This document shows positions 1 to 40,204 of a stretch of 40,204 nt of DNA, one piece after another. Each line of letters opens with the position of its first letter. The first letter of the stretch is position 1. The position numbers were made by a program, and so were the translations under genes. The notes under the pieces were generated by a model. It was not told the origin of the DNA and ran no database searches. It saw only the letters and a list, made by a program, of their open reading frames with translations. The stretch is from contig JAMOVK010000071.1 of NCBI GenBank assembly GCA_027067775.1, positions 1 to 40,204 of the forward strand. The letters run 5' to 3'. The DNA is from Deltaproteobacteria bacterium. Its GTDB lineage: Bacteria > Desulfobacterota > Dissulfuribacteria > Dissulfuribacterales > QOAL01.

Positions 1-1
1 C

Positions 2-694
2 ATGTCGAGGCTTATGGGCGGTATTGGCGGGAAAGGGCCCGGGGAAACCAAACTCGAGGTTGACAGAAGGCGAATAAAACAGCGTATTTCATCCCTTGAA
101 AGGTCCCTAAAGGAACTGTCAAAAAGAAGGGCACAGAGGCGCAAGAAGCGTAAAAGGGACATGGTTCCTGTTATATCAATCATTGGATATACCAACGCAG
201 GCAAATCAACCCTTCTGAACAGGCTTACAAAAAGCAGTGTGACAGTGGCTGACAAACTCTTTGCAACCCTTGACCCCTCTACCAGGCTGCTCTTTTTAAA
301 TGGTAAAAGGATCCTGCTTTCTGACACCGTGGGTTTCATAACCAACATGCCTTCAGACATCAAGCTTGCCTTTAAGGCAACTCTTGAAGAACTTGAGGAC
401 TCCCAGGCATTTATTCACGTTGTGGATGCATCAAGCCCCTTTATCCGTGAAGAGATAGAGGCCACAGAGGAGATACTGGATGAAATAGGATTGCTGGAAA
501 CCAAGCGGCTGCTGGTTTTGAACAAGTGTGACCTTCTTGATGATGAAAAGAGAAAAAAGGTCAAAAGAATAGACGGACTATTGGTTTCAGCACGCACTGG
601 CCTTGGGATAAAAGAACTTCTTGGTTCCGTAGAGGACCTGATTAACAGGAATGCGCCCTTACCGGCCTTTAATGCCATGGGAGGTGCAAGATGA
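2..694 (+). CDS. hflX: GTPase HflX, C-terminal part (cut by window edge)
   Basis: Ribosome-associated GTPase that splits stalled or hibernating 50S/70S ribosomes in other bacteria. The visible 230 residues begin inside the protein: the RLMGGIGGKGPGETKLE stretch is the glycine-rich linker that precedes the G domain in HflX, so the N-terminal domain lies left of base 1 and the first ATG seen here is internal. A basic coiled-coil linker (about residues 20-53) is followed by the P-loop GYTNAGKST (62-70), the G3 motif DTVGF and the G4 motif NKCD. It converges on rpe, leaving only 20 bases between the two stops. Family call is certain; completeness is not. Confidence 0.95.
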   Translation: MSRLMGGIGGKGPGETKLEVDRRRIKQRISSLERSLKELSKRRAQRRKKRKRDMVPVISIIGYTNAGKSTLLNRLTKSSVTVADKLFATLDPSTRLLFLNGKRILLSDTVGFITNMPSDIKLAFKATLEELEDSQAFIHVVDASSPFIREEIEATEEILDEIGLLETKRLLVLNKCDLLDDEKRKKVKRIDGLLVSARTGLGIKELLGSVEDLINRNAPLPAFNAMGGAR

Positions 695-714
695 GATGGG
701 GCGTAAAAATGCCA

Positions 715-1386
715 CTAGAGACTCAGCTGGTTAACATATGCCTGATGTAGATCTGATATGGCCCTTTGATAGTCATCCTTTCCAAAAACGGCCGAGCCTG
801 CCACACATATGTCTGCCCCGGCCCTTACCACATCTGCTATGGTAGAGACGTTCACCCCTCCGTCTACCTCAATGGCCAGATCAAGGCCCCTTTCGTCTAT
901 CATCTGCCTTAAGGCCCCAATCTTTTCAAGGGCTGAAGGTATAAAACTCTGGCCTCCAAACCCTGGGTTGACGCTCATTACAAGGACAAGGTCGAGGTCT
1001 TCCAGTACATATTCTATCGAGCACAGGGGAGTGGCCGGATTGAGCACTGCACCGGCCTTTTTGCCAAGATCCTTGATCTGCTGTATGACCCTGTGGAGAT
1101 GCGTGCAGGCCTCAACGTGCACAGTTATGATGTCTGCGCCAGCATCTGCAAACCTTTCAACGTACTTTTCCGGCTCAACGATCATCAAATGTACATCCAG
1201 GGGCAGACTGGTAACCGGTCGTATGGCCTCTACCACCAGAGGGCCAATGGTAATATTTGGCACAAAACGGCCGTCCATCACATCCACATGGACGAGATCG
1301 GCCCCAGCCTGCTCTACCGCCTGAATTTCAGCGCCAAGCACTGAGAAATCTGCTGATAAAATGGAAGGTGCTATTTGTACTTTCAT
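715..1386 (-). CDS. rpe: Ribulose-phosphate 3-epimerase
   Basis: Interconverts ribulose 5-phosphate and xylulose 5-phosphate in the pentose phosphate pathway; cytoplasmic TIM barrel. The 223-aa length is normal for the family. Visible signatures are [11 protein letters not shown] at the N-terminus, [12 protein letters not shown] with the metal-binding His and Asp, the DVHLMI strand, [13 protein letters not shown] near residue 140 and the EVDGGVN loop followed by AGSAVFG, which bind the phosphate. It is transcribed divergently from the aminotransferase, from a 56-bp spacer. No clear ribosome binding site precedes the ATG, but the N-terminus fits the family exactly. Confidence 0.96.
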
Positions 1387-1442
1387 AGTGGGTTCGTTAT
1401 ATAGTCCATGAAGAAAAAAAATGGAATAGGAGAAATACTGAT

Positions 1443-2630
1443 ATGAACACCAAATGCCTTTCGGAAAAGATGGCCGGTTTTATGGAACGCTCCTCATGGA
1501 TAAGAAAGATGTTTGAGGAGGGGGCAAGGCTCAAAAAGGAACACGGAGCTGACAAGGTCTGTGACTTTAGTCTGGGAAACCCGGACCTGCCACCTCCTGA
1601 AGCCTTTAATCAGGCCCTGATAGAGGCTGCCTCCAGCAAAGAGCCAGGCATCCATGCCTATATGCCAAATGCAGGTATTCCCTGGGTAAGAGACGAGGTG
1701 GCCAAACAGGTATCAAAAGATCACCAGGTGGAGGTAACCGGGCAAGATGTTATCATGACCTGCGGCGCTGCAGGCGGCCTGAACATAATATTCAAGGCGA
1801 TATTGAATCCTGGAGACGAGGTCATTGTGCCAAGGCCGTACTTTGTGGAGTACGGTTTCTATACAGACAACCACCTGGGGAAGCTGGTGCCAGTTGATTC
1901 AAGGGGCGACTTTTCCCTGGACCTTAATGCTATTGAAAAGGCCATAACCGAAAAGACCAAGGCCATACTTATCAACTCACCCAACAACCCGTCTGGCATC
2001 ATCTACAGCGAAGAAACCATTGAGAAACTTGCAAGGCTTCTTGAGGAAAAAGGCCAAGAAGCTGACAGCACCATATTTCTCATCTCTGATGAACCATACA
2101 GGAAGATTGTTTTTACTGGCAACCAGGTCCCTCCTCTTATGAGCTTTTACAAAGATACCATTGTCACAACCTCCTTCTCAAAGGATCTGTCCATACCAGG
2201 AGAACGTATCGGCTATGTTGCGGTACACCCTGAGATTCAGGAAAAAGAGGCCCTTCTTGGAGCAATGACCCTAGCCAACAGGATACTGGGGTTTGTAAAC
2301 GCTCCTGCCCTTATGCAAAGGGTGGTGGCAAAGGTGGTTGCAGAAAAGGTGGATACCTCCATTTATGAAAGAAGGCGTGACCTGTTTGCCAACATCCTGG
2401 AAAAGGCGGGCCTGGAGTTCACAATGCCCCAAGGGGCCTTTTACTTTTTCCCCAAAAGTCCTACTGCAGACGAGACGGTATTTGTAAGGGCCCTTCAAAA
2501 GGAACTCATCCTTACGGTGCCAGGGTCTGGTTTTGGCCTGCCTGGTTACATCCGGATTGCCTTTTGCGTAGATGACGAAATCATCAAGAGGTCTGAGGAG
2601 GGATTCAAAAAGGCAGTGGAGAGCCTTTAG
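1443..2630 (+). CDS. Class I/II PLP-dependent aminotransferase
   Basis: A fold-type I aminotransferase of the aspartate aminotransferase superfamily, 395 aa. The N-terminal [12 protein letters not shown] segment, the NSPNNPSG motif (around residue 180), SDEPYRKI and the PLP-lysine motif [16 protein letters not shown] (Lys near 246) are all present, and a C-terminal Arg in GYIRIAF fits the substrate carboxylate-binding arginine. The amino acid substrate cannot be read from sequence. An AGGAG ribosome binding site lies about 10 bases before the ATG. The stop is 15 bases before the next gene, a TauE/SafE permease, so the two are probably cotranscribed. Confidence 0.9.
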
Positions 2631-2645
2631 GAAAGATCGCCAGCC

Positions 2646-3359
2646 ATGGAGCTGGCCCTTGTTGCCATAATTGCCTTTATAGCCGGCCTTGTCCAGGGGC
2701 TGAGCGGCTTTGGCTCGGCCCTTGTGGCAATGCCTCTTCTTTTGCAGTTTCTGCCAGCCAGGCAGGCAACCCCTTTTTGCATACTAATGGGGCTTGTTAT
2801 CACAGCCATGCTAAGTCTTGGACTACGCCATCACCTGGACTGGAAAAAGATAGGCCCTATCTTTGCAGGGTGCATTCCAGGCATTGGACTTGGTACATAT
2901 TTTTTGAAGACCCTTGACAATGAAGCAATAAAAAGGAGCCTTGGGATCGTTCTGATTGCCTACAGCCTTTACAACCTTTTATTTCATTTGCGACAAAGAA
3001 GATTAAGTCCGGTATGGGGAGTTGTTGCCGGTTTCCTGACAGGGGCCATAGGGGCGGCATTCAGTGCTGGAGGCCCTCCAACCATCATATATGCCAGCAT
3101 CAACCAGTGGGACAAGGATGAGATAAAGGCCACCCTTTCAGGTTTCTTTCTCTTAACCGGCATACTAATCGCCTTTGCACATGCAGCTGCTGGCATCACC
3201 ACAAAAAAGGTGCTGGTAATGTTCTGTGTGGGGCTCGTTCCTGTAATTTTCGGGACTTACCTTGGCAGCAGGGTTTACAAGACCCTTTCACACAAAAGCT
3301 ATCTGCGGCTTATCTACAGCCTTCTTTTTGTAATGGGCCTCCTGTTGGAATTTCGCTAA
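2646..3359 (+). CDS. TauE/SafE family sulfite/organosulfonate-type permease
   Basis: Integral inner-membrane protein of 237 aa with about seven or eight hydrophobic segments. The N-terminal half reads AFIAGLVQGLSGFGSALVAMPLL, the glycine-rich signature of the TauE/SafE (DUF81) family, and the second half repeats it as GFLTGAIGAAFSAGGPPTIIYA. Family members are associated with export or import of sulfite, sulfoacetate and related C1/C2 sulfur compounds, but substrate is unproven in most cases and cannot be assigned here. It follows the aminotransferase by 15 bases and converges on the Nudix gene. Confidence 0.88.
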   Translation: MELALVAIIAFIAGLVQGLSGFGSALVAMPLLLQFLPARQATPFCILMGLVITAMLSLGLRHHLDWKKIGPIFAGCIPGIGLGTYFLKTLDNEAIKRSLGIVLIAYSLYNLLFHLRQRRLSPVWGVVAGFLTGAIGAAFSAGGPPTIIYASINQWDKDEIKATLSGFFLLTGILIAFAHAAAGITTKKVLVMFCVGLVPVIFGTYLGSRVYKTLSHKSYLRLIYSLLFVMGLLLEFR

Positions 3360-3376
3360 ATGACAAATACGAAAAC

Positions 3377-3808
3377 TCAGGCCCCTATCTTCTCTTTTGC
3401 CCAGTCAAGGGCCTGTCTTACCCTTGGGGCAACCAGCTTTTTGGCCTCTTCGTAGCTGACCCATCTGTAGGCATCGTGTTCCGGTTTTCCTATCTCAGGG
3501 TTCACAGGAAGGGAGATGTCCTTTGTCTTGGTCTCGGCCAGATAGTATCGGGCGATCTTGCGGCCCCGGTTGTAAGGGCCTGTCTCCCTGTAATCGTAGC
3601 CCCATTTGAAATCAAGGTCGGTAATTGTTGTCTCTTCCCTTGTCTCCCTTTTGGCTGCTTCAATGGGGTCTTCTCCTGGCTCAACGATTCCCTTTGGGAA
3701 ATCCCAGTAACCATATGCCCTGAGCAGGAGAAACTTCCATTTACCATCGTCATCCTTTCTTACCACTATCACTCCTGCTGAAAGGATGGGCTTTTTGTGC
3801 TTTTTCAC
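3377..3808 (-). CDS. Nudix hydrolase (diadenosine-polyphosphate/mRNA-cap type)
   Basis: Small cytoplasmic Nudix protein of 143 aa. The Nudix box is visible from about residue 40: G-IVEPG-E then seven residues and RETREE, giving the metal-binding REUxEE core; the usual glycine near the end of the box is Thr (EETTI). The upstream SAGVIVVR strand and YWDFPKG are typical of bis(5'-nucleosyl)-tetraphosphatase-like members. Its ATG overlaps the stop of the RND pump gene by 4 bases, so it is translationally coupled to the efflux operon. Substrate unknown; a housecleaning role is the family default, not shown here. Confidence 0.9.
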   Translation of the reverse strand: MKKHKKPILSAGVIVVRKDDDGKWKFLLLRAYGYWDFPKGIVEPGEDPIEAAKRETREETTITDLDFKWGYDYRETGPYNRGRKIARYYLAETKTKDISLPVNPEIGKPEHDAYRWVSYEEAKKLVAPRVRQALDWAKEKIGA

Positions 3809-6800
3809 AGTACAAGCCTCTTTTCGTGGGTTATCCGGTAGTCAAGATAGTAGAGGACCGGGACCACCATTCGAGAAAAGATGGTGGCTGCCACCTCACC
3901 TGCCATCAGGGATATGGCAAGCCCTTGAAAGATCGGATCAAAAAGAATCACAAACGAACCCACCACTACTGCAGATGAAGTAAGAAGCATTGGCCTGAAC
4001 CTGATTGCACCTGCATCAATAACCGCCTCTTTTAATGACATGCCCTCGGCCAGCCTCAACTCTATAAAGTCAACAAGGATAATGGAGTTTCTCACAACAA
4101 TACCGGCACCTGCAATAAAACCTATCATGGAGGTTGCAGTAAAAAAGGCGTTCATCATGGCGTGCGCCGGAATGATTCCAATAAGGGACAAAGGAATAGG
4201 GGCAAGGATTACGAGGGGCACTGAGTAGGACTTGAACCAGCCTACCACCAGGATGTAAATAAGCACAATTACTACAGCAAAGGCAATACCCATGTCTCTA
4301 AAGACCTCGTAGGTGACCTGCCATTCACCGTCCCACTTCATCGCCCACTCATCAGGAGAAAAGGGCTGTGTGGTGTAATATATCTCTATTCCTGTCTTGC
4401 CGTCTGGGGTCCTAAGCTTTTCAAGGGCCTTGTTGGCCTTCAGGATTGCATAAACCGGACTTTCTTCCTCTCCAGAGACATCTCCTGTCACATAGACAAC
4501 CGGCTTTAGATTCTTGTGATAGATGGGATGGGGCCTTATAACATTTTCAACATGGGCAAGCTCTGAAAGAGAAACCATCTTGCCAGACATAGAACGGACC
4601 TTCATGGAGGCGAGGTCAAGGGCCCCGGTACGTTCGGCCCTTGGCAGTCTAACTACTATTGCCACATCCTCGGTTGCAGATGGCACATGCAAAAGCCCTA
4701 CCTGTGCACCTGCAACGTAGGCCCCAAGCACCTGCAGAACCCTTGCAGGAGGCACCCCAAGTTGAGCTGCCTTGTCCTTTTCCACCACAACCCGATACTC
4801 TGGCTGAGGATCGGTCATGTACCAGTCCACATCCACCACCCCTTCGGTGGTCTCAAAAATCTTCTTTATCTGTCTGGCAACCTCTATCTGTTTTTCATAA
4901 TCAGGCCCATAAACCTCTGCAACAAGGGTCTGAAGCACTGGTGGACCTGGAGGTATTTCAGCAACCTTTATCCTGGCGTCGTATTTCTTTGCCACCTCCT
5001 GCAACTTTGGCCTGAGCCTTTTGGCTATGTCATGACTCTGCTCGCTTCTTCTGTCCTTGGGCAGAAGATTTACCTGTATGTCTGCCACATTTGGCCCCTG
5101 TCTCAGGTAGTAGTGACGTACCAACCCGTTAAAGTTAAAAGGAGAGGCCGTGCCAATGTAAAGCTCGTAATCTGTCACCACCTTTTCCCTGTCCAGCACA
5201 TTTCCAAGGGCCTCTGCCACCCGGGCTGTCTGTTCTAAGGATGTCCCCTCTGGCATGTCAATGATCACCTGGAACTCGCTCTTGTTGTCAAAAGGAAGCA
5301 TCTTAACACGCACAACCTTGAAATAGATAAGGGAACATGCAAACAAAAACAGTATTGCCATTACCCCGAGAAAGAGCCAGCGATGGGTAACCTTGTCCAA
5401 CAGATGGCCCATGGCCCACCTGTAAATCTTGTCCAGCCATGTCTCTTCCTCTGTCTTTTCCTGTTCCTTTTTGCCAAGGATATGGTAGGCACTCCAGGGG
5501 GTAATGACAAAGGAGATGATCATGGAAAGAAACATGGCAACAGAGGCGCCCACAGGCATTGGCCTCATGTAAGGCCCCATGAGGCCTCTAACAAAGGCCA
5601 GGGGAAGGATGGCCACAATAACCGTGAAGGTGGCTAGAATAAGGGGACTGCCCACCTCTACAACGGCCTCTACAATTATGTCCTTGAGCGGACGACCCTT
5701 GTTAAAGGGCAGCCGCACATGGCGCACGATGTTTTCTACATCTACAATGGGATCGTCAACCAGAATACCTATGCAGAAAATAAGGGCAAAGAGGGTGACC
5801 CTGTTAAGGGTGTAGCCATGAAGATAGTAAATAAAGAGGGTAAAGGCCAGGGTGACCGGGATGGCCACAAGAACTACCAGACTTGCCCTTATGCCAAGAA
5901 GTAGTGCCATGAGTATGGCAACAGAGATTGTGGCTATTGCCAGATGTTCAAGCAGCTCGTTAGACTTTTCCTTGGCAGTTTCGCCATAGTTCCTGGTTAT
6001 TACATATCTGACATCTTCTGGAAGGATGAAGCCCTTTACCGCCTCCACCTTCCTTATAACCTCATTGGCAAGAAAGGTGGCGTTCCAGCCCTTTCTCTTG
6101 GCAACAGCTATGGTGACAGCGGGCTTGAGACCACCTGGGGTAAAATCCACTCCTGGCTTTTCCTTGTGGCCAGCCCCAGCACCTATCAAGACGTAAGATT
6201 CGGGTTCCTCAGGCCCATCCATTATCTGGGCAATCTGTCCAAGACGGACAACCTTGCCATTTACCACCTTGACCACTGCCTGACGCACATCTTCCTTAGA
6301 AGAGAAAAAGTTGTTAAGCCTCAGGGAAAAGGCCTTGTTGTCCTTGGTTATATCGGCTATCCAAGATGCCTGGTTCTGGAAAGAAAGGGCCTGAATGACA
6401 TCGGCTGGGTCAAGGCCCAGGCTGGACAGGGCCTCCTGCTTCAAATTTACCCGAAGCTGGCGCCTAAGCCCGCCCTTTAAAAAGGTCTCACTGATGCCTG
6501 GAATCTGCTTTATTTCTTCCCTAAGCCTACTGGCCAGCTGCCTGAGCTGCAGACTGCTGTACCCATCTCCCCAAAGGGTGAGGCACACAATGGGAACGTC
6601 ATCTATGGAGTGAAGTTTTAAGAGGGGTTTGCTGCAGCCTGGAGGAATCCAGTCAAAATGCGAATAAAGCTTGTCATAGGTCTTAAGGAGGCTGTCTTCA
6701 GTATCCTCCCCCACATAGAAACGCACAACCGTTAGCGCCTGTCCATCCATTGCAGTAGAGTAGACATACTCCACCCCTGGAATCTCCCAAAGCAGACGCT

Positions 6801-7065
6801 CCATAGGGCCAATAACCCGTTTTTCAATCTCTTTGGGAGTGGCCCCAGGCATGCTCACCATGACATCCACCATCGGGACGACTATCTGGGGCTCTTCCTC
6901 GCTTGGAGTAAAATAGATGGCAAAGGCGCCTAGAAGGAGTGAAAAAAGAACTATCAACCCTGTAAGCTTTGAATCAACAAAGGTCCTGGTAACCCAGGTG
7001 AGAAAGGGGGCCTTGTGAGTGATGCCTGGCTTTCGGGAGCCTCCCTGGTTACTCAAGTCGTCCAC
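3805..7065 (-). CDS. RND efflux transporter permease (AcrB-like)
   Basis: Inner-membrane proton-driven drug/solute pump subunit, about 1086 aa, full length for the HAE/RND family with twelve predicted membrane segments and two large periplasmic loops. The proton-relay aspartates are in GILVDDPIVDVENI (membrane segment 4). In segment 10 the usual Lys position reads GIVVRNSIILVDF, with Arg, as in several RND subgroups. The family N-terminal segment and the PGATPKEIEKRV porter motif are present. The ORF opens at a GTG overlapping the adaptor gene by 17 bases; a GGGAGG is too close to that GTG but well placed for the TTG at 7056, so the true start may be three codons in. Substrate unknown; no regulator gene adjoins the operon. 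Confidence 0.95.
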   Translation of the reverse strand: MDDLSNQGGSRKPGITHKAPFLTWVTRTFVDSKLTGLIVLFSLLLGAFAIYFTPSEEEPQIVVPMVDVMVSMPGATPKEIEKRVIGPMERLLWEIPGVEYVYSTAMDGQALTVVRFYVGEDTEDSLLKTYDKLYSHFDWIPPGCSKPLLKLHSIDDVPIVCLTLWGDGYSSLQLRQLASRLREEIKQIPGISETFLKGGLRRQLRVNLKQEALSSLGLDPADVIQALSFQNQASWIADITKDNKAFSLRLNNFFSSKEDVRQAVVKVVNGKVVRLGQIAQIMDGPEEPESYVLIGAGAGHKEKPGVDFTPGGLKPAVTIAVAKRKGWNATFLANEVIRKVEAVKGFILPEDVRYVITRNYGETAKEKSNELLEHLAIATISVAILMALLLGIRASLVVLVAIPVTLAFTLFIYYLHGYTLNRVTLFALIFCIGILVDDPIVDVENIVRHVRLPFNKGRPLKDIIVEAVVEVGSPLILATFTVIVAILPLAFVRGLMGPYMRPMPVGASVAMFLSMIISFVITPWSAYHILGKKEQEKTEEETWLDKIYRWAMGHLLDKVTHRWLFLGVMAILFLFACSLIYFKVVRVKMLPFDNKSEFQVIIDMPEGTSLEQTARVAEALGNVLDREKVVTDYELYIGTASPFNFNGLVRHYYLRQGPNVADIQVNLLPKDRRSEQSHDIAKRLRPKLQEVAKKYDARIKVAEIPPGPPVLQTLVAEVYGPDYEKQIEVARQIKKIFETTEGVVDVDWYMTDPQPEYRVVVEKDKAAQLGVPPARVLQVLGAYVAGAQVGLLHVPSATEDVAIVVRLPRAERTGALDLASMKVRSMSGKMVSLSELAHVENVIRPHPIYHKNLKPVVYVTGDVSGEEESPVYAILKANKALEKLRTPDGKTGIEIYYTTQPFSPDEWAMKWDGEWQVTYEVFRDMGIAFAVVIVLIYILVVGWFKSYSVPLVILAPIPLSLIGIIPAHAMMNAFFTATSMIGFIAGAGIVVRNSIILVDFIELRLAEGMSLKEAVIDAGAIRFRPMLLTSSAVVVGSFVILFDPIFQGLAISLMAGEVAATIFSRMVVPVLYYLDYRITHEKRLVL

Positions 7066-8248
7066 CCTCCCTTGCCTGCGAAAGGTTTGATGCCACTATC
7101 TGCTCACCGGCACTAAGCCCGCTAAGAATGGTTACATATTTTTCTGCTTGCTCTTTTGTGGTAGCTACATCTTGGAGTATGGGCAAAAACCCCTTGGCAG
7201 TTTTGAGCCACATTTTACCCAGGCGCACTATTCTCCAGTGAACCATCTTGTTTTCATCAACCACATAAACCCCATTTATGCCAGCGCGCCTAACCACAAC
7301 CTTCTCAGGGAGCACTATCGCCATGGTCTTGCCAATACCAACAAAAACCCTGCCAAAAAGGCCACTTTTGAGATTTAGGGAGTCAAGGTCCACCAGCAAG
7401 GTAAACGTGTGCGTATCAGGCTGGGATGAACGTTGCGCATGAACCACCTTGGCCTCGGTAACAAGATCCAGGGCTGGCACCGATATGGTGACGTTTTCTC
7501 CAGGCCTTATGTTGTTAATCAATATGTCGTCAACGGAAGCCTCAAACCAAAAACCCGCATCCTTGCCATCTAGCTTTATTAGCGGAATGCCCGGATTTAC
7601 ATAGGTACCTGGATCAACCCTCCTGTCTGATATCCAGCCATCTATTGGTGCCTTGATCTGCAAGTAGGCAAGCTGATTCTGGGCCTCTTTGATCTGGGCC
7701 TCAATGGCCTTTATCTTTGCCTTGATGGCCCCTGTCTGATTTTTCAGTGCTAGGAATTGGGTTCTGGCCCTATCAAGTTCATCTTTGGTTGCGGACTCTT
7801 CCTTGAAAAGCCTATTGAATCTCTCAAAGTTGATCTTTGCATATTCATACTTGGCCTCAATGGCATTTAGTTCTGCAGCTGCTGCACCTTTTTGTTCATA
7901 CAGGGCCTTAATCCTGGCCCTTACATCTGTATCATCCACCAAAACAAGAAGTTGACCCTTTTTGACCAGGTCGCCTATCTGGACCGGGACCTTTTTAACG
8001 TATCCGGGCATCTTGGCAGCAAGGGTTACCTGCACTTTAGACCTTACCTTGCCAGGAAATATTCGTAGACGCGGAAGCTCGGTCATCTGCACTTGTAATG
8101 TATCCGCCTTGAAGGAATGTACAACAGACAACTCCTCCCTCTCTTTATCCTTGCCACATCCTGTGACCACAATGGCCACAAAAATGGACAGACAACAAAG
8201 CAAGTTCCAGCCCATGCGACTTTTTACAAAATTTTCACGCCTCAGCAT
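7049..8248 (-). CDS. RND efflux periplasmic adaptor (MFP), lipoprotein
   Basis: Membrane-fusion subunit linking the RND pump to the outer-membrane channel. An N-terminal hydrophobic stretch ends in VVTGC, a lipobox, so it is probably a lipid-anchored periplasmic protein. Then come a biotinyl-lipoyl-like half (AAKMPGYVKKVPVQIGDLVKKGQLL), a long alpha-helical hairpin rich in Ala/Lys/Glu (about residues 110-190), the second lipoyl half (APIDGWISDRRVDPGTYV) and beta-barrel domains. I chose the ATG at 8248, preceded by GAGAGGG; an in-frame TTG at 8260 overlapping the TolC-like stop would add four residues. Third-last gene of the four-gene efflux operon. Confidence 0.93.
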   Translation of the reverse strand: MLRRENFVKSRMGWNLLCCLSIFVAIVVTGCGKDKEREELSVVHSFKADTLQVQMTELPRLRIFPGKVRSKVQVTLAAKMPGYVKKVPVQIGDLVKKGQLLVLVDDTDVRARIKALYEQKGAAAAELNAIEAKYEYAKINFERFNRLFKEESATKDELDRARTQFLALKNQTGAIKAKIKAIEAQIKEAQNQLAYLQIKAPIDGWISDRRVDPGTYVNPGIPLIKLDGKDAGFWFEASVDDILINNIRPGENVTISVPALDLVTEAKVVHAQRSSQPDTHTFTLLVDLDSLNLKSGLFGRVFVGIGKTMAIVLPEKVVVRRAGINGVYVVDENKMVHWRIVRLGKMWLKTAKGFLPILQDVATTKEQAEKYVTILSGLSAGEQIVASNLSQAREGGRLE

Positions 8249-8256
8249 ATTCCCTC

Positions 8257-9672
8257 TCAATGTTGCCCATTATTGTCTTCGCTCTTGTTGAGGATTTCCC
8301 TGCCAAGAACCCCGGCCATGCGTCTCAATTCCGACCATGCAAGACGGGCATCAAACCTGGCTGCTGCCTCTTCCAGCATGGTTTCCTTGACGCTGGTATC
8401 GGCTGCAAGCAGTTCTACCATGAGGGCAAGGCCATTGGAGTATCGGTTGCGAAGTATCTTTTGTCCCTCTTTGGCCTGTTTAACTGCAGCCCTGGCCACC
8501 CTTAACTGCTTCTTGGCTGTCTGGAATCTGAAAAAGGCCTGACGCACCTGCAGCTCTATCTGCTGCTCCACCTGACGGAGCCTTGCAGCAGCCCTTTTCC
8601 TGTCGGCATCTGCCGCAGACACAGCAGCCACATCGCCAAAGCCATTAAATAAATTCATCGACATGGTAGCCATAAGAGACCATGAATCACCGCCAAAATA
8701 GGCAAGATTTTGCCTATCGCCTTCATAAATGCCAGCAAGATTGAAAGATGGTAGAAAACGAAAAAGTGCCTGCCGATGTGCATATTCGGTTATTTCCTGC
8801 TGACGTTTGGCAATGTAATACTCTGGACGATGCTTCTGGGCAGTTTTGAGCCAGTAGGACAAGGAATTTCCGCTGTTGTCTTCAAAATTTACCGGCTCCA
8901 TGTCCCACCGGGTTGACTGTTCAATCCCCATTGCACTGTTGAGGGCTGCCATGGCAATACGATAGTCAGATTCTGCCTTAAAAAGCTGCCTTTCCACCTT
9001 GGTCTTGTACACCATGGCACCAAGAAGGTCTGACTTGAGTACCAGGCCCACCTGATACCTCTTGCGGGCCAGCATTTCATGGTGTTTGGCAGTCTCAAAC
9101 GCTAGATGAAGCACATCAACCTTTTCCCTGGCCAGAAGGGCCTGGCAGTAAGCCTGTTCCACCATAAAAAGTACGGACTGAGCCGTTTGGGTGTACCCAA
9201 GATCTGCTATAGATCTTGCAAGTTTTGAAGTCTTGTAACCTATATACTCTCTGCCCTGGTTGAAGATCGGCTGTATAAGCACAAACTTGTATTGCCAGTT
9301 GTCCCTGTAGTCCGGGTTGTTGAGACGGTCCACGTCAAAATCAGATGGAGTAAAATCGGCCTGATTAAGTTTGTTGGAAAAGACCATTACAGGATTGTCC
9401 GAATGGCTGTAGCCCAGGTCCACATTGAGTTTTGGCAGGAAGGCGCTAACAGCCTGCCTAACCTGGGCGCCGGCCTTTCTTACAGACGCCCTGGCCTGCT
9501 GCATTACCGGATTTTTCTCCAGGGCCTGCTCAAAAGCAGAGGGCAGGGTCAAGACAGGCAAAGAAGAAGGGCTATCATCAGCCTGGGAAGCAGAGGCTGT
9601 AACGGATATGATAAGTACCAACATGCATATGCAGGTTAGTAAATTTTGGATATTTTGACTGCCTAGATTCAT
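8257..9672 (-). CDS. TolC family outer-membrane efflux protein
   Basis: Outer-membrane channel component. The mature part shows the duplicated TolC/OEP architecture with long amphipathic helices, e.g. ALEKNPVMQQARASVRKAGAQVRQAVSAFLPKLNV near the start and the repeat-like VEQQIELQVRQAFFRF in the second half. With the ATG at 9672 the protein has a compact signal peptide (MNLGSQNIQNLL, hydrophobic core, ASASQA); an upstream in-frame TTG at 9708 would add 12 residues before it and has no Shine-Dalgarno sequence. First gene of the efflux operon; its stop abuts the adaptor gene. Confidence 0.92.
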   Translation of the reverse strand: MNLGSQNIQNLLTCICMLVLIISVTASASQADDSPSSLPVLTLPSAFEQALEKNPVMQQARASVRKAGAQVRQAVSAFLPKLNVDLGYSHSDNPVMVFSNKLNQADFTPSDFDVDRLNNPDYRDNWQYKFVLIQPIFNQGREYIGYKTSKLARSIADLGYTQTAQSVLFMVEQAYCQALLAREKVDVLHLAFETAKHHEMLARKRYQVGLVLKSDLLGAMVYKTKVERQLFKAESDYRIAMAALNSAMGIEQSTRWDMEPVNFEDNSGNSLSYWLKTAQKHRPEYYIAKRQQEITEYAHRQALFRFLPSFNLAGIYEGDRQNLAYFGGDSWSLMATMSMNLFNGFGDVAAVSAADADRKRAAARLRQVEQQIELQVRQAFFRFQTAKKQLRVARAAVKQAKEGQKILRNRYSNGLALMVELLAADTSVKETMLEEAAARFDARLAWSELRRMAGVLGREILNKSEDNNGQH

Positions 9673-9708
9673 TTGGTCAGAAATCTTGTCCTGGACTTTG
9701 AAATCCAA

Positions 9709-9855
9709 TCTTTTATGTTTTGATGAACTTTGATATCGCTACTAGATAATATTAAGCAAGATCACCCGGGAATGCCAGTCAAGAAATACATTGGCTCCCA
9801 GAAAGTTAATATTAAATGATGCACCGATTTTGGCAATAAAAGAATCCGTTAAGGC
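9709..9855. promoter_or_regulatory. Divergent intergenic region with two TAATATTAA repeats
   Basis: This spacer separates the efflux operon (minus) from the TPR-methyltransferase (plus) and must hold both promoters. It contains TAATATTAA at 9747-9755 and the palindrome TTAATATTAA at 9806-9815, about 59 bases apart. They could be operator half-sites or simply AT-rich -10 regions; I could not find a convincing -35/-10 pair for either direction. Confidence 0.35.
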
Positions 9856-11160
9856 ATGGAAAAGAAAAGCCAGAGGCTGATATCGCAGGCCATAAATAAA
9901 TTGCAAAGAGGCAGATACAAAGAGGCTGATGAGTTACTTAGCAGACTCGCTGGCAGACACTGTCAGTCACCTGAGGTCAAAAGCCTTGCTGGTGTCTGTA
10001 AAATGGAACTTGGACAGATGGACAAAGCCGTTAAACTTTTTCGTCAAGTTCTTCAACGCATCCCAGGACATGTTCCAAGTCTCTACAATTTGGCAAGGAC
10101 CTTACAGATGAATGGTCAACATGATGAAGCAGAAAGTTGCTATGTGCAGCTTACCCGCCTTGCACCTGATTTTTTCCATGCCTGGAACAACCTAGGGCTT
10201 ATCTATAGAGAGACCGGGCGGCTTGAACAGGCAAAACGGGCATTAGAGAAGGCCCTGTCGATCGCCCCGGAACATGCTCCGTGTCTGAACAATCTGGCAG
10301 TAGTTGTTGAAGGCCTTGGGCGACTTGACAAGGCTAGAGCCCTTTTTGAAAAGGCAATCTCCATTGATGACAAATACCTTTCAGCACATTTTAACCTTGG
10401 CTGTCTCCTTTTCAGGCTTGGAAAATTCCAGGAGGCGGAAAAACACCTCTCCTGGGTCTTGTCAGAAAACGAAAACGAGCCTACGGCCAGATTTCTTCTT
10501 CAAAGCATGGGAAAACTTGCCCCTCCAAGGCGGGCTCCCACTGGCTATATAAAAAAGACCTTTGACGACTGGGCTGAACAGTTTGATTATCGGCTGGTTA
10601 AAGAGCTTGCCTACAACACGCCTAAAAAGCTTTTTGATTTTCTCAAACCCCATCTGCGAAATTCCATTGATATCCTGGATCTGGGTTGCGGGACAGGACT
10701 TGGAGCGGAATTCTACAGGCCCTTTGCCTTGTTTCTTGCGGGCATGGACTGTTCGGAAAAGATGCTCCAAAAGGCAAGAGAAAAAAGACTCTACGATGCC
10801 CTTTACCAACATGACATTGAAAAAAAATGGCCAACCCATAAAAAATTCCATTTAATCTACAGCTCCGACTGCCTATGCTATTTTGGAGATCTGGCCATGG
10901 TATTTAGAAGGGTCAGGCATGGTCTTTGCCCTGAAGGAATTTTTGGATTTTCCGTAGAGATGGCCCTGGAAAGCGAGGATGCATCAGAAGGCTACATGCT
11001 GAGAAAGACAGGCAGGTATGTTCATACAATTTCATATATCGAGGATACACTTAAGAAAACAGGCATGAAGCCTGTTAAAATTGAGAGGGTAAATCTTAGA
11101 AAAGAGGCAGATAAATGGATAAAAGGGCTATTGTTCGTTGCTCAGTATCCAAAAAGTTAG
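9856..11160 (+). CDS. TPR-repeat SAM-dependent methyltransferase
   Basis: A 434-aa two-part protein. Residues about 1-210 are a run of tetratricopeptide repeats (for example NLARTLQMNGQHDEAESCY, NLGLIYRETGRLEQAKRAL, NLAVVVEGLGRLDKARALF), a protein-binding scaffold. The C-terminal part from about 225 is a class I methyltransferase with the SAM-binding motif I ILDLGCGTGLGAEF near 273-286 and an acidic motif II region. TPR-methyltransferases of this layout are common in Desulfobacterota, but their substrates are mostly unknown. It lies just outside the left inverted repeat of the AT-rich island, and its base composition matches the host rather than the island. Ribosome binding site is weak (AAGG). 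Confidence 0.85.
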   Translation: MEKKSQRLISQAINKLQRGRYKEADELLSRLAGRHCQSPEVKSLAGVCKMELGQMDKAVKLFRQVLQRIPGHVPSLYNLARTLQMNGQHDEAESCYVQLTRLAPDFFHAWNNLGLIYRETGRLEQAKRALEKALSIAPEHAPCLNNLAVVVEGLGRLDKARALFEKAISIDDKYLSAHFNLGCLLFRLGKFQEAEKHLSWVLSENENEPTARFLLQSMGKLAPPRRAPTGYIKKTFDDWAEQFDYRLVKELAYNTPKKLFDFLKPHLRNSIDILDLGCGTGLGAEFYRPFALFLAGMDCSEKMLQKAREKRLYDALYQHDIEKKWPTHKKFHLIYSSDCLCYFGDLAMVFRRVRHGLCPEGIFGFSVEMALESEDASEGYMLRKTGRYVHTISYIEDTLKKTGMKPVKIERVNLRKEADKWIKGLLFVAQYPKS

Positions 11161-11505
11161 GCTACATTTAAAGATAGAATAATGTGGATCAATCAAAGAA
11201 AGTGAAGCCATCTCCCTGCTAAGGAATGCAAAGCATGGTGTCTTATCTACTGTTTAATAAGTAGATGGGATTCCCTATGATAAACTATTGCGTGATGGAC
11301 AATCTAACGATTCACTCCCTGACCGCCATTTCACTGGCGCTCTAGGGCGACTGTTAAGATTGGTAGTGTATGAGGTTTCGAAATTATAATCCAGTAATCT
11401 GTAAAAAAATTATCACCCAAAAATATGCACCACCTTCAACAGAAATTTTCTGTTTCCAATTTTCTAAGCCTTCTTTACTATCGGCGCCCCGTTCCTCCCA
11501 GGCCA
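11161..11505. other. Gene-poor stretch upstream of the island
   Basis: About 345 bases without a convincing gene. It holds a hairpin (ATCTACT at 11245-11251 paired with AGTAGAT at 11259-11265, loop of about 8) and a 17-base palindrome at 11438-11454 (AACAGAAA, T, TTTCTGTT). No transposase remnant or tRNA was recognised. A 42-codon open stretch ending near 11388 has no start codon and no recognisable similarity. Confidence 0.5.
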
Positions 11506-11556
11506 TGTGAGATTCTTTGCTGTAAAGTCAGCTATCTGGCCTTTTGTTCGCTTCTT

Positions 11557-11565
11557 TGTTATACT
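11557..11565 (+). promoter_or_regulatory. Extended -10 promoter element (left repeat)
   Basis: TGTTATACT gives TG-n-TATACT, an extended -10 match, with no good -35. The same TG-n-TATACT stands at the equivalent place in the right copy although neighbouring bases differ. A start near 11572 would put the following hairpin about 11 bases into the transcript. Inference from sequence only. Confidence 0.45.
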
Positions 11566-11582
11566 ATTTGCCTTCTAGGTAC

Positions 11583-11634
11583 TTCCTTTCTGCTTTATTC
11601 TGCTGAATACAACCTATCAGAAAGGAGTTTTTTT
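11583..11634 (+). terminator. Intrinsic terminator/attenuator hairpin in left repeat
   Basis: Stem TTCCTTTCTG (11583-11592) pairs with CAGAAAGGAG (11618-11627), ten pairs including one T-G wobble, with an inner small hairpin in the 25-base loop, followed by TTTTTTT (11628-11634). It faces the radical SAM gene, so it would either stop read-through from the upstream methyltransferase or attenuate the island transcript. The right copy has the same hairpin with a C-G pair in place of the wobble. Confidence 0.75.
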
Positions 11635-11695
11635 CTTAAAACAAATGGTCAAACCAATAAAAAATTTGCCAGAAACTAGGATAGTGATACAGGAA

Positions 11696-11722
11696 ATGCA
11701 TTATTTGGATAATTTGGGTTAA
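11696..11722 (+). CDS. Possible 8-codon leader ORF (MHYLDNLG)
   Basis: Inside the left repeat an ATG preceded by AGGAA opens a reading frame of eight codons whose TAA ends one base before the ATG of the radical SAM gene. The right copy has the equivalent ORF MHYLDS with the same AGGAA. The radical SAM ATG itself has no good ribosome binding site, so translational coupling through this leader is possible. Nothing else supports translation. Confidence 0.3.
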   Translation: MHYLDNLG

Positions 11723-11723
11723 A

Positions 11724-12653
11724 ATGAAGAAATTGCCCAAAATATTTAAATCAAGAGCCGCATGGGGTGAGTACTTTGAATTGAAACGAACGGAAGAACC
11801 ACATGTGCATCAGATTGAGCCTACAAATTACTGTCCCTATAGTTGCATGATGTGCCCACGTACAAATCATATGACACGAGATACAGGTTTTATGCAGTTG
11901 GATCTATACCGTAAAATCATTGATGAAATAGATACATTTCAAGAACCTATCAGATCCAAAGAAATAGAACTTTTTCATTTTGGAGAGTCGTTAATACACC
12001 CTAGGCTACCCGAGATGATAGCTTATGCATCAGGGAAGGGACTAAACATGGTTCTCTCCATTAATCCCCCCAGTCTCAACAGGAAAAAAATACATGATAT
12101 TTTAGATGCCAAACCTAGCAAGATCATCCTTTCACTGGATGGTCATGATAGTACAAGCTATAGGAAAATCAGGGGAAAGCGGGCTGATTATGACAAAGCA
12201 CTTGAAAATATAAAGATACTGCTTGCCTATCATAAAAAGATAAAATCAGAGATCAAGCTCATTATCCGAATGATTGAATTTAATCTTAACACTGCTTATA
12301 CAGAGAAGTTCAAAATGCAGTGGCAAAGAGAAGGGCTTGATGTGGAGATACGAGAATTTTTTCCATGGACAAAAAAGGAAATGGTGAAATTGGGTAAAGT
12401 TCGAAAGTGGAGACCTTACATGCCATGTCCTTTTCCTTGGCAATATGTGGCCATTCAATATAATGGTGATGTTGTTCCCTGCTGCCGGGACTATAATGGT
12501 GTCAATAGAATCATGAATGTAAAAGACCATACATTAAAAGAGATTTGGAATTCTGAAAAATATGCTTCTTTTAGAAGACAGCATATTACCGGAAATTATA
12601 CTGGTAATGATTTTTGTAAAGAGTGTATGGATATTTATTATTGCGAAGAATGA
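11724..12653 (+). CDS. Radical SAM protein with SPASM-like C-terminus
   Basis: A 309-aa radical S-adenosylmethionine enzyme. The cluster motif is CPYSCMMC (Cys 37, 41, 44; CX3CX2C), followed by the GE motif region FHFGESLIHP. The C-terminal quarter carries further cysteines in a SPASM/twitch pattern (MPCPFPWQ, GDVVPCCRDY, DFCKECMDIYYC) that usually bind auxiliary iron-sulfur clusters; SPASM proteins modify peptides, sugars or other small substrates. Substrate unknown. Bases are AT-rich like the acylation genes facing it; its stop is only 3 bases from that of the 47-aa membrane protein. Its leader is the left inverted repeat, which suggests shared control with the convergent operon. Confidence 0.88.
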   Translation: MKKLPKIFKSRAAWGEYFELKRTEEPHVHQIEPTNYCPYSCMMCPRTNHMTRDTGFMQLDLYRKIIDEIDTFQEPIRSKEIELFHFGESLIHPRLPEMIAYASGKGLNMVLSINPPSLNRKKIHDILDAKPSKIILSLDGHDSTSYRKIRGKRADYDKALENIKILLAYHKKIKSEIKLIIRMIEFNLNTAYTEKFKMQWQREGLDVEIREFFPWTKKEMVKLGKVRKWRPYMPCPFPWQYVAIQYNGDVVPCCRDYNGVNRIMNVKDHTLKEIWNSEKYASFRRQHITGNYTGNDFCKECMDIYYCEE

Positions 12654-12656
12654 AAA

Positions 12657-12800
12657 TTATAAATGTAAATAAAGAAAGTCCGCCTTGTCAACATAGACCG
12701 ATAACAGGATGATAAGAATGATGAGGAATGCATACCAAAGACTCACAAGCACTTTTGCAAGAGGAGGATTTAGCTTTTTAAGTAAGAAACGATACATCAT
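12657..12800 (-). CDS. 47-aa single-pass membrane protein, DltX-like (candidate)
   Basis: A short gene six bases after the MBOAT stop, with AAGGA before tandem ATGs (12800 and 12797). The product has a basic cytoplasmic N-terminus (MMYRFLLKKLNPPLAK), one hydrophobic segment (VLVSLWYAFLIILIILLSVYV) and a short outward tail ending exactly in DFLYLHL. Gram-positive DltX, a protein of about 50 aa in dlt operons, has the same topology and as I recall ends in an aromatic FIYNEF-like tail whose tyrosine has been proposed to carry the acyl group between DltB and DltD; F-L-Y-x-x-L at the very C-terminus fits that pattern. Position next to MBOAT, SGNH, ligase and carrier genes supports the reading. The functional assignment is inference. 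Confidence 0.72.
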   Translation of the reverse strand: MMYRFLLKKLNPPLAKVLVSLWYAFLIILIILLSVYVDKADFLYLHL

Positions 12801-12806
12801 AATTCC

Positions 12807-13931
12807 TTAGTAATTTAAGTGCAAAAGCTGCAAAAAAAGAGTCCTGATCTTAAAACTAAAAACAACAAAATGTAACGTAAGTAGAACAGAAAAAAGATAG
12901 AAAATTTTTGTAGAAGCCAGTCTATCTATGGCCATATATTTGACTTTGATATATTGGAATTTATGCCATATTGCAATACCCAGTGCATGATACATTCCCC
13001 AAACAATATAATTGAATGAAAACTCATGCCAGAGACCAAAAATAACGAGACTGACCAATATTGACAGGAAAGGTTTCCGGGTAAGTGAGACAAGGGGTAT
13101 GTACACATAATCTTTGATCCATGTGGATAAAGATATATGCCATCTTTGCCAAAACTCAGATATATTTTTTGCCAAAAAGGGATAGTTGAAGTTTTCCATG
13201 ATTTTGAATCCCATAAGGCGTGAGAAACCTATGGCGATATCTGAGTAACCGGAGAATTGAAAATAAAGATTGAACCAGTATGCAAAAGGTGAAAGATATA
13301 TGTATAAGTAATGATTTGTTGTTTTAATGTGTTGGATATAGTCAAGAAATTTGATTTCAATAAGGTAAGCGGCAATAATAATAATCTTAGCATAACCATA
13401 CAATATTCTTTCTAATCCGTAAGATATATTTAAATTTTTTATATCTCTTTTTTTTAGATCATCGTAAAAGGGCTGAAATCTATGTATAGGACCGACAATA
13501 AATGTTGGCAAAAAGAAGAGGTAGGTTAAATAGTCTCTAAAGGTGTGTTTCGGTAATTTTTGCTTATAACCTTCAAAAACATAATGAATTATTCTAAAGC
13601 TGTAAAAGGATAAGCCCAAAGGCATGATATATTTAGAAGCATGCACTGTTGTAGCAATTTTATAGACCACTAAGACCCCAGAGACAATTAGTATGATTAC
13701 TAAAATGGATTGTGTTTTAAATGAGTATTGACGGGGTATTAAGTAACTCGCTACAGACAGTGTCAGTAGTATCAGTAATGAGTCCGTAGCATAATAGCCC
13801 AAAAAAGCTATTGATAAAACCATTACTCCAGACATTGCTATTTTCTTTGGAAAAACCCACGAGATACATACAAGTAAGACCAGTATAAATATGACGTATG
13901 GTGACAGGTATGGTGATGAGGAAATATGCAC
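12807..13931 (-). CDS. MBOAT membrane O-acyltransferase (DltB/AlgI-like)
   Basis: Polytopic inner-membrane acyltransferase of 374 aa with about ten hydrophobic segments. MBOAT signatures are complete: FLPTFIVGPIHRF (about 141-152), the AKNISEFWQRWHISLSTWIKD stretch (with His 265) and GLWHEF with the presumed catalytic His 302, then the YHALGIAIW helix. DltB and AlgI homologues pass acyl groups from a cytoplasmic thioester donor across the membrane. Start is a GTG seven bases after the SGNH gene stop, with a poor ribosome binding site, suggesting translational coupling. It sits between the SGNH gene and the 47-aa protein, as expected for an envelope-acylation operon. Slightly shorter than AlgI (about 500), close to DltB (about 400). 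Confidence 0.93.
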   Translation of the reverse strand: MHISSSPYLSPYVIFILVLLVCISWVFPKKIAMSGVMVLSIAFLGYYATDSLLILLTLSVASYLIPRQYSFKTQSILVIILIVSGVLVVYKIATTVHASKYIMPLGLSFYSFRIIHYVFEGYKQKLPKHTFRDYLTYLFFLPTFIVGPIHRFQPFYDDLKKRDIKNLNISYGLERILYGYAKIIIIAAYLIEIKFLDYIQHIKTTNHYLYIYLSPFAYWFNLYFQFSGYSDIAIGFSRLMGFKIMENFNYPFLAKNISEFWQRWHISLSTWIKDYVYIPLVSLTRKPFLSILVSLVIFGLWHEFSFNYIVWGMYHALGIAIWHKFQYIKVKYMAIDRLASTKIFYLFSVLLTLHFVVFSFKIRTLFLQLLHLNY

Positions 13932-13937
13932 TTTGAA

Positions 13938-14747
13938 CTATTGTTTTATAAATTGCTTAATTTGATCTATGAAAAAATTTGAAATTATTTCCTGTCCTTT
14001 AGGATTGGCATGCGCATAATCATAATAGTATGAAGCGGGAAGTTGTGGAGAAAAGGTAATGGTTTGTATATTGTATTTATCTTGATAGTATTTAATCAAT
14101 TTTTTTTCATGCAAAATAAATTTTTCAGGAAAATATTTTTGGGCCTCTTGTGCACGAGTAAAATCAAGAAGAAAGACTAAAATATGATGCTTTTTGGCAT
14201 ACTCTAAAAATGTTTCCAGTGATGGAGATAACTTTTTTCGAAGATGAAAATATTGAAGATTTTTTTGCCAATCTTCCAATGTTTTACGTTGCTTTCTTCG
14301 ATTAAGAGGCTTAGTGGGCATAGAAACCAACGTTCTTAAAAAATATTTTATATCTCTTATTCTGGCTTTTAAAATTGATTTTGGTCGATAAAAAACTAAT
14401 GAAGTATCTAAAAAAACTATATCTGGCCTATGACAACACATTTGTTTAAATAATGCATTAAAATGGTAAAGAGTTCTGCCACTATAAGAGAATTTTATGA
14501 AATTCAAGTTGTTAATGCCTTTGCTTTTGGCTAAACTATTCATCACCTTATCTGGATAAAGTGCATATCTTGTTAATGAAGTGCCAATGGCTATCACGTT
14601 TATTTTATTAGCATCAATTTTTCCCAACTTTTTATGAAAAAGATACGCCTCTTTTTTTTGGACAGCAAAGCTTACCATTCCAAAAAAGATGATAACTATT
14701 AAAATGCTACAGATCCAAACAGAAAGAGGAGGACTGGTATCATTCAC
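13938..14747 (-). CDS. Membrane-anchored SGNH-type (DltD-like) acyl transferase/esterase
   Basis: A 269-aa protein with one N-terminal membrane anchor (about residues 9-28) and the rest predicted periplasmic. The SGNH block I is IAIGTSLTR with the nucleophile Ser 57; block V is DYAHANPKG, giving Asp 243 and His 246 of the D-x-x-H pair. This matches the topology and catalytic layout of DltD and of the SGNH partners of MBOAT proteins, though it is shorter than DltD (about 400). The GTG start overlaps the ligase-carrier stop as GTGA, with AGGA nine bases upstream; an ATG lies four bases further on. Likely the enzyme that places the acyl group on the final envelope acceptor, which is unknown. Confidence 0.82.
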   Translation of the reverse strand: MNDTSPPLSVWICSILIVIIFFGMVSFAVQKKEAYLFHKKLGKIDANKINVIAIGTSLTRYALYPDKVMNSLAKSKGINNLNFIKFSYSGRTLYHFNALFKQMCCHRPDIVFLDTSLVFYRPKSILKARIRDIKYFLRTLVSMPTKPLNRRKQRKTLEDWQKNLQYFHLRKKLSPSLETFLEYAKKHHILVFLLDFTRAQEAQKYFPEKFILHEKKLIKYYQDKYNIQTITFSPQLPASYYYDYAHANPKGQEIISNFFIDQIKQFIKQ

Positions 14748-16534
14748 AATATTTTTTCCTTGATAATCTGAATAATATCGTCCAAGTCTTCAATTTTCAT
14801 CATTTCTACAGTACTAAAAGCAATATTATAGTGTGATTCAAGCAGAGCGATAAATTCTAAATGTCCCAGAGAATCCCATGCACTAATTGTGTCCGGAGAT
14901 GATGTTCTATTGATCTGTTCAAGGGGAACAAAAAAATGCTTAGAGGCTAATTTGAAGATTTCCTTCTCTAGTGATAATTTTTCGGCCTGTATGCCATCAA
15001 GCATCTTTCTAAGTTCAGGTATAATAACCTTCCCGCTTCTACCTCTGGGAAGTGTTTTGACAAAATGGATTTTTTTGGGAACTTTGTACGGTTCAAGATG
15101 TTCTCTGCAGTATTCCATGATGCTAATCTTATCAAGCTTATGCTCTTTCTTCACAATCACTGCGATAATCTCTTCGCCCCATGTAGGATGAGGAATACCA
15201 AAAACAACCGATTCTTGAATAAGGGGATGTGTATTAAGCAGGGTAGTGATTTCTTCGGGATATACGGTAAAGCCCCCGGTTAAAATTACATTCTTTATCC
15301 TTCCTGCAATGGTAAAAATCCCTTCTTTTTGATAGGCAAGGTCTCCTGTATGCAACCAACCATCTCTAAGAACCTTTAGGGTAGCCTCCTCATTTTTATA
15401 ATACCCTTTCATGATGTTGGTTCCCGAAAGCAATAGTTCCCCTACTTGCCCATCCTCTAATTCGTTACCATGCTTATCAACTATTTTTGCCTGGCAATCT
15501 ACAGGAGTGCCTATGGTGCCAATGTGTTTTGGATTACCCGGTCTGGTAAAAAGTCCTCCTGCCACACTTTCAGTAAGTCCGTATACGTTAATAATATTTT
15601 TCTTGAAGGTTTGTTGAAAATCGTTCCATAAGGGGGCCTCTAACAGTGCTCCAGCCGAACCGATGGTCGTTAGAGAACTTTTCTGAACAAGTGCTGCATA
15701 CTCTTTTCCAAATTGATTGATTAAGGATAGCATGGTTGGTGTCGTAATAAAATGTGTTACACTTCTATCATGTATATAGTGTAATATCTTTTCAATCTTA
15801 TTAATTTTAAACCTAAAAGGACGATGAAGCGGAATATTTGAAAAAAAAGAGAGTACAGGCCCCTGTATGATACCATCGGCATGGGAAAGCTCCAAAATAT
15901 TGAATATGTGAGAACCGTTATCAAGCTGATATACTTTTTGTAGAGTTTTAAGATGTTCGCTCAAGTTGAAATAGCTTATTTCAACACCTTTGGGCTCAGA
16001 GGTTGTTCCTGAAGTAAAAAGTACATACGCAGTATCATGTATGTCTGAGCGAAAATTTGCTTGGGTTCTTGTTGCGGTAGATATTGTTTGAAAGTAATTT
16101 TTGTGTTTAGATGAAATTCTTGTAAATCCTGTGAAGAATTTATGAAATAAACTGTTTTTATCTGGATTTTCTATAGTATAAATTGTATATTGAGACGGAT
16201 TTTGTATGTCTTGAATATGAGCTTTATCAATAAAAAATATGGTTGGCTCAAAGAGTTCTAATATACTATTTAATCTAAGTTTTTTTGTTTTTCTGTCGAT
16301 AACGGTTACGGTAATGCCATTAAATATAGCAGATAAGAAGAGTAATGATGTTTCAAGATCATTATCACTCATGATTGCAATTCTGTCATCTTTTTGAAGC
16401 CTCTGTCTCTTGAACAAGGCTGTAATCTTTTCAATCTTTTTAATAGCATCTTTATATGTTAAAATATGACCTTTACCAACATAGAATGGTCTATCATCAA
16501 TTGATTTAGTATTAATATGGAGTAGATTGTCCAT
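14744..16534 (-). CDS. Acyl-AMP ligase fused to a C-terminal acyl carrier domain
   Basis: ANL-superfamily adenylating enzyme of about 596 aa. Core motifs are intact: LFTSGTTSEPKGV (P-loop-like), NVYGLTES, GWLHTGDL, GRIKNVILTGGFTVYPEEI and the catalytic Lys motif PRGRSGK. After the ligase, the last 75 or so residues form a carrier domain with the phosphopantetheine site SAWDSLGHLEF (Ser about 555 from the chosen start). The fusion joins the roles of DltA and DltC in one chain: activate an acid and hold it as thioester for the MBOAT. I chose the ATG at 16534 with AGGAG ten bases upstream; a TTG at 16540 is possible. It overlaps the upstream ligase gene by about 23 bases. Acyl substrate unknown. 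Confidence 0.9.
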   Translation of the reverse strand: MDNLLHINTKSIDDRPFYVGKGHILTYKDAIKKIEKITALFKRQRLQKDDRIAIMSDNDLETSLLFLSAIFNGITVTVIDRKTKKLRLNSILELFEPTIFFIDKAHIQDIQNPSQYTIYTIENPDKNSLFHKFFTGFTRISSKHKNYFQTISTATRTQANFRSDIHDTAYVLFTSGTTSEPKGVEISYFNLSEHLKTLQKVYQLDNGSHIFNILELSHADGIIQGPVLSFFSNIPLHRPFRFKINKIEKILHYIHDRSVTHFITTPTMLSLINQFGKEYAALVQKSSLTTIGSAGALLEAPLWNDFQQTFKKNIINVYGLTESVAGGLFTRPGNPKHIGTIGTPVDCQAKIVDKHGNELEDGQVGELLLSGTNIMKGYYKNEEATLKVLRDGWLHTGDLAYQKEGIFTIAGRIKNVILTGGFTVYPEEITTLLNTHPLIQESVVFGIPHPTWGEEIIAVIVKKEHKLDKISIMEYCREHLEPYKVPKKIHFVKTLPRGRSGKVIIPELRKMLDGIQAEKLSLEKEIFKLASKHFFVPLEQINRTSSPDTISAWDSLGHLEFIALLESHYNIAFSTVEMMKIEDLDDIIQIIKEKIL

Positions 16535-18020
16535 TATCAATTAACTCCTGTTTGAGTTTTTTACGATTAATTTTTCCATAGTTTCCAACCGGTAACGAAG
16601 ATACAATCCATATCCGCGATAATGTTTTTGTAGGACTGAGTTTGTCTCGTATTTTTTGATTAATGGATTTCAAAATATGGTGAGTATCAAAAAGATTTTC
16701 TTTTAGAGTAATAGCAGCACCTATCTTAATGATGCCATTTAGCGTTGTATAATCAAATACACAGCATTGGGATATGTACGAAAATTCTAAGATTATTGTT
16801 TCTATTTCCTGTGGAAATACCAATTCTGTATATTCATTGTTAAATGCATCATCATATCTACCATATAAATTAACAGATCCATCAGGGTTTAAACCCGCTA
16901 AATCCATAGTTTTAAACCATCCTTCTTTATCAATGACTTTCTGTGTTAGTTCCTGTTCCTTATAGTATCCCAACATATTATTTCCTCTTATTTTGAGTAC
17001 TCCGATCTGGGATCTATCAAAATGATCATCAACAGATGTATCAATTTTTATTTCGCAAGATAAAGGAAATCCTATGGATTGAGGTATGTCTGTAGAATGT
17101 TTGGGTGTCTGTCCAATACATATACCCGTAGTTTCTGTCAATCCATAGTAATTGTAAATCGGGACTGAGAAATGTTTTGAAAATGTTTTTGCCATCTCTA
17201 CTGAAAGCCAGTTGCCCGTTGACATAATATAGCGTAACGATTGAAATTTATCGGAAGATATTTTGTGTTTAAAAAGATTGATCTGTTTAATCAATACAGG
17301 CGAAGTCAGAAGTATAGTGGCCTTGAGACGATAGATAATGTCAATAATCTCCAAAAAAGAAGCTTGTTTGCTGTAATCAAGATATATAAATGAACTTTCA
17401 GATAAAAGAGGGACAATAAAACTATTTCTAATACCACTCACTGTATGTATGGGTGCAAGATTCAAAATTTTATCTTTGGTTGTCCATTGATAATTTTCGA
17501 AAACAATCTTGGCGCTTTTGAATAGGTTGTTATTTGATAGCATGACGCCTTTTGGTTTTCCAGTGGAACCCGAAGTATATAGAATAACAGACATTTCATC
17601 AGCCTTACGCTCTGCTGATATGGAGAGAATGCCTTCTTGTCTTTTATAGTTAATTTCCGATTCGGATAGATGAACAATTGTTTTCTTTTGATCTAATGAA
17701 GAACCAATATATATCTTTGCATGGGTTCTATCAAGAATATCCATTACAATATCTTTTGGATAATGAACGTCGATAGGTATATATACTAAATCGAGTAGCT
17801 GCGTCGCATAAAAAAGTGTTATTAAAATTAATTGGTTATTAGATTGTATGACGACTTTATCACCTCTTTTCAGCTCATACTGTTCAAGCTGGCAAGCAAG
17901 TGCATAGGCCATTTGATAGATTTCAGCAAAGGTAAACGAGATATCTGACGAAAACAGTGCTTTTTGAGGGGAATACTTTGTTCTCTGGATTAGATTTAGA
18001 AGATAATTGGCCTTAGCCAT
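16512..18020 (-). CDS. Stand-alone acyl-AMP ligase (AMP-binding family)
   Basis: First gene of the island's minus-strand operon, 502 aa. ANL motifs: LYTSGSTGKPKGV (148-159), NYYGLTET, GWFKTMDLAG where the usual TGD reads TMD, GRYDDAFN, and NYGKINRKK with the catalytic Lys about 483. It lacks a carrier domain. The size and motifs resemble amino-acid or acyl adenylating enzymes that load a separate carrier, as DltA does; the carrier could be the one fused to the next gene. ATG has GGAG a few bases upstream (TTGGAGTACC). Its leader is the right inverted repeat, ending 30 bases before the start codon. Codon use is strongly AT-rich. Substrate unknown. Confidence 0.9.
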   Translation of the reverse strand: MAKANYLLNLIQRTKYSPQKALFSSDISFTFAEIYQMAYALACQLEQYELKRGDKVVIQSNNQLILITLFYATQLLDLVYIPIDVHYPKDIVMDILDRTHAKIYIGSSLDQKKTIVHLSESEINYKRQEGILSISAERKADEMSVILYTSGSTGKPKGVMLSNNNLFKSAKIVFENYQWTTKDKILNLAPIHTVSGIRNSFIVPLLSESSFIYLDYSKQASFLEIIDIIYRLKATILLTSPVLIKQINLFKHKISSDKFQSLRYIMSTGNWLSVEMAKTFSKHFSVPIYNYYGLTETTGICIGQTPKHSTDIPQSIGFPLSCEIKIDTSVDDHFDRSQIGVLKIRGNNMLGYYKEQELTQKVIDKEGWFKTMDLAGLNPDGSVNLYGRYDDAFNNEYTELVFPQEIETIILEFSYISQCCVFDYTTLNGIIKIGAAITLKENLFDTHHILKSINQKIRDKLSPTKTLSRIWIVSSLPVGNYGKINRKKLKQELIDNGQSTPY

Positions 18021-18032
18021 GGTACTCCAATT

Positions 18033-18059
18033 TTTGCATATTTTTATGAATCCAAATAA
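18033..18059 (-). CDS. Possible short leader ORF (MHYLDS), right repeat
   Basis: Equivalent of the left leader ORF: AGGAA, then an ATG (within the repeat end at about 18060) opening MHYLDS and a stop near 18044, upstream of the first ligase gene. The two leaders share MHYLD and diverge exactly where the repeat ends. The given span is approximate. Translation is unproven. Confidence 0.2.
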
Positions 18060-18125
18060 TGCATTTCCTGTATCACTATCTTAGCTTCTGGCAATTTTTT
18101 ATTGGTTTGACCATTTGTTTTTAAG

Positions 18126-18176
18126 AAAAAACTCCTTTCTGATAGTTTGTATTCAGCAGAATAAAGCAGAAAGGAG
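18126..18176 (-). terminator. Intrinsic terminator/attenuator hairpin in right repeat
   Basis: Read on the minus strand, CTCCTTTCTG (18176-18167) pairs perfectly over ten bases with CAGAAAGGAG (18141-18132), followed by six Ts (18131-18126). It lies 100 bases before the acyl-AMP ligase start. Could insulate the island from the membrane-protein gene upstream or act as an attenuator. Confidence 0.75.
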
Positions 18177-18194
18177 ATACCCGGGAGTGAAAAG

Positions 18195-18203
18195 AGTATA
18201 TCA
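18195..18203 (-). promoter_or_regulatory. Extended -10 promoter element (right repeat)
   Basis: On the minus strand the bases read TGATATACT, i.e. TG-n-TATACT, at the same distance from the hairpin as in the left copy. No consensus -35 is seen. It would start transcription of the acylation operon about 11-12 bases before the hairpin. Confidence 0.45.
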
Positions 18204-18256
18204 AAGAAGCGAACAAAAGGCCAGATGGCCGACTTTACAGCAAAGAATCTCACAGG

Positions 18257-18283
18257 GTCTGGAGAAAAGGCTTTTCTACAGAC
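18257..18283. repeat. 27-bp near-perfect palindrome just outside the right repeat
   Basis: GTCTGGAGAAAAG, one G, then CTTTTCTACAGAC: 13-base arms with a single mismatch. It lies between the end of the small membrane-protein gene and the 205-bp repeat. No T-run follows on either strand, so it is not a standard terminator; it could be a binding site or an RNA-stabilising hairpin. Confidence 0.6.
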
Positions 18284-18297
18284 TCCTTAAAATTTGA

Positions 18298-18738
18298 TCA
18301 CGAATCCTTCCACTTAATCCAAAATATCCTGCTTGATGCAAAAAGTGCTGCCCCTATTGCAATGTAGATACTCCAGACCAACGACCTGTCTAGCGGACTT
18401 TTTCTCAAAACAACACCCAAAAATATCATGCCAGCTATCAGCAACCAGCTTTTTACAGGCATGAAACCAAAGAGACACGAGGGCTCGGGTCTGCTAGATA
18501 TTCTTGAGACTATCTTTAAGGCGGTTTTTTCCAAAACAACCTTTGCCTTGATTAGACCTGCAGCAAGGGCAACAATAACCCAAATGGGTTTGTATGGATC
18601 ATGGACAAAAATGATATTGAAAAGCCCTCGACAGAAGAGAAAAAGCCCTACCACAGACCACATAATGGCTGCGGTTAGCAGCTGGGTTTTTAGACATGCA
18701 ACAGGTGTAAACTTTCCTTTCTGCTTTTGTGCTAACAT
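18298..18738 (-). CDS. Hypothetical small inner-membrane protein
   Basis: A 146-aa protein that I do not recognise by family. It shows about four hydrophobic stretches (around residues 20-40, 50-68, 97-110 and 120-138) with basic residues between them, so an inner-membrane protein is likely. Base composition matches the host flank, not the island. It is the last gene before the right inverted repeat and shares its direction with the acylation operon, so read-through into the island would be blocked by the hairpin in the repeat. Ribosome binding site is weak. Confidence 0.65.
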   Translation of the reverse strand: MLAQKQKGKFTPVACLKTQLLTAAIMWSVVGLFLFCRGLFNIIFVHDPYKPIWVIVALAAGLIKAKVVLEKTALKIVSRISSRPEPSCLFGFMPVKSWLLIAGMIFLGVVLRKSPLDRSLVWSIYIAIGAALFASSRIFWIKWKDS

Positions 18739-18796
18739 GTTTTAGAAGCTTAAGACTGACATATAACTAAGTCAACTCCCGTCCAAATCGAAAAAA

Positions 18797-18840
18797 TAGG
18801 GCTGCCTGGGAGGGGAAGGAGAACAAGCAGCCCTAAAGGG
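18797..18840 (-). terminator. Terminator downstream of the DVU0772-like gene
   Basis: GGGCTGC at 18799-18805 pairs with GCAGCCC at 18827-18833 around a 21-base loop; on the minus strand the stem is followed by TATTTTTTC. It lies 57 bases past the stop of the 126-aa gene. Confidence 0.6.
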
Positions 18841-18889
18841 AGGAATTAGGAGGTATTTGAAAGGAGGAGTCCTTTGTATAAAATTCCTT

Positions 18890-19270
18890 TTACTCAACAG
18901 GAGGGCCAGAAAGCAGCTCGGAAAGCCATTTCTTTAGTTCTTTCGTAGGATTGTAGACACCAACCCCTGCCTTTTTGCCTCCTTCTTCAATAGACTTCAG
19001 AAAAAGCCTGCGATCCACTGGAATCTTGGCCAGTTCTTCCACATCTTTGGAGTCTCTTCTGAGAAGAGTTACCTGAGGAGGAGTCTCCCAGTCGTAAATG
19101 ACAAAATAATAAGACTCATCGTAACCACCTCTGACAAAATCATTACCTCTTGTCCAGCTTGCTCCCCACTCAAGATACATATCTACAGCCTTCTCAGAAG
19201 TCATGTTCCAATCAATCTTATTTACGATATCTCTTCTTTGCCTGAGTTCCTGAAGCCCCATTGCTGTCAT
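18890..19270 (-). CDS. Conserved hypothetical, DVU0772-like
   Basis: Soluble acidic protein of 126 aa: QELRQRRDIVNKIDWNMTSEKAVDMYLEWG at the N-terminus, then YYFVIYDWETPPQVTLLRRDS. From memory this resembles the family named after DVU0772 of Desulfovibrio vulgaris, a protein of unknown function widespread in sulfate reducers; I could not check this. It is a single-gene unit with its own strong promoter, an excellent AAGGAGG ribosome binding site eight bases before the ATG, and its own terminator, suggesting high expression. A Fur-like palindrome lies in the leader. Confidence 0.75.
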   Translation of the reverse strand: MTAMGLQELRQRRDIVNKIDWNMTSEKAVDMYLEWGASWTRGNDFVRGGYDESYYFVIYDWETPPQVTLLRRDSKDVEELAKIPVDRRLFLKSIEEGGKKAGVGVYNPTKELKKWLSELLSGPPVE

Positions 19271-19290
19271 ATTCTGGCCTCCTTTTTGTT

Positions 19291-19309
19291 ATTGAGAAAA
19301 ATTCTCAAT
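19291..19309 (-). promoter_or_regulatory. Fur-box-like operator
   Basis: ATTGAGAAAAATTCTCAAT, a perfect 8-3-8 inverted repeat. It matches the Fur pattern ATTGATAAT-n-ATTATCAAT except at the bases next to the centre. It sits just downstream of the predicted start of transcription and 21 bases before the gene, where a repressor would block. The regulator is inferred, not shown. Confidence 0.5.
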
Positions 19310-19317
19310 TTTCTTTT

Positions 19318-19346
19318 AATTTATTGGAGACCAACGATCTTGTCAA
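19318..19346 (-). promoter_or_regulatory. Sigma70-type promoter of the DVU0772-like gene
   Basis: On the minus strand TTGACA (19346-19341), a 17-base spacer and TAAATT (19323-19318). The -35 is a perfect consensus match and the spacing is optimal. The start point would fall near 19311, next to the palindrome. Confidence 0.75.
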
Positions 19347-19365
19347 GAGTTTTTAGATTTTTTTT

Positions 19366-19389
19366 GTCTTATTTATCAAAAAATAAGAC
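19366..19389. repeat. Inverted repeat upstream of the promoter
   Basis: GTCTTATTT, ATCAAA, AAATAAGAC: a perfect 9-base inverted repeat with a 6-base loop, 20 bases upstream of the -35 box and 67 bases past the YkgJ gene stop. Neither strand has a T-run after it, so it may be an operator rather than a terminator. Confidence 0.45.
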
Positions 19390-19455
19390 CATATATAGGC
19401 TTTTTTAGAAAATAACAAGAAAAATTTGCGACCTAAAAAGAAAAAATAAAGGCCA

Positions 19456-20262
19456 CTAATCCACCTCGATCTGTTCCGCCTCCACCACCTGCTCTATTAA
19501 CTCAAGCCTGCCAGCGCCAAACAGGGTGGTCATCAGCCAATCGTAACCGAGCTGAAGCAACGCAACATCATCTGTCTTTATCTCTTCAAGCCTTTCCTGA
19601 GATATGTTGTAAATCTTTAGAAAATTGCTCTTGAGCACAAACCGTTTGAATGCATCAAGATTATAGCAGGCCATAAAAAACATCTGGAGGGTCTTCTCTG
19701 GGATTTCCACAAAGGGCCCGAGACTCTTACGCCTAAGGATTATCTCTACCCATCCTTTGTTGTGCTCATCATATGGAGGGATACCCTGATTTTCTCTCCA
19801 CTGGGCAATAGTCATTTCCTGACCAAGGCCATGCCCCAAACAGTGACCCTCTTTAACAAGAGCGAAGAAACTTTCGTTATCAGAGATGTCAAAGTTATGA
19901 AAAAGCCCTGCTGCTATTGGATAGTAACGGCATGAAACTGGCCTGTCTTCATAAACACTACAGCCATCTTCTCCTAAAAATGGACATGCATTGTTTTTTT
20001 CCTCAACCAGCCTGATCATTGGCACGGGCAAGTCCGAAGCCTCTACCTTCCCAGGGGTTGTATAGGTTAAAAGGAACTCGTCTGAGGCCATTTGGAGACG
20101 CTGTTTCAAACGGATTATGTCATATGGTGTAAGAAAGGTGGAGTTGTTGTGACAACATTTTGTAAAACAGGCCAGATCCTTATCACAACTGAAACAGATA
20201 GTGCTGTCCAAATCCAGCCTAACAGGCACTATGGGTTTTTTTGAATCCTTTGGTGCGTACAT
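19456..20262 (-). CDS. YkgJ family cysteine-cluster protein
   Basis: A 268-aa cytoplasmic protein with the YkgJ/Fe-S-or-zinc-binding cysteine pattern: CFSCDKDLACFTKCCHN near the start and CPFLGEDGCSVYEDRPVSCRYYPI in the first half. Family members are thought to bind a metal or iron-sulfur cluster; function is unknown. The C-terminal half is helical without recognised motifs and contains an acidic tail. A reasonable promoter lies upstream, and AGGT precedes the ATG. It is divergent from the SDR gene. Confidence 0.85.
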   Translation of the reverse strand: MYAPKDSKKPIVPVRLDLDSTICFSCDKDLACFTKCCHNNSTFLTPYDIIRLKQRLQMASDEFLLTYTTPGKVEASDLPVPMIRLVEEKNNACPFLGEDGCSVYEDRPVSCRYYPIAAGLFHNFDISDNESFFALVKEGHCLGHGLGQEMTIAQWRENQGIPPYDEHNKGWVEIILRRKSLGPFVEIPEKTLQMFFMACYNLDAFKRFVLKSNFLKIYNISQERLEEIKTDDVALLQLGYDWLMTTLFGAGRLELIEQVVEAEQIEVD

Positions 20263-20301
20263 GTCTACCTCGTTTTTTGAACTTTTATTTTTTGTTTTTT
20301 T

Positions 20302-20330
20302 AGTATAAACCTAATCCTGAAGGTTAACAA
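20302..20330 (-). promoter_or_regulatory. Probable promoter of the YkgJ family gene
   Basis: On the minus strand TTGTTA (20330-20325), 17 bases and TATACT (20307-20302), 40 bases before the ATG. Confidence 0.5.
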
Positions 20331-20397
20331 AAGAAATCCATTGGTCATTTTATCTTTTCCTTAAGATTCTGATGCTTTTTGTCCAGGAGGAAGGTTT

Positions 20398-21282
20398 ATG
20401 GAATCACCGGTGGCAATAGTTACAGGAGCAATCAGGGGAATCGGGTTAGCTGTTGCCCAAACCCTGCTCAAAAACAGGGTCAGATGCATTGTTACCTATT
20501 TTGACTGGCTGGATGACCTGGATTCCATGCACCGGAGTCTTGAACAGACTGGAGGTGAATATGAGGCCATACAGACCGACCTCAGAACCAGACAGGGAGC
20601 AAAAAAGGCGGTAACAAAGGCCAAAGAATCCTTTGGCAGGTTGGATATACTTGTAAACAACATTGAAAGGGGGGGATGGCCGGTAGTCCATGGTCCCTAT
20701 ACACAGCAACAGTGGGACCTTGAATTTCAGACCACGGTTACTGCCAAGTGGAACCTTTTTGAAGAGGCCCTTGGCCTTTTAAAAAACTCGCCTGAAGGCT
20801 GTGTCTTAAACATCACTTCCATATCTGCCTATACTGGCCGAAGCGGGCCTGCCGGAATGGTCTTTAACGACTGTTACAGCATGTCAAACAGGGCCATTGG
20901 TCTTATGACAGAACAATGGGCCAGAACAGGAGCACCTAACATCAGGGTAAACGAACTGATGCTGGGTTTTTTTGAAACCAGGCACGGGCCGGGAACCCGA
21001 GGCTGGAGTATTCTATCAGACAGACAGAGACAGGCCATACTGGATCATCACCTGATTCCCCGCCTGGGAAACATGAAAGACATTTCAAAAGCCATAGAGT
21101 TTATCATCTTTCAAGCCCCCTTTATGACTGGCTCCAGAATCATCCTTGACGGGGGTTATCTCCTAGGGGGTGAAAGGGTTCCTGAAATGCCGGAAGGAGT
21201 GATTGAGCCTGGCGAATCTGTTTTTGGAGGCTCAAGGCCACCTGAGCCTAGCATTTCCAAAAAGCTTGCAACAGATGATTAG
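20398..21282 (+). CDS. Short-chain dehydrogenase/reductase-like protein with altered active site
   Basis: A 294-aa Rossmann-fold SDR. The cofactor motif TGAIRGIG is intact and VNNIERGG stands at the NNAG position. The catalytic Ser region is LNITSISAYTGRSGPAG and the catalytic Tyr is in NDCYSMSN, where the invariant Lys of YxxxK is Asn. An active classical reductase is therefore doubtful; it may use a different residue or have a binding role. A Gly/Pro-rich C-terminal tail of about 30 residues follows the usual SDR end. AGGAGG lies seven bases before the ATG. It overlaps the sensor kinase start by eight bases, so the two are probably translated together. Confidence 0.88.
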   Translation: MESPVAIVTGAIRGIGLAVAQTLLKNRVRCIVTYFDWLDDLDSMHRSLEQTGGEYEAIQTDLRTRQGAKKAVTKAKESFGRLDILVNNIERGGWPVVHGPYTQQQWDLEFQTTVTAKWNLFEEALGLLKNSPEGCVLNITSISAYTGRSGPAGMVFNDCYSMSNRAIGLMTEQWARTGAPNIRVNELMLGFFETRHGPGTRGWSILSDRQRQAILDHHLIPRLGNMKDISKAIEFIIFQAPFMTGSRIILDGGYLLGGERVPEMPEGVIEPGESVFGGSRPPEPSISKKLATDD

Positions 21283-24200
21283 GAAGTGGCTTGGCCATAA
21301 AATTACTGGCTGTCTCATCTTCATGCCTTTATGGCTTAAGGTAACTTTTTTGGGAATGTTTGCCTTGAGCCCAGGCATGGTCCAAGGAGCCCCACTAAAC
21401 AGACATGCTGTTGACGTATCAACCCAAGAGCAGATCTTTCTTGGCCCTTACATAGAGTATTTTGAAGATTCCAAGAGCAGGTTCAGTATTAACCAGATTG
21501 CAAGCCCTGGCTTTGCGGCAAATTTCAAAAGTTGCACCAGGACATCCCCTGGCTTTGGTTTTACCTCTTCAGCATTCTGGTTCAGGTTTTCCCTACGTAA
21601 TACCACCAGCCAGACGATAACCCGTTTTTTAGAAATAGAGTATCCTCTTCTTGATTACATAGATCTCTATGTCCCTGACGGAAAAGGCGGTTTCCAGGTC
21701 TTTAAGGAGGGAGACCGACAAAATTTTTCCAAGCGGCCCATAAGATATAGAAATTTCGTCTTTGTGCTTGATCTGCCACCCCAGTCAACAAAGACCTACT
21801 ATCTGAGGGTCAAGACCTCGAGTTCCCTAAACCTGCCTGCCCGACTGTATACCCAGGCGGGCTTCATGGACAAGATAGAAAACGAGGAGACTGCACTTGG
21901 CATTTACTTCGGTATTTTGTTTGCCATGTTGGCCTACAACCTCATTCTGTTTTTTACCATCAGGGAATCCGTATATCTCTACTACGTGCTGTTTGTAATA
22001 TTCTACTTTCTGTTTCAGCTGGATCTCACAGGGGTCGCCTTTAAGTATCTGTGGCCAAACAATATCTATTGGGCCAACGAGAGCCTGCCGTTTTTCATAT
22101 TTGTTGCCTATATGTTTGGCACCATATTTACAAGACAGATTATCAACGCCAAGAACTACGCCCCGTTGCTTGACAAAATACTTGTCGCCTTTATGGTTCT
22201 TTCTCTTGTCTGTGCGGCCTTGTGTTTACTTGTACCTTATGAAATTAGCATAAAGGCGGCTACCCTTGTGACCATGACCGTGGTGGTCCATATACTTGCC
22301 GGATTCTTGTGTTTTTTCAGAGGCTACCGTCCTGCCAGATACTATGCATCAGCCTGGTCGGTATCCATGGCAGGGGCGGCCATTTATGCCTTTAAGTCCT
22401 TTGGCCTTTTGCCAAACAATTTTATCACGGTATGGGGAATACAGATCGGCTCGGCCTGGGAAGTCATACTCCTTTCCATGGCCCTTAGCGACAGGTTGAG
22501 CCTGCTCCAAAAAGAAAAGGACGCCATACAGGCTGAATACACTCGAAAGTTGGAAGAGGCCAACCTGCGCCTTGAGGAATTTGCAAAGACCCTTGAGGAA
22601 AAAGTCCATAAGCGCACAAGGGAGCTTGAACGCTCAAATGCCCTGCTGAAAAAACAGGCTGATGAAATGAGGCTTGCTGAAGAACGGGCAGAACGGGCAA
22701 GCAAGGCCAAGTCTGATTTTCTTGCCAACATGAGTCATGAGATAAGGACTCCTTTGAATGCAATCACCGGTATCACCTCCCTTGCCCTTGACATGGAGCT
22801 TCCCGGAAAGTTGCGTGAATACCTAAAGATAATAAAGGTCTCTGCCTACTCCCTGTTGAACCTGGTTAACGACATACTGGATTTTTCAAAGATCGAGGCC
22901 GGCAGGATGGAGCTTGAAAAGACCGATTTTAGCCTGCTGGAAGTCATTGAGAATATTGCTGATATGTTCACTGAACTTGTTGCAGAAAAATCTCTAGAGT
23001 TCATCATAGACATTGAAAGCAGCGTACCGGACAGACTGTTGGGAGACCCGGTCCGTCTTGGCCAGCTCATTACAAACCTTGTGTCCAATGCGATCAAATT
23101 TACTGACCAAGGCCAGGTACTGCTTTCGGTAAGGCTGGTCTCGGAGGACGAAAAAAGATGCGTTTTGTGTTTCATGGTGTCTGATACTGGTATTGGAATA
23201 GAAAAAGACCGGCTGGACTACCTGTTTGACATGTTTACCCAGGCGGATTCGTCTACCACTAGACGTTTTGGAGGAACAGGACTCGGGCTGACCATCTGTA
23301 AAAGAATCGCCCAGCTGATGGGCGGCACTATCAGTGTCGAAAGTGAACCGGCAGTAGGCACCACCTTTACCTTTAGGGTTGAAATTGACAAGTCTGCCGA
23401 AGTTGACAGCCCTCCCATACACATAAAAGACAAATTAAAATGGTCCAGGCTCCTAGTAGCTACCCGAAACGATGCCCTTAGAAAAAGCCTGGAAAACATC
23501 CTGAAAAGATTGCATCTTCCCGAACCTAAAGCGGTTGGAATCGAAGAGCTTAGAACCTGCATGGAAGGACAGAGGCAGTCTTTGACAGAAACCCTTCTGT
23601 TTTTTGATGCAGACGAAATATCCATAAAGAGCCTTGTATCTCAGCTTGAGGTCCTGCCAGAAAACAGTGCGGCTATCGTTCTTTTCCCATTTGGCACTGA
23701 ACGGAAGATAAAGGAGGTCCAAGGCACTGCTGTCCTCGTCGTTCCTTGTCTCAAGCCTGTTACCGTGGGCAGGATCTCCAATGCACTTGGCCTGCTCTGC
23801 GGGCAACAGACAGATGAAGACAAGGAACGAGAGACCGAACATGTAAGATTCCAGGATTTGAACGTCCTCGTTGTGGAAGACAATGAAATAAACCAGCTGG
23901 TGGCAAGAGAAATACTTGAAAAGTTTGGGGCAAAGGTACGATTTGCCTCAAACGGTGCAGAGGCGATCTCAAAGGCCACTTCTGATACAGACATAATATT
24001 TATGGACATACAGATGCCAGAGATGGATGGCTATGCAGCCACCAAGACCCTTAGGCAATTACCTGAATTTTCAAAAATCCCAATAGTTGCCATGACCGCT
24101 GGGGTCTTCAAGGAAGACAGGCAAAGATGTCTTGCTGCCGGCATGAATGACTTTCTTATGAAGCCAATAACCCCAGAGTCCGTCCTTAATGCAGTGAAAA

Positions 24201-24850
24201 AGTGGGCGGATCCCTCAAAATTGAGATATGAAAAGAAGTCCCGCGAGAAAGAACCGGCCCGTTTCCCTGCTGTTCCAGGTGCCAGTATTGAAGAGGCCAA
24301 AAAAAGATTTGATTCAAATCCGAACCTCTACCTTGAACTGGTTACAAAGTTTGCCCGTGAAAATTCCAATATCCTGGAAACTGTAGCCGCGATTCGAGAA
24401 AAGGAAGGAACAGAAGGAGTCAAACGTTATTTTCACACACTGAAGGGAGTTAGTGCAAATCTGGCCCTAGATGAACTCAGAAACCTGTTTCTCAAGGCGG
24501 AAAACATGGTTCAGAACGAAGAAGATGGACTTGATGATCTTTTGGTTGAAATAGAAAATCAGATACTTTCCATAAAAAAGTATACAGGCCACAAAATAGG
24601 TCGTGAGACGGTTATACCGTCATCCCCCGTCTACACAGATAATAGGGAGCTAAAAAATCTTATTATCAAGCTTGACGAACTCCTTGAATTAAATGATATT
24701 GATTGTGAAGATGTTTGGAGGGAAATCAAGACAAAACTAAAAGACATAATACCGGATCAGGATCTTGCGCAACTGGACGATTTTCTAGACGAACTTGATT
24801 TTGACGCAGCAAGACACAAACTGGCCCAAATCAACTCGGTTCTCCAATAA
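21275..24850 (+). CDS. 7TM-DISM hybrid sensor histidine kinase with receiver and HPt domains
   Basis: About 1191 aa. Order: signal peptide; periplasmic 7TMR-DISMED2 sensor (about 40-180); seven-helix 7TMR-DISM membrane domain (about 190-400); coiled coil; HisKA with NMSHEIRTPLN (His about 488); HATPase with NLVSNAIKFT, DTGIGI and GGTGLGLTIC; a degenerate receiver lacking the phosphorylation Asp; an intact receiver with VVEDNEINQ and FMDIQMPEMDG (Asp about 910); and an HPt domain with FHTLKGVSANLA (His about 1053). This is a full phosphorelay in one chain; its output partner is unknown. I chose the ATG at 21275, overlapping the SDR stop; a TTG at 21203 would place 24 extra residues before the signal peptide. 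Confidence 0.9.
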   Translation: MIRKWLGHKITGCLIFMPLWLKVTFLGMFALSPGMVQGAPLNRHAVDVSTQEQIFLGPYIEYFEDSKSRFSINQIASPGFAANFKSCTRTSPGFGFTSSAFWFRFSLRNTTSQTITRFLEIEYPLLDYIDLYVPDGKGGFQVFKEGDRQNFSKRPIRYRNFVFVLDLPPQSTKTYYLRVKTSSSLNLPARLYTQAGFMDKIENEETALGIYFGILFAMLAYNLILFFTIRESVYLYYVLFVIFYFLFQLDLTGVAFKYLWPNNIYWANESLPFFIFVAYMFGTIFTRQIINAKNYAPLLDKILVAFMVLSLVCAALCLLVPYEISIKAATLVTMTVVVHILAGFLCFFRGYRPARYYASAWSVSMAGAAIYAFKSFGLLPNNFITVWGIQIGSAWEVILLSMALSDRLSLLQKEKDAIQAEYTRKLEEANLRLEEFAKTLEEKVHKRTRELERSNALLKKQADEMRLAEERAERASKAKSDFLANMSHEIRTPLNAITGITSLALDMELPGKLREYLKIIKVSAYSLLNLVNDILDFSKIEAGRMELEKTDFSLLEVIENIADMFTELVAEKSLEFIIDIESSVPDRLLGDPVRLGQLITNLVSNAIKFTDQGQVLLSVRLVSEDEKRCVLCFMVSDTGIGIEKDRLDYLFDMFTQADSSTTRRFGGTGLGLTICKRIAQLMGGTISVESEPAVGTTFTFRVEIDKSAEVDSPPIHIKDKLKWSRLLVATRNDALRKSLENILKRLHLPEPKAVGIEELRTCMEGQRQSLTETLLFFDADEISIKSLVSQLEVLPENSAAIVLFPFGTERKIKEVQGTAVLVVPCLKPVTVGRISNALGLLCGQQTDEDKERETEHVRFQDLNVLVVEDNEINQLVAREILEKFGAKVRFASNGAEAISKATSDTDIIFMDIQMPEMDGYAATKTLRQLPEFSKIPIVAMTAGVFKEDRQRCLAAGMNDFLMKPITPESVLNAVKKWADPSKLRYEKKSREKEPARFPAVPGASIEEAKKRFDSNPNLYLELVTKFARENSNILETVAAIREKEGTEGVKRYFHTLKGVSANLALDELRNLFLKAENMVQNEEDGLDDLLVEIENQILSIKKYTGHKIGRETVIPSSPVYTDNRELKNLIIKLDELLELNDIDCEDVWREIKTKLKDIIPDQDLAQLDDFLDELDFDAARHKLAQINSVLQ

Positions 24851-24870
24851 CCAACCATGGAGGTACAGCT

Positions 24871-26391
24871 ATGAATAAAAAGGAAAGGCCTGCCGCTTCT
24901 CTGCTGGCCTTCATGGCTGATCTCCATCATGAGATACGCTCCCCTGTAAATACAATCCTCAACATGACGGAACTGGCCTACAAGGAAGAGGTCCCTTCCT
25001 CTGTCAAACACTATTTCAGGACCATTGAAAAGAATGCCAACAGCCTGCTTACACTGCTTGACGACATAATAGAGCTTTCTCAGGATGACATAGAATCTGC
25101 TGGGGTAGAACAGGTCTTTGGCATGACAGACCTGCTTGAGGATTTGAAAGAGGCCATAGATGGTCCACGAAAAGCCAAAAAGACGCACATGACAATATCT
25201 TTTGTATCAGAATTGCCTGAATGGTTTTCTGGACCAAGAGGACGTATCCGCCAGATACTGACCCAGATCTGCAACTACTGCATGAGACAGCTCGCCTCAA
25301 AAGATATCCACATCCTTATTGATGTGGACGGAGATGGAGAAAGTAGCCAGCTTTGCTTTTTGGTTCGTGCCAAAAACTGCCAAACCGAAAACTGTGAACC
25401 CAAAGATGTAATGAGAAATCCGCGTATTCTCATCTGCCATAGGCTTGTTACTGAAATGGACAACGAACTTGTTGTTAGAGGAAAAAACGATGCTATAGAA
25501 TTTTCCTTTTCCATGAAAGCGAAGCCCTTGGATATGCCCTGGGGAGAACCGATATATCCTAGACCCCATTCCTGCATTGTCAGCAAAGACGCCTTTTCGT
25601 CGTCCCTGATCTCAAGAAGGCTCTGGGGATGCGGGTTCAATGTAGAGCGGGCAGCCACAATATCCGAGGCAAAGACCCTTTTGACAAAAGAGGTATCCCA
25701 GAGCCAAAAGGCCATAACATTGGTAGACTGGGATACGGTACCAGATGAATCAGACCCGTTCAAAACCATACTCTCCTCCACTAACAGTTATCCCACCCTG
25801 TTTTTTGATATACCTGCAATAAAGATGATGCATCTTAGTGCCAAGATGCCGGAAGATTATTCTGAGGATCAGATAGGCTTTGTAATGGCACCTTCAAAGG
25901 GAAGACAGGTGGTAGCAGAGGTGGCAAGGCTCTTAAAAATAGACACAAACCAGCTTTCATGCTCCCATATAAAGGGAGAGGATATGCAAGAACAACAGAT
26001 GGACATTTCTCCGGAAGACCTGGCAGGAATGAAGGTGCTAGTTGTCGAAGATGACAGGATTAACCAAAGAATAGTGGTGGAGCTCCTTAAAAAGTTTGGA
26101 ATAAAGCCTGTTGTGGCATCCACAGGTAAGGCCGCATCCAAGGCAGTTAGAAAGCGAAGATTTGATGCCATATTTATGGATATTAATCTGCCGGATACAG
26201 ACGGTTATAAACTCACTGAGGAAATCCGTACCTTGGATGGTTACACACATGTACCGATAATCGCTCTGACAGCAAGCACAAAAAACAGGCGGATGTGCAT
26301 GGAGGCAGGAATGGATTATTTCCTTTCAAAGCCTTACAGCGAGAGCAAACTTTTAAAAAGTCTTATCGCTACCAGAAGCCAGGGCCAGTAA
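24871..26391 (+). CDS. Degenerate hybrid kinase with intact receiver domain
   Basis: A 506-aa soluble protein. It opens with a HisKA-like helix, LHHEIRSPVNTILN (His about 20), continues through a region aligned with a histidine kinase ATPase domain in which the N-box and both glycine boxes are missing, then a degenerate receiver, and ends in an intact receiver: VVEDDRINQR, FMDINLPDTDG (Asp about 436), ALTAS and a KPYS lysine loop. It cannot be expected to bind ATP normally; the His may accept phosphate from the neighbouring kinase or HPt. GGAGG lies seven bases before the ATG; only 20 bases separate it from the 7TM-DISM kinase, so they form an operon with the SDR. Confidence 0.82.
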   Translation: MNKKERPAASLLAFMADLHHEIRSPVNTILNMTELAYKEEVPSSVKHYFRTIEKNANSLLTLLDDIIELSQDDIESAGVEQVFGMTDLLEDLKEAIDGPRKAKKTHMTISFVSELPEWFSGPRGRIRQILTQICNYCMRQLASKDIHILIDVDGDGESSQLCFLVRAKNCQTENCEPKDVMRNPRILICHRLVTEMDNELVVRGKNDAIEFSFSMKAKPLDMPWGEPIYPRPHSCIVSKDAFSSSLISRRLWGCGFNVERAATISEAKTLLTKEVSQSQKAITLVDWDTVPDESDPFKTILSSTNSYPTLFFDIPAIKMMHLSAKMPEDYSEDQIGFVMAPSKGRQVVAEVARLLKIDTNQLSCSHIKGEDMQEQQMDISPEDLAGMKVLVVEDDRINQRIVVELLKKFGIKPVVASTGKAASKAVRKRRFDAIFMDINLPDTDGYKLTEEIRTLDGYTHVPIIALTASTKNRRMCMEAGMDYFLSKPYSESKLLKSLIATRSQGQ

Positions 26392-26404
26392 CGGAAACCC
26401 GGAC

Positions 26405-27523
26405 TCAGGCTGCCTTTGATGATGCCTTGTTAAGCCCAACAGGATAGGAACCCAGCCACTTCAAAAAGGTGCACCCCCCTCTTATGGCCTCTACTCCTTC
26501 CTTAACGTGTTCATCCTCAATATGGCCCGCTATGTCCACATAAAAAAGATAGCGCCAAGGTTCGTCTTTCACTGGACGGGACTGGATCTTGGTGAGGTTG
26601 ATGCCCTTATGGGCCAGGGGCTCAAGCAACCTAAAGAGAGAACCTGGTCTGTCTTCTAGGCTTAGAAGCAGAGACGTCTTGTCGTGACCACTTGGTCTTG
26701 GACATTCATGGCCAAGTATGAGGAAACGCGTGGTGTTGCCGGCAAAGTCTTCTATGCTCTTGGCCACAGTGTATAGATTGTAAGTCCTTGCAGCCAAGGG
26801 GCTGGCTATTGCAGCCACCGACGAATCAACGGCTGCCCATCTTGCTGCCTGGGCAGTACTTACAACCTCTTCTGTCGGAACTGCTGGCAGATTTCTCTGC
26901 AGCCATATTCTGCACTGGGCAAGGGCATGGGGATGGGAAAGGATGCGCCTGATGGTATCTATCCTGCCACTTTTGTTTATCAGATCATGAGAAATAGGAA
27001 GATATACCTCTCCACACACCTTTATGTCATAGTCACACAAACCATCTAGGGTAAGGGCAACCGTCCCTTCCACTGAATTTTCTACCGGTACCACCCCAAA
27101 GTCGACACGTTTCCTTTCAACCTCTTCAAATACCTCTTTGATATTGGATTCGGGAATGAATTCCGGGGCATGTCCAAAAAATTCTGTGGCCGCCATGTGT
27201 GTAAAGGTAGTCTCTGGGCCTAAAAATCCCACCTTGGCAGGTCTTTGGGCATTTCTGCATGCAGATATTATCTCGCTAAAAATGACCTGTAGGCCATCAG
27301 GGGGAAACCTGCCCTGATTGTATTCCAGGATGTGATTGATAACCTCCCTTTCCCGTACGGGATCCAATGGCTGGGCCAAGGACTTGGCCTTTGTCCTGCC
27401 AATCTCCTCTGCCACCTCAAGCCGTTCCTGTAAAAGCTCAACCAGTTCCCGGTCTATCTTGTCGATTCTTTTTCTTAGTTCCGAAAGCCTTTTTAGCTGC
27501 TGTTCATCTAACTTCTGTATCAT
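26405..27523 (-). CDS. pheA: Bifunctional chorismate mutase/prephenate dehydratase (P-protein)
   Basis: Phenylalanine biosynthesis, 372 aa. N-terminal chorismate mutase of AroQ type (LRKRIDKIDRELVELLQERLEVAEEIGRTKA), then the prephenate dehydratase domain starting VGFLGPETTFTHMAA with GVVPVENSVEGTV and the catalytic-region motif NTTRFLIL, and a C-terminal ACT domain (LLLSLEDRPGSLFRLLEPL) with IQSRP, the ESRP-like phenylalanine-binding motif. Feedback inhibition by phenylalanine is expected. The start lies six bases after the merR-like stop, extending the phenylalanyl-tRNA synthetase operon with the pathway for its amino acid. Confidence 0.96.
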   Translation of the reverse strand: MIQKLDEQQLKRLSELRKRIDKIDRELVELLQERLEVAEEIGRTKAKSLAQPLDPVREREVINHILEYNQGRFPPDGLQVIFSEIISACRNAQRPAKVGFLGPETTFTHMAATEFFGHAPEFIPESNIKEVFEEVERKRVDFGVVPVENSVEGTVALTLDGLCDYDIKVCGEVYLPISHDLINKSGRIDTIRRILSHPHALAQCRIWLQRNLPAVPTEEVVSTAQAARWAAVDSSVAAIASPLAARTYNLYTVAKSIEDFAGNTTRFLILGHECPRPSGHDKTSLLLSLEDRPGSLFRLLEPLAHKGINLTKIQSRPVKDEPWRYLFYVDIAGHIEDEHVKEGVEAIRGGCTFLKWLGSYPVGLNKASSKAA

Positions 27524-27529
27524 GATGGA

Positions 27530-27883
27530 TCACTTGTAACTTTTCGAAAGTATCCTTTTTATCTCCAAAAGTTCCTGCCGAATCTCCTCTATGAAATCTT
27601 TTGATAACGGAGGCTGTCTCCCTGCCCTCTGAACACTTGATCTTGAAAATTCCTGCTGGATCTTCTTTTTTGCTCCGGCGATTGTATAGCCTTCCCTGTA
27701 GAGAAGATCCTTTATCCTTTTCAGAATCTTTAGATCCTGACCACGGTAAAGTCGTTGACGAGATATTCTTCTTGGTTGAATCTGTTTGAACTGACTTTCC
27801 CAGAACCGCAACACATGAGGCTCAACACCTATTATTTCACTTACCTGACCTATCCTGTAGTATTTGCGGTCCTTTTTGAGCAT
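27530..27883 (-). CDS. MerR family transcriptional regulator
   Basis: A 117-aa DNA-binding protein. Winged-helix HTH from the start (YYRIGQVSEIIGVEPHVLRFWESQF), followed by the RLYRGQDLKILKRIKDLLYREGYTIAGAKK segment of the MerR fold. The effector-binding part is a short coiled coil without cysteines, so no metal sensing is suggested. Genes of this type often follow ihfA in proteobacteria; targets unknown. It overlaps the end of ihfA by 47 bases. Confidence 0.92.
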   Translation of the reverse strand: MLKKDRKYYRIGQVSEIIGVEPHVLRFWESQFKQIQPRRISRQRLYRGQDLKILKRIKDLLYREGYTIAGAKKKIQQEFSRSSVQRAGRQPPLSKDFIEEIRQELLEIKRILSKSYK

Positions 27884-28172
27884 TTACCCTCTTTTTCAAC
27901 AAAGGGCTTGGTCTAAAAGATACAGTTTTCCGTGCCGGGATCAAAATACTATGCCCTGTAGTAGGATTTATACCCTTTCTGGATTTTTTTAAAAGGGGGG
28001 AAAAGGTACCAAAACGTACTATCTTAACAATTTCTCCACTGTCGAGGGCCTCTTTCATAACCTTAAAGAGGCTGTCCACCACCTTGGACGTGGATCTGAC
28101 TGAAAACCCAAGTTCCTGGCTAATTCTCTTGGAGATCTCTAATTTGGTCAAGGCTCCCTTGTCTGACTGCAT
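27837..28172 (-). CDS. ihfA: Integration host factor alpha-type DNA-bending protein
   Basis: HU/IHF family nucleoid protein of 111 aa: LTKLEISKRISQELGFS at the N-terminus, GEIVKIVRFGTFSP in the centre and the DNA-wrapping arm with GINPTTGHSILIPARKTVSFRPS, including the conserved arm proline. Compared with E. coli IhfA (99 aa) it has a short N-terminal extension and a basic C-terminal tail. It starts two bases after the pheT stop, the usual pheT-ihfA neighbourhood. The gene product likely pairs with a beta subunit encoded elsewhere or acts as a homodimer. Confidence 0.92.
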   Translation of the reverse strand: MQSDKGALTKLEISKRISQELGFSVRSTSKVVDSLFKVMKEALDSGEIVKIVRFGTFSPLLKKSRKGINPTTGHSILIPARKTVSFRPSPLLKKRVNAQKGPQILQDRSGK

Positions 28173-28174
28173 AA

Positions 28175-30586
28175 TCAGCCCCTCAGACTGCCCTTGAACT
28201 CCCTCAAGACGGATTCCTGGAGAGGAATGTGCAACCTTTCAACCTCTTCTTCCGAAAGCGTCCTGTCCTTTGCCCTGTAAACAAAATGTATGCCCAACGA
28301 TTTTTTTTCCTTAGGGACCTGTTTTCCCCTATATACATCAAAAAGATAGAAACATACCAGTTCCTTTGGACTATTTTTACCAATGAAATCCAAAAGATGC
28401 TGAGCCCTGACCGAGTCGTCAAGGATGATGGAAAGATCCCGTTCTACGGACGGGAAACGATCTAGCGGAACAAAAGTCTTTCCGGCCAAAGCAACCTTTG
28501 CCAATGCATCCAAAGAGATATCGGCCAGAAAAACATCCTGCCCTATATCAAAACCCTTTAAAATTTTTCTTCCCATCTGTCCCATTGTGCCTATCAGGTT
28601 CTCTCCAACCGTAGCGTTAAGCTGGGTTCCCTCCTCGTAAAAGGTTTCAGGCACATCTGCTAACTCAAAACGAGCACCACTACAATTAAGACCTGCAAGA
28701 AGATTTTCAAAAATGCCTTTCAGGTCAAAAAAATCAACTTGTCTATCAGGCCAGGCCCAGGAAGAAGGAAACCTGTTGCCTGTAATGGCTATACAGCATC
28801 TTTGGCGCTCCTCTGGTATTACCCCTGGCCCCCTGTCAATAAAGACTGCTCCCAATTCAAAGAGAGAAAGGGACAGATTTCTTCTTCTGATGTTTCGTGA
28901 AATGGCAGAAAGCATACATGGTACAAGGGTGGTTCTCATTATAGACTGATCTTCTGCCAGAGGATTTTTCAACTTTACCACCTTCATTCTTTCATCGTCT
29001 TCACGAAACCCCAAGGCCTTGAGTTCTGCCGGGCCGATAAAGCTGTAAGAGATTATCTCGCTCATACCCTGACTTGTCAGTAAAGACCTGACAAGTCCCA
29101 TAAATGGCCTGAATGACTCAGGACGTTCTACAATAAGGGTGGCTACAGGAGAAGAGGTGGGGATCTTGGCAAAACCGTGACACCTTGCCACCTCCTCGAG
29201 GATATCTTCCTCTGCCTTTATGTCTGCCCTGAACGAAGGCGGAACCGTCTCGAATTTTTCAGGGCCTTTTTCTTTCACTGAAAACCCAAGGGCCTTTAAA
29301 ATCTCCGCCATCTCATCAGATGGAATCTGAGTGCCAAGAAGACGGTTTATCCTCCCTGGCCTGTACATGACCTTAACAGGTTTGTAAGGTACAGGATTTT
29401 CATCCCTAATACCGGTAAATGTCCCTCCAGCAAGTTCTGTAATAAGCTGACAGGCCCTTAAGGCTGCATGTTTTTGAATCAAGGGATCAACTCCACGCTC
29501 GAATCTATAAGAGGCCTCGGTAGGCAATTTCAGGGCCTTGGCTGTACGCCTTATGCTGGAGGGAGCAAACCATGCACTTTCAATCAGGATATTTTCTGTC
29601 TTTTCAGTAACTTCTGTATCAAGCCCACCCATTACTCCTGCAATGGCAACAGGTCTGTCCCTGTCACAGATAAGAAGCATGCCTTCGGACAGCTGCCGTT
29701 CCTTGCCATCAAGGGTGACTATCCTTTCGTCTTTTCTTGCCTTTCTCACCACAATGGCTGGGCCGGCCAGGGTCTCAAGGTCAAAGGCGTGAAGAGGCTG
29801 GCCAAGCTCAAGCAATACGTAGTTGGTCACATCGACAATGTTGTTTATTGGACGCACACCACAGGCAAGAAGCCTTCTGGCAAGCCAGCCAGGGGAGGTT
29901 GCTACCTTCACTCCCTTTACAGCTGCTCCAACATACCGGGTACACAGGTTTGGCTCATTTATTATGATATCTACCTCAGAGAGGGGAATGGAGTCATCAA
30001 GCTTGACCTGTGGAGGACTAACGCTTGAAGAAAAAAGAGCTGCTGTCTCTCTAGCCACTCCCAGAATACTCAGGCAATCCGGCCTGTTGGGAGTGATGCC
30101 GATCTCAAAGACCCTATCTTCTATGCCTGTAATTTCACTGATACTCTGACCTATTTTTGCATCTGGAAACCTTGCAGAGACGTCAAATATACCGCTGGCA
30201 TCTCCCTCCAGCAGAAGTTCGTATTCAGAGGCGAGCATGCCTGAAGACGTCCTTCCGTAAAGGACCGTCTCTTTGACCTCCTTGCCGTCTGGCATCTCTG
30301 TTCCAGGCGGCACAAAGGCGGTTAACATTCCTTCCCTTACATTTGGCGCACCACAGACCACCTGAACCTCACCGGAAACGGTCTCTATGGCACAGGAGGA
30401 AATATGCCGCTTCTCATCCAGCCACTCAACCCTGGAAATCCTGGCTACCTGAGCCAAAAGAAGCCATGGATAAGCCGGTTCCACCGCCTCTACCTCAAGC
30501 CCGGCAAGAGTCAGAGACTCTGCAAGTTCGTAGTCGTCTGCCTCTATAGAAACCAGCTGTCTAAGCCATGATGAAGGAACAAGCAT
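28175..30586 (-). CDS. pheT: Phenylalanyl-tRNA synthetase beta subunit
   Basis: 803 aa, normal length. Begins MLVPSSWLRQLVSIEADDYELAESLTLAGLEVEAVE; then the tRNA-binding EMAP-like domain, B3/B4 editing domain with ITPNRPDC, B5 domain, the catalytic-like core and the C-terminal ferredoxin-fold anticodon-binding domain (FPSVERDLSIILDDSVRAQHLLDFI). Forms an alpha2-beta2 enzyme with PheS, encoded nine bases upstream. AGGAA precedes the ATG. Confidence 0.98.
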   Translation of the reverse strand: MLVPSSWLRQLVSIEADDYELAESLTLAGLEVEAVEPAYPWLLLAQVARISRVEWLDEKRHISSCAIETVSGEVQVVCGAPNVREGMLTAFVPPGTEMPDGKEVKETVLYGRTSSGMLASEYELLLEGDASGIFDVSARFPDAKIGQSISEITGIEDRVFEIGITPNRPDCLSILGVARETAALFSSSVSPPQVKLDDSIPLSEVDIIINEPNLCTRYVGAAVKGVKVATSPGWLARRLLACGVRPINNIVDVTNYVLLELGQPLHAFDLETLAGPAIVVRKARKDERIVTLDGKERQLSEGMLLICDRDRPVAIAGVMGGLDTEVTEKTENILIESAWFAPSSIRRTAKALKLPTEASYRFERGVDPLIQKHAALRACQLITELAGGTFTGIRDENPVPYKPVKVMYRPGRINRLLGTQIPSDEMAEILKALGFSVKEKGPEKFETVPPSFRADIKAEEDILEEVARCHGFAKIPTSSPVATLIVERPESFRPFMGLVRSLLTSQGMSEIISYSFIGPAELKALGFREDDERMKVVKLKNPLAEDQSIMRTTLVPCMLSAISRNIRRRNLSLSLFELGAVFIDRGPGVIPEERQRCCIAITGNRFPSSWAWPDRQVDFFDLKGIFENLLAGLNCSGARFELADVPETFYEEGTQLNATVGENLIGTMGQMGRKILKGFDIGQDVFLADISLDALAKVALAGKTFVPLDRFPSVERDLSIILDDSVRAQHLLDFIGKNSPKELVCFYLFDVYRGKQVPKEKKSLGIHFVYRAKDRTLSEEEVERLHIPLQESVLREFKGSLRG

Positions 30587-30595
30587 CTGTTTTTC

Positions 30596-31606
30596 CTAAA
30601 ACTGGTCAAGAAATCTCATGTCGTTGTCATAAAAGAGTCTGATGTCGTTTATACCGTATTTCAGCATGGCTATCCTTTCTATACCAAGTCCAAACGCGAA
30701 ACCACTGTACTTTTCAGGATCGATACCCACATGCCGAAATACCTGAGGGTGAACCAACCCTGCCCCAAGAACCTCTAGCCAGCCTGTCTGGGAACAGACC
30801 CTGCAACCATCCCCCTTGCATATGACACACTGGATGTCTATCTCTGCACTGGGTTCAGTAAAGGGAAAAAAGCTGGGCCTGAACCGTACCTTTGTGTCTT
30901 TATGAAATATCTCCTGGGCAAAATGGGTAAGTATACCCTTCAGATGGGCAAAGGAGACATGTTCGTCAACCATAAGGCCTTCCACTTGGTGAAACATGGG
31001 GGTGTGCGTTATGTCAGAGTCGCACCTGTAAACCTTGCCAGGGGCTATAATCCTGATTGGAGGCTTCATAAGCTCCATTGTACGTACCTGAATTGGTGAA
31101 GTATGGGTACGCAGCAGCACCTTGTCATCCACGTAAAAGGTGTCCTGCATGTCCCTGGCCGGATGATCCGGGGGGATATTCAATGCCTCGAAGTTGTAAA
31201 AATCAAGCTCTATCTCTGGCCCCTGGGCCGCTGAAAAACCCAGTCTCTCAAACACAGAACACACCTCATCGAGGATCTGGGTGATCGGATGACTGTGACC
31301 TAGCGGGAGGCTTCGTCCTGGCAAGGTGGGATCAAATCCCTTTATCAATCTTGGGCCAGCGGTCTTTTCAAGGATTTTTAAGCGTGCCTTTATGGCCCTT
31401 TCTATCTGGACCTTGACCTCATTGGCAAGCTTTCCGATCCTCGGGCGCTCTTCCCGTGGAAGTTTTCCAAGCCCCTTCAATATGGATGTCAGAACGCCTT
31501 TACGCCCAAGAAACCTGACCTTTACTCCTTCAATGGCCTCTTTATCCTGGGCCTTTTCAACGGCCTCCAAGGCCTCGGTTTCAATGGACCTTAACTGGTC
31601 TTCCAT
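30596..31606 (-). CDS. pheS: Phenylalanyl-tRNA synthetase alpha subunit
   Basis: 336 aa class II synthetase catalytic subunit. N-terminal coiled coil for tRNA binding (1-90), motif 1 around [19 protein letters not shown], motif 2 in [21 protein letters not shown], and motif 3 [31 protein letters not shown] cysteine pair group lies in the insertion before motif 3. Located between rplT and pheT in the usual order. Confidence 0.98.
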
Positions 31607-31624
31607 CCCCTGTTACGCCTGCAA

Positions 31625-31978
31625 CTAAAGGACTGCCTTGGCCTTTTCCACAAGGGCAGAAAAGGCTTTTGGCTGAGTAACTGCCAGATCTGCCAAAATT
31701 TTTCTGTCCACGCCTATCTTGGCCTTGGCAAGCCCTCCCATAAACCTACTGTAAGAGATATCGTTAAGCCTGCAGGCAGCATTTATCCTGGTAATCCACA
31801 GCCGCCTGAACGAACGCTTCTTGGCACGCCTGTCCCTGTAGGCATAACACAGGGCCTTTTCAACGCTATCCCTTGCCTGACGGTAACAGCGACTTCTGGC
31901 CCCACGAAAACCCTTTGCAAGTTTCAGTATCTTTTTTCTACGCCGTCTGGCCTTAAAACCTCTTCTAACCCTAGGCAT
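31625..31978 (-). CDS. rplT: Ribosomal protein L20
   Basis: 117 aa, standard length. The basic N-terminus [19 protein letters not shown] and [22 protein letters not shown] are family signatures; the globular C-terminus ([25 protein letters not shown]) binds 23S rRNA and in other bacteria represses its own operon. AAGGAG lies nine bases before the ATG. Confidence 0.98.
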
Positions 31979-32049
31979 CTTTAATACTCCTTAATAAAAG
32001 GTAAACTTTTTCAAAAAAGAAAATCTGATATTGGCTCAAATGGATGATA

Positions 32050-32247
32050 TCAGGAATAGGGCAACATGCGCTTGACATGGTCAAGCATCGCCTCTGATAC
32101 GACCCTTTCTTTTTTCAGATATCTTTTACGCTTTCTAGACTTTTTTGTGAGAATATGGCTGTGGCCTGGCCTGTTAAACATGAATTTTCCGGTTCCAGTC
32201 TTTTTGAACCGTTTGGCCGCAGCCCTCTTTGTCTTCAATTTTGGCAT
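32050..32247 (-). CDS. rpmI: Ribosomal protein L35
   Basis: 65 aa, standard length, with the family start [20 protein letters not shown] and the RKRKRYLKK segment. GGGGG lies seven bases before the ATG. A possible internal promoter and an attenuator-like hairpin lie between infC and this gene. Confidence 0.98.
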
Positions 32248-32291
32248 AATAAAGCCCCCATTTTTAATAAAGATTTAGGCACAAACGGCAT

Positions 32292-32320
32292 TATTTAACC
32301 TCAAACCCCTGCGAGGTCAA
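32292..32320 (-). promoter_or_regulatory. Possible internal promoter before rpmI
   Basis: On the minus strand TTGACC (32320-32315), 17 bases, TAAATA (32297-32292). Lies between infC and rpmI, 45 bases before the rpmI ATG. The -10 is poor, so weak support. Confidence 0.35.
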
Positions 32321-32325
32321 CGTCT

Positions 32326-32353
32326 AAAATCAAAAATAAGCAGGTTGACCTGC
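32326..32353 (-). terminator. Small terminator/attenuator hairpin after infC
   Basis: On the minus strand GCAGG, TCAA, CCTGC followed by TTATTTTTGATTTT. A five-pair stem with a tetraloop and T-rich tail, about 45 bases past the infC stop. Could partially terminate and set the ratio of infC to ribosomal protein transcripts. Confidence 0.45.
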
Positions 32354-32397
32354 AGGGTTGCACAGGATACGCAAAAAAATCTTCCCTGGCCGGGGTC

Positions 32398-32919
32398 TTA
32401 GCGAGTCTTTTTTGGCCCAAGCACCATAGTCAAGGTCCTTCCCTCCATGTTTGGCATGTGTTCTACCACTGAAATATCAGCCATTTCCTCGGCTATCCTC
32501 TTGAGCATCTCGGCCCCAATTTCAGGATGAACTATTTCCCTGCCTCTAAACTGTACCGTGACCTTGACCTTGTTACCCTGTTTGAGAAACTTGACGATCT
32601 TTTTCTTTTTTACGTTCATATCGTGAACGTCTGTCCGAGGCCGCATCTTGACCTCTTTAACCTGTATGACCGTCTGGCGTTTTTTTGCCTCCTGGGCCTT
32701 CTTGCTCTGCTCATAGCGGTACTTGCCATAGTCCATAAGCCTGCACACTGGCGGCCTGGCATTTGGGGCAACCTCTACAAGGTCAAGCCCCACCTCATTT
32801 GCACGCTTCAAGGCCTCTTCCAGGGTTACTATCCCAACCTGCTGACCCTTTTCATCTACAAGGCGAACCTCTGACGCCCTTATGCCTCTGTTTACCCTTG
32901 CTTGCTGTTCTCTGGTGAT
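32398..32919 (-). CDS. infC: Translation initiation factor IF-3 with ATC start codon
   Basis: 173 aa. The conserved IF-3 N-terminus is readable upstream of any ATG, GTG or TTG: ITREQQARVNRGIRASEV then RLVDEKGQQVGIVTLEEAL, running into KRANEVGLDLVEVAP. The first codon of that conserved block is ATC (32919-32917), six bases after a strong GGAGG. In E. coli infC starts at AUU and IF-3 represses its own translation by rejecting non-standard start codons; the same control is expected here. The gene overlaps the thrS end by 28 bases. An annotation from the first TTG would wrongly cut 36 residues. Confidence 0.9.
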   Translation of the reverse strand: MTREQQARVNRGIRASEVRLVDEKGQQVGIVTLEEALKRANEVGLDLVEVAPNARPPVCRLMDYGKYRYEQSKKAQEAKKRQTVIQVKEVKMRPRTDVHDMNVKKKKIVKFLKQGNKVKVTVQFRGREIVHPEIGAEMLKRIAEEMADISVVEHMPNMEGRTLTMVLGPKKTR

Positions 32920-34853
32920 GTGACACCTCCCATCTTTTCTTCCTGGGCCTGCCTTTTGAGAAGTTCTACAAACTGCTCTACAGACATGGCCTCCATAGTC
33001 TCTCCTCTCCGCGTTCTGGGACTGACCGTCCTGTCAGCCACTTCCTGATCTCCCAAAACTAACATAAATGGAATCTTTTCCAACTGGGCCTCCCTGACCT
33101 TCTTGCCAAGCTTTTCATTCCTAAGATCCATGTCGGCCCTTATGCCGTTTGCCCTTAAGGTTTCAAAAACCTCCCTTGCCCACTGGTTCTGCCTGTCGGT
33201 AATAGTCATAACTCTTGCCTGGACAGGCGAAAGCCATATGGGAAAGGCACCGGCATAGTGCTCAATAAGCACACCAAAAAATCGTTCTAAAGAACCAAGA
33301 AGTGCCCTGTGCACCATTATGGGCGCATGTTTTTGGCCATCTTCTCCTGTATAGGTCATGTCAAACCGTTCAGGCAAGTTGAAGTCTACCTGAATTGTGG
33401 AACACTGCCATGACCTATCTAGACAGTCCTTTATCTTTATGTCTATCTTTGGGCCATAAAACACCCCTTCTCCCGGGTCTATCTCGTAATGAAGCCCCTT
33501 AGATTCAAGAGCGCGCCGAAGGGCATTTGTGGCAAGCTCCCAGTGCTCATCACTTCCAACATATTTTTCCGGCCTTGTGGAAAGATATATGTCATACTTC
33601 TGAAAGCCAAATACCTGGAGCATGTAAAGGGTCATGTCCAGGATCTCGATTATCTCTGAATCAAGCTGTTCTGGCATGCAAAAGACATGGGCGTCGTCCT
33701 GGGTAAAGCCACGAACCCTCATCAGCCCGTGGAGAGTGCCTGTCCTTTCGTACCTGTAAACAGTGCCTAGTTCGCACCATCTTAGCGGCAACTCCCTGTA
33801 ACTGCGTTTTCTTGAATTGTATATGGCAATGTGAAAGGGGCAGTTCATGGGCTTTATCTGATACTCCACATCGTCTATCTGCATGGGCGCATACATGTTT
33901 TCAGAATAAAAGTCTAGATGCCCGCTCCTTTTCCAGAGCTCTCTCTTGGCTATATGAGGCGTAAAAAGAAGACTGTAACCTCTTTTCAGGTGTTCATCCC
34001 GCCAAAAATCCTCCATGATCTTCCTGACAAGCGCACCTTTTGGATGCCAAAGGATCAGGCCAGGGCCTATGGATTCTTCAATGGAAAAGAGCTCCAGCTC
34101 CTTGCCGATCTTTCTGTGATCCCTTCTCCTTGCCTCTTCAAGACGATCAAGATGTTCCCTCAGTTTCTTTTTGTCAAAAAAGGCCGTTCCGTAAATCCTC
34201 TGGAGCATCTCCCTGTTTTCGTCACCTTTCCAAAAGGCGCCTGCAACATTTAACAGCTTAAAGGCAGAAATCTTTCCTGTATCAGGAAGATGTGGCCCCC
34301 GGCACAGATCAACAAAGTCGCCCTGCCTGTAAAGAGAAACTTTCTCTTCTCCCTGGTCCTTCAGTTCTTCAAGGAGTTCCACCTTATAAGGCTCATCCTT
34401 TTGCTTGAAAAGGGAAATGGCCTCATCAATGTCCATCTCCATCCTTTCAATGGGAATGGCCTTTTTGGAAAGCTCCTTCATCTTTTTTTCTATCTTTGAA
34501 AGGTCCTCTGGAGAAAATGGCTCTGGCGTATTAAAGTCATAGTAGAATCCCTGCTCTATGGCAGGCCCAATGGCAACCTGTACATCTGGATATAAAGCCT
34601 TTACTGCCTGGGCCATTAAGTGGGCAGCTGAATGGCGAAGTACCTCTAGGGCCTCCTCGTCTCCTAAAAAGACCGGGCTCACTGAAGAGTCGGCCTCCAG
34701 TTTGTAACCTAGATCCTTTAGGTCACCATTAACCTTGGCCAGGATGAGCCTTTTTCTTTGTTTTTTGCTAAGGCCTTCTGACAACACCTGACCCACGCTC
34801 GTGCCCTTTTCTACCTCTATTGCCTGACCGTCATCCAATGTAACTTTAATCAT
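32892..34853 (-). CDS. thrS: Threonyl-tRNA synthetase
   Basis: 653 aa, normal for bacteria. N-terminal TGS domain (MIKVTLDDGQAIEVEKGTSVGQVL), editing domain with the HSAAHLMAQAV zinc/catalytic motif, class II core with motif 2 (GTVYRYERTGTLHGLMRVRGFTQDDAHVFC) and the core zinc ligand Cys in MNCPFH, and the C-terminal anticodon-binding domain (PVQARVMTITDRQNQWAREV). First gene of the translation operon; a hairpin terminator precedes it. No convincing Shine-Dalgarno sequence is seen. Confidence 0.98.
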   Translation of the reverse strand: MIKVTLDDGQAIEVEKGTSVGQVLSEGLSKKQRKRLILAKVNGDLKDLGYKLEADSSVSPVFLGDEEALEVLRHSAAHLMAQAVKALYPDVQVAIGPAIEQGFYYDFNTPEPFSPEDLSKIEKKMKELSKKAIPIERMEMDIDEAISLFKQKDEPYKVELLEELKDQGEEKVSLYRQGDFVDLCRGPHLPDTGKISAFKLLNVAGAFWKGDENREMLQRIYGTAFFDKKKLREHLDRLEEARRRDHRKIGKELELFSIEESIGPGLILWHPKGALVRKIMEDFWRDEHLKRGYSLLFTPHIAKRELWKRSGHLDFYSENMYAPMQIDDVEYQIKPMNCPFHIAIYNSRKRSYRELPLRWCELGTVYRYERTGTLHGLMRVRGFTQDDAHVFCMPEQLDSEIIEILDMTLYMLQVFGFQKYDIYLSTRPEKYVGSDEHWELATNALRRALESKGLHYEIDPGEGVFYGPKIDIKIKDCLDRSWQCSTIQVDFNLPERFDMTYTGEDGQKHAPIMVHRALLGSLERFFGVLIEHYAGAFPIWLSPVQARVMTITDRQNQWAREVFETLRANGIRADMDLRNEKLGKKVREAQLEKIPFMLVLGDQEVADRTVSPRTRRGETMEAMSVEQFVELLKRQAQEEKMGGVTSPENSKQG

Positions 34854-34899
34854 TTGCCCCGATGTCCTCGCCTCATAGGTAAGATTTTAGGATGCCACA

Positions 34900-34951
34900 A
34901 AATAAAAAGAGGCACCTGGACCAACATTTGTTGATCTTATAGATGCCTCTT
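34900..34951 (-). terminator. Terminator hairpin between tRNA-Val and thrS
   Basis: On the minus strand AAGAGGCATCT (34951-34941) pairs with AGGTGCCTCTT (34917-34907), eleven pairs with one wobble, followed by TTTTTATTTT; an inner CAACA-TGTTG hairpin lies in the loop. It is about 100 bases past the tRNA and 47 bases before thrS, so it either ends the tRNA transcript or attenuates thrS. No T-box AGGGTGGNACC motif is present. Confidence 0.75.
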
Positions 34952-35050
34952 TCTTACATATTTTATGGGACAAAGTAAATGTTTATAAAAAAAGCAGTCT
35001 TTTCCTCGGTAAAAATCTGCAAAAACTCCCAGAGAGAAAAAATAAAAAAT

Positions 35051-35125
35051 TGGTAGGCGCGGGCGGGATCGAACCGCCGACTTCTACCGCGTCAAGGTAG
35101 CGCTCTCCCCCTGAGCTACGCGCCT
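35051..35125 (-). tRNA. tRNA-Val (anticodon GAC)
   Basis: Full cloverleaf on the minus strand: acceptor AGGCGCG with CGCGCCT; D arm GCTC-GAGC; anticodon stem CTACC-GGTAG with loop TTGACGC (anticodon GAC); T arm GGCGG-TTCGATC-CCGCC; discriminator A and an encoded CCA at 35053-35051. A TTGACA at 35185-35180 with a weak TATCTG 17 bases on may be its promoter. Confidence 0.96.
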
Positions 35126-35200
35126 TTAAAATTAAATCACTCAACAATGGATTTGTCAGATAACAAGAATTATATTTTATGTCAAGATGGAGGACAATTC

Positions 35201-36400
35201 ATGATACCTACCAGGTTAATAACAAGAATATTCGAAGCCGCCAGCATACAGAGATGGAATGACCATGTGCGTCCTGTTGAACTGACTGAGCTAGACAAGC
35301 AGGCGCATAAGATGCTTATCGCCTACATGCTTGCAAGATTTCAGGAACAGATCCAGGAAACAGACTGGCTGCTTTTAATAGAGGGAGGCTTTTTTGAGTT
35401 TCTCCAAAGGGTGGTTCTCACCGATATCAAACCGCCGGTTTTTCACTACCTTATGAAAAAGGCAGGAAGGCAGCTTAACCACTACGTTATACAGCAGCTA
35501 GAGCCTGAACTGTCAGGTATAGCCAGCCTTGCCACCGGCCGCCCGATACTGGATGAGATGAGAATCTATCTGGAAGATCAAGACTACGCAGCAAGGGAAA
35601 AGCGCATCCTGAGTGCAGCCCATTATCTTGCCACCAAATGGGAATTTGAACTGGTTTACAACGCATTTCCAAAGATGTACGGCATTCAGGAGACCAAAAG
35701 AGAGATAGAAGACAAGATCGAAGACTACTATGAACTGTCAGGGGTCCAAAAAATACTCCTCGGAGGCAAGTCCCACCATTTTGTTGACCTTCTTAGCCAG
35801 CTGAGATTTCAAAAGAGATGGTCCAAGACCCCCAGGATACCCCAAACCACAGTTTTGGGACACATGCTTGTTGTGGCAATATTTGCTTATCTTCTCACTC
35901 CCTTGTGCACCAAAAACCCATGCAGGAAACGTCTTTACAACAACTTTTTTTCAGCCCTGTTTCATGACCTACCAGAGGTCTACACAAGAGACATAATTTC
36001 ACCGGTAAAACGGAAGGTTGCCGGTCTTGATCAGGTAATACTCGAATATGAAAAGAAAAAACTTGAGGAAAAGATACTGCCCCTTTTACCTGCTTCCTGG
36101 CAAAGAGAACTGGTCTACTTTCTTGAGAACCAGTTTAAAAACAGGATCATAGAAAATGGGCGATGCAAGGTTGTGCAGGAAATAAAAGACCATATGAATA
36201 AGGATGAATTTTCTCCAGTTGATGGTGCTGTGGTAAAAATAGCAGACGAGATGGCAGCATACTGGGAGGCTGAAATTTCCCTTTCACATGGTATCCGGTC
36301 TCCCCACCTGGAAGAGGCCATATCTGCACTCAAGGCCAAATATGAAAACCACAGCAAGCTATCGGGCATATTCTGCCCAAAGGAAAAGGACTATTCGTAG
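35201..36400 (+). CDS. HD-domain phosphohydrolase-like protein (YfbR type)
   Basis: About 399 aa with the chosen start. HD-superfamily metal ligands appear as TTVLGHMLVV (His) and ALFHDLPEVYTRDIISPVKRK (His-Asp), the layout of YfbR-like 5'-nucleotidase domains, with a later KIADEMAAYWEA providing a further Asp. The N-terminal half, with IQRWNDHVRPVELTELDKQAHKM, is conserved-looking but of unknown role. The ATG at 35201 has GGAGG seven bases upstream; an earlier in-frame ATG at 35147 has none. Converges on the STT3 gene with a 10-base overlap of coding ends. Substrate unknown. Confidence 0.85.
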   Translation: MIPTRLITRIFEAASIQRWNDHVRPVELTELDKQAHKMLIAYMLARFQEQIQETDWLLLIEGGFFEFLQRVVLTDIKPPVFHYLMKKAGRQLNHYVIQQLEPELSGIASLATGRPILDEMRIYLEDQDYAAREKRILSAAHYLATKWEFELVYNAFPKMYGIQETKREIEDKIEDYYELSGVQKILLGGKSHHFVDLLSQLRFQKRWSKTPRIPQTTVLGHMLVVAIFAYLLTPLCTKNPCRKRLYNNFFSALFHDLPEVYTRDIISPVKRKVAGLDQVILEYEKKKLEEKILPLLPASWQRELVYFLENQFKNRIIENGRCKVVQEIKDHMNKDEFSPVDGAVVKIADEMAAYWEAEISLSHGIRSPHLEEAISALKAKYENHSKLSGIFCPKEKDYS

Positions 36401-38502
36401 CTGTCTGCCTTTACCTTCCATATCTGAAAAAACGGCGTCTTCAGTTCCACTGGTTCAAAATAGGCAGTCTGAAACCGATGCCTCAAAAAGAGCTTGTTAA
36501 ATACAGATTCTGCTATATTGGGACTCATTAGTGCAGAATATCCCCCTGGCATAATCTCTAAATGATAGCCTCTGGCTACAGGGAAGATCTTTTTTTCAAG
36601 CCTGTCCTTGTATCTGATGTAAAGTGCCCTAAGGGGAACTGCGCGTCCTTCAAGATAGGCTATGCCTTTTTTCAAGTCGGCCTTAAGGGGATGACCGTTA
36701 CTCTGGATGGCCGTTACAACATCTCCATCTATCTTCGTGTTGTAAAAGGCTACATAGGTTGGATGAACGCCATTGTGAATAGCTGGATCCCAGGTACCAA
36801 GCCAGAACCACCAGTAGTTGGTAACGGTCAGTCTCCAGTCAGTAAAAAGATATACAGGCCGGGTCTGTTTTGGAAAAAAGAAGTGCAGCCAGTCTTCTAC
36901 GCTTACAATCCCCTTTTGTGGCTTCAATCCAGAAGAGGCCACAATCCTTTCAGCGTTTACAGGACCAGCTGCCAGCACCTCCTTGATAAGCCTAAACCCT
37001 TTGGTTGTGTTGCCTCCAAGGGCATGGTACACAAGATGGGTACCCTTATTGATACCCCTATGCACAAAGAAATTCATTAGATTTGCAGCAAGTCGCTCAC
37101 TGGATGTGGCATAGGGTATGCCGTTAAATACAGACCTTTCACCACCATGCACCTGACCATCGTTAATCGTTGCCCTTCTGGACCAGTAGATCATTGGATA
37201 TCCATGATCCCACCAGGCCCATACCACAGAGTTTGCCGGGGTCTTTCTGGATATCTCAACCATGCCTTTTACAAGAAAGGGGGGTTCCTTGGGCCAAAAA
37301 GTCTTTGCAAAACCCCTTTGGACTGACGGATATATAAGGATTCCAACAAGCAGGGCGATAACTGACAGTCTGACTGCAAGAGCCGTCTGCCTGTTTTTCA
37401 GAAAATGATAGACCTCAAAAATGATGCACCCTATGCCAAGGGCCAGGGTTGGGGCGAGAAATATCAAAAATCTCTTTGCAAAAAAGAAGGAAAGGCCGCT
37501 TAGTATCAAGGGTACGGCCAGATAGAGTGCCTTTATCCGGTGGCGATAAAAAAGAAACAAAAGCCCAATAAGACCTGTTGAGAATGCCAGGATGCTGTCG
37601 GTTGTCTTGGCTATTATCTCTCCAAGTTTTGGAATGGCCTGTTCTGAAATAGAGATGCCTATGTTGGGAAAATCTCCAGCAACCTCCTTGGAGATATACT
37701 TGTAAAGGGTGGCTATCTGCTGCACAGACTTTATAGGAAGGGCGGCTCCTTTTAACAAGAGCAGTGCTGCTCCGCCAATGGCCAGGACTGTTAAAAATAT
37801 GCCTCCCTCTGTCTTGGCGGGCCTGTAGAAAAACACCATTGCAACAGCCATTGGCAAAAGGGCGATGGCTGTTGCCACCTGTGGGGTCTGATCCCACCAC
37901 CACATAAAAAAGAGATAGTTTACAAGGGCTCCCAAAAACCACAGGTAACGTATCCGACTGGTGGTCTGTCCAAATTTTAGGGCAAAAAATACGGCAAACA
38001 TGGCAAAGGTGACGTTCATGCAGTCTGTATCAAACCAGCCAAGACTGCTTCTGTAGACGTAATAAAAGGACATAAGAGAAAAAAAACCGGCAACACACCC
38101 CATAATAGGACCGCCATAGTAACGCCCTATTCCATAAACGGGTAAAAAAAGCACAAGACCAAGGACAGCAGGAGTGACCGCCGCTATCCAGTTAAAGGAA
38201 ATACCGGTAACCTTGTGTATGGCAAATGCAATGGAAGAAAGAAGCGGCGGCGGTTGGGGCCTTGGCGGACAATCAGGTACTGCCCTTTTTTCATCAATGG
38301 GTTTGTAGACGGCTTCTGAAAGATCCCTTGCAAGGGTCAGATAGTAATAGCCGTCAAAGGTGGTAAGAAGGGGCTCTGATTTGAAAAAGGCCCTGTCAGG
38401 CTGGGCCTTCCAGTCTTTTAGGTCTTCTATCCTGACAAGGAAGGCTGCACAAAGAATAAGTACAATAAACGCTGCCTCTAACCATCTGTTGTTTAAAAAC
38501 AA
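36391..38502 (-). CDS. STT3/PglB-type oligosaccharyltransferase
   Basis: A 703-aa protein with about twelve or thirteen membrane segments and a C-terminal periplasmic domain. The OST signatures are visible: an acidic residue in LTTFDGYYYL (Asp about 50), the second acidic motif GWFDTDCMN, and the catalytic WWDHG (about 430; WWDYG in PglB), the latter reading VVWAWWDHGYPMIYWSRRA. This family transfers lipid-linked glycans to Asn of exported proteins. TTG start with GGGAGG six bases upstream; it follows glnE by 30 bases on the same strand. No glycan-synthesis genes adjoin it in the window. Confidence 0.92.
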   Translation of the reverse strand: MFLNNRWLEAAFIVLILCAAFLVRIEDLKDWKAQPDRAFFKSEPLLTTFDGYYYLTLARDLSEAVYKPIDEKRAVPDCPPRPQPPPLLSSIAFAIHKVTGISFNWIAAVTPAVLGLVLFLPVYGIGRYYGGPIMGCVAGFFSLMSFYYVYRSSLGWFDTDCMNVTFAMFAVFFALKFGQTTSRIRYLWFLGALVNYLFFMWWWDQTPQVATAIALLPMAVAMVFFYRPAKTEGGIFLTVLAIGGAALLLLKGAALPIKSVQQIATLYKYISKEVAGDFPNIGISISEQAIPKLGEIIAKTTDSILAFSTGLIGLLFLFYRHRIKALYLAVPLILSGLSFFFAKRFLIFLAPTLALGIGCIIFEVYHFLKNRQTALAVRLSVIALLVGILIYPSVQRGFAKTFWPKEPPFLVKGMVEISRKTPANSVVWAWWDHGYPMIYWSRRATINDGQVHGGERSVFNGIPYATSSERLAANLMNFFVHRGINKGTHLVYHALGGNTTKGFRLIKEVLAAGPVNAERIVASSGLKPQKGIVSVEDWLHFFFPKQTRPVYLFTDWRLTVTNYWWFWLGTWDPAIHNGVHPTYVAFYNTKIDGDVVTAIQSNGHPLKADLKKGIAYLEGRAVPLRALYIRYKDRLEKKIFPVARGYHLEIMPGGYSALMSPNIAESVFNKLFLRHRFQTAYFEPVELKTPFFQIWKVKADSYE

Positions 38503-38532
38503 GAAGGGCCTCCCTGGATTAATTTTTTAATT

Positions 38533-40204
38533 TTAAGAAAAGACCTTATCCCAGGTCTCTAGTACTCCTTTTCGTATCTCGTCAAGTTCTTCTAAAGGCA
38601 CAACAGGTTCTTCAAGATCAAGGGCCCTGAGGCTTAGCCGTTCTTGGAATACGTCAAAGGCCTTGGCAAGGCTATGGGCATCTGCTTTGGAAAGGAAACC
38701 ATGTTCTAACAGATGCCTGATCAGCCTTCTTGTACCCCTATATTTTACCAGATCAGGCTTGCCATGGGCATGTTTCAAGACCAAAAACTGCACAATAAAT
38801 TCTATATCCACAAGGGCTCCGGGTGATTTTTTAAGGTGAAACATGCCCCTTGGAAGAGCAAGATTTCTTTGTATCTTGTCACGCATGTCCAAAATATCAT
38901 TCATCAAACGAAGGCTGTCACGTTTTTTGGTCAGTACCGCTGTCCTGATCTTTTCAAAGTGACGGCCACACCCAGAATCACCACAGACAAACCTTGCCTT
39001 GATCAAGGCCTGATGTTCCCATGTCCATGCCTTCTCATTCTGATATTCTTCAAAGGTATTCAAGGTACTCACAAGCACTCCCTGGGAACCATTCGGTCTA
39101 AGTCTAGTATCTATTTCATACAAAATCCCTTGAGACGTACGGGTGGAAAGGAAAAAAATAAGTCGTTGAATAAGACGGGAATAAAAATAGCCAAGCTGTC
39201 CCCTTTCTCCCGCACCAAGATCTCCAAACCTATCCGGATCGTATAAAAAGACAAGGTCAAGGTCTGATGAATAGGTCATCTCTTGGCTACCAAGCTTTCC
39301 ATAAGCAACAATACCAAGACCGCTGTCTTCTGTAGAACTTTGTTTCTGAAAAAACGGGGGAGCCTTCTCACGCATATCCTTCCATGTCCCGCTATATGCC
39401 TCTGCAAGCAAGACCTCTGCCAGATTAGAAAGCTCCATGCCAACCCGATCCACAGGCATTATGGCCTTCAACTGGCTTGCTGCTATCCTTAAAACATGGG
39501 CCTTTTTAAAACGCCTCAGTTCATCAAGCCAGTGCTCCAGATCCTTTCTGGAAAGGGCAGAAATGGTAGCAGAAAGGAGTCTTTTCAGCTCCTTCTTGGT
39601 AAATGTCCTAAAAAGGGAATCCGTGCTTACTAGCTCGTCCAGCAAGATAGGCTGGCGCCTGATAAGCTGGGCTACCAACCGACTTTTTCCGCAAAGATAC
39701 ACCAGGTGTTCAAGGGCAGGGGGATTCTGATTTAAAAGTACAAGATAAATGCTCCTTTTGAGTACAGCCTCAAAAATGGCAAGGCCTTCTTTAAATGCCT
39801 TGTCCGGGCTCTGGGTGTTCACTGATGCAACAAGCAGCCTGGGCACAAGGGTATCAAGCAGCTGCTGTACATGGCCGGAAAGGGAACGCACTTTTCTTGA
39901 GCCTCTAAAGTTTTTAATCAGTGTTGTTACTGTCCCTGGAGAATCAAATCCCCAAGATCTGAGTATCTCAACGGCCTTTTCATCTTCCGGATTTGTCCAG
40001 ACGAACACGGCCTCTAGGATCATCTTATCCTGGCCTTTTTTGTCTGTTAGACGCTCTTCTGTTTCTTGAAATAGCCCCTTAAAAACCCTTTCCGCCTTTT
40101 CTGTATGTTTGTGATATTGATGAACAAAGGCCTTCCAGTCGGCAAAACCCATGGAAACGGAAAGCCGAAAACATCTGTCGTCTTCTGTTGGCAGCCGCTG
40201 TACC
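38533..40204 (-). CDS. glnE: Glutamine-synthetase adenylyltransferase GlnE, 3' part (cut by window edge)
   Basis: GlnE attaches and removes AMP on glutamine synthetase in response to nitrogen status. The frame stays open to base 40204 (VQRLPTEDDR, LSVSMGF), matching the middle of GlnE, so the ATG at 40152 is internal and the N-terminal deadenylylase domain lies outside the window. Here are the linker helices and the C-terminal adenylyltransferase domain with GIVAYGKLGSQEMTYSSDLDLVFLYDPD (D-x-D catalytic pair) and the ArnT-like RLRPNGSQG segment, followed by the PII-like helical domain. Visible part about 556 residues. Confidence 0.95.
   Translation of the reverse strand, partial: VQRLPTEDDRCFRLSVSMGFADWKAFVHQYHKHTEKAERVFKGLFQETEERLTDKKGQDKMILEAVFVWTNPEDEKAVEILRSWGFDSPGTVTTLIKNFRGSRKVRSLSGHVQQLLDTLVPRLLVASVNTQSPDKAFKEGLAIFEAVLKRSIYLVLLNQNPPALEHLVYLCGKSRLVAQLIRRQPILLDELVSTDSLFRTFTKKELKRLLSATISALSRKDLEHWLDELRRFKKAHVLRIAASQLKAIMPVDRVGMELSNLAEVLLAEAYSGTWKDMREKAPPFFQKQSSTEDSGLGIVAYGKLGSQEMTYSSDLDLVFLYDPDRFGDLGAGERGQLGYFYSRLIQRLIFFLSTRTSQGILYEIDTRLRPNGSQGVLVSTLNTFEEYQNEKAWTWEHQALIKARFVCGDSGCGRHFEKIRTAVLTKKRDSLRLMNDILDMRDKIQRNLALPRGMFHLKKSPGALVDIEFIVQFLVLKHAHGKPDLVKYRGTRRLIRHLLEHGFLSKADAHSLAKAFDVFQERLSLRALDLEEPVVPLEELDEIRKGVLETWDKVFS

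Follow-up and report, generated by a model that had tools for sequence, protein, structure and literature searches.

The window analysed here, a 40,204-nt stretch of contig JAMOVK010000071.1 from a deltaproteobacterium, contains a short open reading frame (ORF) directly behind an MBOAT gene, which raises the question of whether this frame is a gene and what its product would do for the neighbouring enzyme. The ORF, on the minus strand at 12657-12800, is translated as MMYRFLLKKLNPPLAKVLVSLWYAFLIILIILLSVYVDKADFLYLHL (47 aa). The stop codon of the MBOAT gene is located at 12807-12809, leaving a gap of 6 nt to the ORF. The product, here designated X, has a basic N-terminal stretch (R, K, K, K), followed by a single hydrophobic helix and then DFLYLHL. 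These features, together with the AAGGA ahead of the start, had been listed in a preliminary description of the locus, and all of them are present. The same description placed the start at 12800; the ORF does open there, but the conserved start lies one Met later. The sequence 5' of the start reads AAGGAATT-ATG-ATG, and since the relatives of X have the N-terminus MYxFL, the second Met (12797; 46 aa) appears the likelier start. The spacing of AAGGA also suits this Met better than the first. From the conserved start, X spans 12657..12797 (minus strand, 46 aa) and is predicted to be a DltX-like acyl-shuttle microprotein with the shuttle motif FLYLHL (Phe codon 12675-12677, Tyr codon 12669-12671). 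A scan for promoters and terminators gave nothing beyond shuffled sequence.

Ten relatives of X were found in at least three bacterial groups, making 11 X proteins with that of the window. Eight of the loci were retrieved by searches with the MBOAT or with the SGNH protein or its profile, without using X, and are those among the retrieved loci whose MBOAT gene is complete at its 3' end. They belong to the window's phylum (L112/L115, L116 and L132), to the order of a gammaproteobacterium (L032, L135, L136 and L137) and to the Rhodospirillales (L031). All eight have X where the MBOAT gene ends, within -8 to +8 nt of the stop, and a search with an X profile added two further loci (L142 and L143). 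In the alignment of the 11 proteins, the only invariant columns are W21, F41 and Y43, and the C-terminus lies exactly three residues past the Tyr in every case, with a variable last residue (L, V, I, M or Q). The preliminary description had made its reading depend on a conserved short ORF with a terminal Tyr in homologous operons, and this comparison came out in its favour, the Tyr being kept in 11/11.

Nucleotide substitutions were compared within two pairs of X genes. Between L116 and L132, 21 of 34 substitutions fall at third codon positions (dN 0.16 versus dS 1.31); between L031 and L142, the figures are 23 of 46 (dN 0.26 versus dS 2.74). This excess at third positions is that expected of coding sequence. 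In addition, among the 8455 six-frame ORFs of 25-90 aa from the window and 80 related loci, no more than 10 (0.12%) have a terminal F-x-Y-x-x-x, a count in which the true X genes are included. The X ORF is a real gene, and chance is excluded; both the gene and its conservation are observed directly. Neither X nor its profile matched a known family in Pfam, NCBIfam or the PDB sequences. Against 395 genomes of the window's phylum, the profile reached E <1e-16 only in three genomes that carry the operon, and the next match had E 1e-4. Two candidates were rejected, one in G235 (E 1e-4) that lies inside an unrelated 539-aa frame and one in G835 (E 0.003) that has no adjoining MBOAT. The operon is scattered in the phylum, being present in 3 of the 395 sampled genomes and in three more from a search of one order, and occurs also in alpha- and gammaproteobacterial orders; an MBOAT search of eight genomes of the same genus did not find it. 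This patchy distribution is consistent with horizontal spread.

X is the last gene of a tightly packed operon on the minus strand, in the order AMP-ligase, AMP-ligase with carrier domain, SGNH protein, MBOAT and X, wherein the two ligase genes overlap and the carrier-ligase and SGNH genes overlap by 4 nt. The MBOAT (12807..13931, minus strand, 374 aa) is DltB-like and lacks a fused C-terminal motif. It matches PF03062, its best fold match is DltB, and a profile of the split MBOATs, those accompanied by X, had DltB as its sole match in the PDB (E 4e-54). His302 in WHE (codon 13026-13028) and His265 in RWH (codon 13137-13139) are invariant in the MBOAT alignment. The next gene (13938..14747, minus strand) encodes a predicted SGNH transferase with one N-terminal membrane helix. 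The protein matched no Pfam family, but its AF2 model (pTM 0.60, built from two sequences) matches SGNH/GDSL hydrolases (TesA, Z 12.7; PatB, Z 9.9), and Ser57 (codon 14577-14579), Asp243 (14019-14021) and His246 (14010-14012) are kept throughout the aligned homologues. The carrier-bearing ligase (14744..16540, minus strand) has a C-terminal ACP-like domain at about residues 522-598, with an invariant Ser557 in WDSL (codon 14870-14872). In the window this domain scores under the Pfam PP-binding cut-off (12.8 versus 20.8 bits), whereas the homologues in L116 and L031 are above it (22.4 and 29.4 bits). The second AMP-ligase (16512..18020, minus strand) stands alone. For ligase P0004, the nearest solved structure is oxalyl-CoA synthetase; for ligase P0005, they are NRPS A-domains and acyl-CoA ligases. 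The operon and its conserved catalytic residues are, like the gene itself, direct observations.

Every complete MBOAT examined is either split, with X, or fused, and this architecture can be read off directly. The 102 long MBOATs (at least 440 aa) without exception terminate in [FS][ILV]Y-x-x-F, whereas the 11 short MBOATs of the operon (about 374-411 aa) all lack the fused motif and all have X. In the window, X lies in the MBOAT frame two codons past the stop, and a virtual MBOAT-X read-through was used as a modelling device only. In a plain alignment of this read-through with the fused MBOATs, X falls on their last helix and hexapeptide. An unrooted tree of 58 MBOATs groups the 11 split ones in one clade (100/99) and DltB in another (100/100), and a branch with support 99/96 parts these two from the fused MBOATs. 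The neighbourhoods also differ. An AMP-ligase is near 10/10 assessable split MBOATs, L142 being left out because its contig ends at the MBOAT, versus within 5.5 kb of 1/74 fused ones (one-sided p about 4e-12, in a comparison where related loci are not independent). Meanwhile, an acidobacterial locus (L068), whose placement was unstable between two builds of the MBOAT tree, contains a 41-aa membrane peptide ending in FIYVDF (141-266, plus strand) just upstream of a short MBOAT (397 aa) without the fused motif, at the end of the contig; it is possibly another split lineage.

We therefore consider it probable, at about 80%, that X serves as the acyl-shuttle subunit in an MBOAT/SGNH machine for envelope acylation that is fed by a carrier protein. 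We infer the transfer steps, the formation of acyl-Tyr and the kind of substrate as follows. An AMP-ligase would activate a small carboxylic acid and attach it to the carrier domain via the phosphopantetheine. The MBOAT, via its invariant His, would take the acyl group from the carrier thioester and pass it through the membrane onto the X Tyr (F-L-Y*-L-H-L), and the periplasmic tail of X would then swing to the SGNH protein and hand the group to its Ser, after which the SGNH protein would esterify an envelope glycan. X would thus provide what other MBOATs have at their own C-terminus, a final helix with the hexapeptide. Because the conserved X ends in the tyrosine motif by which known systems carry an acyl group over the membrane, a bacterium with an outer membrane appears to use a relay of the DltX type in a pathway that looks different from D-alanylation; that the organism is diderm is indicated by its outer-membrane efflux set.

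The resemblance to Dlt nevertheless has to be weighed. X is about as long as DltX (about 45-50 aa) and shares with it a basic N-terminus, one membrane helix and a C-terminal F-x-Y, and it likewise goes together with an MBOAT of the DltB type, a carrier protein and an SGNH protein. The operon could accordingly be a diverged genuine Dlt system, with X as DltX, one of the ligases as DltA and D-alanine as the acyl group; the identical parts list, the position of the split-MBOAT clade beside DltB and the weak matches of P0005 to DltA models (131-138 bits) would fit this. However, we regard it as unlikely. PF12459 (DltX) matched neither the window's X nor its 10 relatives, whereas the B. subtilis and L. 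lactis controls did match; in the window's own genome it gave only matches below the cut-off, none of them at the X locus. All curated DltA and DltB cut-offs are missed, the MBOAT scoring 188 bits against TIGR04091 (DltB; equivalog cut-off 375) and the ligases 131 versus 559.85 and 138 versus 476 bits against DltA models. The A4 motif of DltA (F-D-L-S-V) is kept in neither ligase, the solved structure nearest to P0004 is not a DltA, and the host is diderm. The A-domain yielded no substrate assignment; a shifted alignment sets an Asp of P0004 opposite the DltA Asp, at a place where the alignment is gapped. The X gene follows the MBOAT gene in place of preceding dltA, its helix has an invariant Trp, and its last residue is not Phe, so that F-x-Y of the published FXYXXF is kept in 11/11 proteins and the terminal Phe is absent; the SGNH proteins of the operon are about 270-310 aa. 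Since X fails PF12459 and lacks the terminal Phe, and since the ligases are not DltA, X is not classed as DltX. The term non-Dlt used in the preliminary description holds in that no member of the operon passes a curated Dlt cut-off, but less so for the parts list, which is Dlt-like.

A DltX search of 40 genomes of the GTDB class reached through L059 found none. Bona fide DltX for comparison was taken from plasmid records, and a plasmid search with the L115 SGNH protein gave no match. Gram-negative dlt genes are known in Dickeya, as a D-Ala system (PMC3544676). On a small Ligilactobacillus plasmid (L149), a DltB relative (3698-4885, plus strand) follows the gene for the bacteriocin bactofencin A, without other dlt genes.

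The fused systems of the PatA/PatB and AlgI type bear on how X may act. They share with the operon the C-terminal acyl-shuttle hexapeptide with invariant Tyr, the catalytic His of the MBOAT and the SGNH partner; in contrast to it, their motif lies within the MBOAT (450-530 aa) and their donor is acyl-CoA, a ligase or carrier being nearby in just 1/74 here. Auto-acetylation of the motif Tyr has been shown in PatA, PatB accepts the acetyl group from the acetylated PatA peptide, and DltX is described as relaying D-Ala likewise between DltB and DltD (PMC12148441). These results also argue against the view that X is a structural membrane subunit which joins the MBOAT and SGNH proteins while its tail docks in the MBOAT unacylated. 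The invariant Trp of the helix would suit such a binding role. In the AF2 model of the MBOAT-X read-through, the MBOAT and the single helix of X are supported (helix pLDDT about 82) and the last seven residues of X have pLDDT <50, which leaves the position of the tail undefined and is compatible with docking. However, it is precisely F and Y that are invariant at the extreme C-terminus, and X stands in for a motif that in PatA is acylated on its Tyr (PMC12148441), which makes a purely structural role improbable.

A radical SAM/SPASM protein is encoded beside X (11724..12653, plus strand), convergent with the operon here, whereas in G318, G408, G454 and G437 its gene opens the operon. It is present in 6/6 operon-bearing genomes of the phylum at 56-57% identity, and is therefore more conserved than the MBOAT (about 39%). 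At that level it was found in 0/17 checked relatives without the operon, with one weak match of 30%. The protein is a probable partner of the operon in the window's phylum. SPASM enzymes often modify short peptides, and the gene accompanies the operon in all six genomes, but that X is a RiPP-like substrate of this protein is highly improbable, as X also occurs in the alpha- and gammaproteobacterial operons, which lack the radical SAM/SPASM gene, the tail of X should sit outside the cytoplasm, and X is tied to the MBOAT in all cases.

Returning to X as an acyl shuttle, an acyl-Tyr relay is already on record for non-Dlt systems, whose MBOATs carry the motif themselves (PMC12148441). The earlier expectation that a relay peptide here would generalise the mechanism was thus anticipated by work on fused MBOATs, and what appears new, against the papers surveyed, is a separate relay peptide outside Dlt. 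A statement of 2025 holds that non-Dlt MBOAT/SGNH pathways have neither a DltX-like microprotein nor a carrier protein (PMC12148441); the present operon, having both a microprotein and a carrier domain, contradicts it. With X, the acyl-shuttle systems gain a microprotein family that had no annotation. The operon also suggests a testable rule, in which carrier-fed MBOATs use a separate shuttle peptide and CoA-fed MBOATs a fused motif. The natural, independent combinations of X, MBOAT and SGNH protein would be useful for parting docking from acyl transfer. The findings further suggest that diderm bacteria have an envelope modification not yet described. A bolder reading, for which we would claim somewhat less than even odds, is that carrier-fed envelope MBOATs are a lineage of their own with Dlt as one branch, wherein the shuttle is always a separate microprotein, and that in the diderm branch another acid is put on an envelope glycan, a radical SAM/SPASM enzyme helping to make or modify this acid in one phylum; this would be an undescribed modification pathway.

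In G408, polysaccharide genes (Polysacc_synt_2, Wzz) precede the operon, which is consistent with an envelope glycan as acceptor. Other neighbours vary. The operon of L137 (4831-7604, minus strand; G691) adjoins a type IV pilin-like gene and includes a sulfotransferase and a beta-lactamase-family protein, and that of L136 (5422-7219, plus strand; G489) contains two different SGNH-like genes in tandem. The window itself also carries, at 36391-38502 on the minus strand, a gene for an STT3/PglB-type oligosaccharyltransferase (PF02516, PF21436).
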